From: Niabella ginsenosidivorans
GTDB taxonomy: Bacteria; Bacteroidota; Bacteroidia; Chitinophagales; Chitinophagaceae
Assembly (NCBI RefSeq): GCF_001654455.1
Contig: NZ_CP015772.1
Span: forward strand, 2,542,001 to 2,606,000
Direction: 5' to 3'
Length of the DNA: 64,000 nt
Part shown: positions 1 through 64,000 of the stretch, piece after piece
How the letters are laid out: each line of letters begins with the position of its first letter
How positions within the stretch are numbered: position 1 is the stretch's first letter
Made by a program: the position numbers and the translations under genes
The notes under the pieces: model-generated
Seen by the model: the letters and a program-made list of their open reading frames with translations, nothing else
The model's database searches: none
Told to the model about the DNA's origin: nothing

Positions 1-948
1 GTTCAGGAAAAATCCTTTACCAGGTACAAGGCTGATAGAGCGGATACCAAAGGAAGTGGTATAAACATCCACCAGCCGGCCTTTTTTATACAGCCTGGAA
101 TATACTTTATACAAATAAGGGTGTTCCGGGTACCATAAGGAAGGCCTGGTGATGTTGAGCTCCTGCAGGTATCCGGAGTCCGGGCTGCCGGTCAAACGGG
201 TTGTTACTGTTTTAATGATGTTTCCTGCTGCATCTGCAATAGCTGTTTGAAGAGAAAGCTCTGCATCAGCTGGCTGTTCAATTTTTGTACGGATCACCAC
301 TTTTGCCTGCTGCTCATCTGCTTCCGGTGTTGTAATATAGGTTCCCCAAACGGGAATATGCGTTTTACCGGTAACGATCAGGTGCACATTCCTGTAAAGC
401 CCTGCGCCCGGATACCAGCGCGAAGACTCCGGGAGGTTCTCTAAACGGACCGCCACTACATTATCACCTTCCGGGTTCAGGTAAGGAGTAACATCCAGGT
501 AAAAAGAATTATAGCCATAGGGCCAGTTACCGGCTTTTTTCCCGTTTACAAAAACGGTTGCATTGCTCATGGCCCCGTCAAATAAAAGGGTAACGCTTTT
601 ATTGCGCAGGTCAACGGGGCTTTTAAAATGCGTACGGTACCAGCCAACGCCGGTAAAAGGAAGGCCTCCTGTACGGCCGGCCATTACTCTTGCTTCTTTC
701 TGGCCGTCCTGCCGGATGATCGTTTCCTGTTGATCGTTTTCCTTACTAAACGGGCCACAGATCGCCCAGTCATGAGGCACATGCACTGTTTGCCATTGGG
801 TGTCATTATAACCGGCACTGCTGAATGCGCTGTCATCTTCCCGGGTAAATTTCCAGTTCTTTTCCATCAGGGTCTCGGCCCGTTGCGCCTTCAGGAACAG
901 GGGGCTTACCAGAAACAGCAGTGCACAGATCTTTGTCAACAGGTTCAT
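1..948 (-). CDS. Glycoside hydrolase family 2 (beta-galactosidase-like), C-terminus cut by window edge
   Basis: The reading frame starts at the ATG whose complement is 946-948 and runs open for 316 codons to base 1, so only the N-terminal third of a typical 800-1000 residue GH2 enzyme is present. Residues 1-20 form a signal peptide (LLTKICALLFLVSPLFLKAQ), so the product is exported, probably to the periplasm. The GH2 sugar-binding jelly-roll shows the family hallmarks VPHDWAI, GVGWYR and SRWYPGAGLYRNV, followed by the start of the immunoglobulin-like domain. The catalytic TIM barrel with its two glutamates lies outside the window, so the substrate (beta-galactoside, beta-mannoside or beta-glucuronide) cannot be decided; the HDWAI and RWYPGAGLYRNV motifs favour the beta-galactosidase branch. 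It is the last gene of the leftward run Nudix-FKBP-ABC but is probably not functionally tied to them. Confidence 0.88.
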   Translation of the reverse strand, partial: MNLLTKICALLFLVSPLFLKAQRAETLMEKNWKFTREDDSAFSSAGYNDTQWQTVHVPHDWAICGPFSKENDQQETIIRQDGQKEARVMAGRTGGLPFTGVGWYRTHFKSPVDLRNKSVTLLFDGAMSNATVFVNGKKAGNWPYGYNSFYLDVTPYLNPEGDNVVAVRLENLPESSRWYPGAGLYRNVHLIVTGKTHIPVWGTYITTPEADEQQAKVVIRTKIEQPADAELSLQTAIADAAGNIIKTVTTRLTGSPDSGYLQELNITRPSLWYPEHPYLYKVYSRLYKKGRLVDVYTTSFGIRSISLVPGKGFFLN

Positions 949-1033
949 TATTTAAAAATATGCGTTACATGTTCAGGTTGTCAATTTTCACAGCGTTAAA
1001 GAAGCGCATATGGCGGCTCGTTACCAGAAACGA

Positions 1034-1591
1034 TCAGAATTGCATGATGCCCAATCTTTGCAAGGCATAAAACATACAGGTTACATGCATGGATTGTATG
1101 AACCGGTTGGCGCGCAGCATTTCTTTAAACTGCTCCATGCCTACCAGCTCAATGTGAATTTCTTCGTTAGGATCCAGGTGTTGCTCTCCCGTTTTTTTAC
1201 CACCGGTTGCCAGGAACATATGCATCCAGTTATTATTGGTAGAAGGATTGGCACAGGTTTTACCCAGGTATTCATAATTTGAAAATTCATATCCGGTTTC
1301 TTCCATCAGCTCTCTCCTGATGGCTGCTTCCAGGCTGGCGTCTGTATCATCCACACACCCGCCCGGAATTTCATAATGGGTTTCCCCTATCCCCTGCCGG
1401 TATTGCCTTTCCAGCAATACCTCGTTATTTTCAGTAAGCGCAAAAGCCGTTACCCAGGTAGGAAACTCATATACATAATAAGGATCAACGATCTTACCAC
1501 CGGGCGTTTCGCACCGGTCTTTACGAACGGTAAACCAGAGATCTTTAAATAAGTATTCGGAAGCAAGTGTCTTCCATTTCATATCTGCCAT
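1034..1591 (-). CDS. Nudix hydrolase, ADP-ribose pyrophosphatase-like
   Basis: A cytoplasmic protein of about 185 residues. Nudix hydrolases cleave nucleoside diphosphates linked to another moiety; the surrounding pattern (EVLLERQYRQG before the box) is that of the ADP-ribose/ADP-sugar pyrophosphatase group. The Nudix box ends in the canonical RRELMEETGY, but the upstream half reads GGCVDDTDASLEAAI, with Asp where the first Glu is expected and one residue more than the standard G-x5-E-x7-RE spacing. I prefer the ATG at 1591 (MADMKWK) because the longer frame to 1609 would begin with TTG; the ATG at 1582 is also possible. It is preceded by an FKBP gene in the same orientation. Confidence 0.85.
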   Translation of the reverse strand: MADMKWKTLASEYLFKDLWFTVRKDRCETPGGKIVDPYYVYEFPTWVTAFALTENNEVLLERQYRQGIGETHYEIPGGCVDDTDASLEAAIRRELMEETGYEFSNYEYLGKTCANPSTNNNWMHMFLATGGKKTGEQHLDPNEEIHIELVGMEQFKEMLRANRFIQSMHVTCMFYALQRLGIMQF

Positions 1592-1676
1592 TTTCTTCAA
1601 ATTTACCAACCCCTTACCGGTTCCCTTTTAAGAATAACTTTTGATCATATCAGCCTATTGGCACATTAGCACATTA

Positions 1677-2111
1677 TCAATGTACCTGTAACAACTCTAC
1701 TTCAAACAGCAGCGTAGCGCCACCGGGAATATCACTCCCTGCTCCCCTGTCGCCATAAGCCAGATCAGACGGGATCCACAAGCGCCAGTGACTGCCTTCT
1801 TTCATCAGGGGAATAGCGATCTGCCAGCCTTTGATCAAAGCGCTCAGCGGGGCAGTAAACGGTTGGTTCCTTTTAAAGGAGCTGTCAAACTCCGTTCCAT
1901 CCAGCAAAGCACCACGATAATGTGCCGTAACGGAATTGCTCACCAAAGGTTGCCGGCCTTCTCCTTCTTTGAGCACTTCATATTGAATGCCTTCCGGCAG
2001 CACCTGTACGCCTTCTTTGTTCTTATTTTCTTCCAGGAATTTTCTTCCCGCTTCTTTTTGGGCTTCAATTTTATTATTCATAAAATTCCTTAATTTGTTT
2101 TGTAAGCTCAT
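1677..2111 (-). CDS. FKBP-type peptidyl-prolyl cis-trans isomerase
   Basis: A 144-residue protein: a charged helical N-terminus (residues 1-35, NNKIEAQKEAGRKFLEENK) of the FkpA/Mip type followed by a single FKBP domain (about 45-144). The FKBP core is clear: VTAHYRGALLDGTEFDSS, then GWQIAIPLMKEGSHWRLWIP, LAYGDRG, IPGGATLLFEVELL. It accelerates prolyl isomerisation during protein folding. No signal peptide is seen, so unlike FkpA it should act in the cytoplasm. The ATG at 2111 lies 28 bp after the stop of the ABC ATPase gene, so the two are probably co-transcribed. Confidence 0.9.
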   Translation of the reverse strand: MSLQNKLRNFMNNKIEAQKEAGRKFLEENKNKEGVQVLPEGIQYEVLKEGEGRQPLVSNSVTAHYRGALLDGTEFDSSFKRNQPFTAPLSALIKGWQIAIPLMKEGSHWRLWIPSDLAYGDRGAGSDIPGGATLLFEVELLQVH

Positions 2112-2139
2112 ATAATCAACGAATCATTAATAACACTAT

Positions 2140-2901
2140 TTAATCTTCTCTCAGGTTCTTTCCTGTTAACTGAATAAAGACATCTTCCAGGTTGGCTTTC
2201 TTTACCTGTTTGGAGCGTTCAAAGCCAGAGGCCACCAAATGATCGATGAGGTTATCCGGTGTGTCCATAGCCACTATTTCGCCGGAATCTACAATAGCAA
2301 TACGGTTGCACAGGTATTCTGCTTCATCCATATAATGCGTGGTGATAATGATCGTAGTGCCCTCTGCATTGATCTTCCGGATCAGCTCCCAAAGGTTTCT
2401 CCTTGCCTGGGGATCCAGGCCGGTGGTTGGCTCATCTAAAAAAATAACCCTGGGTTTATTAATGAGGGTGGTGGCAACAGAGAAGCGTTGTTTCTGTCCC
2501 CCGCTCAGGTCTTTAAATTTTGCTTTTGCTTTTTCCTCCAGGTTCACTGTTTTCAGGAGTTCCATTCCATCTACTGTACGGTTATATAGCCCCCCGAATA
2601 GTTCCACCAGCTGCAGAAGGTTCAGCCCCGGGTAATACCCGCTGGCCTGCAGCTGAACGCCGATCACATTTTTGATATTGTCCGGGTTCTTATCCAGGTC
2701 AAATCCGGAAACGGCAACTGTTCCGCTTGTTTTTTTCCGCAGTGTTTCTATGATCTCAAGTGTTGTGGACTTACCGGCGCCGTTGGGTCCCAGCAGCCCG
2801 AAGATCTCTCCTTCATACACGTCAAAAGAGATGCCTTTAACCGCCATAAAACCATCATAATTCTTTACAAGGTCCTTTACAGAAATAATGGGAGTTGCCA
2901 T
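2140..2901 (-). CDS. ABC transporter ATP-binding protein (ABC-2/CcmA type)
   Basis: A 253-residue ATPase subunit. Walker A is GLLGPNGAGKST (about residues 35-46), the Q-loop IGVQLQASG, signature LSGGQKQR, Walker B VIFLDEPTTGLDP and the H-switch ITTHYMD. The DEPTTGLDP form and short C-terminal tail place it with the multidrug/ABC-2 exporter ATPases (DrrA, CcmA, NatA). No membrane permease gene is adjacent on either side, so its partner must be elsewhere in the genome and the substrate is unknown. It is transcribed leftward, divergent from the aspartate kinase gene with only about 90 bp between the two starts. Confidence 0.92.
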   Translation of the reverse strand: MATPIISVKDLVKNYDGFMAVKGISFDVYEGEIFGLLGPNGAGKSTTLEIIETLRKKTSGTVAVSGFDLDKNPDNIKNVIGVQLQASGYYPGLNLLQLVELFGGLYNRTVDGMELLKTVNLEEKAKAKFKDLSGGQKQRFSVATTLINKPRVIFLDEPTTGLDPQARRNLWELIRKINAEGTTIIITTHYMDEAEYLCNRIAIVDSGEIVAMDTPDNLIDHLVASGFERSKQVKKANLEDVFIQLTGKNLRED

Positions 2902-2992
2902 GCGCTAAAACTACAAAGAACTTATCAATTTTATTGTTTGCAATGAAAATTCTTTAACAAAATGAACGACCTTCGCTGGCAAAATAAAAAGA

Positions 2993-4255
2993 ATGCAGGT
3001 TTATAAGTTTGGAGGCGCATCTGTAAGCAGTGCGGAACGGGTTTCAAATGTAGCGGATATTCTGGAGCAATGCGGGGAAGAAGAACTGGTCATTGTAATT
3101 TCAGCCATGGGAAAAACAACCAACGCGCTGGAGAAAGTGGCGGAATCCTTTTTTGCCGGCAAAAAGGATACTGCCTTACAGCTATTTGAAGAAATAAAGC
3201 AGCAACATATAACCATAGCCAAATACCTGCTGGTAACGCATTACCTGGCCTGCGAGGTACGGCTGAAGGATTTTTTTACAGAGGTGGAATGGATGCTGCA
3301 TGATCAGCCTGTGCGCGAATATGATTATTATTACGACCAGGTCGTAAGCGTTGGGGAACTACTGTCTACCTGCATCGTCAGCTTTTACCTGAACGAGCGC
3401 GGTATTGTAAATGAGTGGATCGATGTGCGCGATGTTTTCAGAACAGATGATAATTTCCGGGATGCCAATATTGACTGGGAGTATACTCAACGAAAGATGA
3501 ATGAAAATATCCTGCCTGTCCTGAAAAATAAAAAGTGGGTGGTGACCCAGGGATTCATAGGCGCTACCGATGAAAATGAAAGCACAACATTGGGACGTGA
3601 AGGAAGCGATTACTCAGCTGCTATTTTTGCAAACATGCTGAACGCAAAAGGGCTGACCATCTGGAAAGATGTAAAGAATGTCATGAATGCCGATCCTAAA
3701 GAAATTCCGGATGCCGTTCCCATTGAGTCGCTCAGCTATAATGAAGTGATCGAAATGGCCTACTACGGCGCACAGGTCATTCACCCCAAAACCATAAAAC
3801 CCCTTCAGAACAAGAACATTCCTTTATACGTAAAATGTTTCCTGGACGCAGAACTGCCGGGAACCACTATACATGATCAGATCAGCAAAAACCTGCCTCC
3901 CATTATTGTTATAAAGCACAACCAGGTAATGATGGAGTTAAAGACCAGGGATTTTTCCTTTGTAGGCGATACCCATGCTTACCAGATCTACCAATGGTTC
4001 AATGAGCATTCCCTGCGGCCAACGCTGACCCAGAACGGCGCCATCAGCCTTACACTGGCTTTTGATAACTGGAAAGATAAGATTGCCCGGTTTTCTTCCG
4101 CAGCCGCAGAGCTGTTTGATGTGCACCTGACACCCGGCCTTACACTAACAACGATCCGCCATTATGATAACGAATCGCTGAAAAAATACATTATGGATAA
4201 AGAGATACTGGTCAGACAGCAGACACTAAAAAATATAAGGGCGCTGCATCGTTAA
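2993..4255 (+). CDS. Aspartate kinase
   Basis: A 420-residue aspartokinase catalysing ATP-dependent phosphorylation of L-aspartate, the first step towards lysine, threonine, methionine and diaminopimelate. The nucleotide site KFGGASVSSAERV is at the N-terminus, VISAMGKTTNALE follows, and the aspartate/ATP motif TLGREGSDYSAAIFA is near residues 200-215. It is the monofunctional LysC-like form, not fused to homoserine dehydrogenase. The C-terminal part (about 290-420) has the length for ACT regulatory domains but is weakly conserved, so allosteric control is not certain. The stop is 4 bp from the stop of the convergent L,D-transpeptidase gene. The start is the first ATG in frame. Confidence 0.92.
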   Translation: MQVYKFGGASVSSAERVSNVADILEQCGEEELVIVISAMGKTTNALEKVAESFFAGKKDTALQLFEEIKQQHITIAKYLLVTHYLACEVRLKDFFTEVEWMLHDQPVREYDYYYDQVVSVGELLSTCIVSFYLNERGIVNEWIDVRDVFRTDDNFRDANIDWEYTQRKMNENILPVLKNKKWVVTQGFIGATDENESTTLGREGSDYSAAIFANMLNAKGLTIWKDVKNVMNADPKEIPDAVPIESLSYNEVIEMAYYGAQVIHPKTIKPLQNKNIPLYVKCFLDAELPGTTIHDQISKNLPPIIVIKHNQVMMELKTRDFSFVGDTHAYQIYQWFNEHSLRPTLTQNGAISLTLAFDNWKDKIARFSSAAAELFDVHLTPGLTLTTIRHYDNESLKKYIMDKEILVRQQTLKNIRALHR

Positions 4256-4259
4256 GCAT

Positions 4260-5456
4260 TTAGTCGCCCCCGATGGTAACCGTCTGAATCATTTTTTTTG
4301 CAACCGGTTTTTCCCTTAGCATCGCAGGCGACCAGGTGGGCATCTGTTCCAGTTTAGCCATCAGCTCTTTGTCTACATAATCATCCACCCCCTTTAATAC
4401 CTTAAAGTTAACGGGGCGTCCGTCTGTATCAATAATAAATTCCAGTTGCACGTATGCTTTGGCAATACTGTCCGGCAGATCCTTTGCCAGCTCTTTTCCA
4501 GCCTGCTTTAAATACTCAGCAAAAGCGGATGCACCACCGGGATATTCGGGCCATTTGGCCACTGCGTCTGCAACATGATCAATTTTCCGGTAGGTAGGCA
4601 CAAATTTTGACTTGGGCCGTTGTTTGGGCAGGAACCTCGGACTGAGCGTTGGCGCATCATTAACAATGTATTCCCCGTTGTCACGAATCATAATTACCGG
4701 CAGCTCTTTGTGCTGCTCAAAATATTCAAAAGCCTCTTCCAGTTTTACATTCAGTGCTTTGTATTCTGCATCATTTTCCATTGTCTTCTTCAGGAACTCA
4801 TAACTTCTCTGAACGCTGTAATTAATAGGAAAAATATGCACTGGTATATAATCCAGGCCGGCGCTTTTTGCACTGGCTGCTATAATGTACAGTTCATCAA
4901 TCTGGTCATTTCTTATGGGAAGACAGCCCACTGTAGCGCATCCTCCATGGATAAAGATATCACCACCCGGCTTTGCCTGATCCGCCAGCACCTTATCAGA
5001 AGGGTTAGGATAATTCAGGCCCAGGGAAAGATAATAATTGCTGTTAGGATTAAATTCATTGATATAATAAAAGCCTTCAGGCACCTGATAATCTCCTTCA
5101 AAACGCTTTGGTCCCAGCGATCCGGCAAGTGCACAGATCTTATAGATCTTTAAAAGCTTATATTCGTCTTTTATAGAATTTTTCACCCAAACTTCCAGCT
5201 GGCTGTCGTATTTGAATGCCCGTATATATACATAGCGTGCCGGCCAGTCAAGCCCTTTTAGCTTAAACAGGCTTTTCAGGTATTCTCCTTTACGTTGAAA
5301 AGATTCTCTTGGATTCCGGTTATTGATCTGTGCATCAAAAAATGATCCGTAAGAAGCCGGAGATGTATAGGCGGTTTGTGTATAAGCGAAGATGGAAAAT
5401 GCAAGAATCCCTGCAATAACTAAAAATAATTTTCTTCCTTCCTGTTGTAAAGCCAT
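4260..5456 (-). CDS. YafK/DpaA-type L,D-transpeptidase family protein with C-terminal TonB_C-like domain
   Basis: A 398-residue exported protein: an N-terminal hydrophobic segment (residues 9-27, FLVIAGILAFSIFAYTQTAY) is a signal anchor or signal peptide. The central domain is a YkuD fold of the YafK type: the active-site stretch is DIFIHGGCATVGCLPI, with the catalytic Cys in VGC. In E. coli the YafK homologue DpaA cuts peptidoglycan from Braun lipoprotein; other YkuD enzymes make 3-3 crosslinks, so the exact reaction here is open. The last 80 residues (EFIIDTDGRPVNFKVLKGVD ... MPTWSPAMLREKPV) look like the TonB C-terminal domain found in many Bacteroidota proteins. About 270 bp of AT-rich DNA lies upstream, in which I recognise no gene. 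Confidence 0.85.
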   Translation of the reverse strand: MALQQEGRKLFLVIAGILAFSIFAYTQTAYTSPASYGSFFDAQINNRNPRESFQRKGEYLKSLFKLKGLDWPARYVYIRAFKYDSQLEVWVKNSIKDEYKLLKIYKICALAGSLGPKRFEGDYQVPEGFYYINEFNPNSNYYLSLGLNYPNPSDKVLADQAKPGGDIFIHGGCATVGCLPIRNDQIDELYIIAASAKSAGLDYIPVHIFPINYSVQRSYEFLKKTMENDAEYKALNVKLEEAFEYFEQHKELPVIMIRDNGEYIVNDAPTLSPRFLPKQRPKSKFVPTYRKIDHVADAVAKWPEYPGGASAFAEYLKQAGKELAKDLPDSIAKAYVQLEFIIDTDGRPVNFKVLKGVDDYVDKELMAKLEQMPTWSPAMLREKPVAKKMIQTVTIGGD

Positions 5457-5711
5457 TTTATCAATAATAATTCGTCAGAAAATAGATCGCCGTTATCATA
5501 ATTTATGAACTACAAAATTAATCAACCTTCTATAGAATCCGGTTAAATACAACACGCGATGAATATTTTAATATTTTGTTGTAAGTTATCTACAAAAATA
5601 GCATATATATGTTAAAGAAAATATAATGCGATCTTTTAATACCTGTTTTAAAAAAACAAGCGGATGCCCGGTCAATCAGCGATAATTTATTTTCAACTTA
5701 TTACAAAGTAT

Positions 5712-5719
5712 TAAATTTG
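5712..5719 (+). promoter_or_regulatory. Candidate -7 promoter element (TAAATTTG) of the threonine aldolase gene
   Basis: TAAATTTG matches the Bacteroidota -7 consensus TAnnTTTG. No convincing TTTG -33 element is seen. The ATG at 5727 starts 8 bp after the box, so transcripts would be almost leaderless if this box is used. Confidence 0.35.
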
Positions 5720-5726
5720 AAATCAA

Positions 5727-6737
5727 ATGATAGATTTACGATCGGATACGGTAACCCGCCCAACCCCGGCCATGCTGCAGGCCATGATGCAGGCCCAAAC
5801 AGGTGATGATGTTTTTAAAGAAGACCCTACCATCAATCTGCTGGAAGCTAAATGCGCAGCACTTTTTAATATGGAAGCCGCATTGTTCTGTTCCAGCGGA
5901 ACACAGACCAACCAGATTGCGATCAAATGCCATACAAGGCCCGGAGATGAAGTGATCTGTGAAGCAGAGGCCCATATTTACCAGTACGAAGCCGGTGGCA
6001 TTGCCTTTAATTCCGGGGCATCGGTACGGTTGCTGCCCGGTGATCGTGGCCGTATTAATGCAGCACAGGTGAAGGCTGCCATTAACCCGGATGATGTGCA
6101 TAAACCGCCCAGCCGCCTGGTGTGCATTGAAAATACCAGCAACCGGGGCGGGGGCAGTTGTTACCATTTTGAAGAGCTGGAAAAAATACAATCGGTCTGC
6201 AAAGAGCATCAATTAGCATTGCACCTGGATGGTGCGCGCCTGTTCAATGCAATAGTGGCAAAGAATGAAGCACCTGCACAGTATGGTAAACTATTTAACA
6301 GCATTTCCATCTGTTTTTCTAAAAGCCTGGGGTGCCCGGTGGGCAGTATTTTATTGGGTACCCGGGAGTTTATTAACCAGGCAAGGCGGGTAAGAAAGAT
6401 CCTGGGCGGCGGTATGCGCCAGGCCGGCTATCTGGCTGCCGCGGCTATCTATGCCCTGGATCACCATGTTGAACGGCTAGCAACTGATCACCGGCATGCA
6501 CAAATGATCGCAGAAGCTTTGGAAGCATCCCGTTGGGTGCAAACCGTTTTACCGGTAGCAACCAACATAATCATTTTTGAAACAAAAGCCATCACCGCAA
6601 AGGAACTGGTTGGCAAATTAAAAGCACAGGGTATTTTATGCAATGCAATTTCGGCCGACAGGATCCGTTTTGTACTGCACCTGGACATCAGCCCGCAAAT
6701 GGCAGCTACTGTTATTAAAACCATCCAATCTTTATAA
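5727..6737 (+). CDS. ltaE: Low-specificity L-threonine aldolase
   Basis: A 336-residue PLP enzyme of fold type I that splits L-threonine or L-allo-threonine to glycine and acetaldehyde. It begins with the family signature [17 protein letters not shown], followed by [11 protein letters not shown], the [10 protein letters not shown] segment, the PLP-aspartate in [11 protein letters not shown] and the Schiff-base lysine in [14 protein letters not shown] (about residue 200). Its length is normal. The pgi gene starts 14 bp downstream, so the two are probably one transcript; no metabolic link is obvious beyond central carbon metabolism. Confidence 0.93.
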
Positions 6738-6751
6738 TTAAACAGAAATAT

Positions 6752-8401
6752 ATGTTTCCCACTCAAAATCCATTAAAGACAAAAAGCTGGAAAAAATTAG
6801 CAGCACATGCAACCACCCTAAAAGAGGTGCACATGCGCGATCTGTTTGCTGCAGATAGCAAACGTTTTGAAAAATATTCCATCCGTCATGGCGACATTCT
6901 TTTTGATTACTCAAAGAACCGTATTACGGATCAGACACTCCGGCTGTTGCAGGAGCTGGCTAACGAAGCAAAGGTAAAGGAGGCCATAGCAGCAATGTTT
7001 TCAGGCACATTGATCAATGCAACAGAACATCGCTCCGTATTGCATATTGCCCTGCGCTATTTCGGAAAGGACGCTATCCGGAGCGAAGGGAAAAATGTAA
7101 TCCCCGAAGTGCGCAGGGTACAAAGAAAAATGAAGGAATTTTCAGAAGCCCTACATTCCGGAAAGCACCTGGGGTATACCGGAAAGAAAATAACCGCCAT
7201 CGTAAATATCGGCATCGGCGGCAGCGATCTGGGGCCTTTTATGGTTACAGAAGCGTTGAAACCTTATACTGTCAAAGGCATACAGGCTTACTTTGTGTCG
7301 AATGTAGACGGCACACAGATCGTGGAAACGCTTAAAAAGCTGAACCCGGAAACCACCCTGTTCCTGATAGCCTCCAAAACCTTTACCACGCAGGAAACCA
7401 TGACCAACGCGCATTCCGCACGCGACTGGTTTCTCAAAAAAGCAAAAGATGAAAAGTATGTTTCCAAACACTTTGTGGCACTGAGCACCAATGAAAAGGA
7501 GGTAAAAAAATTCGGGATCGATACAAAGAATATGTTCGGGTTCTGGGATTGGGTAGGCGGCCGCTATTCCCTCTGGTCTGCCATCGGCCTGTCTATAGCG
7601 CTCGCAATTGGTTATGACAATTTTGAACAGCTTTTAAAAGGCGGCTATGATATTGACGAACATTTTAAAACAGCGCCTTTTGAAAAAAACATACCCGTGA
7701 TCATGGCCCTGGTAGGGCTTTGGTATACCAACTTCTTTGGTGCGCAAACCGAGGCGATCCTTCCTTATGATCAATACATGCATCGCTTCCCTGCTTACTT
7801 CCAGCAGGGCAATATGGAAAGCAACGGCAAGAGCGTAGACCGGAACGGCAAAAAAGTTTCCTGGTCAACAGGCCCCGTTATATGGGGAGAGCCCGGCACC
7901 AATGGTCAGCATGCCTTTTACCAGTTGATCCACCAGGGCACCCCGCTTGTTCCCTGTGATTTCATAGCACCGGCCCAAACGCACAATCCCCTGGGCGACC
8001 ATCATATAAAATTACTGAGTAACTTTTTTGCCCAGACAGAAGCGCTGATGAACGGGAAAACGCTGAAGGCAGTAAAACAGGAATTAAAGGAAGCAGGCCT
8101 GGACAAAGAGGCTATTGACAAGCTGGCACCATTTAAGGTGTTTGATGGCAATAAGCCTACAAATTCCTTCCTTATTAAAAAGATCACCCCGTATACCTTA
8201 GGGCAGCTGATTGCCCTGTATGAGCATAAGATATTTGTGCAGGGCGTGATCTGGGATATTTTCAGCTTTGACCAGTGGGGCGTGGAATTAGGAAAGCAGC
8301 TGGCCGGAAAGATCCTGCCGGTTTTAAAAAATGAAGATCCTGTAACAGGGCATGACAGCAGCACTTCAGGCCTTATTAACACGTACAAACAAATGCGTTA
8401 A
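6752..8401 (+). CDS. pgi: Glucose-6-phosphate isomerase
   Basis: A 549-residue full-length phosphoglucose isomerase interconverting glucose-6-phosphate and fructose-6-phosphate. Both family signatures are present: [20 protein letters not shown] around residue 265-285 and the C-terminal [20 protein letters not shown] with [10 protein letters not shown] after it. The sugar-phosphate loop [10 protein letters not shown] and catalytic stretches GNMESNGKS and [13 protein letters not shown] are intact. In this genome it also links the fructose-6-phosphate made by the mannoside locus (52 kb) to glucose-6-phosphate. Start is the first ATG; translation probably depends on the upstream aldolase transcript. 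Confidence 0.97.
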
Positions 8402-8472
8402 TTTCATAATAAAAGCCACTGTTACAGCCGTTTTTTTAGAATGAAACTTAGCTGATAAGCTCAAAAAAAAGC

Positions 8473-8480
8473 TATATTTG
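8473..8480 (+). promoter_or_regulatory. -7 promoter element (TATATTTG) of the bifunctional nuclease gene
   Basis: TATATTTG is an exact TAnnTTTG match 37 bp before the ATG at 8518; the -33 position carries only TTAG (8448-8451, 21-nt spacer). A transcript from here would also carry ispE. Confidence 0.55.
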
Positions 8481-8517
8481 CCCATTAAAAACAATCTTAT
8501 CTAAGATTCATTGAAAT

Positions 8518-9114
8518 ATGAAAAAAATTGAGTTAGAAATAGTGGCTTTATCTCATAGTATTACTCAAACTCATTCCTATGCAGTGGTGTTAGGTGAGGT
8601 AAACGGCTTAAGAAGACTGCCTATTGTAATCGGCGGCTTTGAAGCGCAGGCCATAGCGGTTGCATTGGAGAAGATGAATCCGAGCCGCCCGTTAACTCAT
8701 GACCTCATGAAGAATTTCCTGATCGCGTTCAATATAGATCTGCATGAGATCATTATCTCTGATCTGCAGGAAGGTATTTTTTTCAGTAAGCTGATCTGCT
8801 CTTCTGAGCATGATACCGTTGAAATAGACAGTCGCACATCTGATGCTATTGCACTGGCTGTACGCTTTGGCTGCCCCATCTATACTTATGAAAACATCCT
8901 GGAAACTGCCGGGATTGTTATGGATGAAAGAGGCGAGCCAAGAGCCACAAGGGAAGAGGCAGTGGGCGCTACCACCACCACCTCCAATCGCGATGATCTG
9001 AAGACCATGAGCCTTGAAGAGCTCAATAATCTGTTAAACGAAGTGCTGGAGAATGAGGATTACATCCGTGCTATTGCCATCCGCGATGAGATCAACAGCC
9101 GCACAAAAAGATAA
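8518..9114 (+). CDS. Bifunctional nuclease (BFN/DUF151) domain protein with UVR motif
   Basis: A 198-residue cytoplasmic protein. Residues 1-135 form a BFN domain (RRLPIVIGGFEAQAIAVALE, then RPLTHDLMKNFL, and IDSRTSDAIALAVRFGCPIY). Members of this family were described as having RNase and DNase activity, but the role in Bacteroidota is not established. Residues 160-198 (MSLEELNNLLNEVLENEDYI followed by RAIAIRDEIN) match the short UvrB/UvrC interaction motif, here probably a protein-protein contact. It is followed 8 bp later by ispE. Confidence 0.9.
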   Translation: MKKIELEIVALSHSITQTHSYAVVLGEVNGLRRLPIVIGGFEAQAIAVALEKMNPSRPLTHDLMKNFLIAFNIDLHEIIISDLQEGIFFSKLICSSEHDTVEIDSRTSDAIALAVRFGCPIYTYENILETAGIVMDERGEPRATREEAVGATTTTSNRDDLKTMSLEELNNLLNEVLENEDYIRAIAIRDEINSRTKR

Positions 9115-9122
9115 CGCTCCCT

Positions 9123-9947
9123 GTGATCTTCTTTTCCAACTGTAAAGTAAATATAGGGCTGCATGTTACCGGCAAACGACCAGACGGGTTTCATAACCTT
9201 GAAACGATCTTTTATCCGCTTCCGGTATATGATGTACTGGAATTGCTGCCTGCTGCAACAACCCATCTCCACCTTTACGGGTTACCCATACCAGGTAATA
9301 AAGAAAACAATATTATTTTAAAAGCCTACCAGCTTTTGAAAAAGGATTTCCCGGCATTACCGGCTGTTCAGTTGCATCTTTTAAAAAATATTCCTGCAGG
9401 CGCCGGCCTTGGTGCCGGCAGTGCAAACGGCGCAACCGCCCTGCTCGCCCTGAATGCTTTTTGCGGACTGGAGCTATCTCAAAAACAACTGTTAAAATAT
9501 GCATTGGCACTGGGCAGCGACTGCCCGTTCTTTATCATCAACCAGCCCTGTTATGCAACAGGCCGTGGTGAGGAGCTGACCCCCGTTACATTGGATCTGA
9601 AAAATTATACGCTTGTTGCAGTAAACCCGGGCATCCACATCAGCACGCCCTGGGCATTCAGCCATTTAACTCCCCCCTTCCCTGTTCAGTCCTTAAAGCT
9701 TATTGAGCAGCTCCCCGTCGATCAATGGGGGAAAAACATTACCAATGATTTTGAAACAATTATTTTTGCAGAATATCCTGAAATAAAAGTGATCAAAGAG
9801 CAATTGCTTGGCAAGGGTGCGGTCTTCGCGCTTATGACGGGCACTGGAAGCACGGTATACGGGCTTTTTGAAAATATTCCGCAACAGCTTGATTTTCCCG
9901 AAAATTATTTTGTAAAAACGGTTCCTTTGCAGCCAGATTTGAAATAA
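9123..9947 (+). CDS. ispE: 4-diphosphocytidyl-2-C-methyl-D-erythritol kinase
   Basis: A 274-residue GHMP kinase of the MEP (non-mevalonate) isoprenoid pathway: it phosphorylates CDP-methylerythritol at the 2-hydroxyl. The substrate pocket CKVNIGLHVTGKRPDGFHN is at the N-terminus, the ATP-binding GHMP loop is IPAGAGLGAGSANGAT (about residues 90-105), and DCPFFI and the C-terminal LMTGTGSTVYGLF complete the set. Start is GTG at 9123, 8 bp after the BFN stop; no ATG is available that would keep the conserved N-terminus. The MEP pathway gene indicates IPP is made without mevalonate. Confidence 0.94.
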   Translation: MIFFSNCKVNIGLHVTGKRPDGFHNLETIFYPLPVYDVLELLPAATTHLHLYGLPIPGNKENNIILKAYQLLKKDFPALPAVQLHLLKNIPAGAGLGAGSANGATALLALNAFCGLELSQKQLLKYALALGSDCPFFIINQPCYATGRGEELTPVTLDLKNYTLVAVNPGIHISTPWAFSHLTPPFPVQSLKLIEQLPVDQWGKNITNDFETIIFAEYPEIKVIKEQLLGKGAVFALMTGTGSTVYGLFENIPQQLDFPENYFVKTVPLQPDLK

Positions 9948-9991
9948 TTATAATATTCGGAATCGCTGCAGCCGGCATTAACTATTTTTTG

Positions 9992-10095
9992 TATCTTTCC
10001 GGCATGCGTACAGCAATATTCTTATACCTTCCGTTTTTGCGACAGCATCTTGATCTGTTGAATCACTGACCGCTTCCCTGGTCCGGATGCTCCGG
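9992..10095 (+). promoter_or_regulatory. rocD leader region: -7-like box, 21-codon reading frame and hairpin
   Basis: Within the 192-bp gap before rocD there is a TATCTTTC box (9992-9999), then an ATG at 10004 that opens a 21-residue frame (MRTAIFLYLPFL at its start, ending at the TGA 10067-10069), then a short hairpin CCGGA-TGC-TCCGG (10083-10095) followed by a T-rich stretch. The order promoter, mini-ORF, hairpin, gene resembles an attenuation leader, but no run of regulatory codons stands out. This is inference from layout only. Confidence 0.3.
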
Positions 10096-10139
10096 CATTT
10101 TGTTTCTTCTTTTATTTATTCTTTTTACAACTAATAAGT

Positions 10140-11372
10140 ATGACTGCAATAGCACAAAATACAAGCACGTATTTTATGGATCTGGAAGCCGCCTGTGGCG
10201 CGCATAATTATCACCCTTTACCTGTAGTGCTTTCTAAAGGAAAAGGCGTTTTTGTTTGGGATACAGAGGGTAAAAAATATTTTGATTTCTTAAGCGGCTA
10301 TTCTGCCGTAAACCAGGGACACTGTCACCCGAAGATCGTAGAAGCCTTTACAGAACAGGCAAAACGTCTTACACTGACCAGCCGTGCCTTTTATAATGAC
10401 CAGTTAGGGCTTTTTGAAAAATACATCACCGGGCTTTTAGGTTATGATAAAGTATTACCTATGAATACCGGCGTTGAAGCAGTAGAAACCGGTTTGAAGC
10501 TCTGCCGCAAATGGGCTTATGAAGTAAAAGGCATTCCTCAGAATAAAGCCGTGATCATTGTTTGTGAACAGAATTTTCATGGCAGAACCACTACCGTTAT
10601 TTCCTTTAGCAGCGATCCCTGTGCACGGGAAAACTTCGGGCCGTTCACCGAAGGGTTCCTGAAGATCCCATACAATGATCTTTCTGCCCTGGCAAAAGCA
10701 CTGGAAAATAAACATGTAGCGGGGTTCCTGGTAGAGCCCATACAGGGAGAAGCAGGCGTTATAGTACCGGATGACGGCTATTTGTTCACCGCAAAAAAGA
10801 TGTGCGCGGAGGCCAATGTATTGTTCATTGCAGATGAGATACAAACCGGACTTTGCCGTACCGGTCACTTACTGGCCTGTGGTGCAGAGCAGGTACGACC
10901 GGACATTGTATTGTTAGGAAAAGCGCTCAGCGGTGGCATGATGCCCATCAGTGCTGTTTTAGCAGATGATGAAATTATGCTTACCATAAAACCCGGCGAG
11001 CATGGCTCTACCTACGGTGGAAACCCTTTGGCTGCCGTTACAGCCATCGCTTCACTGCAGGTATTGATTGAAGAAAAGATGGCGGAGAATGCACTGGAAC
11101 TGGGCGTTTTTTTCCGTGAACAGTTAGAGCAGCTCGGCGCTCCACAGATCCGGACAATACGAGGAAAGGGACTGCTGAATGCGATTGAAGTGGCATCAAC
11201 GGATCCGGAAGCAGCCTGGAAGCTGTGCCTGCGGATGAAAGAGAACGGGTTACTGGCAAAACCCACTCACGGCGATAAGATCCGGTTTGCGCCGCCGCTC
11301 TGCATTACAAAAACGCAGTTGGAAGAATGCGTGGAAATTATCAGTGATTCATTAACTTGCTTAAATGAATAA
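10140..11372 (+). CDS. rocD: Ornithine aminotransferase
   Basis: A 410-residue class III PLP aminotransferase converting ornithine and 2-oxoglutarate to glutamate semialdehyde and glutamate, linking arginine, proline and glutamate metabolism. Diagnostic stretches are [18 protein letters not shown], the [16 protein letters not shown] segment, [18 protein letters not shown], the PLP aspartate in [14 protein letters not shown] and the Schiff-base lysine in [18 protein letters not shown] (about residue 265). Length and motifs fit the OAT branch better than acetylornithine or GABA aminotransferases. The last 8 bp overlap the next gene. Confidence 0.95.
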
Positions 11373-11967
11373 AGCTTTATTCAATTACAGCTCTTCTGTT
11401 CTGGTTGGCATTATCGACGGCATTATTGTGCCTCTTACTGTATACTGCTTTTTTACCGGCCTTGGTAAAAGCCCGCAACAGGTAGGAAACAATACACTGT
11501 ATGTAGCGTTATGTGCGGCCTTCCTGCTGGCGATCGGGGGGTTCTTTACCCGCCGTGAGGAATTATCGCATACACATGAAAAAAGAATACTAAAGGTATA
11601 CAGGGGGCTTGATGTAGCTGATCATATTAAAGAGGACCTGATAAAAGATGCACAACGGGAAAATGAGGAATGGAAAAATGAGTGGCAGCAAAACGCCTTA
11701 GCTGTAGAGCCGCTGCCCCCTTTGAGCTATGCCGGGGCCATTTTTACCGGATACATCATCGGCAGCCTGGTGGTGTTAGCAAACGCCCGCTATTTCCGGC
11801 TCCCGGAGCTTTCTTTTTTTATGATCCCTACCGCAGTATTGCTGATCACGGGTTTTTATAAATACAGGTTATTTGGCAGGCCTGTTATCGGGGGCATGTT
11901 CCTGACAGCCGGCGGCGGGCTGGCTGCGGCAATGGGCGCTTACTGGATCGCGCACCTGTTTGCCTAG
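11365..11967 (+). CDS. VIT1/CCC1-like membrane transporter
   Basis: A 200-residue integral membrane protein with two N-terminal transmembrane helices (about 8-30 and 44-62), a charged cytoplasmic stretch (65-120, rich in Glu, Asp and Lys, including [12 protein letters not shown]) and three C-terminal helices (about 122-142, 150-168, 175-198). The 2+3 helix layout and the [16 protein letters not shown] start fit the VIT1/CCC1 family, which moves Fe2+ or Mn2+ across membranes using acidic residues between helices 2 and 3. The substrate is inferred from the family. It overlaps rocD by 8 bp and is presumably translated from the same mRNA. Confidence 0.65.
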
Positions 11968-11993
11968 TACTGTGTAAAGCCTGATTTTTTCCT

Positions 11994-12109
11994 GCTGAAT
12001 ACGCTGATCCTGTTTCTGCGTCCGTCTGCGAATCTGCGGAATATGACACTGCCGGCCTGGTAACAGCTCCGTTTAGGTGCGCCCGCAGAACGCGCTGAAT
12101 ACGCTGATC
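11994..12109. repeat. 16-bp direct repeat, two copies 100 bp apart
   Basis: GCTGAATACGCTGATC occurs at 11994-12009 and again at 12094-12109. Both are followed after a short gap by a CCGTCTG stretch (12022-12028 and 12124-12130), so the unit is longer and degenerate. In the second copy CGCTGA and TCAGCG could pair. It lies in the 203-bp gap between the convergent VIT-like and membrane-protein genes and looks like an intergenic repeat family. Confidence 0.7.
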
Positions 12110-12170
12110 ATTTATTTTCAGCGCCCGTCTGTGGAAAAGATAGCCCTACACTTTATAGTAGACAGGACAC

Positions 12171-12584
12171 TTAGGCTTCCTGTTCTTCATTTTCCTTTAA
12201 TTCCATTTGAGGAAACAGGATCGTCAGCATCAGAATAACTGAGGCAGCCAGTGCCAGGTATAAACCAATCTGGCGTTCCGGGCAATCTCCGGCCTCGCAC
12301 CTGCCAAACAGCAAAAAATTACGGATGGCCCAGCCAAGATTTAAAACACCTATTAACAGGTTCAGCCGTTTTGCCCATATCCTGGGTACCAGGGTAAACG
12401 CCAGTATCAGCGCATCCAGTATAAAATGGCCATAGGCCGGCTTTCCATACCGTGTGCCTGTAGTATCAACACCGGATAAGGTTAACTGCAGGGATGCTAT
12501 AAAAGACCAGGGCATAAAACAGGCGATCGCAAGCAGTATTGCTGCCAGCAATGCGATCCATTGAGAACGGGTCAGAATCTTCAT
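12171..12584 (-). CDS. Small integral membrane protein, function unknown
   Basis: A 137-residue protein with four predicted membrane helices (about residues 7-27, 52-70, 75-95 and 103-125). I do not recognise the family. Two cysteines flank an acidic loop (FGRCEAGDCPERQ) between helices 3 and 4, on the non-cytoplasmic side if the N-terminus is inside; they may form a disulfide. The C-terminus is acidic (MELKENEEQEA). The start is set at the ATG at 12584; the frame extends to a TTG at 12602. A 9-bp hairpin (12621-12643) lies about 37 bp before the start. Confidence 0.6.
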   Translation of the reverse strand: MKILTRSQWIALLAAILLAIACFMPWSFIASLQLTLSGVDTTGTRYGKPAYGHFILDALILAFTLVPRIWAKRLNLLIGVLNLGWAIRNFLLFGRCEAGDCPERQIGLYLALAASVILMLTILFPQMELKENEEQEA

Positions 12585-13433
12585 GCTGCAAATAAAGAAC
12601 AAACCTGCTTATAAAACAAGAACACCCTTATGTAAAGGGTGTTGCAAGAATTTTATAGGATAAATGTGAACTGGCATAAGATCAGTACCAGGTATTTTAT
12701 ACAAATAACAGCTGTTTTATAAACCAATGGCTGTTATCTATAATATGTAAATATTATGCCAAAATTAGGCTTACAGCTGTTTTATTCATACATCTTATTG
12801 TGTTACAGCATGTTCTTTCAAAATTAAATTCATCTCCCTTTATTAAAATCATCCTCCCATAGCCGCAGGATGAGCTCATATATCTCTAATTTGCCACCCG
12901 TTAGCACTTACTTTAATAGTGTTAGAGGCTCTTCGGCTCTATCCCAAGGATGTCTATCCCAAGGATGCAATTAATACGTGTTACATTAAGGGTTCCTGCC
13001 ATGCCTACTTCGGCGGGTAAACCTGCCTGCAGAACAAAAGTGGCGGCACGATCTCTCCCGCTGGCGGGGGAATTGAAAGAGTGTACAGCAACCAGCAGGT
13101 TCAAAAGGGGGTGGATCTTTTGTTACCCATTTACAGTAGCCCTGAAAATCTGAAGAGCGGATTGTGTCCCCGCCAGCGGGGGATAATAAACAGACCTTTA
13201 GATTGTTAGGTGACAGTAAAAAGGTTTGTCATTGCTACATCACTTTGCTGCGAGCAAATTGAAACCCAGGCAAACATCACCTTGAATCAGCCCCATTTAT
13301 GTATCATTCTGAAATAATTTCTAATGGCTCTATTGATTGGTGTATTTGTAGCGGGTTTATGCATTTTTCCCATAACGGTTACATATAAAGGTTTGCTAAA
13401 AAATATTCCTATCTTGCAGTATAGCTTTATTTA
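12585..13433. other. 849-bp non-coding, repeat-rich region
   Basis: No convincing gene is seen. It contains a hairpin AACACCCTT-ATGTA-AAGGGTGTT (12621-12643), a 13-bp direct repeat ACAGCTGTTTTAT (12708-12720 and 12773-12785), two tandem copies of TATCCCAAGGATG (about 12940-12968) and two GC-rich self-complementary stretches of the CCCGCnnGCGGG kind (around 13058 and 13170). The mix looks like accumulated intergenic repeats. The promoter of the sigma factor gene should lie at its right end; TATCTTG (13410-13416) is a weak -7 candidate. Confidence 0.6.
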
Positions 13434-14009
13434 TTGGCGAAAATCGTACACATACCCGTTAACAACCCGTTGAGCGATTCAGAGCTTCTCGATCGTTTCA
13501 AACATCAGGAAGATGAGGAGGCTTTAGCCAGTTTGTACCTGAGATACAGCGATTTATTGTATGGTGTTTGTCTTAAATACCTGCAGGAACCGGAGGATGC
13601 CAGGGATGCTGTGATGAATATTTACCAGGAATTAAGGGAGAAACTGCCCAGGCATGAAATACAGCATTTTAAAAGCTGGGTATATGTACTGGCCAAGAAT
13701 CATTGCCTGATGATCTTGCGGGCGGCCAAGAAGCATGTAACGGTGCATTTAGACGCCCAGGTTGTGCAATCAGGCGAATTTTCGCATCTGGATAGTATTA
13801 TAGAGCAGGAAGAGACTTTTAAAAAACTGGAAAAATGCATCCAATCATTGCCCGGGGAACAGGAAAAGGCGATCCGGCTTTTTTATTATGAGAGTAAATG
13901 TTATAATGAGATTGCCGAATCTACCGGGCTGGACTGGAATAAAGTAAGAAGCCTGATCCAGAACGGAAGAAGAAACCTAAAAAATTGTATGGAAAAAAAT
14001 GCCGGCTGA
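13434..14009 (+). CDS. RNA polymerase sigma factor, ECF type
   Basis: A 191-residue sigma-70 family protein with only regions 2 and 4, as in ECF sigma factors. Region 2 is LYLRYSDLLYGVCLKYLQEP plus EDARDAVMNIYQEL (about 34-70); region 4 is SLPGEQEKAIRLFYYESKCY with the helix-turn-helix NEIAESTGLDWNKVRSLIQN (about 140-180). The only possible start that keeps region 2 complete is the TTG at 13434: an in-frame TAG sits at 13422 and the next ATG is inside region 2. It overlaps the next gene by 11 bp, which encodes its likely membrane-bound partner. Confidence 0.9.
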   Translation: MAKIVHIPVNNPLSDSELLDRFKHQEDEEALASLYLRYSDLLYGVCLKYLQEPEDARDAVMNIYQELREKLPRHEIQHFKSWVYVLAKNHCLMILRAAKKHVTVHLDAQVVQSGEFSHLDSIIEQEETFKKLEKCIQSLPGEQEKAIRLFYYESKCYNEIAESTGLDWNKVRSLIQNGRRNLKNCMEKNAG

Positions 14010-15381
14010 CCCAACATATCAGTATACACTGGAAGATATTCAACGATATCTTAGCGGAAGCATGTCTGCCACGGAAATGCATGCCCTGGAAAAAGCTGCG
14101 CTGGACGATCCGTTACTGGCAGATGCCCTGGATGGTTACCGGGGCGCCCGGCCTTCTGTAACCGCGCAGCACCTGAACGAAATCAGAAGCCGTATCGGAA
14201 ATGCAAGGCCGGTAGCAGCAACACCTGTGGTACCACTGGCCGCGGCTAAAACAAAATGGTGGCGTGCTCTGGCTGCCGCAGCCATTATCGGCCTTATGGC
14301 TTTAGGCGTCTGGCAGTTTATGAACCCTTCCGGGAACGGAAGGCCTGGCAAAGGAGAAGTAGCCCGGAACGAAGCTCCTGCCGTTCCGGCAACCACAGCC
14401 CCGGCGGCAACAGAAGAACCAACCGCCCAAACCGATAGTATAACAGTTCCACCGCCGCAAACAGGCACTGCTCCGTTAAGCCCCGCTCAACAGGAAAAAT
14501 CGGTTGCCGGAAATCTGCGGAAAGCACGCCCGGTACCGGCTTCATCCCCCGTTACTGCAGTTCCTGCCCAAACAACGGCACTGCCCGATACAAATAATAC
14601 TGATCGAACTGACCGCCTGTACGCGGAAGTAGCCATGACCGAAACAACAGGCCGGTCGTCGTTGCAGCAAACCAACGCCAGGCTACTGCCTTCAGTTCCT
14701 GTAAAAACAGGGTACCTCAGTAAGGGCCAAACGGTCATGAACAATACCGCTCCTGCTGACGCAAACAATATGCTGCTGGCAAAACCTGCCAACCGTTATT
14801 TTATAGGAAAAGTGCTGGATCCAAACGGCAATCCGGTTCCCGGAGCAACCATCAGCGCATCAGAAAACAACGTTACCGTTTCCAACACTGATGGCAGTTT
14901 CCGCCTGCCTGCCGGTGATTCTGCAGGTAATTTGTCCTTTGCGGCCGCAGGCTATAATAATAAAGTGCAGCAAATGCTGGCAGGAAAAGCAACCGGTATC
15001 CGTTTAGAGGAATCAAAGAATGAGCTCAACGAAGTTGTAGTGGTAGGATACGGCACTGCTAAGAAAAGGGCTTCTGCAAACATGGCTTCTTCTCTTAAAG
15101 TGGATACGCTTCCTTACAGGGAATCGCCCTATCCGCAAGGAGGCTGGAATAACTTCTATGATCAGCTTACCGTGGAAATGGGTATTAATAAAGCTACCGC
15201 CAGCAGGGATCTTCATTTAACGTTCACCATAGAAGATGGCATTCCGCAAAACTTTACGGTCATAAAAACCCCGGATGCAATTACTGCCCAAAAAGCGATC
15301 TCGATCATAAAAAAAGGGCCTAAATGGAAAATGGGCAGGAAGAAGAAAAAAAAGGTAGATCTGAAAATGAAGGTAGATTAA
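13999..15381 (+). CDS. Putative anti-sigma factor with TM helix, carboxypeptidase-regulatory-like domain and TonB-box-like motif
   Basis: A 460-residue single-pass membrane protein. Residues 1-85 are a cytoplasmic part with the YTLEDIQRYLSGSMSATEMH pattern of Bacteroidota anti-sigma proteins; the helix is about 88-110 (WWRALAAAAIIGLMALGVWQ); then comes a long Pro/Ala/Thr-rich periplasmic linker (115-250). A carboxypeptidase-regulatory-like domain follows (FIGKVLDPNGNPVPGATISA ..., about 268-325), then NELNEVVVVGYGTAKKR, which is the N-terminal signature of SusC plugs, and last a TonB_C-like fold (LHLTFTIEDGIPQNFTVIKT). The 11-bp overlap with the ECF sigma gene argues that it controls that factor. 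What it senses is unknown. Confidence 0.75.
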   Translation: MPADPTYQYTLEDIQRYLSGSMSATEMHALEKAALDDPLLADALDGYRGARPSVTAQHLNEIRSRIGNARPVAATPVVPLAAAKTKWWRALAAAAIIGLMALGVWQFMNPSGNGRPGKGEVARNEAPAVPATTAPAATEEPTAQTDSITVPPPQTGTAPLSPAQQEKSVAGNLRKARPVPASSPVTAVPAQTTALPDTNNTDRTDRLYAEVAMTETTGRSSLQQTNARLLPSVPVKTGYLSKGQTVMNNTAPADANNMLLAKPANRYFIGKVLDPNGNPVPGATISASENNVTVSNTDGSFRLPAGDSAGNLSFAAAGYNNKVQQMLAGKATGIRLEESKNELNEVVVVGYGTAKKRASANMASSLKVDTLPYRESPYPQGGWNNFYDQLTVEMGINKATASRDLHLTFTIEDGIPQNFTVIKTPDAITAQKAISIIKKGPKWKMGRKKKKKVDLKMKVD

Positions 15382-15493
15382 TAGCTGCTCCCTACCGGCC
15401 GGCCTTCCTTGCCGGTAGCTACCCTGTATACATATCTTTTGCTAACAGATATAAGCGTTTCTGATTATTATACGCTGCTTTTTCTTGTTTTTC

Positions 15494-15509
15494 ATCCGAA
15501 TGTTCGGAT
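15494..15509. repeat. Palindrome ATCCGAA-TG-TTCGGAT (copy 1)
   Basis: Seven-bp perfect arms with a 2-nt centre. A second copy with a 1-nt centre is at 15845-15859 in the same intergenic region. It could be a protein-binding site or a repeat. Confidence 0.7.
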
Positions 15510-15578
15510 TCCGGAACACAATTACGACTACTACAGCTAACCGGCTTTGCGGCGCCCGCCCGTTGAACCAACCGTTCG

Positions 15579-15602
15579 CCTGCCTGCCGAACGGCAGGCA
15601 GG
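15579..15602. repeat. GC-rich perfect inverted repeat, 11-bp arms
   Basis: CCTGCCTGCCG (15579-15589) is complementary to 15592-15602 with only AA between. It would form a very stable hairpin or cruciform. No T tract follows, so it is more likely a repeat element than a terminator. Confidence 0.7.
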
Positions 15603-15844
15603 GACGAGCCGCTTTTAATAAGTTCGATTACTTACTTTTCTTTCTGATCCTTTTTGTTTGCCCAGAAAGGATCGCAAAAAGGGCAGCCGGTTCCGAAATT
15701 CCGGAAGGTTACAGCACAATTCCGGCAGGGCACTACTATCAGCTTTAGAATATAGTGGTGTGTTCCGCCACAATTGACCAACCCGGGAGGGCGGGACGCT
15801 CGACTTTAGAATTTCTATGATTAGGCCCAGGCAGCTTTACAGCT

Positions 15845-15859
15845 ATCCGAAGTTCGGAT
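15845..15859. repeat. Palindrome ATCCGAA-G-TTCGGAT (copy 2)
   Basis: Same arms as the copy at 15494-15509 with a single-base centre, 336 bp downstream. Confidence 0.7.
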
Positions 15860-16006
15860 ATTTTGCCCGTCTCCTAAAGGCTAATTACAATTACAGTTAC
15901 TATACGCTCCCTGATAATATGAGAAAATAGTTGTAGGTACAGCGTAGCCGTTCCGTTCAGGCGGCCACCTTCCCGAGAGAAAACCTGTAGCATGCGAACA
16001 AAAATA

Positions 16007-17236
16007 TCAGCCCGGAGATTTGTCCACACGATCCCTCATTACCTGATAGGCCTGCAAGGCAATTTCAAGCTCCTCATTAGTAGGGATCACCAGTATTTTT
16101 ACTTTGCTGCTCCCCGATTGGATTTCCACCGGCTCCTCCGGATGATTTCCTGAAACATTTGCGGCTTCATCAAGCACAATGCCCAATGCAGACAAGCCCT
16201 CACAGGCATAATGCCGGGCAAGTGCATCATTTTCCCCGACACCGGCGGTAAAAATGATCGCATCTGCTCCATTTAAAACTGCTGTATAAGCACCAATATA
16301 TTTTTTAATACGATGCCCGTACATTTCATAGCAAAGGAGCGCGTTTTTATTTCCTTCCTCATACAGCCGCCCTATATCGCGCGCATCATTGCTGCCCCCA
16401 ATGCCCAGCATACCGCTTTGTTTGTTCAATACATTCTTAATATCCTCCAACGGTATTTTTAATTCATCCGCCATGTGAAAAATAACCGATGGATCAATAT
16501 CGCCACTACGCGTACCCATAATCAGCCCGGCCAGAGGGCCAAACCCCATACTTGTTTCCACACTTTCGCCTTTTTCATTAATGGCGCACATACTGGCGCC
16601 ATTACCCAGGTGAATGGTGATCGCTTTCAGTTTTTTATTATTTAAATACTTTACTGCCTGCCCATACACATACCTGTGGCTGGTTCCATGAAACCCATAA
16701 GAACGAATACGATCCTGCAGATAATACTTTTCAGGGATCGCATAGCGAAAGGCTTTTTCCGGTACTGTATGATGAAAAGCCGTATCAAAAACCGCTATAT
16801 GCGCAGCATTTGGAAATGCCTTTTCCGCAGCATTAATACCGATGAGATTAGCAGGGTTGTGAAGGGGGGCTAAAGGGATCAGTTCCTCAATTGCTTTTTT
16901 TACTGCATCCGTAATCTTTTGGGTTTGGGTGTAATGCTCACCGCCATGCACTACTCTGTGCCCCACAGCATCAATATCATCTTTATGCTGAATGATACCG
17001 GCATCCTTGCTTACGAGCAGCCCGGAGATTTCATCAAAAGCAGCATGGTGATCCGGCATGTCAATATCAAGCGTCTTTGTAAGATAAGCCCCTTGCCTCA
17101 TCCAGGAATGATTAATATTACCGCCTTTGACGCCGATCCTTTCGGCAATACCCTTCGCAAGCACTTTACCGTCTTCCATATTAAAAAGCTGGTATTTTAA
17201 AGAAGAACTGCCCGCATTGATAACCAGTATGTCCAT
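16007..17236 (-). CDS. ackA: Acetate kinase
   Basis: A 409-residue acetokinase converting acetyl phosphate and ADP to acetate and ATP. It starts with MDILVINAGSSSLKYQLFNM, the first acetate kinase signature; the second, HRVVHGGEHY, is present, as are FDTAFHHTVPEKAF, the SYGFHGTSHRYV loop, HLGNGASMCAI, GTRSGDIDP and IFTAGVGEND. Length is normal. It is downstream of pta in the same direction with a 65-bp gap, the usual pta-ackA pair for overflow acetate metabolism and substrate-level ATP formation. Confidence 0.97.
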   Translation of the reverse strand: MDILVINAGSSSLKYQLFNMEDGKVLAKGIAERIGVKGGNINHSWMRQGAYLTKTLDIDMPDHHAAFDEISGLLVSKDAGIIQHKDDIDAVGHRVVHGGEHYTQTQKITDAVKKAIEELIPLAPLHNPANLIGINAAEKAFPNAAHIAVFDTAFHHTVPEKAFRYAIPEKYYLQDRIRSYGFHGTSHRYVYGQAVKYLNNKKLKAITIHLGNGASMCAINEKGESVETSMGFGPLAGLIMGTRSGDIDPSVIFHMADELKIPLEDIKNVLNKQSGMLGIGGSNDARDIGRLYEEGNKNALLCYEMYGHRIKKYIGAYTAVLNGADAIIFTAGVGENDALARHYACEGLSALGIVLDEAANVSGNHPEEPVEIQSGSSKVKILVIPTNEELEIALQAYQVMRDRVDKSPG

Positions 17237-17301
17237 AATTTCTTTTTAATCAGCAGATGCATACAGGACAATTTCAGCCCCTTCCTGCTGCCCGTTCTTT
17301 T

Positions 17302-19389
17302 CTAATTATTCGCCGACTGTATGGCAGTGATCACTACCGTATTATAAATATCTTCTATAGTAGCGCCACGGCTTAAATCGTTGATCGGTTTGTTCAACCC
17401 CTGCAGTACCGGGCCTACGGCAAGCGCACCGGTCTCCCGCTGCACCGCTTTATAGGTATTGTTACCGGTATTGAGATCCGGAAATATCAACACATTCGCC
17501 TGGCCGGCAACGGGGGAATCCGGCAATTTGCTTTTGCCAACCACCGGATCAACGGCGGCATCATATTGTATAGGGCCTTCTACCAAAAGATCGGGTCTTT
17601 TTTCTTTTACAATAGCTGTTGCCATGCGCACTTTTTCCACACCCTCACCGGTGCCGGAGGAGCCGGAAGAATAGGACAGCATTGCAATTTTAGGTGTTTC
17701 AATTCCAAATGCTTTTGCAGAATCTGCTGAAGAAATGGCAATCTCTGCCAGTTGCGCTGCCGTGGGGTTGGGCACAATAGCACAATCCCCATATACCAGT
17801 ACCCTGTCGTGCAACAGCATAAAAAATATAGAAGAAACCGTTTTAAAACCCGGGCGTGTTTTTACAAACTGCAATGCCGGTTTGATCGTATGCGCCGTAG
17901 TATTTACTGCACCGGATACCATGCCATCGGCTTCGCCCTTGTATACCATCATAGTGCCAAAATAGGAAGCATCCAACATCAGATCCGCTGCAGCAGCCAG
18001 TTCCAGCCCCTTTGATTTACGTAATTCATACAAAGTATGATAATACGCTTCATATTGATCACTAAGCTCCGGATCGATGATCCTTATGCGTTCATCATCC
18101 CAATACAAGCTCAGCTGCGCCACCCTGGCTTTTACTGTATTCACATTTCCCAGCAGGGTTAAAAAAACAATTTTGTCTTTGGCCAGGTAGGATGCAGCGG
18201 TAAGGATACGGTCATCCGTGCTCTCCGGCAATACAATATGCCTTTGCAGTTTTTTGGCAGTTACCAGCATGTTATACTGGAACATACGCGGCGTTATACC
18301 TTCTGTTTTTACAGAATTTATTTTTTCATTTAATGCTCCGGTATCTACAGCTCCTTCAAAAAGATCCAGGCTAAGTTTTAACTTATACTGGTTGGCCGGA
18401 TAAATACGCGATTTGATATTTGCTACTTTATTGGCTGTTTCAAAAGTCCCGGTTGAAACTGCCAAAACGGGCAGTGGCTTTTGAGATCCGTCAATGAGGT
18501 TCACAATGGAGCGTTCAGGCAACAGGCCACCGGAAAGTACGATCCCTGCAACGTTGGGGTAATGCGGCGACATATTGGCCAGCATGGTGCCCACCACAAG
18601 ATCTCCCCGGTCGCCGGGTATTACGCACACGCAATCTTCCGGCATCCTGGCCAGGTAATTACCCAGTTGCATACCGCCGATAATGGATGTTTTGGCAATG
18701 GTTTCCAGTTTGTCGGCCCCAAACAATATATGGGCTTTTAAATGTGCGGCAATCTCCTGCATACTGGGTTTCGTGAGCTCTTCCAGGTAGGGGATCACCG
18801 AGACCACTATTTTATTCCGGAGCTTTTGTTCGATCATCTGTTGCACCTCAACCCTGTTCTTGGTGCAACGGCTTACAAAAAGGCCGATTACGTTAATATC
18901 CCTTGCAAGAAAGGAATGCACTTCTGCCACCACATTATTGACCAGTTCAGAAGTGGTATCAAAACCGTCTTTATCAACCAGCAATACCGGCATGGCAAGG
19001 GTTTGCGCTAATGAGGCATTAAAATCAACTTCAAAAACAGAGCCTTCTTCATTAAAATCGCTTCCTTCTACCAGTACGAAGTCAAACCGTGACTCCAGGT
19101 CTTTATAACGATTAATGATCTGCTCATAAACCTCATTTATTTTACCCTGGTTTTCCAGCTCACTTAATTCAGCCCTGGTAAACACATAAGCGTCTTCATA
19201 CTTCATGTTTATTTTAAAATGAGTAAGAAGGGTATCAATATGATTATCTTTTAAGTCTTTGCTTTCAATGAGCGGCTTCAGGTAAGCCACTTTGGTAGTA
19301 GTACGCTGCAGCATTTGCATAACGCCCAGGCTGATCATTAATTTACCACTCTGTGCAGATGGCGAGATGATGTATACAGATCGGTTCAT
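17302..19389 (-). CDS. pta: Phosphate acetyltransferase (long form)
   Basis: A 695-residue long-form Pta that makes acetyl phosphate from acetyl-CoA. Residues 1-220 are the BioD-like P-loop-fold domain; its nucleotide loop reads SPSAQSGKL, so it keeps GK but not the full Walker A. Residues about 220-340 are the DRTGG domain, and 365-690 the catalytic PTA_PTB domain with AMLSYSSGSSGTGEGVEKV, VVGKSKLPDSPVAGQANVLI and PDLNTGNNTYKAVQ. The N-terminal domains in the E. coli enzyme carry allosteric regulation. Start is the ATG at 19389; ackA follows. Confidence 0.96.
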   Translation of the reverse strand: MNRSVYIISPSAQSGKLMISLGVMQMLQRTTTKVAYLKPLIESKDLKDNHIDTLLTHFKINMKYEDAYVFTRAELSELENQGKINEVYEQIINRYKDLESRFDFVLVEGSDFNEEGSVFEVDFNASLAQTLAMPVLLVDKDGFDTTSELVNNVVAEVHSFLARDINVIGLFVSRCTKNRVEVQQMIEQKLRNKIVVSVIPYLEELTKPSMQEIAAHLKAHILFGADKLETIAKTSIIGGMQLGNYLARMPEDCVCVIPGDRGDLVVGTMLANMSPHYPNVAGIVLSGGLLPERSIVNLIDGSQKPLPVLAVSTGTFETANKVANIKSRIYPANQYKLKLSLDLFEGAVDTGALNEKINSVKTEGITPRMFQYNMLVTAKKLQRHIVLPESTDDRILTAASYLAKDKIVFLTLLGNVNTVKARVAQLSLYWDDERIRIIDPELSDQYEAYYHTLYELRKSKGLELAAAADLMLDASYFGTMMVYKGEADGMVSGAVNTTAHTIKPALQFVKTRPGFKTVSSIFFMLLHDRVLVYGDCAIVPNPTAAQLAEIAISSADSAKAFGIETPKIAMLSYSSGSSGTGEGVEKVRMATAIVKEKRPDLLVEGPIQYDAAVDPVVGKSKLPDSPVAGQANVLIFPDLNTGNNTYKAVQRETGALAVGPVLQGLNKPINDLSRGATIEDIYNTVVITAIQSANN

Positions 19390-19620
19390 CGTCTAAATTT
19401 CAGCAAAAAAAATTGATTATATTTACAGTCTGCCCTGTCAGGACCTAAAAGATTTTTGAGCTCAGATTGCTTTTATTGCTACGCCTTCACAGGACTGCAC
19501 AATTGGCAAAAAAAACAGCTCTGCATCAGCAGCCTATATAGATATCCCAGTCTGAAACAGGTTGCTCTTTCTGCTCAGCAAAATGTCTTACAGGCTTGCA
19601 TCAGTAAGTCTGTAATAAAT

Positions 19621-20598
19621 TTACCGAACCGGTGTAATAACAATTTTTCTGAACTCGATCGGGCCATGATCTCCCTGTATATAAATAGGTCCCGGTTCCC
19701 CTTCATTGCTGTCCAGGGCGCCTCCTGTAATTCCAGGAATCTCCTGGTTACAGATTACGGTTTTCCCATTGGCCACAACTGTGATCGTTCTTCCCACCAG
19801 TGTAATATCATAACTCTGCCATTGGTCAGGTCCTAAAGCGTTAATTTCAATCGGGGTTAAAAATCCGTATATGCCGCTAAACAAATGACTATCCGGGTGC
19901 TTGTCTTTGGGGCTGTCTTCGATCTGGGTTTCATACCTGCCTCTTAAATAGACACCGCTGTTGCTTCCCTTTTGATAGCGAAACTCAACGTGCAGTTTAA
20001 AATCCGTAAACTTCTGTTTGGAAATGAGGTTGGCACCGGAATGCGGGCTGGTCAATATGCCATTTTTTACGATCCATTGGTTCTCTCCCAAGGCTTCCCA
20101 TCCCGTCAGGTCCTTACCATTGAACAGGTTCACCGGTTTGCCCCATACAGGTGCTGCATTGCTCTTCAGCCAGGGGGCCCTAACTCCTTTCCAGTTGTAT
20201 TTTTTTCCTTCACTGGTTACAATAGTGCCCGCAATGCCATCCTCCCCCGTCATGGTTCCTTCAATCTCAAAATTCTGGTCGCCGCCTTCCCATTGAGGGG
20301 GGATTGAAAAATGAAAGTTTCCACCATTCCAGTATACCTGCGATACCGGCCGTGCACTTCCAACAATACCTACATAAGAGCCAACCAGGGCACGGCTTCC
20401 GGACAGGTTCACTTCCAGCCAGGATGGTTTCGGCGTTCCGTTTGCATCAATCGTAATATCCCACCTGCCTATTAATTTTGTTGAATCATCGGCAGCAGCC
20501 TTCACAGGAAGCGGAGCACCTGTAACAGCTGCAGCTTTATAAACGCTCCCTGCTGCTAACAGGGCAGAGATACCTAATACAAAAACAGATCTACGCAT
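19621..20598 (-). CDS. DUF1080 (3-keto-glycoside/disaccharide hydrolase-like) exported protein
   Basis: A 325-residue protein with a signal peptide (residues 1-25, VFVLGISALLAAGSVYKAAA). Residues 35-135 form a small beta domain (LIGRWDITIDANG ... YNWKGVRAP); residues 145-325 are the DUF1080 concanavalin-like fold (LFNGKDLTGWEALGENQWIV, FKLHVEFRYQKGSNSGVYLR, DQWQSYDITLVG, GPIEFRKIVITPV). Some DUF1080 proteins were shown to be 3-keto-glycoside hydrolases; the substrate here is unknown. It lies 132 bp downstream of a co-directional sulfatase, suggesting joint action on a sulfated glycan or glycoside. Confidence 0.85.
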   Translation of the reverse strand: MRRSVFVLGISALLAAGSVYKAAAVTGAPLPVKAAADDSTKLIGRWDITIDANGTPKPSWLEVNLSGSRALVGSYVGIVGSARPVSQVYWNGGNFHFSIPPQWEGGDQNFEIEGTMTGEDGIAGTIVTSEGKKYNWKGVRAPWLKSNAAPVWGKPVNLFNGKDLTGWEALGENQWIVKNGILTSPHSGANLISKQKFTDFKLHVEFRYQKGSNSGVYLRGRYETQIEDSPKDKHPDSHLFSGIYGFLTPIEINALGPDQWQSYDITLVGRTITVVANGKTVICNQEIPGITGGALDSNEGEPGPIYIQGDHGPIEFRKIVITPVR

Positions 20599-20730
20599 AA
20601 ATTATTTTTTCAGTTAAATCAGTATGCCAGCAACAGTTCCAAAATGCAGCCGGCAGGAACAATAGTGATCGGAAAGATACAGATTATTTTTCCATCTTCA
20701 GAACTCTTAAAAAATTTCTGAACGGATCCA

Positions 20731-22110
20731 TCAGTCCTCCGTCATTCCCGAAAAAGAATCAAAAACAGCCTTGAGCTCTTTTGCCTTATCAGGATACTTT
20801 GTAATAAGGTTGGTCCGTTCTGAAGGATCTTCCTCCAGGTTAAAGAGCTCTTTGGTGGCAGGGATCAATTCATTGGATGACTGGGTATGCCAGTCGGGCG
20901 CTTCGCGGTACTTCCACTGCCCTGCCTTTACTGCCTCCGGCTTACCATGGTTGACTATAAATATGGGCCGGTGCTGAAAATCCTTATCCTTCTTTTCCCC
21001 GGATAACAGCGCTCCAATATCCTGCCCGTCCAGCACCTTTCCTTTTGGCAGGGGAGCACCGGTCCACCGGGCTATGGTGGGTAAAATATCCACGTTACTG
21101 ATGGGGCTGCCTGATTTTATTCCTGCCGGTATTTTGCTCTTCCAGTATACAATAAAAGGTTCGCGCACTCCTCCTTCATACGACATGGCTTTAGAGCCCC
21201 TGAAGATTCCGGCGGCACCCGCATGAAACCGTTTGGTGGCACCATCCCCTTCCATGCGGGGCGGGTAATCGCTCCATGGTCCGTTATCGCTCGAAAAAAT
21301 AAGGATCGTATTATCCAGCAATTGTTTTTCTTCAAGCGCTTTCCATATTGCGGCAATGCTTTCGTCTATTTCGGCAACAACAGCGCCCAAAGGGCCGCCC
21401 GGCTTGTCTTTCAGGTAAGAGGCCTGTGCGGCAAAATAAACCGGCAGGTGCGGCATGTTATAGGCAAGGTATAAAAAGAACGGCTGCCCCGGTTGCTGCT
21501 CTTTAATAATACGGATGCTCTCATTGGTATACAGGCGTGTCAATGTTGAATCCTCCGGCCGGAAGACCTCGGGCACCCGGTTCCGGAAGATCTTTATTAC
21601 TGTATCTGTTTTTACATACGGATGGCGATAGTCCTGGCTGTACAGCATTCCGTAAAACGAATCAAATCCCTGGCCGTTGGGCAGGTTATATGCCTGCTGA
21701 TCGCCCAGATGCCATTTCCCTACCATAGCGGTCTTATAGCCATTTGCCTTCAGCATTTCGGCAATGGTCACTTCATTGTCCGGCAGCCCCAGTCTGGATC
21801 CCGGAGCGATCGGATCCGGCAGGTTATAACGGGACGCATAGCGCCCGGTTAATAACGATGCCCTTGAAGGAGTGCAGGAGGGACTGCTGACGATATAATT
21901 GGTAGCCATAAATCCCCTGCCCGCCAGCTGATCCAGGAAAGGCGTTTGTATAACCGGATTACCGTAACAACCCAGATCAGAATAACCCATATCATCAGCC
22001 AGGATAAAAATAATATTGGGCCGTTGCTGTGCAAATACTGCTACAGACAAAGCCACCGGCAGCAAAATGGAAAGAAGAAACCTGTGCATCCGCATTATAT
22101 TTTTTTTCAA
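20731..22110 (-). CDS. Sulfatase (S1 family, arylsulfatase A-like), exported
   Basis: A 459-residue type I sulfatase with signal peptide (residues 1-27). The metal ligands open the mature protein ([19 protein letters not shown]), and the formylglycine site is [16 protein letters not shown] with Cys79 in the C-x-P-S-R context, so a formylglycine-generating enzyme is needed for activity. KWHLGD and the FSSDNGPWS metal site are intact. It removes sulfate esters in the periplasm or at the surface. Starts at 22095 or 22089 would also leave a usable signal peptide. A 14-bp inverted repeat brackets its candidate promoter. No choice of substrate can be made; the genome context favours carbohydrate. 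Confidence 0.92.
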
Positions 22111-22115
22111 ACGAC

Positions 22116-22164
22116 ATGAAATTTTTCAGGCCAAAATTACATAAAGGGGTCTGAAAAATTTCAT
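22116..22164 (-). promoter_or_regulatory. Inverted repeat around the candidate sulfatase promoter
   Basis: ATGAAATTTTTCAG (22116-22129) and its exact reverse complement (22151-22164) are separated by 21 bp. On the minus strand TAATTTTG (22139 to 22132), an exact TAnnTTTG -7 element for the sulfatase gene, lies between the arms. The layout suggests an operator for a dimeric regulator or an early-transcript hairpin. Confidence 0.55.
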
Positions 22165-22366
22165 CAAAGGTTCCTCTTGGCTAAAAACAATAATAAATAT
22201 ACAAGAGAAATGTAAAACTATTCATACAGGAAAACGGCTGTTCCTGATAATAAAGATTGTCAATGCCACAAATGCATTGATATTTGTGCAATTATGACTA
22301 ACTACTTCACAGACTTGTTTGCACTCATATGATCCGCTCTTAATAAAAAGCATACGATACAATGAA

Positions 22367-22374
22367 TATCTTTG
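22367..22374 (+). promoter_or_regulatory. -7 promoter element (TATCTTTG) of the M1 aminopeptidase gene
   Basis: Exact TAnnTTTG match about 50 bp upstream of the preferred ATG at 22424; it supports an ATG start over the TTG at 22409. No clear TTTG is found at -33. Confidence 0.5.
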
Positions 22375-22423
22375 TACCTGAGACCTGTTCATTAAAAACC
22401 TGTTACCGTTGAGGCAGTATAAA

Positions 22424-24997
22424 ATGATATGCATGAAATGGAAGCTTATATATGTAGCAATCATCCTTTTCCCGGCCGTTCTTTCCTGTCATAAAAAGGA
22501 AAAAAGCGCTGGGGTATCACAAGGAGTTTCAGATACACTGGCTGCATACAGGAAAAGCACCTTAAAGAACATCCGGTACCATCTTCAGTTCAATATTCCT
22601 GAAGAAAAAGATAAAGACATTGTTGCAGGCGAAACCGTTTCCTTTACCTGCGATAAGAAACCGCAGAACTTCCTGGCGTTTGACTTTAAGGAAGATCCTG
22701 GTAAAATAAAAAAAATATGGTCGAATAACCAGGAAATACCCATTGTGTTTGACAAGGAACATCTTATCATAGACAAAGCATTCCTGCAGCGGGGCGCCAA
22801 TACTATAAGGATCGATTTTATTGCAGGCAACGGCGCGCTCAACAGGCGGGGCAATTACCTCTACACCTTGTTTGTTCCTGACCGGGCGCGCACTGTTTTT
22901 CCCTGCTTTGATCAGCCGGATCTGAAGGCCGTTTTTACATTAAGCATCACCATTCCGCAAAGCTGGGCGGGTATTGCCAATGGAAAACTTACAGGTGTCT
23001 TATTAAACGGTAACCGGAAAACATTGGATTTTGCCCCTACCGATCAATTGCCCACCTACCTTTTTTCTTTTGCTGCCGGCAAATTCAACAGAGCAACAGA
23101 GCAATGGAAGGGCAGCGAGATCGAATTGCTTTACCGCGAAACCGATTCAGAAAAAGTTGCTACCAGCCTTCAACCCATTTTTGAGCAGTATAAAAAGTAT
23201 GTTACCTTTTATGAGCAGTGGACAGGCATCCCCTTCCCTTTTCAAAAACATGGAATGGTGGCCATACCCGACTTCCAGTTTGGGGGCATGGAGCACCCCG
23301 GGGCCATCCTGCTGCAATCGGCAACCCTGTTCCTTACAAAAGATGCCACCGATGGCCAGTTGAATAACCGTGCCCAGTTGTTAGCCCATGAGGTAGCACA
23401 TATGTGGTTCGGCGACCTGGTAACCATGAACTGGTTTTCTGATGTGTGGATGAAAGAAGTCTTTGCCAATTTTATGGCTGATAAGGCCACCATAGCCCCG
23501 GATAATGCACAGGGATTTGCATTGAAATTTCTTACAGACCACCTGCCTTATGCCTATGCCACTGATCGTACGCCAGGCGCCAATCCTATTCGCCAGCCAC
23601 TGGATAATCTGGAGAATGCGGGCACGCTTTACGGAAATATTATTTACCATAAAGCCCCTGTTATGATGCGCCAGCTGGAAAAGCTGATGGGAGAAGATCC
23701 CTTTAAAACCGGCGTAAGAGAATACCTCAGGCAATATGCCTATAATAACGCCTCCTGGCCAGATCTCATTAACCTGCTGGCAAAGCATACGCCTGTTAAT
23801 TTACAGGCATGGAATAAGGTTTGGGTCAATGAGCCCGGGCGCCCTGTATTTGATTATACAATCCGATATGAAAAAACGCAGATCGCAGCCTTTACAATTG
23901 CCCAGAAACCGGAATCCGGCAATGACCGGGTATGGCAGCAGTCGTTTGATATCAGCTTCTATTATGACAACGGGCTTGTAAAGACGATCAACGTTAACGA
24001 CAGCCTGGCCCTTCAATCTATAGACAGGGCTTTTGAAAGAAAGCGTCCCCGGTTCATTCAGTTCAATGCATCCGGCTTGGGATATGGAGTATGGCCTGTA
24101 GATACGGCTATGTGCCCCCGTTTATTTACGATCAGGAATTATATAAACCGGGCTTCCGCTTATATTACGCTCTATGAAAATATGCTGAACAGCCGTTATA
24201 AAAATCCGGAAGAACTGTTACAGCTTTTTACATCCGGACTGAGCAGTGAGACAGTAGAGTTGAACATCCGGCTGCTTACCGGCTATATCAGCACTATTTA
24301 CTGGGAGTTCCTTTTGCCGGCCACCCGCCAGTCGCTGGCAGCAAAACTGGAAGGTCAGGTTTGGACAGCGATGAACCAACAAAAGAATCCAAACAATAAA
24401 AAGATGCTTTTTGGCTGTTACCAGAACCTGTTTGAAACAGCCGGTGCCGTTAAAAAAATGTATACTATCTGGAATACTCAGCAGCCTCCGCCGAACGTTG
24501 TGCTGAAAGAGGATGATTATACCAACCTGGCATTTGCACTGGTCCTGAGAAGCAATGATCCATCTGTATTACAGCAGCAACTGAGCCGGATAAAAGATCC
24601 CGACAGAAGAAAACGGTTTGAGCTCATTATGCCCGCGTTGTCTGCCGATACAGCTGTCCGGAAGGCTTTTTTTGAAGGGCTTTCAAAAAGAGCCAACCGG
24701 TCGAACGAATCAGCGGTCAGCGTTGCACTCAGCTATCTGCATCACCCGTTGCGGCAGCCATCCGCAGAGCTTTACCTGGAGCAAACACTGGAGCTGTTAC
24801 CGGAGATACAACAAACCGGCGATATCTTTTTCCCGGGGAACTGGTTACAGGCCAGCTTTGGCTACTACCAGTCAAAAACCGCATACGCTATTGTTGAGCA
24901 GTTCCTGCAAAAGCACCCCCGCCTGCAGGATCATTTAAAGGCAAAAATCCTGCAAAGCACAGACAATCTGAGGAGAGCCCGTACCATAGCCCGTTAA
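22424..24997 (+). CDS. M1 family zinc aminopeptidase, lipoprotein
   Basis: About 857 residues. The N-terminus (MKWKLIYVAIILFPAVLSC) is a lipoprotein signal with an LSC lipobox, so the enzyme is membrane-anchored in the periplasm or at the surface. The substrate motif is FGGMEHPGAI, with His in place of Asn in the classical GxMEN, common in this branch. The zinc site is HEVAHMWFGD with the third ligand in KEVFAN 18 residues later, near residue 325. It removes N-terminal amino acids from peptides. The second half is helical as in M1 C-terminal domains. ATG at 22424 or 22433 is preferred over the upstream TTG. It stands alone, divergent from the sulfatase. Confidence 0.92.
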   Translation: MICMKWKLIYVAIILFPAVLSCHKKEKSAGVSQGVSDTLAAYRKSTLKNIRYHLQFNIPEEKDKDIVAGETVSFTCDKKPQNFLAFDFKEDPGKIKKIWSNNQEIPIVFDKEHLIIDKAFLQRGANTIRIDFIAGNGALNRRGNYLYTLFVPDRARTVFPCFDQPDLKAVFTLSITIPQSWAGIANGKLTGVLLNGNRKTLDFAPTDQLPTYLFSFAAGKFNRATEQWKGSEIELLYRETDSEKVATSLQPIFEQYKKYVTFYEQWTGIPFPFQKHGMVAIPDFQFGGMEHPGAILLQSATLFLTKDATDGQLNNRAQLLAHEVAHMWFGDLVTMNWFSDVWMKEVFANFMADKATIAPDNAQGFALKFLTDHLPYAYATDRTPGANPIRQPLDNLENAGTLYGNIIYHKAPVMMRQLEKLMGEDPFKTGVREYLRQYAYNNASWPDLINLLAKHTPVNLQAWNKVWVNEPGRPVFDYTIRYEKTQIAAFTIAQKPESGNDRVWQQSFDISFYYDNGLVKTINVNDSLALQSIDRAFERKRPRFIQFNASGLGYGVWPVDTAMCPRLFTIRNYINRASAYITLYENMLNSRYKNPEELLQLFTSGLSSETVELNIRLLTGYISTIYWEFLLPATRQSLAAKLEGQVWTAMNQQKNPNNKKMLFGCYQNLFETAGAVKKMYTIWNTQQPPPNVVLKEDDYTNLAFALVLRSNDPSVLQQQLSRIKDPDRRKRFELIMPALSADTAVRKAFFEGLSKRANRSNESAVSVALSYLHHPLRQPSAELYLEQTLELLPEIQQTGDIFFPGNWLQASFGYYQSKTAYAIVEQFLQKHPRLQDHLKAKILQSTDNLRRARTIAR

Positions 24998-25075
24998 AAT
25001 CATTGTTTTGCTTGCGTTTTCCATAAATTATTTCCTATCTTTAATACCCTTTGCTCTAAAAGCCGGGTTTTGATT

Positions 25076-25567
25076 ATGAATGAAAAGCAATTCCAGTTTT
25101 CGTATAAAGTGTTCCGGAGCAGCAGCGAGCTGAATGAAGAAGATGCGGCGCTTTTGCAACTGGCACGCAAAACAACAAAAAAATCCTATGCCCCTTATTC
25201 CAGGTTCAACGTGGCCTGCGCTGCAAAATTAGCAAACGGGCAAACGGTGGTAGGCACCAACCAGGAAAATGCCTCTTACCCCGTTGGCATCTGCGCAGAG
25301 CGGGCATTGCTGGCTACTGTTGGCACACAATATGCAGATGAGCCGATTACGACCCTTGCGGTTTCCTACCATTCGCTTAATAGCAACAGTGATCATCCTA
25401 TTTCACCATGCGGCATGTGCCGGCAGGCTTTATCCGAGTATGAAAAACGCGCAGGTAAACCCATTCGTTTATTACTGGCGGGAATGGAAGGCCCTGTTTA
25501 TATCATTGACTCTGTAAAAGACCTGCTGCCACTGGCTTTCAGCGAAGACGACCTGGGAAATGTCTGA
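25076..25567 (+). CDS. cdd: Cytidine deaminase
   Basis: A 163-residue zinc deaminase converting cytidine and deoxycytidine to uridine forms in pyrimidine salvage. The catalytic CAERALLATVG (Cys ligand plus proton-shuttling Glu) and PCGMCRQAL (two Cys ligands) mark the tetrameric all-cysteine type; YAPYSRFNVACA and NQENASYPVGI form the nucleoside pocket. An N-terminal extension of about 30 residues precedes the core. ATG at 25076 is chosen because the frame otherwise opens with TTG at 25070. TATCTTTA (25036-25043) with TTG 21 nt earlier (25012) is a fair promoter. Confidence 0.95.
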   Translation: MNEKQFQFSYKVFRSSSELNEEDAALLQLARKTTKKSYAPYSRFNVACAAKLANGQTVVGTNQENASYPVGICAERALLATVGTQYADEPITTLAVSYHSLNSNSDHPISPCGMCRQALSEYEKRAGKPIRLLLAGMEGPVYIIDSVKDLLPLAFSEDDLGNV

Positions 25568-25570
25568 TCC

Positions 25571-25960
25571 CTATCTTTCCCACGCATTATAAAACGCTTC
25601 TGCTTCCTGTGGCGCTGCATAAACAATTGCAACAACGGCTCCTGTATGCTCCTGAATATAAAACTTATAAGGTTTAAACCGTTCCATACTGTGCAATAGT
25701 GCCTTATAATATGCTTCGCCATTTGCAATACTACGGTCAAAATAAAAATAGCTGGCATGAGGGGCCAGACCCAATAGGTATTTAGTTCCCGAGTCTGATA
25801 CCAGGGCTGTTACAGCTGTAACTTTTGTGTATGTATTTACAGTTATTTTATTACTGACTTCAGGAAGATATAAATCTTCTGTTTCAGTTTTTGTTTTCTT
25901 ATTGCAGGCAATGATTAAAAGCAGCGCCAGAAACAGCATTAATAACAGACTGTTCTTCAT
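25571..25960 (-). CDS. Small lipoprotein, function unknown
   Basis: A 129-residue protein with a lipoprotein signal (LLLMLFLALLLIIACNKK, Cys in the IAC lipobox). The mature part is short and mixed, with SYFYFDRSIANGEAYYKALL and HTGAVVAIVYAAPQEAEAFY; I do not recognise a family. It is convergent with cdd (3 bp between stops). ATG at 25960 is used; the frame extends to a TTG at 25972. Confidence 0.65.
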   Translation of the reverse strand: MKNSLLLMLFLALLLIIACNKKTKTETEDLYLPEVSNKITVNTYTKVTAVTALVSDSGTKYLLGLAPHASYFYFDRSIANGEAYYKALLHSMERFKPYKFYIQEHTGAVVAIVYAAPQEAEAFYNAWER

Positions 25961-26045
25961 ATTATCAGGCAATTTTCGTTTCAGATCAAATATAAGTAAT
26001 CATTAAAAAAGCAGGAGACCAGCCAAAAAGCAGCAAGGACAGCTA

Positions 26046-26408
26046 TTAATAGCTTTTTTCCAGCTCTACGCCTACCCTTCCTGCAAAATTTGCAATAGGC
26101 ACAGTTAATTTATATAAACTCATACTTACATGGATGATTGCAGGAAACTGCTCATGCAACAGTACTGCCAGCTCAGTCAGGAATGTTTCCAGTAACTCCC
26201 GCGGCCGTTGCATTTCAGCTTTTACCAGTTCATAAATGGCGGCATAATCCAGCGTATCCGCAAGATGGGTAATAATACCGTCTTCCCTGGTAAACGTAAC
26301 CGCCAGGTTCATTTCAAATTCATTGCCCGTCTTCTTTTCCGCTTCATACAAACCATGATAGGCAAAAAAGCGAAGCTGCTCCAGGCGGATGGTAATGAGC
26401 TGCGACAT
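26046..26408 (-). CDS. folB: Dihydroneopterin aldolase
   Basis: A 120-residue FolB that cleaves 7,8-dihydroneopterin to 6-hydroxymethyl-dihydropterin and glycolaldehyde in folate synthesis. The family pattern is intact: LEQLRFFAYHGLYEAEKKTG at the N-terminus, DTLDYAAIYELVKAEM in the middle and HVSMSLYKLTVPI near the end, including the pterin-anchoring Glu and the catalytic Lys. It starts 8 bp after the trxB stop, so both are in one transcript. Confidence 0.93.
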   Translation of the reverse strand: MSQLITIRLEQLRFFAYHGLYEAEKKTGNEFEMNLAVTFTREDGIITHLADTLDYAAIYELVKAEMQRPRELLETFLTELAVLLHEQFPAIIHVSMSLYKLTVPIANFAGRVGVELEKSY

Positions 26409-26416
26409 AACAAAAA

Positions 26417-27367
26417 TCAGTGAATGCCTTTTTCACCCAGATAACGCTCTGCATCCAGGGCTGCCATACAACCACTTCCGGCGGCGGTTACTGCCTGGCG
26501 ATAGGTTTTATCCTGCACATCGCCGCAGGCAAACACGCCTTCCACACTGGTTTTGGAAGTGCCTGGAATGGTTTTAATATATCCCACGTCGTCCATATCC
26601 AGGAACCCTTTAAAAACAGCTGAATTCGGTTCATGTCCAATGGCTACAAAAAAACCGCTCACCGGAATCTCCTGCGTTTCATTGGTTTTATTATTTCTTA
26701 CCCGAACGCCGGTAACCGTTTTATCGCCCAGCACTTCCTCGGTTTCCGTATTAAAATACACTTTAATATTCGGGGCTTTCAGCACCCGGTCCTGCATCAC
26801 TTTGGAGGCACGCATTTCATCCCTTCTTACCAGCATATGCACATTAGTACACAATTTAGAAAGATACAAGGCCTCTTCAGCGGCGGTATCGCCTGCACCA
26901 ACAATGGCTACTTCCTTGCCACGGAAAAAGAACCCGTCACAAACCGCACAGGCACTTACACCAAATCCGTTCAAACGCTCTTCACTCGAAAGGCCCAGCC
27001 ATTTTGCAGAGGCCCCGGTAGCAATAATGACGGCGTCTGCCTCCATTAATTTTTCATCATCGATCCAAACTTTATGAGGCAGACTGGAAAAATCTACTTT
27101 TGTTGCAATGCCAAAACGGATATCTGCGCCCATTCTTTTAGCCTGTTTCTCAAAATCGATCATCATTTCAGGGCCCTGGATGCCATCGGGATAACCCGGG
27201 TAGTTCTCCACCTCAGTAGTAGTAGTTAACTGTCCACCCGGCTGCAGGCCCTGGTAAAGCACCGGGCTGAGGTTGGCACGGGAGGCATAAATTGCTGCGG
27301 TATAACCCGCCGGACCGGAACCTATTATTAAACATTTTACTCTTTCTGCTGCTGTACGCTCTGTCAT
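26417..27367 (-). CDS. trxB: Thioredoxin-disulfide reductase
   Basis: A 316-residue low-molecular-weight thioredoxin reductase: FAD motif CLIIGSGPAGYTAAIYASRA at the N-terminus, redox-active CAVCDG (near residue 140), NADPH motif VAIVGAGDTAAEEALYLSKL and the C-terminal FAD contact GVFACGDVQDKTYRQ. It passes electrons from NADPH to thioredoxin in the cytoplasm. The start is the ATG at 27367; the reading frame upstream of it covers the promoter. TATTTTTG on the minus strand (27395 to 27388) is a -7 match 20 bp upstream. Confidence 0.95.
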   Translation of the reverse strand: MTERTAAERVKCLIIGSGPAGYTAAIYASRANLSPVLYQGLQPGGQLTTTTEVENYPGYPDGIQGPEMMIDFEKQAKRMGADIRFGIATKVDFSSLPHKVWIDDEKLMEADAVIIATGASAKWLGLSSEERLNGFGVSACAVCDGFFFRGKEVAIVGAGDTAAEEALYLSKLCTNVHMLVRRDEMRASKVMQDRVLKAPNIKVYFNTETEEVLGDKTVTGVRVRNNKTNETQEIPVSGFFVAIGHEPNSAVFKGFLDMDDVGYIKTIPGTSKTSVEGVFACGDVQDKTYRQAVTAAGSGCMAALDAERYLGEKGIH

Positions 27368-27387
27368 AGAATTTATTTGAATATTTA

Positions 27388-27395
27388 CAAAAATA
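27388..27395 (-). promoter_or_regulatory. -7 promoter element (TATTTTTG) of trxB-folB
   Basis: Exact TAnnTTTG on the minus strand, ending 20 bp before the trxB ATG; the -33 element is not clear. Confidence 0.45.
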
Positions 27396-27473
27396 AAGGG
27401 AAAAGGTTTACTGCCGGAACACAATACGGCAGTCTGCCGTGCAATACCTGTAAAGCGGAAGGCTTCCGTGCCA

Positions 27474-28061
27474 CTATTTCAGCCGGAGAAAGGGCAAAAA
27501 CAGGAAGCGAAAGGTGTTCCGGTAGGCGGCTTCGGCCTCCCTGTCCCTTAGCCGGCTGGTCAGTTCATTATGAGATAGCCAGAAATCGGCCACAATAAAG
27601 AGTTGCTTTATCAATGCCGGCCAGATCTCATTTTTCAGGTCTGAACGGAAAGTGCCATTCTTTACCAAACGCCTGAAGAGCTTTGTAAGCTCTTTGGTCC
27701 TTCTTTCTGTTACTTTTTCGTAATCTTCCCTTATAAAAGGGATCCGTGCAGCAATTTCCACAAAATGCAGAAAAATAAAGCGATACCGGTACATCAGCCG
27801 GAAAGACCGGGTGGCCAGCTCCAGAACCGCACCCATATCAACAGGCTCGCAGTCGCCAATCTGTATTATCTCTTTATCAAAACCCGCTGCCAGTTGGCTG
27901 TAAAGCGCTATAATGATATCGTTGGTATGCTTAAAATGATAATGAAGGTTACCGGGGCTTATTGAAATACTTGCGGCTATATGCCGGGTGGTTACCACAT
28001 CGATCCCTTTACTGTTATAAAGCAGCAGCGCGGCCTGTAATATCCGGTTCTTTGTGTCCAT
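27474..28061 (-). CDS. TetR/AcrR family transcriptional regulator
   Basis: A 195-residue regulator. The N-terminal helix-turn-helix is typical (RILQAALLLYNSKGIDVVTT, then RHIAASISISPGNLHYHFKH, residues 5-45); the remainder is a helical ligand-binding and dimer domain. It is divergent from a pair of small membrane protein genes, and the 67-bp gap between the starts holds two interleaved perfect inverted repeats, so it most likely represses itself and that pair. The inducer cannot be predicted. A -7 match TAAATTTG (28073 to 28066, minus strand) is only a few bases from its ATG. Confidence 0.9.
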   Translation of the reverse strand: MDTKNRILQAALLLYNSKGIDVVTTRHIAASISISPGNLHYHFKHTNDIIIALYSQLAAGFDKEIIQIGDCEPVDMGAVLELATRSFRLMYRYRFIFLHFVEIAARIPFIREDYEKVTERRTKELTKLFRRLVKNGTFRSDLKNEIWPALIKQLFIVADFWLSHNELTSRLRDREAEAAYRNTFRFLFLPFLRLK

Positions 28062-28067
28062 TCTTCA

Positions 28068-28127
28068 AATTTAGAACAAATGCCCTAATATCTGATAATT
28101 TAGTACATTTGTTCTAAATTATCAGAT
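28068..28127. promoter_or_regulatory. Divergent promoter/operator with two interleaved perfect inverted repeats
   Basis: Repeat 1: 15-bp arms at 28068-28082 and 28106-28120 (AATTTAGAACAAATG and its complement). Repeat 2: 13-bp arms at 28090-28102 and 28115-28127 (ATCTGATAATTTA and its complement). The right arms overlap by 6 bp. TACATTTG (28104-28111, plus strand) and TAAATTTG (28073-28066, minus strand) are -7 elements for the two directions; both lie within or across repeat-1 arms. This is the expected place for TetR-type operators. Confidence 0.7.
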
Positions 28128-28128
28128 C

Positions 28129-28317
28129 ATGAGCAACTCCGCAACACAGGAAGAAAAGCAATCGCTTTACAGGAAACTACGAATAACGGTATTCCCTGTA
28201 AAACCTGGAGATCCTTCCCTGGTAAGGCTGGGTAAAAATACAGGGTTCATCGTATTTTTTGTAGTAGCGGCCCTTGTGTCTGTTGCTTTACTGGTTAGCG
28301 TAATCCTGGTTTTATAA
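28129..28317 (+). CDS. Small single-pass membrane protein, function unknown
   Basis: A 62-residue protein: a polar, charged N-terminus (residues 1-37) and one transmembrane helix (about 39-61, TGFIVFFVVAALVSVALLVS) ending at the C-terminus, the layout of a tail-anchored or small regulatory membrane protein. No family recognised. It is the first gene after the TetR operator and is followed 2 bp later by another membrane protein, so the two are one unit under that regulator. Confidence 0.65.
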   Translation: MSNSATQEEKQSLYRKLRITVFPVKPGDPSLVRLGKNTGFIVFFVVAALVSVALLVSVILVL

Positions 28318-28319
28318 AA

Positions 28320-28688
28320 ATGAGCAACCTGTCCAAATTTTTATTTACCTGCTACTATTGTTCCTGGCTGATAATTCATTTTTTCCGATGGATTCACCAT
28401 CCTGTTCCCTGGTTCAATAATTACCTGACGGATCTTGCGGCTGTTCCGCTAATAGCGCATATTGTTTTGTATGTGATCCGGGAATTTGTTGTCCATCATA
28501 ATCACTATTGCCTTCCGCTATCTTACCTGCTGTTCATTGCCGTGTATACCTCCATTGTATTTGAAGGGATCATGCCAGCCCTTTCAGCCCGTTATACCCG
28601 GGATATGGGAGATGTTGCGGCTTACCTCTTTGGAGCGCTTTTCTATTATTTTGTACACCAGCGGAACTTCCGGAGCCCTATCTCATAA
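28320..28688 (+). CDS. Multi-pass membrane protein, function unknown
   Basis: A 122-residue protein with about three to four membrane helices (roughly 5-24, 36-56, 65-85 and 98-112). Histidines cluster in it (HFFRWIHHP, VVHHNHYCLP), which could point to metal or haem contact, but this is only a possibility. No family recognised. The second gene of the putative TetR-regulated pair; the short spacing suggests the two proteins work together in the inner membrane. Confidence 0.65.
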   Translation: MSNLSKFLFTCYYCSWLIIHFFRWIHHPVPWFNNYLTDLAAVPLIAHIVLYVIREFVVHHNHYCLPLSYLLFIAVYTSIVFEGIMPALSARYTRDMGDVAAYLFGALFYYFVHQRNFRSPIS

Positions 28689-29012
28689 CCGATGAGCCGT
28701 GCCTACGGCACTCAACTTCTGTATACGCTCTTTTCCTCCGGAATAAATTCCGGCGTTGTTTTTATGGAGCAGGTGTATGACCTTCAGAAAGCAAAAACAG
28801 AGTCAAATATTCCATGAAGGATCCTTACCGGGGGCGATGTATGAGAGGCATCGCCTCGCTTTACGAACAGATCGCACATTCAGTTCGTGGTATAGTACGG
28901 CAGAGCGCCACAGGCCCGGCCCATACGTTAACCACAATGCTTTTTGTCAGAAGATGGTGCAGGATGGTATTGCTGCGTAATACCGGTTTAGGAGCTGTTT
29001 AACAGGTGTTTC
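28689..29012. other. 324-bp region without a recognised gene
   Basis: Short open frames here have no family features. A 7-bp inverted repeat GGCGATG/CATCGCC (28833-28855) and general resemblance to intergenic repeat DNA are all that is seen. It separates convergent gene ends. Confidence 0.5.
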
Positions 29013-29942
29013 TTACTGATCCTGTTCCAGTTTTTTTTGGTAGGCCCTGCTTAGCCCATCGACCATGGCTTCATAGCCCTTTTTGTCGGCAAAAGCTAAA
29101 GGGTTGTATTTACTGAATGGAGGATGTTTTTTCTGAAGACCGAACTGGCTGGCATGCGAAGCCACCCAAAGATCAAACGACAGTTTTTTCAATGCGCCCA
29201 GCGTGTATGCATAATCCTGTGCTATTTCAGGATAAGCGGGCACTGCTGAGAATTTTTTTTCTGTAACAATCGTGGGCATATTTGCAATAAGCACCCGGTA
29301 GGTTCTTTCTTCATCCCTGGTGGTGAGCAGGTAGCTACAGGATCCTTGGGTATGACCGGGATGATGCAGCATTGTTAACCGGGTTTCACCCAGAATGATC
29401 GTATCTCCATCCTGTAACCGCTTGTCTGCCATAACCGGGGTAAACAGCGCTCCTTTTCCACCAAAAGCATAATCAGAACTGCCTCCGTCAGCCAGCACCG
29501 CAGCATCTTTTGCATCTGCCATCAGCTGTGCACCGGTCAGCTTTTTAATGGCCGCCATGGCACCTACATGATCAAAATGTGCCTGGGTGGTCAATAAAAT
29601 TTTAAGATCCTTCCATTGAAATCCAAGGGTCTTAATATTTTTTTGTATAATCGGTACTGACCCTGGAAGGCCCGTATTAATAAGAATATTTCCTTTTGTG
29701 GTTGTAATGAGATAGCAGGCCAGGTCATACGTGCCTACATAATATAAGTTACCCGCAATACGGAACGGAGGATACGGCCTTGACCATTCCGGTGGTGTAT
29801 CCTGAGGTGGGCGCAGTTTCTGAGACCAGGATGTACCTCCCAACAGAAGCACGCCCAGCAGCAACAGGCACCATCTTGCCAGTAATATACTTTTGGGGAA
29901 TAACGGATAACGGGTGATGAGGGTCCTGCGGCGATGTGTCAT
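29013..29942 (-). CDS. Subclass B3 metallo-beta-lactamase, GOB-like (Gln-His-His site)
   Basis: A 309-residue exported protein with a signal segment around residues 20-40. It is a metallo-beta-lactamase fold of subclass B3. The first zinc motif is TTQAHFDHVG: Gln120, His122, Asp124, His125, with Gln where most B3 enzymes have His. This Gln (BBL position 116) is the hallmark of the GOB enzymes. HHPGHTQGSCSYL supplies His197, and WVASHASQFGL supplies His263. Further stretches (YRVLIANMP, DYAYTLGALKKLSFDLWVAS) agree with what I remember of GOB sequences. It would hydrolyse beta-lactams, including carbapenems, in the periplasm if expressed; activity is inferred. It lies 14 bp downstream of tex and shares its direction. 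Confidence 0.88.
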   Translation of the reverse strand: MTHRRRTLITRYPLFPKSILLARWCLLLLGVLLLGGTSWSQKLRPPQDTPPEWSRPYPPFRIAGNLYYVGTYDLACYLITTTKGNILINTGLPGSVPIIQKNIKTLGFQWKDLKILLTTQAHFDHVGAMAAIKKLTGAQLMADAKDAAVLADGGSSDYAFGGKGALFTPVMADKRLQDGDTIILGETRLTMLHHPGHTQGSCSYLLTTRDEERTYRVLIANMPTIVTEKKFSAVPAYPEIAQDYAYTLGALKKLSFDLWVASHASQFGLQKKHPPFSKYNPLAFADKKGYEAMVDGLSRAYQKKLEQDQ

Positions 29943-29956
29943 TGCTGTTTTTATTT

Positions 29957-32209
29957 TTAATCTGCAAATTTCTTCCGAAGGGCATCCAGGCTGGATTGAA
30001 AGCTATTTTTTGGCTTACCGTTACCATTTTCCGGCCGGGACCGGTTGCCCCGGACGCCCGGCACTGAGATAGCAGAATCACTATTCTTCATGCTCAATGA
30101 TATCCTTTTGCGCAGCACGTCTACTTCCAAAACGGTTACTTCCACTTTCTGGTTCAGCTTTACCACCTCATTGGGATCGCTTACAAATTTATTGGAAAGA
30201 TGTGACACGTGTATCAGGCCGTCCTGCTTTACACCCACATCCACAAAAGCGCCGAAATTGGTAATGTTGGTAATGATACCGGGCACTTTCATTCCGGGTT
30301 TCAGGTCTTCTATTGAAGACAAACCTTCGGCAAAGCGAAACTCTTCGATGGCTTCCCGCGGATCACGGCCGGGCTTTTCCAGCTCCTTCAAAATATCTTC
30401 AATAGTATACAGTCCCGCTGTTTCAGTTACAAAATCCCTGGCTTTAATTGTTTTTCTCAGCCCGGGTTTTACGATCAGGTCGCTCACCGTGCAATTCAAA
30501 TGACTGGCCATGGATTCCACAACCGGGTAGCTTTCCGGGTGCACTGCCGAGTTATCCAGCGGGTTGGCAGCATTGGGAATGCGCAAAAAGCCGGCGCATT
30601 GCTCATAGGCTTTTGGCCCCAGCATGGATACTTTCAGCAGTTCTCCCCTGCTTTTAAACGCCCCGTTCTTTGTGCGATATTCTACAATATTTTTTGCAGT
30701 AGTAGCTGTCAGACCGGAAACATACATCAGCAAATGTTTACTGGCCGTATTTACATCAACGCCTACATAGTTTACACAGCTTTGCACCACATTGTCCAGG
30801 CTTTCTTTTAAACGGTTCTGATTTACGTCATGCTGATACTGCCCCACTCCAATGCTTTTTGCATCAATCTTTACCAGCTCGCTCAGTGGGTCCAGCAAAC
30901 GGCGGCCAATGCTGATGGCGCCCCGCACAGTAACATCTTCCTCCGGAAATTCCTCACGCGCCACTTCGCTTGCGGAATAAATAGAAGCGCCGCTTTCATT
31001 TACCATAAATATGGAGATGGGTTTTCCAAAATCAATACTGCGCACCAGCTTCTCCGTTTCCTTACTGGCCGTTCCGTTGCCATAACCAATGGCCTCAATA
31101 TCATAATGGCGCACCAGGCGTTTAATGGCTTCCGTAGCCCCATGCCAGTCGTTTTGCGGAGGATGCGGAAAAATGGTTTCATATTTCAGGAACGTGCCGC
31201 TCTCATCCAGGCAAACCACTTTGCAACCCGTCCTGAAGCCGGGGTCAATCGCCAGCACCCTTTTATGACCCAGCGGCGGCGCAAGCAACAACTGGCGGAG
31301 GTTTTCAGCAAACACTTTAATAGCTTCTTCATCGGCAGCCACCTTACTGTTCAAACGGAACTCGGTTTCAATGGCTGGTTTTAACAGCCGGGTATAGGCA
31401 TCCTCAACTGCCAGCGCTACCTGTTCAGACGCGGCCCCCGACGATGTAACCATTTCTTTTTTTAATGCGCCGATAGCCGTGTCCTTTTCAACTGCAATGT
31501 CCATGATCAGGTACCCCTCCTTTTCACCACGGCGTATTGCCAGGATCCTGTGCGAAGGGCATTTGGCTAAAGGCTCTTTAAAATCAAAATAATCCCGGTA
31601 TTTCTGTGCCTCCGCATCTTCTTTTTTAGAGGTCAGCACCCGGGAAGCAATCACGGCACCCGCACTAAACAGGGAGCGGATCAATGTCCTGGCCTGCTCA
31701 CTTTCCGCGATCCATTCTGCCATAATATCCCTGGCCCCCTGCAATGCATCTGCAACATCCTTTACCTGTTCATTCACATATCCTGCGGCGGCTGTCTCTA
31801 CATTTTCATTACCCTGCGCAAACAGCAAGCCAGCAAGAGGTTCCAGCCCTTTTTCTATAGCTACGGAGGCTTTGGTTTTCCGCTTGGGTTTATAAGGCAG
31901 GTAAATGTCTTCCAGCTCTGTTGCATTGATGCAATGATCAATACGTTGCTTTAACTCAGGGGTTAGCTTGCCGGCTGCTTCAATTGTTTTCAGAACCGTT
32001 TCTTTACGTTTTTCCAGTTCGTCGTAATATTTGATCTTATCAATAACAGCAGTAATCTGCACTTCATCCATATTACCCGTAGCTTCTTTGCGGTAACGGC
32101 TGATAAAAGGAATAGTAGCTCCTTCTGCATGTAATTGTTCCACATTGCCTACCTGCTTTACCGGCAGCCCCAGGTCTGTTGCAATTTGCTGTATATACTG
32201 ACTGTTCAT
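29957..32209 (-). CDS. tex: Tex family RNA-binding transcription accessory protein
   Basis: A 750-residue Tex protein. The N-terminal Tex domain begins IQQIATDLGLPVKQV and contains GATIPFISRYRKEATGNMDE; the YqgF/RuvC-like fold (about residues 325-450) has VLAIDPGFRTGCKVVCLDES; the helix-hairpin-helix segment (SKHLLMYVSGLTATTAKNIV) follows; the C-terminal S1 domain (about 630-705, GIITNITNFGAFVDVGVKQD) binds RNA. Tex affects transcription and RNA metabolism broadly. The ATG at 32209 is preferred because the frame upstream (to 32263) covers the likely promoter and carries no conserved sequence. Confidence 0.95.
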   Translation of the reverse strand: MNSQYIQQIATDLGLPVKQVGNVEQLHAEGATIPFISRYRKEATGNMDEVQITAVIDKIKYYDELEKRKETVLKTIEAAGKLTPELKQRIDHCINATELEDIYLPYKPKRKTKASVAIEKGLEPLAGLLFAQGNENVETAAAGYVNEQVKDVADALQGARDIMAEWIAESEQARTLIRSLFSAGAVIASRVLTSKKEDAEAQKYRDYFDFKEPLAKCPSHRILAIRRGEKEGYLIMDIAVEKDTAIGALKKEMVTSSGAASEQVALAVEDAYTRLLKPAIETEFRLNSKVAADEEAIKVFAENLRQLLLAPPLGHKRVLAIDPGFRTGCKVVCLDESGTFLKYETIFPHPPQNDWHGATEAIKRLVRHYDIEAIGYGNGTASKETEKLVRSIDFGKPISIFMVNESGASIYSASEVAREEFPEEDVTVRGAISIGRRLLDPLSELVKIDAKSIGVGQYQHDVNQNRLKESLDNVVQSCVNYVGVDVNTASKHLLMYVSGLTATTAKNIVEYRTKNGAFKSRGELLKVSMLGPKAYEQCAGFLRIPNAANPLDNSAVHPESYPVVESMASHLNCTVSDLIVKPGLRKTIKARDFVTETAGLYTIEDILKELEKPGRDPREAIEEFRFAEGLSSIEDLKPGMKVPGIITNITNFGAFVDVGVKQDGLIHVSHLSNKFVSDPNEVVKLNQKVEVTVLEVDVLRKRISLSMKNSDSAISVPGVRGNRSRPENGNGKPKNSFQSSLDALRKKFAD

Positions 32210-32404
32210 TTTTTTAATAATTGGGGTGCAAATGTAAGCGCACAAACTATAGAAACAAAGCAATGTGCATAAGATTCCTTTTCCTTTACACAGTATATTT
32301 TATAAGAAAAGGCGGTGTGCAAATGCCATAAGAAACAGGAGCTACGGCCGGAAGCGGGTGGTGGCAAGCGCCCGGTTGAAAGTGCATTATAAGCAACAGC
32401 ACAC

Positions 32405-32433
32405 TTGCAAACAACATCCTTTAGCTACTTTTG
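32405..32433 (+). promoter_or_regulatory. Promoter of the HMA-AraC regulator gene
   Basis: TTG (32405-32407), 18-nt spacer, TACTTTTG (32426-32433), an exact TAnnTTTG. The ATG at 32449 follows 16 bp later. Confidence 0.6.
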
Positions 32434-32448
32434 ATTATTTTTACACAG

Positions 32449-33018
32449 ATGGATGCAATGAAGCTCTATATAAAAAACATGGTCTGCAACCGCTGCAAAA
32501 TGGCGGTAAAGGCAACGCTTGACCGGTTGCATATTCCGGTGGCCGGCATTGAGCTGGGAGAAGTGAAGCTGGAGCGGGTTATAACTCCCGGTGAAAAAGA
32601 ACAGCTGGAAGCTGACCTGAATGCACTGGGCTTTGAGCTGATTGATGATAAAAAAAGCAGGCTGATTGAAAATATCAAGAAAGAGATCATACAATTGGTG
32701 CATCACCAGGATGGTGAACTGAAGACCAATCTTTCAGACTACCTGGGCAGCAGGTTGCATCATGACTATAATTATATGTCGAACCTTTTTTCAGAAGTGG
32801 AAGGTACCACTGTTGAAAAATATTTTATCAACCAGAAAATTGAACGGGTCAAGGAGCTGCTGGTTTACGATGAGCTGACTTTAAGCGAAATCGCTTACCA
32901 GCTGAACTATTCCAGCGTGGCGCATCTGAGCAACCAGTTCAAAAAAGTAACGGGTTTTACCCCCAGCTATTTTAAGAACATCCGCCATGAAAAGCGAAAG
33001 CCACTGGATATGATATAA
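32449..33018 (+). CDS. AraC-type regulator with N-terminal heavy-metal-associated (HMA) domain
   Basis: A 189-residue fusion. Residues 4-70 look like an HMA ferredoxin-like fold with the metal motif MVCNRCKM (Cys13 and Cys16), as in CopZ-type chaperones. Residues 85-185 are an AraC DNA-binding domain with two helix-turn-helix units; the second has LTLSEIAYQLNYSSVAHLSN and FKKVTGFTPSYFK, the classical AraC end. The natural reading is a metal-sensing (copper or similar) activator. Possible targets are the OsmC fusion and P-type ATPase 2.3-3.2 kb downstream, from which it is now separated by the IS110 element. The start follows a good promoter. Confidence 0.85.
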   Translation: MDAMKLYIKNMVCNRCKMAVKATLDRLHIPVAGIELGEVKLERVITPGEKEQLEADLNALGFELIDDKKSRLIENIKKEIIQLVHHQDGELKTNLSDYLGSRLHHDYNYMSNLFSEVEGTTVEKYFINQKIERVKELLVYDELTLSEIAYQLNYSSVAHLSNQFKKVTGFTPSYFKNIRHEKRKPLDMI

Positions 33019-33445
33019 AGCTGGACGCCCGGCGGCACTTACCGGTCTGCCGCGGGGACCGGTGTTACCATCAACTACAGCATATAAGTAGTATGTCCGC
33101 CCGTTTGACCTGCCCGGGTTATTGGCGGACGCTTATCGGTTGAAATACTATGCCCCGGTACTCAATATTGTTATCCTTCTTACAATTGCATTTCTTTTAG
33201 AAGACCGGGAGCAGCATCGCATCATCCGGACTTTTTGAATGTTTTTGCACGTTTTCCGAGAGCAGGCGCCGCAAATTGAAAACCCGGCATGGCGATCTAT
33301 TTACACTCAGCCTTAATTGGAATCTGTCATTAACAGCACTCATAAAAGCGTTGCCTTTAAGTTCATTCGGATGACAAGTTTTTTTTAATCGTCATCCCGA
33401 CTTGTTAATTAGGGATCAAAATTAATGAGTAATGACAAGTGGTAT
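33019..33445. other. 427-bp non-coding region left of the insertion sequence
   Basis: No gene recognised. It contains a 7-bp inverted repeat GTCCGCC/GGCGGAC (33095-33130) after the regulator gene and a GTCATCCCGACTTG segment (33391-33404) of the same flavour as the CTTGTCAT repeats right of the insertion sequence. AATGACAAG (33431-33439) is the left arm of the hairpin split by the insertion. Confidence 0.55.
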
Positions 33446-33447
33446 CT

Positions 33448-33626
33448 TTGAAAGAAGCAGGTTACAGCAGCGTAGCCGTCGTATCGATTAGTGTTTTGTA
33501 CCTCCTGTCGACACTTGCTTCAAAGAATGGTGCATTAATGTTTGGTGATACTGTTTGCAGCAGCATTCCCGTTTGGCACATTGCTTTTTTATTGAACCTC
33601 TTTGAGCTGTAACCTGCTTTTTTTAA
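33448..33626 (+). ncRNA. Candidate IS110 bridge RNA
   Basis: The 5' non-coding part of the IS element is closed by a long-range stem: 33455-33468 (AAGCAGGTTACAGC) is the exact complement of 33606-33619, and with two G-U pairs the stem extends to 33448-33468 with 33606-33626. The enclosed RNA is about 179 nt, close to the 177-nt bridge RNA of IS621, and lies upstream of the recombinase as in the IS110 group. Within it TTCAAAGA (33519-33526) is complementary to the left element end (33445-33452), and GTCGTATC (33478-33485) matches 7 of 8 bases of the reconstructed target GTGGTATC. Guide assignment is tentative. Confidence 0.6.
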
Positions 33627-33647
33627 TTAATACTTAAAAAAGTAGTT

Positions 33648-34958
33648 ATGTCAAATTTAGTCAGTTTTGAACAACACAATGCGTGTGCAGCCGCTATTGA
33701 TATCGGCTCAAAGAAAATCTTCGTTTCCTGTGATGGGATTACGGTTAAAAGTTACGATACTTTTACGTTTAGCTATCGTAAGTGTATTGAAGATCTTAGG
33801 AGCCAGCAGGTGAAAAATGTATGTATGGAGGCTACAGGCGTCTACTGGATTGCGCTACATGAGCTGCTGGAGCAAGCCGGTTTCTGTGTATGCCTGGTAA
33901 ATCCCAAAGAGGTAAAGCAGGTAAAAGGTCGGAAGACGGATGTAGCCGATGCCTGTTGGATGCAGAAAATGTTTAGTGCAGGATTGGTACGGCAAAGCTA
34001 TATACCGGCCGGTAGATTGAAAGAACTCCGGATGCTAATGCGGGAGCGGGAAGATATTATCAGTATGGGCAGCAGTTATGTAAATAAAATGCAGAAGGCA
34101 TTAGAGTTGATGAACATCAAATTGACGGAGGTTATTTCTCAGATTACTGGTGTCAGTGGTATCCGTATGATAGAGGCGATCCTTAGAGGGGAAAGGGACG
34201 GAAAGGTATTATTAAGCCTGTGTCACAAAAGTATAAAAGATAAAAAGGCAGACGAGGTATTGATGGCCTTAGAAGGCAACTACAATGAAAGCTGGCTGTT
34301 CTTGTTGGAACAGAACCTCAAGCTTTGGAAAATTCATGAGCAGCAAATACTCATAGTAGATCAGCGTATGGAAGTGTTGCTTTCTTTTCTGGAGCAAGGT
34401 AGTTCATTTGTAGCGCCGGTACATAAGGAGAAGCCCGTACGCCATCATAAGCCAATGATTAAGGATTTAAATCAAAAATTGCTCAATATATACGGTGTAG
34501 ATGCGGGCTGTCTGCCGGGAGTAACCAACTATTCTATGTTGAAGCTGCTGGGAGAAACAGGTACCGATCTGAGTAGATTTCCTACGGAAAAGCATTATGT
34601 AAGCTGGTGCGGGCTTTCCCCTGGTCATAACCAAAGCGGCAGCCGCAGCAGGAAAGCAAAAATGAAAAACAGTTCCAGAGTGGGCCAGATATTCAGGGAG
34701 ATCGCACAATCGCTGCTCAATAGCAAACATATAGCCATTGGAACATTTATACGCAGAATACGCACCAGGAAAGGTCCCGCAATTGCAATAAAAGCAGGAG
34801 CCAGAAAAATTGCTATTGCATTTTATAACTTACTGACTAAAGGGACAGCTTATTTAGAACAAGGAGCTGCTAAATATGAACAGCAATTAAAGCAACGCGA
34901 GCAACAGTATTTATTGAAACTGGCTACAAAACACAACTTGAAATTAGTTGAAATATAG
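33648..34958 (+). CDS. IS110-family transposase (recombinase)
   Basis: A 436-residue DEDD-type recombinase. The N-terminal RuvC-like domain supplies Asp18 (AIDIGSKK), Glu61 (CMEATGVYW), Asp98 and Asp101 (GRKTDVADA). A coiled, helical middle follows, and the C-terminal Transposase_20 domain has LPGVTNYSMLKLLGETGTDL, then FPTEKHYVSWCGLSPGHNQS and GSRSRKAKM; the Ser of NQSG is the likely catalytic serine. In IS621 such an enzyme uses a bridge RNA to recombine donor and target DNA. The frame is intact from ATG 33648, so the element may be active. Confidence 0.93.
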   Translation: MSNLVSFEQHNACAAAIDIGSKKIFVSCDGITVKSYDTFTFSYRKCIEDLRSQQVKNVCMEATGVYWIALHELLEQAGFCVCLVNPKEVKQVKGRKTDVADACWMQKMFSAGLVRQSYIPAGRLKELRMLMREREDIISMGSSYVNKMQKALELMNIKLTEVISQITGVSGIRMIEAILRGERDGKVLLSLCHKSIKDKKADEVLMALEGNYNESWLFLLEQNLKLWKIHEQQILIVDQRMEVLLSFLEQGSSFVAPVHKEKPVRHHKPMIKDLNQKLLNIYGVDAGCLPGVTNYSMLKLLGETGTDLSRFPTEKHYVSWCGLSPGHNQSGSRSRKAKMKNSSRVGQIFREIAQSLLNSKHIAIGTFIRRIRTRKGPAIAIKAGARKIAIAFYNLLTKGTAYLEQGAAKYEQQLKQREQQYLLKLATKHNLKLVEI

Positions 34959-34970
34959 TGCATTACATAT

Positions 34971-35336
34971 CTTGTCATTGGCACCGAACCTGCTTTCAGC
35001 GGGTGCGCAGAGGGATCTCATCTGTTACAGAGATCTCTCCGCTCGTTCTCCGAACTCGGTCGGGACGACGATCTTGTATATTATTGGCTTTCAATACAAT
35101 AACACACTTGTCATGAACAGCCTGACGAAGGATGATCCGGCTTCGCCAAGGGTAACATTTTGCTTATGCTGACTATTAATACTTTAAGAACTTGTCATGA
35201 ACAGTCCGACGAATTATGAGCAGCAATAAACATCACTTCCGTCCGGACGATATATTCCCAGAGCTTCCGACGGAACGCCGGAAGGTGTTTTAAAATGAAT
35301 GCATAAGCTCATCAGCAGTATAAAACCGATCAGCCT
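34971..35336. repeat. Repeat-rich non-coding region right of the insertion sequence
   Basis: It starts with CTTGTCATT, the right half of the split hairpin. A 10-bp imperfect hairpin (35010-35039, GAGGGATCTC/GAGATCTCTC) follows. A 24-bp unit beginning ACTTGTCATGAACAG occurs at 35106-35129 and again at 35190-35213 with 22 of 24 identities, each continuing into GACGAA. No gene is credible here. The units resemble GTCATCC..GACGAAGGA stretches at 33391 and 44802, so a dispersed intergenic repeat family is present. Confidence 0.65.
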
Positions 35337-35972
35337 CTATTTGATGATGGCAGTAAGTGCGCCGCTGGGACATCTGTGAACCTGTTCCATTATACGCTCT
35401 GCAGATGCGCCATCTGCGTTGACCCATTTCCTCACCTTTGGGTCAAACACAGCCGGCAGCTCTTTCCAGCAACGGGTTGAATGCTGACAAAGTTCCGGCT
35501 TCCATACAACCGTTATCTGATCATTGCTGTACAGGATGCTCTTTGCTGTTGCTCCATCTTTTTTCATAAATGTGCGTACCTGAACATTATTTTCCAGGAT
35601 CCTGGAAATGGGACAGGCTTTCGCAATTTCCTGCAAACGCTCTTTTTGCTCATCGGGTATTACTTCAGGAAAATAAATATCGCGATCAATTACCGTAACG
35701 GTTGTACCTTCTTTTATTTCCTGGTACATATTTACATTTACCCTTATCTCAGGAATATTCCATTCCTTACGCTCAATATACATTTTCAGCGTGATCAGGG
35801 TACAGGAAGCCAGGGAAGAGAGCAGCAAGGTGTACGGGTCGGCGCCTTTGTCCTGCCCGCCCTTTGAAACCGGCTCATCAGCTATAAAACTTCCATTCCG
35901 CCATGTAATATGGCATTGATAATTTGCGGTGCCTATTCCGGCGTTCACCGGTTTTTCCAATTTATATTTCAT
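35337..35972 (-). CDS. OsmC-like protein fused to a divergent 4Fe-4S ferredoxin (Fer4_19) domain
   Basis: A 211-residue fusion. Residues 1-140 are an OsmC/YhfA-type domain: GGQDKGADPYTLLLSSLASC followed by TLITLKMYIERKEW, and KACPISRIL with the second Cys; such domains reduce organic peroxides with paired cysteines. Residues 150-211 match the YjdI-like Fer4_19 domain: VVWKPELCQHSTRCWKELPA and VHRCPSGALTAI, supplying three to four cysteines for an iron-sulfur cluster. The combined function is probably redox or sulfur related; unproven. It is divergent from the P-type ATPase gene, with TAGATTTG (36011 to 36004, minus strand) as a -7 element. Confidence 0.85.
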   Translation of the reverse strand: MKYKLEKPVNAGIGTANYQCHITWRNGSFIADEPVSKGGQDKGADPYTLLLSSLASCTLITLKMYIERKEWNIPEIRVNVNMYQEIKEGTTVTVIDRDIYFPEVIPDEQKERLQEIAKACPISRILENNVQVRTFMKKDGATAKSILYSNDQITVVWKPELCQHSTRCWKELPAVFDPKVRKWVNADGASAERIMEQVHRCPSGALTAIIK

Positions 35973-36003
35973 ACCTGTGTTTTATATGGATGATTCAATA
36001 GTA

Positions 36004-36042
36004 CAAATCTACCCGCTTTTAATCTTAACCTGGTTAACCTGG
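36004..36042 (-). promoter_or_regulatory. Candidate OsmC-fusion promoter with tandem TTAACCTGG repeats
   Basis: TAGATTTG on the minus strand (36011 to 36004) fits the -7 consensus. Two back-to-back copies of TTAACCTGG (36025-36033 and 36034-36042) lie over the -33 position, where an AraC-type activator would be expected to bind as a tandem. Confidence 0.4.
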
Positions 36043-36248
36043 ATTAACTATACTATAGCCCGCTTCAGATTTCCGGGCTCAGCAATGCCGGTCACAGCAG
36101 AAAACCCGGGGCTGAACGCAGAGAAACAGGAGCCGTCTTTTCCGCCGGTCGTTTACCGGTAAATCCTGTAAAAAAAACTCTGAATCCTGTAATGATCCGG
36201 CTTAAAACAGCACGGAACTTTGTAAAACACCTGTTTAAACAATTTTAT

Positions 36249-38663
36249 ATGGCAACAGATATAATTAATACAATAGCCATTCCGCTGGAAGGCATTAAAA
36301 ATGAGCGCAGTGCTCTGGCTGTTGATGACAGCCTTGACTTAATAGCAGGTATCGCATCTCATAAGGTGTTACCGGATCGCCGAACGGCGCTCATCACTAC
36401 AGCCGATAATGCCGCCGTATCAAAAGCAGTGCACAAGATCCGCCACCTGGGCTATACGGTTCCTGCCGCTCAGCAAAGGATCCCGGTGCTCGAAATGACC
36501 TGTGCTTCCTGTGCGGTCAGTGTGGAAAGCACCCTTAAATCCCTTCCGGGGGTTATTAATGCATCTGTCAACTTTGCCACTGCTATTGTTACTGTAGAAT
36601 ACCTGCCTGATGTGATCCATACAGCCACGATGAAGCAAGCCGTACAATCCATCGGCTATGACCTGCTGATTGAAGATGCAGGCAATAGCGATGCAACGAT
36701 GGAAGCCATCCGGGAAAAGCAATTCCATACGCTCAGAAATAAAACCATCTGGGCGGGTACTCTTACGGTGCCCCTGGTAGTAATCAGCATGTTCTATATG
36801 AGCCTGCCTTATGCCGATTTTATTATGTGGGCGCTTGCAACCCCAGTAGTGCTTTACCTGGGCAAAGACTTTTTTATCAACGCGTGGAAGCAGGCAACGC
36901 ACCGTTCTGCCAATATGGACACACTGGTTGCCATGGGCGCAGGTACCGCCTATTTGTTCAGTATATTCAATACTCTGTTCCCCTCTTTCTGGACAGCACG
37001 CGGAGCAGAAGGGCATGTTTATTTTGAAGCGGCCGCGGTGATCATCTCTTTTATCCTGCTGGGTAAATTGCTGGAAGAAAAAGCAAAAGGAAACACCTCT
37101 ACAGCTATCCGTAAACTAATGAGTTTACAGCCCAAAACAGTTACACTGGTTAAGGAAAACAACGAGCAGGAAACTGTTCCTGTTGAGCAGGTAAATAAAG
37201 GGGATGTGCTGCTGGTAAGACCCGGTGAGCAGATCGCTGTTGACGGGCTGGTGATCAGCGGTTCGTCTTATGTTGATGAGAGCATGCTGACCGGAGAGCC
37301 TGTTCCGGTTGCAAAAAAGGAAAAAGAGCACGTATTTGCGGGCACTATTAATCAAAAGGGCAGCTTTCAGTTCAAAGCAGAAAAGGTGGGCGCGGAAACC
37401 CTGCTTTCCCAGATCATCCGCCGCGTACAGGAGGCTCAGGGAAGCAAAGCCCCGGTGCAAAAACAGGTTGACCGTATTGCGGGCATCTTTGTTCCTGTAG
37501 TTATAGTAATTGCGCTGCTCTCCCTGACCGCATGGGCATTTCTGAGCGGGGCAAACGGATTTACACAGGGTTTGCTGGCATTTGCTACCGTGCTGGTGAT
37601 TGCATGCCCCTGCGCGTTAGGACTGGCAACGCCAACAGCTATTATGGTGGGTATTGGAAAAGCAGCAGAAAAAGGCATACTGATAAAGGATGCTGTAAGC
37701 CTGGAGCTGGCTAAAAAAACAACTGCTGTTGTGCTTGATAAAACCGGCACTATCACTGAAGGGCAACCGGTAGTGACCGGCTCGCTATGGTCTGAAGAGC
37801 ATGCGTTCCCCCAACAGGTGCTTTACAGCATTGAAAAACAATCGGAGCACCCGCTGGCAGCAGCCGTTGTAAAGCATTTTGACGGAGCACCTACTACCCC
37901 GGTCAGTCATTTTGAAAGCATTACCGGCCGGGGCGTTAAAGCGCAGGTGGATGCCACTGTTTATTATGTGGGCAATAAACAACTGTTACTGGAAAACAAT
38001 GTGCCGATACCCGATCGCTTTCTTAAAAAAGCGGAAGAATGGAGCTTTGCCTCCCAAACCGTTATCTGGTTTGCCAATGAGAGCAGTACCCTGGCAATTT
38101 TTGCCATTGCTGATAAGATCAAAGACACTTCCGCTTCTGCTATCAGGCAACTGACAAAAGCAGGTATTGCTGTCTATATGCTTACAGGCGACAATGCCGC
38201 AACGGCAAAAGCCATTGCAGCACAGGCCGGCATTCCCTTTTACCAGGCAGAGGTAATGCCAGAGCAAAAAGCAGCCTTTGTAAAAAAATTGCAGGAAGAA
38301 GGAAAAGTGGTTGCCATGGCAGGCGATGGTATTAATGACAGCGCGGCGCTTTCCCAGGCAACGGTAAGCATTGCAATGGGTAAGGGAAGCGATATTGCGA
38401 TGGACGTAGCCCATATTACCCTCATTACTTCCGATCTGAATAAAATACCCGAAGCCATCCGGCTATCGCAACAAACCGTTGCCACCATCCGCCAGAATCT
38501 TTTCTGGGCCTTTATTTATAACGTGATCAGTATTCCGGTGGCGGCTGGTATCCTTTACCCGGTTAACGGGTTTCTTTTAAACCCGATGATCGCCGGGGCC
38601 GCTATGGCGCTCAGCAGTGTAAGCGTGGTAAGCAGCAGCCTGCTGCTGAAGTGGAAAAAATAA
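36249..38663 (+). CDS. copA: Heavy-metal translocating P1B-type ATPase, probably copper exporter
   Basis: A P1B-ATPase of about 804 residues. The N-terminus has a degenerate HMA-like segment without CxxC (about 8-72), then a proper HMA domain with [12 protein letters not shown]. Eight membrane helices are expected; the ion site is the CPC motif in [13 protein letters not shown], the phosphorylated Asp is in [11 protein letters not shown], the HP motif in SEHPLAAAV, and the hinge [16 protein letters not shown] and the N/MSS-like end ([14 protein letters not shown]) point to Cu(I) export. I prefer the ATG at 36249; an ATG at 36192 would add 19 non-conserved residues and run over GAACTTTG, a promoter-like box. 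Confidence 0.92.
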
Positions 38664-38746
38664 TCAACTGTTTTATAAGATCATTTGTACGGTCTTAAAA
38701 TTTAACAGGTTATTTACCTGCAAAGTGTTTTATAATGACGGTAAAC

Positions 38747-38778
38747 TTTGGTAAAATGCCTTTTCTGCTTTATTTTCA
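38747..38778 (+). promoter_or_regulatory. Promoter of the BI-1 family gene
   Basis: TTTG (38747-38750), 20-nt spacer, TATTTTCA (38771-38778), which agrees with TAnnTTTG at six of eight positions; ATG at 38800. Confidence 0.45.
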
Positions 38779-38799
38779 CGTAATAAATCAGTAAAAAAA

Positions 38800-39537
38800 A
38801 TGGAAGACAATTATTCAAGAAGCACACCGGAAAGTATTTTTTCAAGACAGGAAGCCGTGGGTTCAAGGTCAAAATCTTTTTTGGCAAATGTATTTACCTA
38901 TATGTTTGTGGCTCTGGGCATTACTGCCGTTGTTGCTTATTTTTTTGCAGCCAATGCAGAACAATTATTAGCACCAATTGTTTCTAACAAGCTATTGTTT
39001 TATGTAGTGGTTTTTGCTCCTTTGGGGTTTGTATTATTGATGTCGTTCGCCTTTAACCGGCTTTCTGCGCCTGTATTAATGATGTTATTATTACTTTATT
39101 CAGCACTCAATGGCATCACTTTTAGTTTTATTTTCCTCCAGTATACGTCCAGCTCCGTATTCGGCTGTTTTCTTACTGCAGCGTTAATGTTTGGAATCAT
39201 GGCGGTAATGGGATATACTACCAAACAGGACCTTACATCAATGGGCCGTATTATGATGATGGGGCTCATCGGCATCATCATCGCAATGATCGTTAACTGG
39301 TTTTTAAAGAGCGACTCACTGGGTTATATTATCAGCTTTATCGGGGTAATCGTATTTACCGGTTTAACCGCCTATGATGTTCAGAAACTGAAAAGGATTG
39401 GAGAGGGCATTGATGAAGAAGGAAATATTATGGGCAGCGATGTAAAGAAGCTGGCAATTATGGGCGCGCTAAGCCTGTACCTTGATTTTATCAATCTCTT
39501 CCTGATGTTATTACGCTTATTCGGAAGAAGGAATTAA
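38800..39537 (+). CDS. Bax inhibitor-1/YccA family membrane protein
   Basis: A 245-residue protein with seven membrane helices (first about 29-50, last about 222-242). The family stretches are present: FTYMFVALGITAVVAYFF, the LYSALNGITFSFIFLQYT helix, FTGLTAYDVQKLKRIGEG and the C-terminal GALSLYLDFINLFLMLLRLF. Members may be pH-sensitive calcium leak channels; the role in bacteria is not settled. A strong terminator follows at 39559. Confidence 0.93.
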   Translation: MEDNYSRSTPESIFSRQEAVGSRSKSFLANVFTYMFVALGITAVVAYFFAANAEQLLAPIVSNKLLFYVVVFAPLGFVLLMSFAFNRLSAPVLMMLLLLYSALNGITFSFIFLQYTSSSVFGCFLTAALMFGIMAVMGYTTKQDLTSMGRIMMMGLIGIIIAMIVNWFLKSDSLGYIISFIGVIVFTGLTAYDVQKLKRIGEGIDEEGNIMGSDVKKLAIMGALSLYLDFINLFLMLLRLFGRRN

Positions 39538-39558
39538 ATTATGTTATAAAATATTTTC

Positions 39559-39590
39559 AGAGCCGGTTTGCTGCCGGCTCTTTTATTTTA
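39559..39590 (+). terminator. Rho-independent terminator after the BI-1 gene
   Basis: AGAGCCGG (39559-39566) pairs perfectly with CCGGCTCT (39574-39581) across a 7-nt loop and is followed by TTTATTTTA. Confidence 0.85.
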
Positions 39591-39596
39591 CAGACT

Positions 39597-40118
39597 ATGG
39601 ATCTTCAGCAACAATTATCTGCTTCCATTACCAAAGAGCAGGTTATGGCAATCGTAAACTGGGTGGGGGACAGCCGGGAACGGTTTGATGAACTGTTCCG
39701 GATCTTTACAACAAGTCCTTACCGCATTGTTCAGCGGGCGGCATGGCCCATGAGCTATTGCGTGATCCGGCATCCGTCCCTGATTGCCCCACATTACACC
39801 ACCCTCCTCCGGTTGCTGGATGATGCGGCACAGCCTCCTGCTGTAAAAAGGAATATTTTAAGACTGCTGGATCAGGGAGCGGCAATACCCAAGAAATTTC
39901 ACGGGCGCATTATGGATATTTGTTTCAGGAATCTTGAAGACCCCACTGGGGCCATTGCTGCAAAAGCCTTCTCAATTGGTGTTCTTTCCAAACTTTCTGA
40001 TCTTTACCCGGAAATACTGCCTGAATTAAAAACAACAGCAGAGCTTCTGCTGCCTCATGCGTCTCCCGGTGTTAAAAGCAGGGCACTGAAAGTGCTGAAG
40101 AAAAAAAGAGGTCAATGA
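39597..40118 (+). CDS. Helical-repeat (HEAT-like) protein, function unknown
   Basis: A 173-residue soluble protein, all helical, with a repeat pattern suggesting HEAT/ARM units (FTTSPYRIVQRAAWPMSYCV, PPAVKRNILRLLDQGAAIP, DPTGAIAAKAFSIGVLSKLS, SPGVKSRALKVLKKKRGQ). Such folds act as protein-binding scaffolds; no partner is evident. The ATG is 7 bp after the BI-1 terminator, so the promoter must overlap it or readthrough must occur. The stop abuts the stop of the convergent kinase gene. Confidence 0.7.
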   Translation: MDLQQQLSASITKEQVMAIVNWVGDSRERFDELFRIFTTSPYRIVQRAAWPMSYCVIRHPSLIAPHYTTLLRLLDDAAQPPAVKRNILRLLDQGAAIPKKFHGRIMDICFRNLEDPTGAIAAKAFSIGVLSKLSDLYPEILPELKTTAELLLPHASPGVKSRALKVLKKKRGQ

Positions 40119-41873
40119 TTACCGCGCTCTTCCTCTCCGGATCTGAACGGTAAAAGACTGGCCGGCGGAAAAATAAACAGGCTGGTTCAGACCGGTTGCA
40201 TAATTGCGAAAACGGGGAACACTTATCCGTATTTCGCTGCCGTCAGCCGCAATAACACTACGCACCACAAAGCCTATTACAGCTTTTTTCCGGTTTCCGG
40301 AAGGCACCACATCCACAATTTTACCGATTGCCAAAGCGCCTTTTTTTATGAGCACGCCTTCCTCATCTGAAACATCACCAGCAACGCGCAACCGGATTTC
40401 CTTCCCATCCTTTGAGCGATCTTCGGAGCTTAGCGGCTCCCGGAGCACTACTGTTAAAACCGCTCCATTGGTCACCCTGCCGGGCCGGTGCCTGCGCAAT
40501 CGCTCCATGCCGGAAACTGCTGCTTCTTTATTGATATCATCCCCGCTTATGGCATCGCCCAGCTCTGGTGGGGCTGCCGGAACAGGATTTTCTTTTTTTT
40601 CGGGTTCTTTTACAGGCGCTTCTTTCTTGCCGGCAGTTTTAGAAGCTGCAATCATTTCTTTTTTTTTTGAAATGCGCTCCAGCATTTCATTAGGCGTTTC
40701 ATTAAATTGGATGGTGTCCGTGATCCTGTTAACCAGCTCAGACCTTAAGGCACTATCCGGGCTACCGGTCATTGCCGCCGGCTGCCAGTATTGATCATTC
40801 TTTTTTTGCATCGCCTGCTTATGCAGTTCCCCGCCGGGGCCCACGCGGCTCCGCCAGATCAGCAGGAAACTGATGATCAGGGAAAACAATAATACCATAA
40901 CAGGCCATAAATTATTCATACGGACGGCCTTCAGACTGTCCGAGATTTTTTTCCTGAGCTGACCTGATAATTGCTGTACCGGTAAAACATTCTGTTTTTT
41001 CTTCTCAGGCTGATCTTTGAATGGTCTTAACAGCCCCGTCAATTGTGCCCGTTTTACCGGCTCTTTGCTGCTTTTTAAAATAGCCTGTTTAAATTCCGTG
41101 GCAGATAAAAAACGCTTATCTGCAGACCGTTTCAGTGATCTTAAAATAGCTTTTTGCAGGTCAGCAGGAACTGGTATGTGCAGGGAAGACAATGTTGCCG
41201 GTGTTTTTTCCAGCTTTGTCTTCATCATTTCAAAATCCGGCTGCCGCTCAAATGGCGGTCTGCCGCTTACCAGCTCATAAAAGATGCTGCCAACGGCATA
41301 GATATCAGAACGTTCATCGCCTTCCTGGCCTCTGATCTGCTCAGGCGCCATATATTGCAGTGTACCGATCGTTTTTCCATGGCTGGTCAGCCGTTCTGCA
41401 TTCCGGATGCGGGCGATGCCAAAATCCGTGATTTTTACTTCTCTGCCCTCACTGATCAGGATATTGGCAGGTTTTACATCCCGGTGAATAATACCTTTCT
41501 GATGCGCGTGGGCCAAGCCCTCCAGCACCTGAGCAATAATGGCTACAGCCATTTCATACGGCATTCTTTTATACTCCTGCAGCCAGTCTTCCAGTGTGCG
41601 GCCTTTCACATATTCCATTACCATCCAGTAATGTTCTTTATGTGGTAGCCATGAATAAATATGGGTGATATTTTTATGGTTGAGCTTTGCCAGGGCAATG
41701 GCCTCCTGCTGAAAACGCCGGGCAGTACCGGCACCCGAACCCAGTGCAGCATCCCTTAGTTCCTTGATGGCCACCAGGCGATCCAGCATCCTGTCCTTTG
41801 CAAGGTATACAATGCCCATCCCCCCTTCGCCCAGCTTTTTAATAATTTTATATTGATCTGTTGACATGTTCAT
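40119..41873 (-). CDS. Serine/threonine protein kinase (PknB-like) with transmembrane helix
   Basis: A 584-residue Hanks-type kinase. The N-terminal kinase domain (about 8-265) is complete: KLGEGGMGIVYLAKD, catalytic Lys in VAIKEL, HRDVKPANILI, DFGIARI, and the APEQIRG activation-segment end. A membrane helix is at about 325-345 (LWPVMVLLFSLIISFLLIW). The outer part has a charged linker (370-450) and a beta-rich C-terminal domain (VLTVVLREPLSSEDRSKDG ... RISVPRFRNY) that I do not recognise; no PASTA repeats. It follows PP2C with a 4-bp ATGA overlap, so kinase and phosphatase are translationally coupled. Substrates may include the FHA protein encoded upstream. Confidence 0.92.
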   Translation of the reverse strand: MNMSTDQYKIIKKLGEGGMGIVYLAKDRMLDRLVAIKELRDAALGSGAGTARRFQQEAIALAKLNHKNITHIYSWLPHKEHYWMVMEYVKGRTLEDWLQEYKRMPYEMAVAIIAQVLEGLAHAHQKGIIHRDVKPANILISEGREVKITDFGIARIRNAERLTSHGKTIGTLQYMAPEQIRGQEGDERSDIYAVGSIFYELVSGRPPFERQPDFEMMKTKLEKTPATLSSLHIPVPADLQKAILRSLKRSADKRFLSATEFKQAILKSSKEPVKRAQLTGLLRPFKDQPEKKKQNVLPVQQLSGQLRKKISDSLKAVRMNNLWPVMVLLFSLIISFLLIWRSRVGPGGELHKQAMQKKNDQYWQPAAMTGSPDSALRSELVNRITDTIQFNETPNEMLERISKKKEMIAASKTAGKKEAPVKEPEKKENPVPAAPPELGDAISGDDINKEAAVSGMERLRRHRPGRVTNGAVLTVVLREPLSSEDRSKDGKEIRLRVAGDVSDEEGVLIKKGALAIGKIVDVVPSGNRKKAVIGFVVRSVIAADGSEIRISVPRFRNYATGLNQPVYFSAGQSFTVQIRRGRAR

Positions 41874-42695
41874 ACCCGGGCTGTTAATTCTTTTGTATTG
41901 GCAATTTCATTTGCCTGAAGCTGCTTAAAATGCAGCAGCACCGCTGTAAAATTGTCAGCCGCTTTTCTTTTATACGCCAGGGCCGACAGGCTTTCCAGGG
42001 CAAAATGAAGGTCTGCTATTTCCATAAGGGCCTGTATTTCCCGGTTGTTTAAAACATTATAAACCCCATCAGAACAAAGGAGGAAACAGTCGCCCGGCTG
42101 AACAGCAATGCCCTTCCTGAGGAGCTGTGGTACCAGTTTCATATCACTGCCCAGGGCCTGCACCAGCATGTTCTTCATTTCATAATCTTCTTTTTCCTGT
42201 TCTGTGATCGTTCCTTTTTTAAATAGCTCATTAACGATGGTCTGGTCTTCGGTAAGCTGGTACAACCGGCTGTCTTCCACATGCCCGGCATACAGCACCC
42301 TACAACAATGACCGCACAGGTAAGGGAGCACCCCATGCCTTTTTTATATTCATCCTTTTCACCAGCCTTCTTTATGGCCGCATGCGCGCTGATCATCGCC
42401 CTTTCGATGTGCTCCGGATAGCCGGCCCCTGCAGCAGGCAATGTGCTTTGAAGCTGTTCTGCAACCACTGCACAGGCCATCTTACTGGCTACTTCACCGG
42501 CATTATGCCCCCCATGCCATCGGCAACCATTGCCAACAGGGTTCCGTTATGCGCAGGAAAACGGATCAGCAGATAGGTATCTTCATTATTGGTCCGCAAC
42601 GGCCCTTTGTCTGAAATGGCTATAGCATCGCAAACGACCGGAAGCTCAGGAAGCGCTGCTGTTCCTGCTGGTATATTGTTTTTCCTGAAAAACAT
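41870..42695 (-). pseudogene. PP2C-type Ser/Thr protein phosphatase, interrupted by two frameshifts
   Basis: Three frames together give one PP2C of 275 residues. Part 1 (42695 down to about 42508) has DAIAISDKGPLRTNNEDTYL and MVADGMGG; part 2 (to about 42298) continues AGEVASKMACAVVAEQLQ and MGCSLTCAVIVVG; part 3 has LYAGHVEDSRLYQLTEDQ, LLCSDGVYNVLNN and the final Asp in KAADNFTAVLL. All metal-binding aspartates are present across the pieces. Each break is repaired by adding one G: in the run at 42508-42513 (six, needs seven) and at 42298-42300 (three, needs four). Either sequencing errors or a real inactivation. The start is 15 bp after the FHA-protease stop and the end overlaps the kinase start. 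Confidence 0.88.
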
Positions 42696-42710
42696 AAACG
42701 GATATGCTCA

Positions 42711-44333
42711 TTATTTAATGACTTCCTGACGCCCCATCAGCTCTATAGCATATTTTATCGGAACAGAAAACGAAATGGCGGCTCCCTGGTTATTCCATGC
42801 ACCGGCACTATAGATCCCCACCACTCTTCCCTTTTCATCAAACATGGGGCCGCCGCTGTTGCCTGCCCCGGTAGAATGAATGGTCAGCTGATAATAATCT
42901 CCGTATTCACTTTTATATTCATCGATCTTATCATTTTTCTCCGTTCCTCTTACCAGCCGGCCCACATTTCCATTACTTACCGTAGGCACCGGTACGATAC
43001 TGATATTGGGATTTGCGTTAAATACATCCTGGGAGCGTTTCAGCACCAAATGCCTGGGCGCTATGCCCGGATACCCCATTACGATGGCCGGGTCCCCCGG
43101 CTGAATTTCAGTATAGCTGTCATAGAGTGTAACTGCAGGCAGGTTCTCAGGCAGGTCTATTTTGATCATTGCAACATCGTGCGTTGGCGATATCCGCACG
43201 GTATTGGCAGGTGTGCGCTGAGAGTTGTTGGCAAAGGTTACATCCATATACGTATTTATGCCCTTGTATAAGGGATTTGATCCCGGTACCCATGTGCCTA
43301 CGTCCTGTGCCTGGATCATTCTGCCGGGATCAAGGACCAGCCGGCCTTTCTGATCTTTCTTTACAAGAACACCCGGGAACGCATAGCTCTGAAAATTATA
43401 TTTGCTCAGCCAGTTGGCAGCTACATGCCTGTTGGTGGCGATAAAGCCTCGTTCGTCTACAACAAACCCGGTTCCACTGGCCCCGGCAATACCTATCGGG
43501 TCGCCCAATGCACCTGAAGGGATGCTGGTCTTTGAGGTCAGGTAAGGAACGATCCTGTTATCCGGGTTAACGGTGTATGTTCCTATGTATTGTACCTGCC
43601 CGTTTCTCTTCAGCGGCAAATACACCTGGTATAGTTCATCACCCGTAGCCGCCTGTGTCAGCCTCCAGGCAAATTCAATATAGACCACTTTATCCTGGTT
43701 GGCTTTTGCAATTTCAGAAGGAGTAAGACTGTTTTTGGGGCTTTCGATTTTTACTACTTCCTTAAACTCTTTTATATTTTTTTTCTTATACAATACATAG
43801 CCACCTGTTCCGGCAAGTAGTATGATAGCCAGCGCTGTAATGACAAGACTGGTACGGCTCTTCTTTTCTGACTGCCGGATGATATGCTGCATGGTTTGTT
43901 TTCCAATCCCTCCCTTTTCTCCACCGGCAGCGCTCAATGCAACCGTTTTCTTCCCGGTAAAGGAATCCGCAACGCGGGTCTTCTTCAGAGCCGGCTCCGG
44001 CCGCGGGCTTACATCAAATTCAATTTTAGGCCCGTTCTTTCCTATAGTGATTACGTCGCCGAACTTCAGCTGCATTTTTCCGGATACAGGCGCATTATTC
44101 ACAAACGTTCCGTTTACACTGCCCAGGTCTTCCACAAAATAAATATCAGGATCCGTTGCATCGCGCAGGATGCAGCAATGCTCGCGGCTTACACGGTCTT
44201 CCTTTTCCGGGTCAAAGCTGATATCGTTGGCCCTGCCCCTGCCTACTCTCAGTAATTTTCCCGGCTCCAGCACAAAGGTTTCCTGCAATCCGGCCTTTGA
44301 TCCGTTACTATGTTTAATAATTACATTGCTCAT
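42711..44333 (-). CDS. FHA domain-transmembrane-trypsin-like serine protease
   Basis: A 540-residue protein. Residues 1-110 are a cytoplasmic FHA domain, which binds phosphothreonine: LLRVGRGRANDISFD, DRVSREHC, DLGSVNGTFVNN. A membrane helix is at about 163-183. The outer part (220-530) is a trypsin/DegP-like protease with the triad His in FIATNRHVA, Asp in THDVAMIKID and Ser in GAGNSGGPMFDEKG. The topology would let phosphorylation by the downstream kinase be read on the inside and coupled to proteolysis outside. First gene of the FHA-PP2C-kinase operon; about 600 bp of non-coding DNA lies upstream. Confidence 0.9.
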   Translation of the reverse strand: MSNVIIKHSNGSKAGLQETFVLEPGKLLRVGRGRANDISFDPEKEDRVSREHCCILRDATDPDIYFVEDLGSVNGTFVNNAPVSGKMQLKFGDVITIGKNGPKIEFDVSPRPEPALKKTRVADSFTGKKTVALSAAGGEKGGIGKQTMQHIIRQSEKKSRTSLVITALAIILLAGTGGYVLYKKKNIKEFKEVVKIESPKNSLTPSEIAKANQDKVVYIEFAWRLTQAATGDELYQVYLPLKRNGQVQYIGTYTVNPDNRIVPYLTSKTSIPSGALGDPIGIAGASGTGFVVDERGFIATNRHVAANWLSKYNFQSYAFPGVLVKKDQKGRLVLDPGRMIQAQDVGTWVPGSNPLYKGINTYMDVTFANNSQRTPANTVRISPTHDVAMIKIDLPENLPAVTLYDSYTEIQPGDPAIVMGYPGIAPRHLVLKRSQDVFNANPNISIVPVPTVSNGNVGRLVRGTEKNDKIDEYKSEYGDYYQLTIHSTGAGNSGGPMFDEKGRVVGIYSAGAWNNQGAAISFSVPIKYAIELMGRQEVIK

Positions 44334-44935
44334 ACTATTTACTTTACCAGGACCTGAATTCTGCTGCTAAGTTCATAGTAATGAATACCCGAAACAATCG
44401 GTAAATACCCGGATTTTTTATCTACCGGAATACCCTTAGAAAAAGTTCAGGGATTTTATGGAGCATGCGGAGATGCAGAGAATGGTTTTATACAGGATTG
44501 CCCCGGCTGATCAGCTATATATCCCTGATAGTACAGGGTATCATTATGGTTACTGATCAAATTATTTGCGCAGGCTTTATTTATTTTTGTTACACATGAA
44601 TGCCATCTCCCGGGGCAGCTTCATCTGCCTGAATACCAGCAAGACCCTATGTGCCAACAACGCTTTTGTTCTTAACGAACGGAAAATATCCTAAAGAATA
44701 AAAAGGATACTAACTGCTTTTAACAGCATCGGTAATTGTTTCAATAATACCAATTAGATTCTTTTATTTATTTTGTAAACATAGGAGACTTTAAAAAGGT
44801 ATTGTCATCCAGACGAAGGAAGGTTGTCAAATGAATTATGGTTCGACAAGTTCACCACGGCATTGCTCATTGAACGGATTTTAATGTAAAGGTATAATAC
44901 ATGCAGTACCTCAACGATTATTTAATATTTAATAT
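44334..44935. other. 602-bp non-coding region between the signalling and mannoside operons
   Basis: Contains three AATACCC copies (about 44380-44435) near the FHA gene start, TATTTTTG (44582-44589, a -7 match) just before a 32-codon frame listed separately, TTGTCATCCAGACGAAGGA (44802-44820), a member of the same repeat family as near the insertion sequence, and tandem TATTTAA units at 44921-44940 directly after the last mannosidase gene. Confidence 0.55.
44596..44694 (+). CDS. Possible 32-residue peptide, low support
   Basis: An ATG frame (starting MNAISRGSFICLNTSKTL) begins 6 bp after TATTTTTG. It contains two cysteines and no hydrophobic helix. There is no homology evidence; it is listed only because a promoter-like box sits in the right place. 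Confidence 0.15.
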   Translation: MNAISRGSFICLNTSKTLCANNAFVLNERKIS

Positions 44936-47272
44936 TTAATACATGTCTACCGGTTTCGGGCCCATTTGCAGCATCAGTTTCCCTCCCCTGACAATATGCG
45001 CCCAGTCTATAAACGGGCGGTGCAAAGAGTGATTATTAAAGCGTATGGACTGCACGTAGCCATTTACAGCACTGTTTGCTTTTGCTTCAATAACAAAAGT
45101 TTTTCCCTGATAGTACCCCGGGTTTAAACGGATGGTGATTTTGTCAAATAGCGGGCTGCCCACTCCCATTTCCGGACGAAGGGAGGTGAGTCCTTTTACA
45201 TCAAATAAACCGATTGAAGAAAGAACATACCAGGCGCCCAATTGTCCCTGATCTTCATCCTGACCGAAACCATAACCATGTACTCCCTCTGTACCATAAA
45301 ACCGATTACAGATGGCTCGTACCCATTTCTGGGTAAGCGATGGTTTACCGGAAAAGTTAAACAGCCAGGAAACATGCAGGTTGGGCTGGTTCCCGTGGTT
45401 ATAGATCCCTGCAATACCGGCAAAAGCATCAATTGTTGCGCCGCCGCCAAATAAGGATTTCTGAGCAATTGTAAAGATGCTGTCCAGCCGCTTATTAAAA
45501 GTTTGCTGACCCATTTTTTGCACCAGTGCTTCAATATCGTGTGGCACAAAATAGGTATACTGCCAGGCATTTCCTTCCTGGAAACCCCGCCAGGGCTGGG
45601 AAGGATCGAAGGGTGTAATAAATTTTCCATTTGCCAGCCGCGGCCGGACGAGCTTTAACGCCGGATCATAAACCTTTTCCCAGGCCTTTGATAAACGCAT
45701 CAACTGCGCTGCATCCTTTGTCTTTCCCAGCAATTGGGCCCAATGGCCTACCGCATAGCCGCTAAACGCATATTCCAGCGTATGTGAAACAGAGAACTGC
45801 CATAGCTCTCCACCCCCTGTTCCTTTGTCCAGATGATTCACATACCCGTACTTCAAAAACCGGTCTACGTCTTTTTTACCTGCACCATAAGGACGATCCT
45901 TCCACTCCAGCTCATTTTTCCGCGCGGCCTCATAGGCCAGCCGCACATCAAAATCCCTGATGCCCGCCATATAGGCACTGGCAAAAACAAGTCCCATAAA
46001 ATTGGTTCCCACTCCTGAAACATACCGGCTGTTGGCGATGCCATCACCCAGCCAGCCTGCATCTTTATATACCTGCAACTGGCTTTTGATAAAGTCTGAA
46101 TAATATTCCGGATAAGCGAGTGCCCAAAGCTGTGCCAGGTTCCAATAAATACCCCAAACGGCATCCGTATTGTAATGCTGGTGCAGCGGCTTGCCGTTTT
46201 GACCCAGCGGAATCTGGCCGATAGTGCCGTCATTTTTCGGATAAGCCCCATTTACATCACTGGACAATCCCCTGCCCAGTACGGCATGATACAGTCCTGT
46301 ATAAAATTTTATACGGTCTGTTTTCTTTCCCCCTTCCACATCAATCCGGCCCAGGTATTCGTTCCAGGTTTTTTTGGAGCGCGCTCTGGCCTCATCAAAA
46401 GAAAGCCCGGATGCCTCTTCGCTCAGGTTGCGCCTTGCATTTTCTATGGATGTATAGGACAACCCCGCCTTAATGATTACCTGCTCATTATTGCCTGTTG
46501 CAAAGCTCAGATAAAGCCCTGCGCCTTTGCCGCTGGCCCTAGTTGCGCCCGCCTTTACATCAGCTCCATTAAAAGCACCGCAGGCTGTGTATTTTTTGCT
46601 TACAACTGCCGAAAAATACATGGTTACAGAAGCTCCCGGCTGATATTTCTGAATGTATACCGGCAACGTGGTCACCCATCCTTCTACCCGGCCATCAGGC
46701 GATAAATAGACTTTTGCATCTTTTACCGGCCCGCTTTCTCCCTGCTGGTTGCCGATATCAAAGAGCAGATAGGCTTCCTTTGACGCAGGAAAAGTATAGC
46801 GATGAAAGGCCACTCTTTTTGTTGCCGTCAGCTCAGCCCGGATGTGATAATCTTTTAGCCATACGGAATAGTAGCCTGCAGTGCTCACTTCTTCTGTATG
46901 ATCAAAACGCGAGCGATAACCACTGTCCGGAGATTCCAGCTTCCCCGGAACGGTTTGCAGCTTACCTGTAATAGGTGCAAACACAATGCCTCCGATCTGA
47001 AATTCATGAAAATTCGGAAAGCCTTCAATTGAAGTGTGCCGGTAATCATATCCTGTAGCATCCCAGCCATGCACATTGCCATAACTCCCATTGGTAGACG
47101 GAGCAGGCTTTGCCATACCAAAGGGGAGCGCTCCGGGTGTATAATGGAACCAGCGGCAGTGTGCCGTACCAATAGAGGGATCTACAAATTGTGTAAAGTC
47201 TTTTTGTGCCATTGACTGCCTGCAAAACAAAACACAGGCAATTACTGAATAAACTGCAAATGAACGCTTCAC
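44936..47272 (-). CDS. GH92 alpha-mannosidase (second copy of the locus)
   Basis: About 778 residues, exported. With GTG at 47272 as the start the N-terminus MKRSFAVYSVIACVLFCRQS is a good signal peptide; the frame opens further up only with TTG (47293). GH92 enzymes are Ca2+-dependent exo-alpha-mannosidases. The beta-sandwich domain begins FTQFVDPSIGTAHCRW, and the (alpha/alpha)6 domain has TDAVWGIYWNLAQLWALAYP, SVSHTLEYAFSGYAVGHWAQ, EGNAWQYTYFVPHD and the acid-rich GFGQDEDQGQLGAWYVLSS. The last motif differs from the usual GNDDxGQMSAW. Last gene of the mannoside operon, 35 bp after the ROK kinase. Confidence 0.92.
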   Translation of the reverse strand: MKRSFAVYSVIACVLFCRQSMAQKDFTQFVDPSIGTAHCRWFHYTPGALPFGMAKPAPSTNGSYGNVHGWDATGYDYRHTSIEGFPNFHEFQIGGIVFAPITGKLQTVPGKLESPDSGYRSRFDHTEEVSTAGYYSVWLKDYHIRAELTATKRVAFHRYTFPASKEAYLLFDIGNQQGESGPVKDAKVYLSPDGRVEGWVTTLPVYIQKYQPGASVTMYFSAVVSKKYTACGAFNGADVKAGATRASGKGAGLYLSFATGNNEQVIIKAGLSYTSIENARRNLSEEASGLSFDEARARSKKTWNEYLGRIDVEGGKKTDRIKFYTGLYHAVLGRGLSSDVNGAYPKNDGTIGQIPLGQNGKPLHQHYNTDAVWGIYWNLAQLWALAYPEYYSDFIKSQLQVYKDAGWLGDGIANSRYVSGVGTNFMGLVFASAYMAGIRDFDVRLAYEAARKNELEWKDRPYGAGKKDVDRFLKYGYVNHLDKGTGGGELWQFSVSHTLEYAFSGYAVGHWAQLLGKTKDAAQLMRLSKAWEKVYDPALKLVRPRLANGKFITPFDPSQPWRGFQEGNAWQYTYFVPHDIEALVQKMGQQTFNKRLDSIFTIAQKSLFGGGATIDAFAGIAGIYNHGNQPNLHVSWLFNFSGKPSLTQKWVRAICNRFYGTEGVHGYGFGQDEDQGQLGAWYVLSSIGLFDVKGLTSLRPEMGVGSPLFDKITIRLNPGYYQGKTFVIEAKANSAVNGYVQSIRFNNHSLHRPFIDWAHIVRGGKLMLQMGPKPVDMY

Positions 47273-47307
47273 TATTTCTGAATATTTGATCAAGCAATAA
47301 ATAAAAC

Positions 47308-48195
47308 CTACCGGGCAATTGCAAACTCCTGTGCATACCAGCTTCCCGCCGCTCCGTATAATGTGGCCTGCTCCCCCAACATCGATCTTTTTACCGGTAT
47401 CAACAGGAAACAGGAACCAAGTACGCGGTGCAATTCTTCCTGAAACAATTCATAAGCATGGGCAATATTTCCGCCGATCACAATCGCTTCAGCCTGCTTC
47501 ATTTCAACAAACCGGCACAAAAAAATTCCCAGGTTCTTTCCAAACTCCTTAAAAAGCAAAGGAACCCTTGCATCTGTTTTTGCGAGGGCTGCAAGCTCTT
47601 TCACGCCTTTCAATGCAGCACCGGACGTGGCCCTGAAACGTTGTATGAACCATCTTGTTGATAAATACTCTTCGGCTATTCCCTCCAGGAAAGGAAGCTG
47701 CCACAGATCAGCATTCCGAGCGGTTCCGTTTTCATAAAAAGCCGTTCCCAACCCTGTGCCCAGTGTTATTCCTGCCACTTTCTGAAAGCCGGAGCGCACC
47801 GCTCCGGCAAATACCTCACCCTGAAGAAAACAGGCCGCATCATTTCTGATAAAAAACAGCCCGGGATCCACTTCCAATGCGCCTGCAAGCAAGTGCTTCA
47901 CATTTAACCGGTACAACGCGTCATATTTGCCCTGTGCCGTCATCAGGCTGATGCCATTATCATAATCAAAAGGTCCCGGCATTGCCAGGCATATCTTTGA
48001 GATCACAGCGCCCTCACCGGCAGCCCGCATACAGGCACTCCAGGTTCTAATAACCGTTTGGGCGCCGGCTCCTGAATCCACGCGTTTTCTCACCAGAGAA
48101 GGTAAAATTATTTTTCGCTCATCCATATTGACCAGCGCCGCCGTTATATGCGTACCACCGATGTCTACCGCTAAAACCAGGTTATTCGTTGTCAT
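47308..48195 (-). CDS. ROK family sugar kinase, probable mannokinase/hexokinase
   Basis: A 295-residue ROK protein without a DNA-binding domain, so an enzyme, not a repressor. The ATP site is LAVDIGGTHITAALVNM, the sugar site has CLAMPGPFDYDNGI and IRNDAACFLQGE, and the phosphate loop GITLGTGLGTAFYENG. The zinc motif (CxCGxxGCxE) common in ROK kinases is absent. Position between a sugar importer and mannosidases, with an isomerase in the same operon, makes mannose the most likely substrate, giving mannose-6-phosphate; this is inferred from context. Its ATG shares one base with the stop of the transporter gene. Confidence 0.85.
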   Translation of the reverse strand: MTTNNLVLAVDIGGTHITAALVNMDERKIILPSLVRKRVDSGAGAQTVIRTWSACMRAAGEGAVISKICLAMPGPFDYDNGISLMTAQGKYDALYRLNVKHLLAGALEVDPGLFFIRNDAACFLQGEVFAGAVRSGFQKVAGITLGTGLGTAFYENGTARNADLWQLPFLEGIAEEYLSTRWFIQRFRATSGAALKGVKELAALAKTDARVPLLFKEFGKNLGIFLCRFVEMKQAEAIVIGGNIAHAYELFQEELHRVLGSCFLLIPVKRSMLGEQATLYGAAGSWYAQEFAIAR

Positions 48196-49643
48196 TACGG
48201 ATGCATTATTTGATTACCTGAATCCTTTACTATTATTTCCTGTGCAGCATCAGGCCGCTGCCCTTTCCATTCTGCTTCTATCTGTTCAAGCGATTTTCCT
48301 TTTGTTTCCGGAAGTAACCGGTACACGGTGATATAAGCAATTACACCAAATGCTGCAAAAATCCAGAATGTAGCACCCGTACCCACCGTTTTTAAAAGAA
48401 CGGGGGTCAATTGCCCCACGATCGTATCTGCAACCCACATTACCATAATGCTGATGGCCATGGCTCTTCCCCGGATATTACCCGGGAAGATCTCGGCAGC
48501 AACTACAAATTTCAACGGTCCTATAGAAAAGGCGAAGCAGGCCAGGAAGGCCATTACACAGATCAGTAACCAGATCGTGGTGGTAGCGCCGGTTGCAAAA
48601 CAAAGCCCTGTCAGGAAAAGCGTGATCGTTGCACCCGCCGTGCCCCAAAGATACAATGGCCGCCTGCCGGCGCTGTCTACCTTCCACATGGCGATCAGGG
48701 TGAAGATCATATTCGCAAAGCCAAAAACCACCTGGCTTAAAAGTGAATTATCCAGCGATACGCCGGCATTGCTCAAAATACTGGGACCGTAGTAAATAAT
48801 GGCATTGATCCCACTAAACTGTGAAAACAATGGAAGTAATATTCCCAGCAGCAGGGCTTTTCGCCAGCGGGGCGAAAACAGTTCTTTATAAGAGCTGCTG
48901 CCGCTCTTAGCCGTCTGGCTCAACAGTCCGGCACCGGTATTCAGATCTTCTCCCGGAGCTATACTTTTTATAATGGCCTGTGCTTCTGTAGCCTTTCCCT
49001 GCTGTACCAGCCAACGGGGGCTTTCCGGAACAAAAAACAGCCCCAGTAAGAATAAAAAGGCTGGTATCATTCCCACTCCCAGCATTCCCCTCCATACTTC
49101 CCGGATAAAAATAAGACCCGGCCAGTTGTCTCCATCAGTTACCGGATGACCGGCTGCATAACTTACCAGGCCGGCATTGCTGAGATAAGCAATGAGAATG
49201 CCCAATGTTAAGGCAAACTGGTAAAAGGTTACCAGCCTTCCCCGGATCTTTGCCGGCGCTATTTCTGAGATGTACAGCGGCACTACATTTGAAGCCAGGC
49301 CAATGCCTGTGCCTCCCAGGAACCGGAAAGCAATAACACCGGCCAGTGATGGTACAAGGGCACAGCCCAGTGCCGATAAAAAGAAAAAGACTGCCGCAAT
49401 AAACAATGGTTTTCTTCTGCCCCAACGGTCACTCAATTCACCCGAAACCACCACCCCTGCAATACAGCCAATGAGCGCCACCGAAACAAACCAGCCTTCT
49501 TCAAAAGCAGAAAGCGCAAACTGTTTCTGAAGAAAAGGAAGTACACCGGAAACCACCGCCATATCAAATCCAAAAAGGAAGCCGCCTAAAGAGGCCACAA
49601 GCGTGATCGTCAGAATTGAAGATCGTTTATTGAGTTCTTGCAT
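48195..49643 (-). CDS. MFS sugar porter (inner-membrane sugar:H+ symporter)
   Basis: A 482-residue transporter with 12 helices and the sugar porter signatures: FGFDMAVVSGVLPFLQKQF, GELSDRWGRRKPL between helices 2 and 3, RFLGGTGIGLASNVVPLYIS with EIAPAKIRGRL, FVPESPRWLV before the central loop, and PETKGKSLEQIEAEWKG at the C-terminus. It resembles XylE and GLUT-type carriers. In this operon it should import mannose released in the periplasm. It sits 18 bp after GH92 and overlaps the ROK gene by 1 bp. Confidence 0.94.
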   Translation of the reverse strand: MQELNKRSSILTITLVASLGGFLFGFDMAVVSGVLPFLQKQFALSAFEEGWFVSVALIGCIAGVVVSGELSDRWGRRKPLFIAAVFFFLSALGCALVPSLAGVIAFRFLGGTGIGLASNVVPLYISEIAPAKIRGRLVTFYQFALTLGILIAYLSNAGLVSYAAGHPVTDGDNWPGLIFIREVWRGMLGVGMIPAFLFLLGLFFVPESPRWLVQQGKATEAQAIIKSIAPGEDLNTGAGLLSQTAKSGSSSYKELFSPRWRKALLLGILLPLFSQFSGINAIIYYGPSILSNAGVSLDNSLLSQVVFGFANMIFTLIAMWKVDSAGRRPLYLWGTAGATITLFLTGLCFATGATTTIWLLICVMAFLACFAFSIGPLKFVVAAEIFPGNIRGRAMAISIMVMWVADTIVGQLTPVLLKTVGTGATFWIFAAFGVIAYITVYRLLPETKGKSLEQIEAEWKGQRPDAAQEIIVKDSGNQIMHP

Positions 49644-49661
49644 GCGCAGAAATTGAAGGAG

Positions 49662-51989
49662 TTAAAAGTTATTGTGCTCTTTATTGGAGGACATAGAAGG
49701 AGGCGCGTCCTCAGGAGAACTGCCCCATTTTGTATTGGGCGCGGGTCCCATTTGCAATACCAGTGATCCGCCTGCTACCAGGTCTTCATGATAGAACCAA
49801 GGTTTTGTCAGCGGGCGGCCATTAAACTGAGCAGACTGTATGTACCGATTTTTATCAGATACATTTTTTGCAATAATGGTAAAGCGCTTTCCTTTGTAAT
49901 AAGCAGGATCCAGCTGTATGGTTATTTTTTCAAACAACGGGCTTCCTATTTCATAGAAAGGCTTTACGGATGCGCCCCCATTGGTTTGAAATAACCCCAT
50001 TGCCGCCATTACAAACCAGGCTCCCATCTGACCTTCATCTTCATCGCCCAGCCAGCCATGATAAGGAGTTGCCCCGTAATATTTATTCATGATCTCCCGC
50101 GTCCATTTCTGGGTAAGCCAGGGTTTGCCGGAGTAGTTAAACAACCATGCAGCCTGCATATTGGGCTGGTTCCCGTGGTTGATTGGTACCAGATCATACA
50201 GGTCTCCGTCGGCATTAAAATTATACCGGGCCGATTTTTCAAATCCCTTATCCAGGCGATCGTTGAACTCGCTCCTCCCCATCAGGTTCAGGATCCCCTG
50301 TACATCATGGGGGTTAAAAAAGCTGTATTGCCAGGCATTGCCTTCCAGGTATCCCGGACCGTTAAAACTGGTGCAACAGTAAGGCGACCAATCTTTCACC
50401 CAGGAGCCATCCCTACCCTTCATCCGTATATATTTAACAGTGGTATCAAAGACATTCTTATAGTTACCTGCCCGCTTAATAAATTGCCGGTACACATCTT
50501 CCCTGCCCAATGCCTTTGCAAACTGCGAAACGCACCAGTCATCATAGGCATATTCCAGCGTATTGGATACCTGCCCTTCCTCGTTGGGCACATACCCCAG
50601 TTTCATGTAGGATTCAAAATAACGGTTTCCTGCAAAACCATTCTCGGGTGTTTTCACTCCCGGAGTCGTTTGCTGATGGATCATGGCCTGCATGGCCAGC
50701 GCCGTATCAAAGTCGCGGATCCCTTTCTGGTAGGCGCCCACTATCAATGCAATTTCGTGAGAGGCTTCCATAATGCCCGAGTATTCAATGCCCGCAGGCC
50801 CTTTGGGCAGCCAGCCTCCGGTCTTATAGATCTCAAGCAGGGAATGTACCCACTTGCTGGTGAGGTCCGGGTTTACCAGCGCCCAAAGCTGGTTAAGGTT
50901 CCAGAACGTGTTCCATAAAGCATCACTGCCATAAACAGGATACCGGGGGTCCGTTTGGCGCACTCTTTCATTTACGTCAACATATTTACCATTTACATCG
51001 CTCCAGGTAGTACGGGCAACATAAGACCGGTACAGATTGCTGTAAAATTTCTTTTTATCTACTTCCGTTCCGCCTTCTATTTTTATTTTTCCCAGCAGGT
51101 TGTTCCATACTGATCTTGCATTCCGGCGCACCGCGTCAAAATCCCATTTAAAGGGGTCCATTTCCGCTTGCAGGTTCAGCTTTGCCTGGTCAATGCTCAC
51201 CAGAGATATGGCTGTTTGCATCAGGATCACTTCTCCTTTTTTCGTTTTAAAATCAGCATACGCCCCCATAGGGCCCTTGCCGGCAACCTGATTCACATTT
51301 TTGTTTACGGTGTTACCTATCCATCCCCCAAACCCCTGTATTGGTTTGTTAAAACGCACCACAAAATGAACCGTATATTCATTCCAGCTCCACTTTTGTT
51401 TGGAATACCCTTCGATCTGTGTATCAGAAACGCGGGTAATTTTTGCGTCCAGGATATCTGCCGTATTTTCAAAGGGAATGTCCAGGTCTAACAGAATATG
51501 TGCGTCCTCCTCTTCCGGAAAAGTAAACCGGAAAAAGCCCGCACGTGTGGTGCTGGTCAACTCTGTATGAATGTTTCCGTTCATTAATGTAACGGCGTAA
51601 TAGCCGGGGCTCGCTTTTTCCGATTCTTTTACGATTCTTGAACGATAGCCGGTTGTCCATCCGGTAGTAGGCCCGTCTGCCGGTCCCCTCCTGGTATTCA
51701 GTACCCCTACGGTGGGCATTACAGAAAGGCCGGCCATCGTCCACGAATGAACATGGCTAAACCCTCCGATATTATTTATGGAATATTCATAGCCTGATTT
51801 CCATACTCCTCCCTGGTTATCCGGGCTCAGTTGCACCATACCGAACGGCATAGTGGCACCGGGGTTCAGCATCCAGCGCGACTCGGAGGTGCCCAGCAAG
51901 GGATCCGCGTAATCAACCGGCTGTTTTGTTTGTGCAGCCGACAGCATATACAGAATAAGACCGGATAGAATAAAGACTGTTTTTTTCAT
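49662..51989 (-). CDS. GH92 alpha-mannosidase (first copy of the locus)
   Basis: A 775-residue exported enzyme; signal peptide residues 1-20 (MKKTVFILSGLILYMLSAAQ). The N-terminal domain starts PVDYADPLLGTSESRWMLNP; the catalytic domain has SDALWNTFWNLNQLWALVNP, SNTLEYAYDDWCVSQFAKAL, EGNAWQYSFFNPHDVQGILN and GDEDEGQMGAWFVMAAMGLF, which holds the acidic catalytic residues. It is similar in length and order to the copy at 44936 but clearly diverged, which suggests different linkage preference. ATG at 51989 is used; the frame continues upstream only with TTG. It follows the isomerase fusion by 40 bp. Confidence 0.93.
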   Translation of the reverse strand: MKKTVFILSGLILYMLSAAQTKQPVDYADPLLGTSESRWMLNPGATMPFGMVQLSPDNQGGVWKSGYEYSINNIGGFSHVHSWTMAGLSVMPTVGVLNTRRGPADGPTTGWTTGYRSRIVKESEKASPGYYAVTLMNGNIHTELTSTTRAGFFRFTFPEEEDAHILLDLDIPFENTADILDAKITRVSDTQIEGYSKQKWSWNEYTVHFVVRFNKPIQGFGGWIGNTVNKNVNQVAGKGPMGAYADFKTKKGEVILMQTAISLVSIDQAKLNLQAEMDPFKWDFDAVRRNARSVWNNLLGKIKIEGGTEVDKKKFYSNLYRSYVARTTWSDVNGKYVDVNERVRQTDPRYPVYGSDALWNTFWNLNQLWALVNPDLTSKWVHSLLEIYKTGGWLPKGPAGIEYSGIMEASHEIALIVGAYQKGIRDFDTALAMQAMIHQQTTPGVKTPENGFAGNRYFESYMKLGYVPNEEGQVSNTLEYAYDDWCVSQFAKALGREDVYRQFIKRAGNYKNVFDTTVKYIRMKGRDGSWVKDWSPYCCTSFNGPGYLEGNAWQYSFFNPHDVQGILNLMGRSEFNDRLDKGFEKSARYNFNADGDLYDLVPINHGNQPNMQAAWLFNYSGKPWLTQKWTREIMNKYYGATPYHGWLGDEDEGQMGAWFVMAAMGLFQTNGGASVKPFYEIGSPLFEKITIQLDPAYYKGKRFTIIAKNVSDKNRYIQSAQFNGRPLTKPWFYHEDLVAGGSLVLQMGPAPNTKWGSSPEDAPPSMSSNKEHNNF

Positions 51990-52029
51990 GTGTATTTTTT
52001 TATATCCGCCCTGCAAACAGGAACGGTTG

Positions 52030-53865
52030 TTATACTTTTAAATGATCGATTGAATCCTTGATAAACACCCGTACCACCCGGGCTCTGCCCCCGCTATTGT
52101 TGATCAACGTGTATTGTTTTGCCGCTTCGGGAATCACAAACGTTTCTGCATAATGAAACACCCGTTCTTCCGTTCCGGCCTGTACCGTTACAGAAGTGCC
52201 TTCTACCAGCATTAATATATTACAGCTATCATTTGTTGTCAGTGAAATGCGGGAATCAAATTCAGCACGATGCACATCATAAAAATGGCTGGAGTGCGTG
52301 GGCAGATGGTACAGTTCCCAGTCGCTGCCTTCTTCAATCAGCCGGGGTTTGGAAATGAGCTCCTGTGTTACATAGTTCCCTTTGTATTCAAAACGCAGGT
52401 TATTAAAGGCATGCCCAATATTGATGGCCCTGGGTTCTCCGTTCAGATCTACCTGCAGCCAATCATACATTTTAAATGTAAAAATATAGGGTGTTGAGCT
52501 GATCTCCAGTACCAGATTACTGGCTCCTGAACTGTGCACTGTTCCGTTGGGAATGAGAAAAAGATCATGTTTATGCGCCTTATGTACCTGTACAAACTCT
52601 TCTACAGGTACTGCCACATTGTTTTTGTAACTGTTTTCCAGCACTTCACGGAATACATCGGGCTTAATATCCTCACGAAAGCCCAGATACACTTTTGCAT
52701 TGTCCTTGCAATCCAGGATGTAATACGTCTCATCCTGGGTAATATGTTCTCCGAAGTTTTTGCGTATATAGGATAATCTGGGATGACATTGAATAGAAAG
52801 ATTACCACCCTCCCATGTATCCAGGAAATCAAATCTTATGGGGAATTCATCGCCAAAAAAGCCCGCATGCTTACCAATGATCTCAGATCTGTTCCACAAC
52901 ATCAGAAAATCAAAAGCCAGTTCCAGCAGGCAACCACTGCTTTCCAGTACGATTCCGTTCTCAGGCACGATCAGCTCAAAGGACCAGGCATAGTTGACTT
53001 CTTCCTGGTTGAGCCCCGGTATCCGTTCCTTCATCCACTGACCGCCCCATGCTCCGGGCTCAAACCAGGGACGCACACGAAAAACGCTTTGAGCCATCTG
53101 CCCCAATGCCGCACGTATGTCGGCCGATAACGCCCAGCTTATTGTATGGATCCATTGTGTATCCCCTATAACTGAAATCTTATCCAGAATATTTTTCTTA
53201 TGCGCGTTATGTACCACCCAGTCAACAAAATAAAAACGTTTGTACATCCTGGGGGGGAGCGCAGGTGCTGCGGACCCCAGATTGGTAACAGCCCCTGCCC
53301 GCATCCGGTATTGTATCTCATTCTTGGGCACCTCCAGGTATATCACAGGGGCATCCCAGCCGCAAAGGGCAGCTCCTGTTCCAAGCACAATGGTACAACC
53401 GGCTGCTGTAGCTGCCTGAACTGATCTCAGCCGGTCCGTTTCAAAAAAATCAGCTAGTGAACGGGTACAGCGTGTACCCCAGACAGCATTTTCTTCCCCT
53501 AAAAAGGGCTGTACCAGTTCATTGATCTGATCTTCCGGTTTTAAGTACTCATTGGTAAAAACCCAATGAACCAAAGCTCCTTCTTCCTGAAATGCTTTAT
53601 TTAAAGAATTATATACATCTTCCCAAAGCACACCGCTATAACCATCAATCATCACTCTTTTCTCCCTGAGTATCCATTTTGCCAGTGATGCATACCCATC
53701 ATAAATCTTACCGGCACCCATTGAATGGAAAGGATAAACAGAATAAGCGTCAGCAACCGGCTCACCGTTTGTCCAGTGTTGCGGCATCAGCGGCTGCCTG
53801 CTTTTCCTGAACAATTGTGCTGTTTTTTCTTCAGCTTCCATACCCGTCTTTGTAAATTCCGTCAT
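52030..53865 (-). CDS. Class I mannose-6-phosphate isomerase-like protein with N-terminal kinase-like domain
   Basis: A 611-residue cytoplasmic protein. The C-terminal part (about 270-611) is a cupin-type PMI: FRVRPWFEPGAWGGQWMKE at its start, zinc ligands in LSIQCHPRLSY and IPNGTVHSSGA, with a second cupin at the end. It would convert mannose-6-phosphate to fructose-6-phosphate. The first 200 residues resemble a uridine-kinase or phosphoribulokinase fold: RVMIDGYSGVLWEDVYNSLN sits where a P-loop GSGKT would be, and CTIVLGTGAALCGWDAPVIY is like the later strand. The P-loop lysine is gone, so this part is probably not a kinase now. Second enzyme step after the ROK kinase. Confidence 0.82.
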   Translation of the reverse strand: MTEFTKTGMEAEEKTAQLFRKSRQPLMPQHWTNGEPVADAYSVYPFHSMGAGKIYDGYASLAKWILREKRVMIDGYSGVLWEDVYNSLNKAFQEEGALVHWVFTNEYLKPEDQINELVQPFLGEENAVWGTRCTRSLADFFETDRLRSVQAATAAGCTIVLGTGAALCGWDAPVIYLEVPKNEIQYRMRAGAVTNLGSAAPALPPRMYKRFYFVDWVVHNAHKKNILDKISVIGDTQWIHTISWALSADIRAALGQMAQSVFRVRPWFEPGAWGGQWMKERIPGLNQEEVNYAWSFELIVPENGIVLESSGCLLELAFDFLMLWNRSEIIGKHAGFFGDEFPIRFDFLDTWEGGNLSIQCHPRLSYIRKNFGEHITQDETYYILDCKDNAKVYLGFREDIKPDVFREVLENSYKNNVAVPVEEFVQVHKAHKHDLFLIPNGTVHSSGASNLVLEISSTPYIFTFKMYDWLQVDLNGEPRAINIGHAFNNLRFEYKGNYVTQELISKPRLIEEGSDWELYHLPTHSSHFYDVHRAEFDSRISLTTNDSCNILMLVEGTSVTVQAGTEERVFHYAETFVIPEAAKQYTLINNSGGRARVVRVFIKDSIDHLKV

Positions 53866-53910
53866 AGTTTAATAGTTATTAGTAAGTAGTTCTTATAAAA
53901 TAGCTTGTTT

Positions 53911-56900
53911 TCATTTTTTCTTTTCCCCGCGGTCCGGTGTTTGCTGCTTATCTGACAACTTATTGCTTTGTTTTTCTGAACTGATCCATAACGTCTGTAT
54001 TCCAAACGGCAGGAAGGTCAGGAAGGGCCCGGCAGTTTGCATCATTTTTCCTTCTGCATTGCAAAGGTATATTGTCTTTGGCCGCCCATTGGGCCATATC
54101 AGCTGCGCTTTTTCCGTGCCGGAAGAAAATGAGCGCAAACGCATGAGCCAGCCCTCCTTATCCGTTGTTTTTTCGAGAAGCGACAGGGCCACTTGCGGAT
54201 TACTGATGCGGACAAATGAACTGTCGGCCAGGTTTTCTTTTGCAGGAATGGCCAGCAGGGGGCGATGCTGTTCTGTACCAAAACGGAACGCTGTAACCGA
54301 CCGGTACTCCCTGTGAAAAAGCAATGCATATTGTTGCTGCATCTTACCGCTCTGCTCCAGCGGAAAATTCGTATCCCAGTGATTGTTCAATGGCCAGGAG
54401 TAGAGCGTTTGGGAAGGCGTCAGTTTTTTCTTCCACCGGGAAAACTGACGGGCACCGTCAAGAATCGTTCCGCTGAGCTCTCCCCACTCAATCAGCGGCG
54501 ATTCAATAGCAGTCCATGTAACGCCTCTGTTATCATCAGCAATATCTACCCAGCGCTGGAAGGTCATCCAGTTCCGGTTGGCGCCTTTCAGCTGGTTTTG
54601 CTCCGGGACTATGACACTCCAGGGCGCATCTACGTGCGACACACTTCCCGGCAGATGAAAAGCAAACCCAAAATGGATTCCTTCCTTTTCCCTGGTTCCT
54701 GTCTTATCAAAGGTATTCTTTATCTGCAGAAATGGCTGTCCTGCATACAGGCTTATTTCCCTGGTAAGTCCGTGTGTTCCCGGCGCTTGGGATTGCACCA
54801 GAACAGAAACCATCAATGGTCCGTTTTCTTTAATGCTCAAAACAGCAGCGCCAGAAGATACAGGCCGGCCAACGCTGTCATTGCCGTTGTACACACCTGG
54901 CAAATAATGATAACTGTTTAAGCCAACTGCCGGTGAAACATAATCATATCCGCTCTCCCGGTCGATGACGCTGATAATATTGCCGGTAGCCGTATCAATC
55001 TTCACTTTTATCCATTCATTACTGAGTGTTGAAGGTGTACCCCTGAGATGCGATTGCGCGGAAGAAGCCCCGCGTACAACGCGGTACAATTTTGAAGCAA
55101 GTGCCGGGATGCGGCCCGACCGGAACAGCAGTGCGCCGGTTGACAACCGTTGTGATGGAACTTCTTTTCCCGTAGCTACCTCAATCACTTTATCGCCCAT
55201 GCTGCTTTTTTCTTTTTCAAGGGTCACGAATCCTTCACGATCCCAGGACAGCGTATTCACCACAGAGAACGATCCGTATGTAACGGACGGATCATCAAAG
55301 GCGTGCAGCAGCGCAACACTTTGTGCCTCCGCATCTGAAAAGAACGATGCTTTTCTTTTTTCGATCACTTTTGCCAGGGGCGCGCCGGGATGCTGATATC
55401 CCCAGGTATGTTCTGCGCTCAGCAAAATATTTTCCCAGGCGCTATCTGCTTTTTTGACCTCAGGAACTGTTTCCATTAGTGCTGCCAGTGTTCCGGCCTG
55501 CACCAGGTTTTCTTTGGCATGACGCCCCATGCCTACATGTGCGGCATCTGATCCCAGCCCGTTTGTCCAGAACTCGGTAAAATCGCCGCTGTACTCCGGA
55601 ATGATCTTCCCGTATTTTTTTTCATACGCTGCCAGGATCTCCCGGGCGCCGGCAATCACCAGCCTGGGATAGGCATAAGTTTCGTTCCATTGCTTTACTG
55701 CTTCAGGAAGATCCGCATCAATCACACAATTATCGGCCATGGACCAGGTCATTACAAAATAATCATAAGGCGATCGTTCCTGTTCAAGCCGGGCCGTTTC
55801 CCTGAAGAGAAATGCATCTACAAAATGTTCCATCGGACGGGGAGTGCTTACCCTGTCATACCGGTCAGCATAGGTTTGCAGTATAGCCAGGCCATATTTA
55901 TTTCCTTTTATGGTATAACCGATCCCATAAGGATAGGCCTGTAAAAAAAGGAGCTTGCTTTTGCCGTCCGGCCCCTTCCAGTAAAAAGGCTTATGCTCCC
56001 ATATTTTCCGGAGATCATAATTATTGGGAAAGGAAATGAATCCGGTAACCCCATTCTGCACAGCCGCGGGTACCAGCCCCCAGGCAGCGCCCGGCACATC
56101 CATCTGCACCATGGAAGTGATGGGCACCTGTGTTTGTTTTTCGATATCATTGCTGTTCTTAAAGAAGCGCATCAGTTCTTCATCTGAACAGGTTGTGGTG
56201 TTCATATTGGAATGACCTGCATCTATTTGCACCCATCCTTTTTTTACGGCTTCAAAAAAAGCCTGCTTCTGCGCCGCAGTAGCTTTGGACAGGTAGGCTT
56301 TTACAACCCAGGTTGCCTCGGTATTCCATATAAACCGTGCCCCTGCAGGATAGTTGCTCGTTTTTTTCGCCAGATCTATTCCTACATCAATATTGCGGAG
56401 ATGAATTTTTTCTACGTCCTCCTGTAAACCGGTGTATCCAATGTCTACATGTGCATGCGGATAAATGAAAACGGTCCAGTGGCGCGCTGCAGGAACCCGG
56501 ATATCAGCCGAAAGCTTTATGCCACCCGACCGCACAGCAATGGAAGCCTTTGCTGCTCTATCAACCCCAACACCGGCCGGAAGCAACAGCGATAGCCTGC
56601 CCAGGGAATCTGTTCCCTTAAAAACCGTGGTTTCTGTTATGGAGTTGCATACAATTGTAACAGTGTCCATCCCTTTAAACCGGGTTTGTTTCAGGGTAAG
56701 GGTCACAACACGGCCCGGCTTTCCGTCACTCCGGTATTTATAAAACGGCTCCACTTTGTATGCAAGCAACACCGGATGAGCAGCAGTTGCCGATACAGTG
56801 ATGCATTTAAAACAAAACACCGCTATAAGCACTACCAGAGAAAGAAGATGCCCTTTCTGATGTTTTTTAAAGGAAGGAAACTTGCTATTGCTATAAACAA

Positions 56901-56964
56901 CCAAAATCAACGGGATTTTTATATACCAAAAACAGAATAAAAGCGGGTTCAGCCCTGCATACAT
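53911..56964 (-). CDS. GH38 family alpha-mannosidase
   Basis: A 1017-residue enzyme. The zinc and active-site motif FIYPHAHVDIGYTG is near residue 170; the nucleophile Asp is in TSMVQMDVPGAAWG; EATWVVKAYLSKA and the large C-terminal beta domains (REISLYAGQPFLQIKNTFDK) follow. GH38 enzymes are retaining alpha-mannosidases of N-glycan and mannan breakdown. The N-terminus has a hydrophobic stretch at about 38-60 (GHLLSLVVLIAVFCFKC) after a 37-residue leader; it may be a signal sequence with a later non-ATG start. ATG 56964 directly follows the DUF3823 stop. Third type of mannosidase in the locus with the two GH92. Confidence 0.88.
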   Translation of the reverse strand: MYAGLNPLLFCFWYIKIPLILVVYSNSKFPSFKKHQKGHLLSLVVLIAVFCFKCITVSATAAHPVLLAYKVEPFYKYRSDGKPGRVVTLTLKQTRFKGMDTVTIVCNSITETTVFKGTDSLGRLSLLLPAGVGVDRAAKASIAVRSGGIKLSADIRVPAARHWTVFIYPHAHVDIGYTGLQEDVEKIHLRNIDVGIDLAKKTSNYPAGARFIWNTEATWVVKAYLSKATAAQKQAFFEAVKKGWVQIDAGHSNMNTTTCSDEELMRFFKNSNDIEKQTQVPITSMVQMDVPGAAWGLVPAAVQNGVTGFISFPNNYDLRKIWEHKPFYWKGPDGKSKLLFLQAYPYGIGYTIKGNKYGLAILQTYADRYDRVSTPRPMEHFVDAFLFRETARLEQERSPYDYFVMTWSMADNCVIDADLPEAVKQWNETYAYPRLVIAGAREILAAYEKKYGKIIPEYSGDFTEFWTNGLGSDAAHVGMGRHAKENLVQAGTLAALMETVPEVKKADSAWENILLSAEHTWGYQHPGAPLAKVIEKRKASFFSDAEAQSVALLHAFDDPSVTYGSFSVVNTLSWDREGFVTLEKEKSSMGDKVIEVATGKEVPSQRLSTGALLFRSGRIPALASKLYRVVRGASSAQSHLRGTPSTLSNEWIKVKIDTATGNIISVIDRESGYDYVSPAVGLNSYHYLPGVYNGNDSVGRPVSSGAAVLSIKENGPLMVSVLVQSQAPGTHGLTREISLYAGQPFLQIKNTFDKTGTREKEGIHFGFAFHLPGSVSHVDAPWSVIVPEQNQLKGANRNWMTFQRWVDIADDNRGVTWTAIESPLIEWGELSGTILDGARQFSRWKKKLTPSQTLYSWPLNNHWDTNFPLEQSGKMQQQYALLFHREYRSVTAFRFGTEQHRPLLAIPAKENLADSSFVRISNPQVALSLLEKTTDKEGWLMRLRSFSSGTEKAQLIWPNGRPKTIYLCNAEGKMMQTAGPFLTFLPFGIQTLWISSEKQSNKLSDKQQTPDRGEKKK

Positions 56965-57714
56965 TTATTGAACAGCAACCATTTTAATTGTAGAATAATT
57001 ATACCTGTTGGTTCCATAGGCGATCCTGGACCCAACGCGCAAATACCAGTCTTTTTGCGGCAATTTACCAGTGGAGGTTAACGTGAGCGTTTGCCCCACA
57101 ATTGCATTTCCGGCATCTCCGCTGTAGGAAATAATCGTAGAGTACCGGCTGTCATAATTATTATTTCCTACATATTCGTAAGGGCATAAAAATAAGGCCA
57201 GATTGATAATATGCTGCTGAAAATCCGGATTATGGGTTCCCCTGGTAACCCGCACCTTTACACTGACTGTTCCATCCGGGTTCAGCACCGGTTCCCCCAC
57301 CCACTCGACCCGCAAAAAAGGGTCAACCATAAAATCAACGGTAGTAGCTCCTCCTTTTACATCCACCGTTTTAGTCTGATCATTTCCTGCCAGATCCAGC
57401 GGCACAAAAGCGCCTTCCGCCAGTATGTGATATGTTGCAGCAAACACTTTTGTATTTATGTAGGTGCCATCCTGTTTTGTGGCAAGATACAGGGGCGTCG
57501 GATTGTCGCTCCAGCTTATTTCCAGCAGCTTTATGCGGGTGCCTGCTCCGTTATCGCCAGACACCTCACTTTGCAATCCCTGTCCCGTCCCGGCATCCAT
57601 TATCTGTCCCTGTAACGTTTCTGTAGGGCCGTCATAATTGTCTATCTTGTTGCATGCGCTGCTTGCGAACAGTAAAGTGAGCCCTATTGCTATAAGTTGT
57701 ATTGAATTTTTCAT
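56965..57714 (-). CDS. DUF3823 lipoprotein (Sus-type surface glycan-binding candidate)
   Basis: A 249-residue lipoprotein with signal peptide and lipobox ending LLFASSACNKIDNYDGPTET. DUF3823 proteins are found directly after SusD in Bacteroidota loci and carry an N-terminal carboxypeptidase-regulatory-like fold (LQGQIMDAGTGQGLQSEVSG) followed by a second beta domain (FLRVEWVGEPVLNPDGTVSV). The role is probably surface glycan binding, like SusE/SusF, but this is not proven. It lies 12 bp after susD and abuts the GH38 gene. Confidence 0.85.
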   Translation of the reverse strand: MKNSIQLIAIGLTLLFASSACNKIDNYDGPTETLQGQIMDAGTGQGLQSEVSGDNGAGTRIKLLEISWSDNPTPLYLATKQDGTYINTKVFAATYHILAEGAFVPLDLAGNDQTKTVDVKGGATTVDFMVDPFLRVEWVGEPVLNPDGTVSVKVRVTRGTHNPDFQQHIINLALFLCPYEYVGNNNYDSRYSTIISYSGDAGNAIVGQTLTLTSTGKLPQKDWYLRVGSRIAYGTNRYNYSTIKMVAVQ

Positions 57715-57726
57715 ATTCTGACTAAA

Positions 57727-59649
57727 TTAATAACCGGGGTTTTGAACTATATTGGTGCTTTTTGCAATAACACTTGCAGGGATCTCCTGGTAATACCATC
57801 TCGGATCGAATGTATAACGGCTGTTGCGTTCGTCGAAACGATCATCAAAAAAGTATTTTCCGGTGTTTGCTGCGTAAATGGCATTCAGGATCCGATAGGT
57901 TCTCCCGTTCTGCTCCTGGTCATTGATGCGCCATCTTTTCATATCCCACCAGGTTTTGTTTTCAAATGCCAGCTCTTTTCTTCTTTCCTTCCGGATAACA
58001 TTCACCGATGTCAGATCAGCAACAGTGGCAGGTGTGGCTCCTGCACGTTCCCGGATCATATTCAGATCTGTTAATGCCTGATCAAGATAATTGCCGCCTT
58101 CCCCCAACCTGAATAATTCATATGCCGCCTCGGCACGGTTGAGTAAAACTTCTGCATACCGGATTTCGATCCAGCTTTGTTCTGAGCGGTTTGTTGTAAC
58201 TTCTGCTGTAGGTTTATTGGGGTCCAGGTATTTTTTTACCGTAAAACCCGAAATACAGCCGGCTACGCCGCTAATGTTTGTAAAAAAGCCGCTTGCGCCT
58301 GCGGGATTCATCTTGGTTCCGTCGGGCAGCGTATAGGGTGTCTGATCAGCAGAAGCGGAACTGACAAGCGTAGCTGTTGGGTAAGCAGCTGTGGAGTTAG
58401 GCGGCAAAAGGCGGTTTATCCCACCTTCAGCAGGTCCTGTATAAATACCCCGCCGGAGCTCAATACTCTGCCCCTTAAAAAGATCGCCCGGCAGGATTAC
58501 AGTGCCTTTTAAGCGCGGTTCTGCAGCTGCAAAGGGTTCCATTGTATTGGCATATAATAAGTAGTGGCCATTCGCATCCGTGGTTTTAAACGTGCCGTCA
58601 GCGTTTGAAGGAAGCCCTTCAAATAACTCTACAAAATCAAGTGTGGGATTGGTTTCGGCGGAATAACCTCCGTTCCATAACTGACGGGGTATCTGATTGG
58701 CATCATACCAATGCACAGCATCGGGGTATTTATACTGCCTTATAAAAATATTTTCGGTACTGGCAGCATCTAAAAACAATGCAGCAAAATTTGCAGCCTG
58801 TGCATTTTTATCCGTTGCAGACCAACCGGTTTTATACAAACTGAATTTCCCGTTCAAAAGGTTTGCTGCTTCATAGCTGGCCTTAAAATAGCTACCGGCC
58901 TTATCCGCAGGTATACCGCAAACCCGTACGGAACCGTCATTTAACGTAATATTGTTGTACCTGGCAATACAACCAGCAAACAGCATGGCCCTTGACTTCA
59001 GTGCTGCCGCAGCATACCGGTTGGCCCTTCCCTTACTATTGGTTTCGGGTAAATTGGCATATGCAAAATCCAGGTCGGCTGCAATAAAATCATAAACTGC
59101 CTGTTCTGAAGAACGGGGTATTTTGTATTCTTCAATATTAGCCGTAATATCGTCTATGCTTTGTCCCGGCTTGGTAAGCACCTTATCTACAACCGGCACT
59201 CCTCCATAACGCTTTACCAGTGCAAAATAAGTAAATGCCCTTATGAACCTTGCTTCCCCCAGCCAGTTATTAACTGCATCCGGGCTGAAATTAGCGGCAT
59301 ATGAAGGAAGGGTTTCCAGAAAATAATTACATTCCCTGATCAGGGAATAAGCATCTGCCCAATACCCAAACGTTTCTGTGGCATTTTGCTGATCCCGGCT
59401 GATTGCCTCACCGGTAATAGCCGCGGGGGATCCGTAGAAAAAAGATTTGAATCCGGTGGCAGGGCTCCATTTAAAATCTTCCATGGGCACTTCGCTGTAG
59501 ATACGTGCCATATAGGAAGTAATACCACTTGCATTCCCAAAAACATCAGCATCAGAAATGATGTTCATCGGAGGTACATCCAGGTCCTGTTTACAAGACT
59601 GCATAACTACTGTAGCGGCAATCAATAATAAATATATTTTTCTCATCAT
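57727..59649 (-). CDS. SusD/RagB family outer-membrane lipoprotein
   Basis: About 640 residues. The signal MRKIYLLLIAATVVMQSCKQ has a lipobox with Cys (QSC), so it is lipid-anchored at the outer surface. The SusD fold appears as an N-terminal TPR-like domain (WADAYSLIRECNYFLETLPS, LGEARFIRAFTYFALVKRYG GVPVVDKVL) and the C-terminal RagB domain (SWIEIRYAEVLLNRAEAAYE, IRKERRKELAFENKTWWDMK, RWRIND). It binds the glycan and passes it to SusC. ATG at 59649 (or 59646) is chosen; the frame opens 6 bp earlier with GTG. It starts 8 bp after the susC stop. Confidence 0.95.
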   Translation of the reverse strand: MMRKIYLLLIAATVVMQSCKQDLDVPPMNIISDADVFGNASGITSYMARIYSEVPMEDFKWSPATGFKSFFYGSPAAITGEAISRDQQNATETFGYWADAYSLIRECNYFLETLPSYAANFSPDAVNNWLGEARFIRAFTYFALVKRYGGVPVVDKVLTKPGQSIDDITANIEEYKIPRSSEQAVYDFIAADLDFAYANLPETNSKGRANRYAAAALKSRAMLFAGCIARYNNITLNDGSVRVCGIPADKAGSYFKASYEAANLLNGKFSLYKTGWSATDKNAQAANFAALFLDAASTENIFIRQYKYPDAVHWYDANQIPRQLWNGGYSAETNPTLDFVELFEGLPSNADGTFKTTDANGHYLLYANTMEPFAAAEPRLKGTVILPGDLFKGQSIELRRGIYTGPAEGGINRLLPPNSTAAYPTATLVSSASADQTPYTLPDGTKMNPAGASGFFTNISGVAGCISGFTVKKYLDPNKPTAEVTTNRSEQSWIEIRYAEVLLNRAEAAYELFRLGEGGNYLDQALTDLNMIRERAGATPATVADLTSVNVIRKERRKELAFENKTWWDMKRWRINDQEQNGRTYRILNAIYAANTGKYFFDDRFDERNSRYTFDPRWYYQEIPASVIAKSTNIVQNPGY

Positions 59650-59657
59650 TTGCACGT

Positions 59658-62600
59658 TTAAAGTTTGACATTCAGTCCTACTGAAAAAATCTTATCAATC
59701 GGATAGGCGTATCCGTATTGCTGATCAACAGCGGAGATCGCCGATGGATGCTCCGGATCAAGATACCTGAGACCGGTAATTGTGAAAAGATTATAGGCGT
59801 TCACAAAAAACCGTACATCTTTCAACCCCACTCCTGCCATCCATTTACGGGGTAACTGGTAACCGAGCTCTGCGCTCTTCAGGCGCACATAGGCAGCGCT
59901 ATGCAGGTTATGCAGGGTATTGGTATAGGCATTGGTTCCGGTGTATGAGTAATAACCGGGCACCCAGGAAGTTTGAGGGTCATAAGGGTCTGCGTTGGGA
60001 TCTGCCGGATGCCAGCGGTCCAGGAACATGGTTAATGCGTTTCCGTTAGCCCAAAGCGGGCCTCCCAATTGCTCTGTATAAGTTGCATTGACCATTGAAG
60101 CGCCCTGGAACAAAAGGTTCAGATCAAATCCTTTAAACGAGACTCCCATATTCAGTCCATAAGTTATTAAAGGCAACCCTGTATTGGCAATAGGATGGCT
60201 GTCGTCCGCGCCGATCTGGCCGTCTCCGTTCCAGTCTTCATACCTATAATCCCCTACTACTGTCGAGCGGGGTACATATATCGGGCTGTGCTCTATTGCC
60301 TGGTAATTCTCAAACTGGCCATTTTCCCCATACCCGAAATACACTCCGTAATACCGGTTATTGTTGTTATTTAACCAATTGAGATATGAGTTGCCGGCAG
60401 CAGCTCTAACCACTTTACGGTACATAATGCGTGTAAACCCAAAAATCCCCCTCACGTTATAATACAGATCGCCTATATGATTCCGGTGATTGATCTCGAA
60501 ATCGAAGCCCCGGTTGCGGTCACTGTTCAGGTTTTGCTGGGGCAAGGCCGCACCGACCACATCAGGCAGCGTTAACAGCTGCGTTGCTAAAAGCCCTGTC
60601 CTGTCCCGTATGAAATAATCAAAAGTGATTCCCAGCAACCCGTTCCAGGCATCGAGATCCAGGCCGGCATCAAATGTTTTTGAGGTGTACCATGTAATAT
60701 TGGGATTGGGGATGCCCTTACTTTGCACTCCGTTTACAAAAACGCCATCAAATACAGCGCCGGCAGGCTGACCGGTAGCAGATCCGCCTGCCGGATAATT
60801 ATAGCCCGATACAAACTGGTAGGAAGCAGCCCCGTCATCACCTGTTTTACCATAGGATGCCCGCAGTTTGAGATTATTGATAAAGGACATTGCGCCCAGG
60901 TTCCTGAAAAACCGTTCTTCGGATATCCGCCATCCTATTTCCCCTTCCGGAAAGAACCCCCATTGCCTGTCAAGCGCAAACTTGGACGATCCATCATACC
61001 GGAAAGCGAATTTTCCAAAATATTTCCTCATAAAATCATAGGCGACCGAGCCCACATAAGCCGAGTTTTTAAACGTAAAGGCATTGTTCTGACTGGCGCT
61101 CATGCTGCCCACCTGGTTCAGGCTGTTCCCCGCAAAAAGCTGATCTACGGGAATGGAAAGTTCTCTTTGCGCATAAAAATTATCGCCCCGGCGCGTACTT
61201 GTTTCATAGAGGAACAATGCGCTGATATTATGATTGCGGTACAGCGTTCTGGTGTAATCCAGTTGCAGGCGTGCCAGATCAGAAGGATACTCATATACTT
61301 CCCTGCGAACGGTACTGGGAGACTGCTGTGTACCTGTAACCTGGTAACTGTTAGTAGCACTGTTATAAGTGTATGTATTGTATGCCTTGTTAAAGATCTT
61401 GTTACTGTTCAATGTAAAATCATAGCTGTAAACGCCTTTTATGCTCAATCCCCGCACGCCCGGGATCTCATAATTCAAAGTGGCAGCAGACTGGAACCAT
61501 TTGTTATTGTATACCTGGTACCCGGCTATATCAGCGGTTGACTGTGCAACAGGATGCAAAGGGTTGGGAAGGGTATTCAGGTACATCGGATTATCGTTAG
61601 CATATACCGGGTTTACAGGAGGCTGGTACCACATACTCCGGAACACCCAGTAGGCCGCCTGCATCGGCTGGTTTTTACGATCGAGCGTACCGGCAAGGTT
61701 CAGGTCAAAAGTAAGCCCTTTGGCTATCTTGGTGCTCAGGTTGGAACGAAGATTAAAACGATCATAATTCAGATCACCCGATTTTAAAATGCCATCCTGC
61801 TTCAGGTAGCCCAGGCTGACGAAATAGCGGGCATTTTCAGTGCCTCCCGTTGCACTGAGATTATGCTGTGTTTGCCCTGCCTGTCTTTTTATAGTGGCTT
61901 TTTGCCAGTCGGTGCTTTGTCTGGTGCCATTCAGATATTCCTCAATCTGCTCATCAGCATATACGCGTCTTCCTCCGTTTACGTTGTGCATGCTCTGTTC
62001 GTTTACCAGCGTCATATAGTCCACGGCGCCCACAGATTTAGGAAAGCCTGTAGGCACCTGTATACCATAAGTGGCCGTATAGTTCAATTCTAAAGTGCCG
62101 GGCTTTCCTTTTTTAGTAGTAATGAGGATAACGCCATTTGCAGCCCTTACACCATAAACAGCAGCGGAGGCATCTTTCAGTACCGAAATTGTTTCTACAT
62201 CATTAGGATCAACACGGGCGATATCGGGCCGGGGAATTCCATCTATTACAATAAGTGGGTTGCCCATACCTCTTATATCATAGGAATTATTAAAAGCGCC
62301 CGGTTCGCTGGTATTCTGTACAATGCGCAGTCCGGGGACCTTTCCGGTAAGGGTATTTAAAATATTTTCATTTTTTGTAGTGGTAATCTGCCCTGCATTC
62401 AGGGTGGATACAGCGCTGGTTAAAGACAGCTTTTTCTGCGTTTGATAGCCTACTACAACAATATCATTTAAAGAGGTTGTGGCAGCAACGAGGTTTACGC
62501 GTAAAAAGAAAAAGGATTTTATAACCAGCTCCCTTGTGGTAAAGCCAACCAGGCTAAAAACCAGTTTCTGACCTGTTCCTGCCCGGATATGAAATTGCCC

Positions 62601-62873
62601 GGAACTGTCGGTGGTGGTTCCGGTTTGAGTGCCTGCTACAATAACCGACACTCCGGACAACGGAGTTCCGGACTCATCAATAACAATGCCCTGAACAACT
62701 TCACTCGTCTGGCCCGCAGCTTTATTCGTAATAAACCCGGAAACGATCATTACAAAAAAGGTAAAAAACAAACAGCGCAAAATCGTAGCCCGGGGCTTTA
62801 GCTGATGAAGTATTAAAGATCCATTAAGCAGTAAACAACTGTCTTTTGAGGACAGCCCGGTTCTTTTTTTCAT
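59658..62873 (-). CDS. SusC/RagA family TonB-dependent outer-membrane transporter
   Basis: About 1071 residues. After a long signal region (ATILRCLFFTFFVMIVSGFI), there is a carboxypeptidase-regulatory-like domain (VVQGIVIDESGTPLSGVSVI), the TonB-box/plug opening LNDIVVVGYQTQKKLSLTSA, the plug (NPLIVIDGIPRPDIARVDPN) and a 22-strand barrel ending FSVGLNVKL. No STN domain is present, so it does not signal through an anti-sigma factor itself. With SusD it imports the oligosaccharide across the outer membrane. ATG at 62873 is used; the open frame upstream covers the promoter and operator. First gene of the operon. Confidence 0.96.
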   Translation of the reverse strand: MKKRTGLSSKDSCLLLNGSLILHQLKPRATILRCLFFTFFVMIVSGFITNKAAGQTSEVVQGIVIDESGTPLSGVSVIVAGTQTGTTTDSSGQFHIRAGTGQKLVFSLVGFTTRELVIKSFFFLRVNLVAATTSLNDIVVVGYQTQKKLSLTSAVSTLNAGQITTTKNENILNTLTGKVPGLRIVQNTSEPGAFNNSYDIRGMGNPLIVIDGIPRPDIARVDPNDVETISVLKDASAAVYGVRAANGVILITTKKGKPGTLELNYTATYGIQVPTGFPKSVGAVDYMTLVNEQSMHNVNGGRRVYADEQIEEYLNGTRQSTDWQKATIKRQAGQTQHNLSATGGTENARYFVSLGYLKQDGILKSGDLNYDRFNLRSNLSTKIAKGLTFDLNLAGTLDRKNQPMQAAYWVFRSMWYQPPVNPVYANDNPMYLNTLPNPLHPVAQSTADIAGYQVYNNKWFQSAATLNYEIPGVRGLSIKGVYSYDFTLNSNKIFNKAYNTYTYNSATNSYQVTGTQQSPSTVRREVYEYPSDLARLQLDYTRTLYRNHNISALFLYETSTRRGDNFYAQRELSIPVDQLFAGNSLNQVGSMSASQNNAFTFKNSAYVGSVAYDFMRKYFGKFAFRYDGSSKFALDRQWGFFPEGEIGWRISEERFFRNLGAMSFINNLKLRASYGKTGDDGAASYQFVSGYNYPAGGSATGQPAGAVFDGVFVNGVQSKGIPNPNITWYTSKTFDAGLDLDAWNGLLGITFDYFIRDRTGLLATQLLTLPDVVGAALPQQNLNSDRNRGFDFEINHRNHIGDLYYNVRGIFGFTRIMYRKVVRAAAGNSYLNWLNNNNNRYYGVYFGYGENGQFENYQAIEHSPIYVPRSTVVGDYRYEDWNGDGQIGADDSHPIANTGLPLITYGLNMGVSFKGFDLNLLFQGASMVNATYTEQLGGPLWANGNALTMFLDRWHPADPNADPYDPQTSWVPGYYSYTGTNAYTNTLHNLHSAAYVRLKSAELGYQLPRKWMAGVGLKDVRFFVNAYNLFTITGLRYLDPEHPSAISAVDQQYGYAYPIDKIFSVGLNVKL

Positions 62874-62917
62874 AATGCAATCGTTTTTATTGACAAATTT
62901 TAAGCATTTAATATTAC

Positions 62918-62954
62918 ATGTACAAATGTACATACATTACAACAAATAAACAAA
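62918..62954 (-). promoter_or_regulatory. susC promoter with palindromic GntR operator over the -7 element
   Basis: Minus strand: TTTG (62954 to 62951), 20-nt spacer, TACATTTG (62930 to 62923), a full match to the Bacteroidota consensus. The plus-strand palindrome ATGTACA-AA-TGTACAT (62918-62933) covers the -7 element and is the type of site bound by GntR-family dimers. The regulator gene starts at 62983. Confidence 0.75.
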
Positions 62955-62982
62955 AAGGTTTTTTTCTTAATTTTAATTTTTT

Positions 62983-63714
62983 ATGAAACTGTCACTTGAT
63001 CATACCAATCACATTCCACTCTATTTGCAGGCAGAACAGCTACTCCGCGACCTGATCAAAGATCCTGAGTATGTAAACGGAAAGTTGTTGCCGAATGAGG
63101 TGGATTTAGCCAGGCAACTGGCAATTTCCCGCACTACGTTACGTCAGGCGATCAATAAATTGGTTTATGATGGTTTGCTGATACGTAAAAAAGGAATCGG
63201 TACCCGGGTTGCAGGTATTACCGTAAGTTCAAAATCCAATAACTGGTTAAGCTTTTCGCAGGAAATGCATGCCCGGGGCATTCCTATTAAAAATTATGAG
63301 CTGCATATCAGTTGGGTGATCCCGGAAGATGCCATCGTAAACTTTTTCCAGATACCCCCCGGGAAAAAAGTGCTCAAATTAGAACGGCTGCGCGGCCGCC
63401 CTGAAAACCCGTTTGTTTATTTTGTTTCCTATTTCCACCCTCGTGTCGGGTTGACCGGGGAAGAAGATTTCAATAACCCGCTCTATGAAATACTTGAGAA
63501 AAAATACCATATTATTGCGAACCTGTCCAAAGAAGAGATCAGCGCAAAAGCTGCGTCAAAAATAATTGCCGATAAATTAGAGATCGCCGCGGGAGATCCC
63601 ATTCTCTTCAGGAAGCGGTTTGTTTATGACCAGGGAGACCGGCCCATTGAATATAACCTGGGATACTACCGGGCAGATTCATTTGTTTATACAGTGGAGA
63701 GCCGGAGGGAATAG
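62983..63714 (+). CDS. GntR/HutC family transcriptional regulator with UTRA domain
   Basis: A 243-residue regulator. Residues 5-75 are the winged helix (YLQAEQLLRDLIKDPEYVNG, LPNEVDLARQLAISRTTLRQ, AINKLVYDGLLIRKKGIGTR), and 95-240 the UTRA ligand-binding domain (LKLERLRGRPENPFVYFVSY, FRKRFVYDQGDRPIEYNLGY). HutC-type regulators sense small sugars or sugar phosphates. It is divergent from susC with a palindrome on the susC promoter between them, so it most likely represses the mannoside operon until an inducer (perhaps mannose or its phosphate) is bound. One base separates its stop from the sulfatase gene end. Confidence 0.93.
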   Translation: MKLSLDHTNHIPLYLQAEQLLRDLIKDPEYVNGKLLPNEVDLARQLAISRTTLRQAINKLVYDGLLIRKKGIGTRVAGITVSSKSNNWLSFSQEMHARGIPIKNYELHISWVIPEDAIVNFFQIPPGKKVLKLERLRGRPENPFVYFVSYFHPRVGLTGEEDFNNPLYEILEKKYHIIANLSKEEISAKAASKIIADKLEIAAGDPILFRKRFVYDQGDRPIEYNLGYYRADSFVYTVESRRE

Positions 63715-63715
63715 G

Positions 63716-64000
63716 TCAGCGGTCCTCATCCCTGTACCGGGCCCTCAGCTGTTCCATGCTTTTCTTCAGCCCGGATATCCTTGCTGCGAAATGCCTGTTG
63801 TGGTACAGGTTCTTCATTTCATGGGGATCCTTCTTCAGATCATAGAGCTCCCAGGAATTGATCGGGCCGTAAAAATGCAGCAGTTTATAGCGTTTGGTGC
63901 GGATACCATAATGGGGCGTTAAGCCGAAGGACCGTTCGTAATAATGATAGTACATACTCTTTCGCCAGCCGGGATCCTTCCCGGTTTCCAGCAGTTTTTT
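63716..64000 (-). CDS. Sulfatase, C-terminal part only (5' end beyond the window)
   Basis: The frame is open to base 64000 and ends at 63716, giving the last 94 residues. The stretch RTKRYKLLHFYGPINSWELY followed by DLKKDPHEMKNLYHN is the usual end of type I sulfatases (KY.L..F.....WELYDL..DP.E..NL). The catalytic site is not in view. It is convergent with the GntR gene and may belong to an adjacent sulfated-glycan locus or extend the mannoside one. Confidence 0.85.
   Translation of the reverse strand, partial: KKLLETGKDPGWRKSMYYHYYERSFGLTPHYGIRTKRYKLLHFYGPINSWELYDLKKDPHEMKNLYHNRHFAARISGLKKSMEQLRARYRDEDR

What the first reader, a model, noticed from the sequence alone, without database searches (positions are those of the whole stretch)
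33448..33626. Candidate bridge RNA in the 5' region of an intact IS110 element
Seen: 33455-33468 and 33606-33619 are exact complements; with G-U pairs the stem is 21 bp and encloses an RNA of about 179 nt just upstream of an intact DEDD recombinase gene. Known: IS110-group elements such as IS621 encode a 177-nt bridge RNA at this place, with loops that guide donor and target recognition. Two short matches (TTCAAAGA to the left end; GTCGTATC to the reconstructed target, 7 of 8) could be guide segments. A bridge system from Bacteroidota with such a long closing stem would be worth characterising.
Basis: partly seen in the sequence, partly recalled or inferred. Interest (0 to 1): 0.8.

Follow-up and report, generated by a model that had tools for sequence, protein, structure and literature searches.

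The report
Bridge RNA with reversed target guides
A jumping DNA element in a Bacteroidota bacterium carries a small guide RNA of the recently discovered 'bridge RNA' kind, but comparison with some 70 relatives suggests that its guide pieces sit in the opposite order from the model system, so it looks like a separate version of an RNA-guided DNA-insertion machine.

Summary
A covariance model from 8 RNAs finds this RNA in 75 of 80 loci searched (window included), on the gene's strand. 43 of 47 base pairs, including all 15 of the closing stem, show compensatory changes. Six copies and empty sites fix the ends: element 33402-34984, core AC, scarless insertion into an interspersed repeat. Permutation tests show that the 3' side of the target loop (33506-33512) reads the left target and the 3' side of the donor loop (33573-33579) the element's right end; the 5' side of the target loop pairs, more weakly, with the right target. 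That is the reverse of IS621 and the order reported for IS1111. Yet the RNA lies upstream (IS110 placement), the ends carry 5-16 bp subterminal inverted repeats, and the 436-aa recombinase is equally remote from IS621 and IS4321. The 5' side of the donor loop repeats, in the same sense, a segment inside the left end: robust, unexplained. Verdict: new variant of a known kind. Not seen: RNA expression, or published figure panels of diverse bridge RNAs.

The parts
33400..33401 (.). core dinucleotide AC at the left junction; element begins at 33402
   Evidence: six copies diverge outside this point; empty sites read AATCGTCA[TC]CCCGAC/CAAACC
33405..33425 (.). inner inverted repeat of the left end, TTAATT (33405-33410) / AATTAA (33420-33425)
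   Evidence: inverted repeat at this place in relatives: own score 6.98 against 5.47 permuted, z 7.7, n 45; coordinates
33421..33427 (+). left-end segment ATTAATG repeated in the same sense in the 5' side of the donor loop (33534-33540)
   Evidence: same-sense match across relatives z 10.75 (n 45), z 8.4 within clades (n 76)
33431..33439 (+). left subterminal inverted repeat AATGACAAG
   Evidence: complement of 34971-34979; own 8.1 bp against 5.2 permuted, z 13, n 44
33443..33450 (+). possible Bacteroidota -7 promoter box TATCTTTG (TAnnTTTG, consensus recalled)
   Evidence: TAnnTTTG near here in 11 of 41 Bacteroidota-group loci against 1.5% of background windows, 1 of 36 in the rest; no transcription data
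33454..33620 (+). bridge RNA (model core); closing stem 33454-33468 / 33606-33620
33478..33488 (+). 5' side of target loop, GTCGTATCGAT: right target guide (complement of top strand of right target)
   Evidence: antisense to right flank: z 4.0-4.6 (n 50), z 3.5, p 0.0006 within clades (n 52)
33489..33504 (+). target-module hairpin TAGTGT...ACCTC
   Evidence: helix 3, 99% of cells paired
33506..33512 (+). left target guide TGTCGAC (3' side of target loop), ends with the core
   Evidence: 8-nt guide against own left flank 6.62/8, against other loci 5.51 (n 76), z 12 within clades; 5-6 of 7 in six own-genome copies
33520..33605 (+). donor module, stem TCAAAGAA (33520-33527) with CCTCTTTGA (33597-33605)
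   Evidence: helix 4, all 8 pairs with compensatory changes
33528..33543 (+). 5' side of donor loop TGGTGCATTAATGTTT, same-sense match to left end
33573..33579 (+). left donor guide TTGGCAC (3' side of donor loop), identical to the right end of the element
   Evidence: 8-nt guide against own right end 6.75/8, against other loci 5.84 (n 73), z 6.8 within clades
33648..34958 (+). IS110-family DEDD recombinase, 436 aa, intact; D18, E61, D98, D101, S330 (my assignment of the catalytic set) invariant in 26 proteins
   Evidence: AlphaFold2 model best matches IS621/ISCro4 recombinases
34971..34979 (+). right subterminal inverted repeat CTTGTCATT
34978..34984 (+). right (donor) end TTGGCAC, core AC at 34983-34984
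   Evidence: copies diverge after this; coordinates

Best explanation
The stretch encodes a bridge RNA of about 170 nt. Shown by comparison: its fold; a left target guide on the 3' side of the target loop; a left donor guide on the 3' side of the donor loop; a right target guide on the 5' side of the target loop (weaker). Inferred: after excision the ends join into a circle, the RNA is transcribed and bound by the recombinase, the target loop reads the genomic site and the donor loop reads the joined ends, and the recombinase exchanges strands at the 2-bp core (AC here, AG in the other 76 RNAs). The guide order is the reverse of IS621, in an RNA that lies upstream of the gene as in IS110. The 5' side of the donor loop probably helps to recognise the left end; how is not known.
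For: Compensatory changes in 43 of 47 pairs over 77 sequences, 91% of cells paired against 64% shuffled and 39-47% with slid partners; also without a structure-fitted alignment, 26 of 47 pairs in 8 sequences. Model hits in 75 of 80 loci. Left target and left donor guides match their own element's flank and end better than any of 2000 permutations, crossed controls flat in the mean; permutations within clades z 12 and 6.8. All four matches predicted by the IS621 order fail (z 1.3, 0.2, 1.3, -0.8) while the reversed right target guide holds (z 4.5). Positive control: in an IS621 copy the target match ATCGGGCCT lies 5' of the hairpin. In one genome, subfamily A has AC in both left guides, right end and targets, subfamily B has AG. 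Ends fixed by six copies and by empty sites. The five residues that I assign as catalytic are invariant in 26 proteins.
Against: No expression, binding or recombination data. The expected right donor guide (complement of the top strand beside the core) was tested and not found (z -1.2 to 1.7). The right target guide is weak, and in the window's own copy the right flank fits poorly (gapped score 3.5 against a mean of 3.86 for permuted pairs). The left target guide matches only 5-6 of 7 in own-genome copies. In most relatives the left junction was picked by the guide match itself, so only the permutation tests, not the match counts, are evidence there. One crossed control is not wholly flat: left target guides match right ends at 7 or more of 8 in 11 loci against 5.6 expected. 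The RNA model matched in only 9 of 21 further IS110-type loci, 6 of them at E below 1e-4, so it does not cover all remoter relatives.
Confidence: 0.86

Rival explanations
1. [quoted passage not shown]
For: Same general plan: RNA upstream of the gene, two modules, hairpin with an ACCT motif in the target module.
Against: All four matches predicted by that order are absent; the model does not find an IS621 copy at E up to 1.
Confidence: 0.04
2. The structure is a 5' leader that regulates translation or transcription of the recombinase (attenuator or terminator), not a guide.
For: It lies directly before the gene; in the window the stem is followed by a run of seven T.
Against: A T-run of 5 or more at the stem end is present in only 9 of 77 loci; loops covary with target and donor DNA.
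Confidence: 0.06
3. The same-sense repeat between the donor loop and the left end is not a guide but a transcription-control or recombinase-binding sequence present in both DNA and RNA. (Not exclusive of the best explanation.)
For: It lies at a nearly fixed place before the subterminal repeat and near the possible promoter; pairing with the top strand beside the core was not found.
Against: The segment varies and changes in step even among relatives of one clade, which suits base pairing better than a fixed protein site.
Confidence: 0.35
4. A decayed element whose RNA no longer works.
For: One of six copies has a shortened reading frame (377 aa in L010).
Against: Six copies are 99.4-100% identical at different sites, the other five with full-length frames, which suggests recent movement.
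Confidence: 0.05

Closest known systems
IS621 bridge RNA system (IS110 family; PMC11208160, PMC11208158, passages read)
   Same: DEDD recombinase with C-terminal Ser, RNA encoded upstream of the gene, target and donor modules, guides that include the core, repeats as targets, scarless insertion
   Different: guides in reverse order, closing stem around both modules, subterminal repeats of 5-16 bp, no detectable right donor guide beside the core, core AC/AG not CT, recombinase 110 residues longer (436 against 326)
IS1111-family seekRNA systems (ISEc11, ISKpn4, ISPa11; PMC11187229, passages read; IS4321 used here as representative protein)
   Same: [quoted passage not shown] subterminal inverted repeats
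   Different: RNA upstream not downstream of the gene; recombinase 436 aa, not 330-350; left terminal extension about 30 bp, not 7
ISEc21 (IS110 family, PMC11187229, passages read)
   Same: RNA upstream of the gene, matches both strands of the target
   Different: order of the strand matches is the opposite; transposase 358 aa
IS110 subgroup with 395-455 aa transposases (named in PMC11187229)
   Same: length; probably lineage (inferred)
   Different: no guide assignment for it in the passages I read; not compared directly here

Membership tests
IS110 superfamily (IS110 + IS1111) | DEDD RuvC-like N-terminal domain and C-terminal domain with conserved Ser | tested here: met
   PF01548 71 bits, PF02371 43 bits, NF033542 186.6 bits, all over cut-offs; D18, E61, D98, D101, S330 invariant in 26
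IS110 superfamily (IS110 + IS1111) | scarless insertion at a short core, no target duplication beyond it | tested here: met
   copies and empty sites
bridge RNA | conserved structured RNA in a non-coding end | tested here: met
bridge RNA | guide matching the left target and guide matching the left donor, core included | tested here: met
bridge RNA | guide for the right target (top strand) | tested here: met
   z 3.5-4.6; weak in the window's own copy
bridge RNA | guide for the right donor (top strand) beside the core | tested here: not met
   z -1.2 to 1.7; instead a same-sense match further inside the left end
bridge RNA | RNA bound by the recombinase and needed for recombination | not testable with these tools
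   needs experiment
IS110 group (IS621, ISEc21 type) | RNA upstream of the gene | tested here: met
   an open frame of at least 358 aa begins within 160 nt downstream in all 76 RNAs printed
IS110 group (IS621, ISEc21 type) | bottom-strand match 5' of top-strand match | tested here: not met
   IS621 control
IS110 group (IS621, ISEc21 type) | subterminal inverted repeats absent or 2-3 bp | tested here: not met
   mean 8.1 bp, 7 or more in 37 of 44
IS1111 group | RNA downstream of the gene | tested here: not met
IS1111 group | top-strand complement 5' of bottom-strand match | tested here: met
IS1111 group | transposase of 330-350 aa related over full length to IS1111 | tested here: not met
   436 aa; profile score to IS4321 88.4, to IS621 84.3, i.e. 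about equally remote
IS1111 group | subterminal inverted repeats with short terminal extensions (7 and 3 bp) | tested here: not met
   repeats present, but left extension about 30 bp

The most novel reading that the evidence does not exclude
This is a third lineage of RNA-guided IS110-type recombinases, found in records titled to at least nine phyla. Its bridge RNA combines IS110 placement with IS1111 guide order, and reads the donor by a different scheme: both sides of the donor loop match the same DNA strand, one at the right end next to the core, the other about 20-30 bp inside the left end, beyond a small DNA inverted repeat.
Probability: 0.4. Interest if true: 0.78.

Novelty: new variant of a known kind. 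Interest (0 to 1): 0.62.

Why it matters
Guide order and RNA position had been reported as two traits separating IS1111 from IS110. Here they come apart, so the split is not a simple one and the evolution of the guide RNA can be tested on real intermediates. The lineage would also supply bridge recombinases with a different core (AG, and naturally AC in this genome) and distinct RNAs. Subfamilies A and B in one genome are a natural core-swap experiment.

Tried and rejected
Rfam: no match at gathering threshold in the window or in six other loci including IS621. Intrinsic terminator formed by the closing stem: the window has seven T, but only 3 of 41 and 6 of 36 loci have a run of 5 or more, rejected as a general feature. 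Right donor guide by complement to the sequence beside the core: looked good by eye in subfamily B but fails across loci. Donor-loop 5' side against the inner right end (n 21), right flank and left flank: nothing; in the same call the tail of the donor loop's 3' side gave a weak same-sense signal with the left end (z 2.3, p 0.014, uncorrected), not followed. IS621 guide order: tested and not met. Viral contigs held only remote relatives (11 loci, 24-42% identity). Strict patterns for the target repeat found few sites (3, 7); the longer right-flank query showed the repeat family instead.

Full report
Observation. The RNA folds better than all 200 shuffles. The downstream gene is an intact 436-aa IS110-family recombinase. 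The host is placed in the Bacteroidota by kinship: a genome of its own genus (G189) has the contig length of a Chitinophagaceae MAG (L044).

Element ends. The genome holds six copies of this element (100, 99.7, 99.6, 99.6, 99.6 and 99.4% identical over the element), all with an identical 179-nt RNA stretch, and five copies of a second subfamily, B (about 71% DNA identity; L017 and L019 incomplete). The six copies share sequence only from the core AC at 33400-33401 (four of the five others also share two or three bases before it) to the AC at 34983-34984, so the element is 33402-34984 (1583 bp). The window's right flank belongs to an interspersed repeat with 15 further near-complete copies of 93-97% identity. 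The eight that I fetched are empty sites reading ...AATCGTCA[TC]CCCGAC/CAAACC...; over these 21 bases three of the eight differ from the window's joined flanks at one base and five at two. Insertion is therefore scarless, with a 2-bp core.

The RNA is real by comparison. Relatives of the recombinase came from public genomes (79 loci, capped at the best 80 of 436). A covariance model from 8 RNAs found 79 matches in 75 of 80 sources (window plus 79 loci). The loci without a match are L049, L087, L097, L111 and L117; the first three begin inside or close before the gene. Seven of the 75 were used to build the model, so 68 are independent of it, though some are near copies of each other. Two identical rows were dropped, leaving 77. 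43 of 47 pairs have compensatory changes, and no shuffle of 500 reaches any of the five measures. That alignment was fitted to the model. The unfitted alignment of 8 sequences gives 26 of 47; there four measures are reached by no shuffle and one, further pair types, by 8 of 500. In 21 further loci of remoter kin or reference elements the model matched in 9, 6 of them at E below 1e-4; it did not match the IS621 or IS4321 copies. The architecture is a closing stem of 15 bp around two modules: a target module (hairpin TAGTGT...ACCTC) and a donor module.

Guides. I compared each loop side with the element's own flanks and ends, and with those of other loci. The 8 nt on the 3' side of the target loop match their own left flank at 6.62 of 8 on average against 5.51 for other loci (highest of 2000 permutations 5.79; n 76). 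The 8 nt on the 3' side of the donor loop match the element's own right end at 6.75 against 5.84 (highest 6.12; n 73). Crossed comparisons are flat in the mean; only the count of left target guides matching right ends at 7 or more is somewhat high, 11 against 5.6. Because the best match is sought in own and foreign pairs alike, this test is not circular. The position-by-position matrix is, since junctions were chosen by the match, and I do not lean on it. Permuting only within nine groups, set by hand after the tree, keeps the signals (z 12.0 and 6.8). The 5' side of the target loop is complementary to the right flank (z 4.6 and 4.0 at neighbouring offsets, n 50, 22 offsets tried; z 3.5, p 0.0006 within groups, n 52); same-sense controls are negative. 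These tests used the loci where both junctions could be placed: 54 of 76 processed, eight of the 76 left junctions set by hand, five of which entered the 54. Duplicates and two doubtful loci (L052, L083) were removed; the doubtful two stayed.

The order is reversed. [quoted passage not shown] I checked this on an IS621 copy: ATCGGGCCT lies before the hairpin. Applied to this family, all four matches predicted by the IS621 order fail (z 1.3, 0.2, 1.3, -0.8; n 52). [quoted passage not shown] This family has the IS1111 order and the IS110 position. It also has subterminal inverted repeats (own 8.1 bp against 5.2 permuted, range 5-16, 7 or more in 37 of 44). Its recombinase is about equally remote from IS621 and IS4321 (tree, where both sit on very long branches, so their exact place is unsure).

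Spread. By record titles the RNA matches lie in Bacteroidota, Verrucomicrobiota, Pseudomonadota, Chlorobiota, Cyanobacteriota, Acidobacteriota, Gemmatimonadota, Chlamydiota and Spirochaetota; two further labels (Eubacterium, Bifidobacterium MAGs) I hold for doubtful binning.

Natural core swap. Of 77 RNAs, 76 end the left target guide with AG; only the window's subfamily A ends with AC. In A both left guides, the right end and the targets carry AC; in subfamily B of the same genome they carry AG. The left target guide matches 5-6 of 7 in all 11 own-genome copies, short of perfect, as IS621's own natural target has one mismatch. The 5' guide of A ends in AT, not the GT that an AC core would ask for.

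The unexplained donor segment. The 5' side of the donor loop should pair with the top strand beside the core. It does not (z -1.2 to 1.7). Instead it repeats, in the same sense, a segment of the left end just before the subterminal repeat (z 10.75, n 45; z 8.4 within groups, n 76; shared runs of 8 or more in 16 of 65 loci against 0.94 expected; examples GGCATAATGAG in L058, AAAGCAATAT in L055, ATTAATG in the window). It did not match the inner right end or either flank. Between core and segment lies an inverted repeat (z 7.7). [quoted passage not shown]

Recombinase. The AlphaFold2 model (mean pLDDT 87) finds the IS621 and ISCro4 recombinases as its only matches at E below 0.001 (11 chains).

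Novelty. Literature searches: 'bridge RNA'+'IS110' (19 papers, 18 listed), 'seekRNA' (9), 'bridge recombinase' or 'IS110' since 2024 (206, 25 listed), 'IS1111'+'bridge RNA' (4), a four-term Bacteroidetes search (0), 'IS110'+'bridge RNA'+'guide'+'reversed' (1, not read). I read passages of three papers. I found no statement of reversed guides in an upstream RNA, but figures are not held, and PMC11208160 shows six diverse bridge RNAs in figures that I could not see. PMC11187229 notes a few IS1111 elements with an upstream region (ISMtsp17), so the traits were known to mix at least in placement.

Noticed in passing
window 33340-33401 and 34985-35085: Flanks belong to an interspersed repeat with 15 further near-complete copies (93-97% identity over the queried 100 bp), with inverted arms (ATCGTCATCCCGACC / GGTCGGGACGACGAT, one mismatch); it may be a repeat family of its own.
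   Followed up: partly
L019 (G000:C1:4371500-4375500): Copy of subfamily B with an internal deletion in the recombinase gene but both ends and the RNA kept; a possible non-autonomous element movable in trans.
   Followed up: no
G000:C1:1889807-1890040, 4927520-4927732 and 5407124-5407336: Three further PF02371 matches in this genome outside the eleven copies; the last scores like a subfamily B fragment. Their RNAs were not examined.
   Followed up: no
L103, L104, L106 (Verrucomicrobia FR_27): Several near-identical elements of this lineage in one genome; L106 has three RNA matches within 3.5 kb, and the left flank of one looks like the right end of another, suggesting insertion next to an earlier copy.
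   Followed up: no
L062:2781-2953 and 4357-4531: Two RNAs of the lineage, each followed by an open frame of about 430 aa, apparently head to tail.
   Followed up: no
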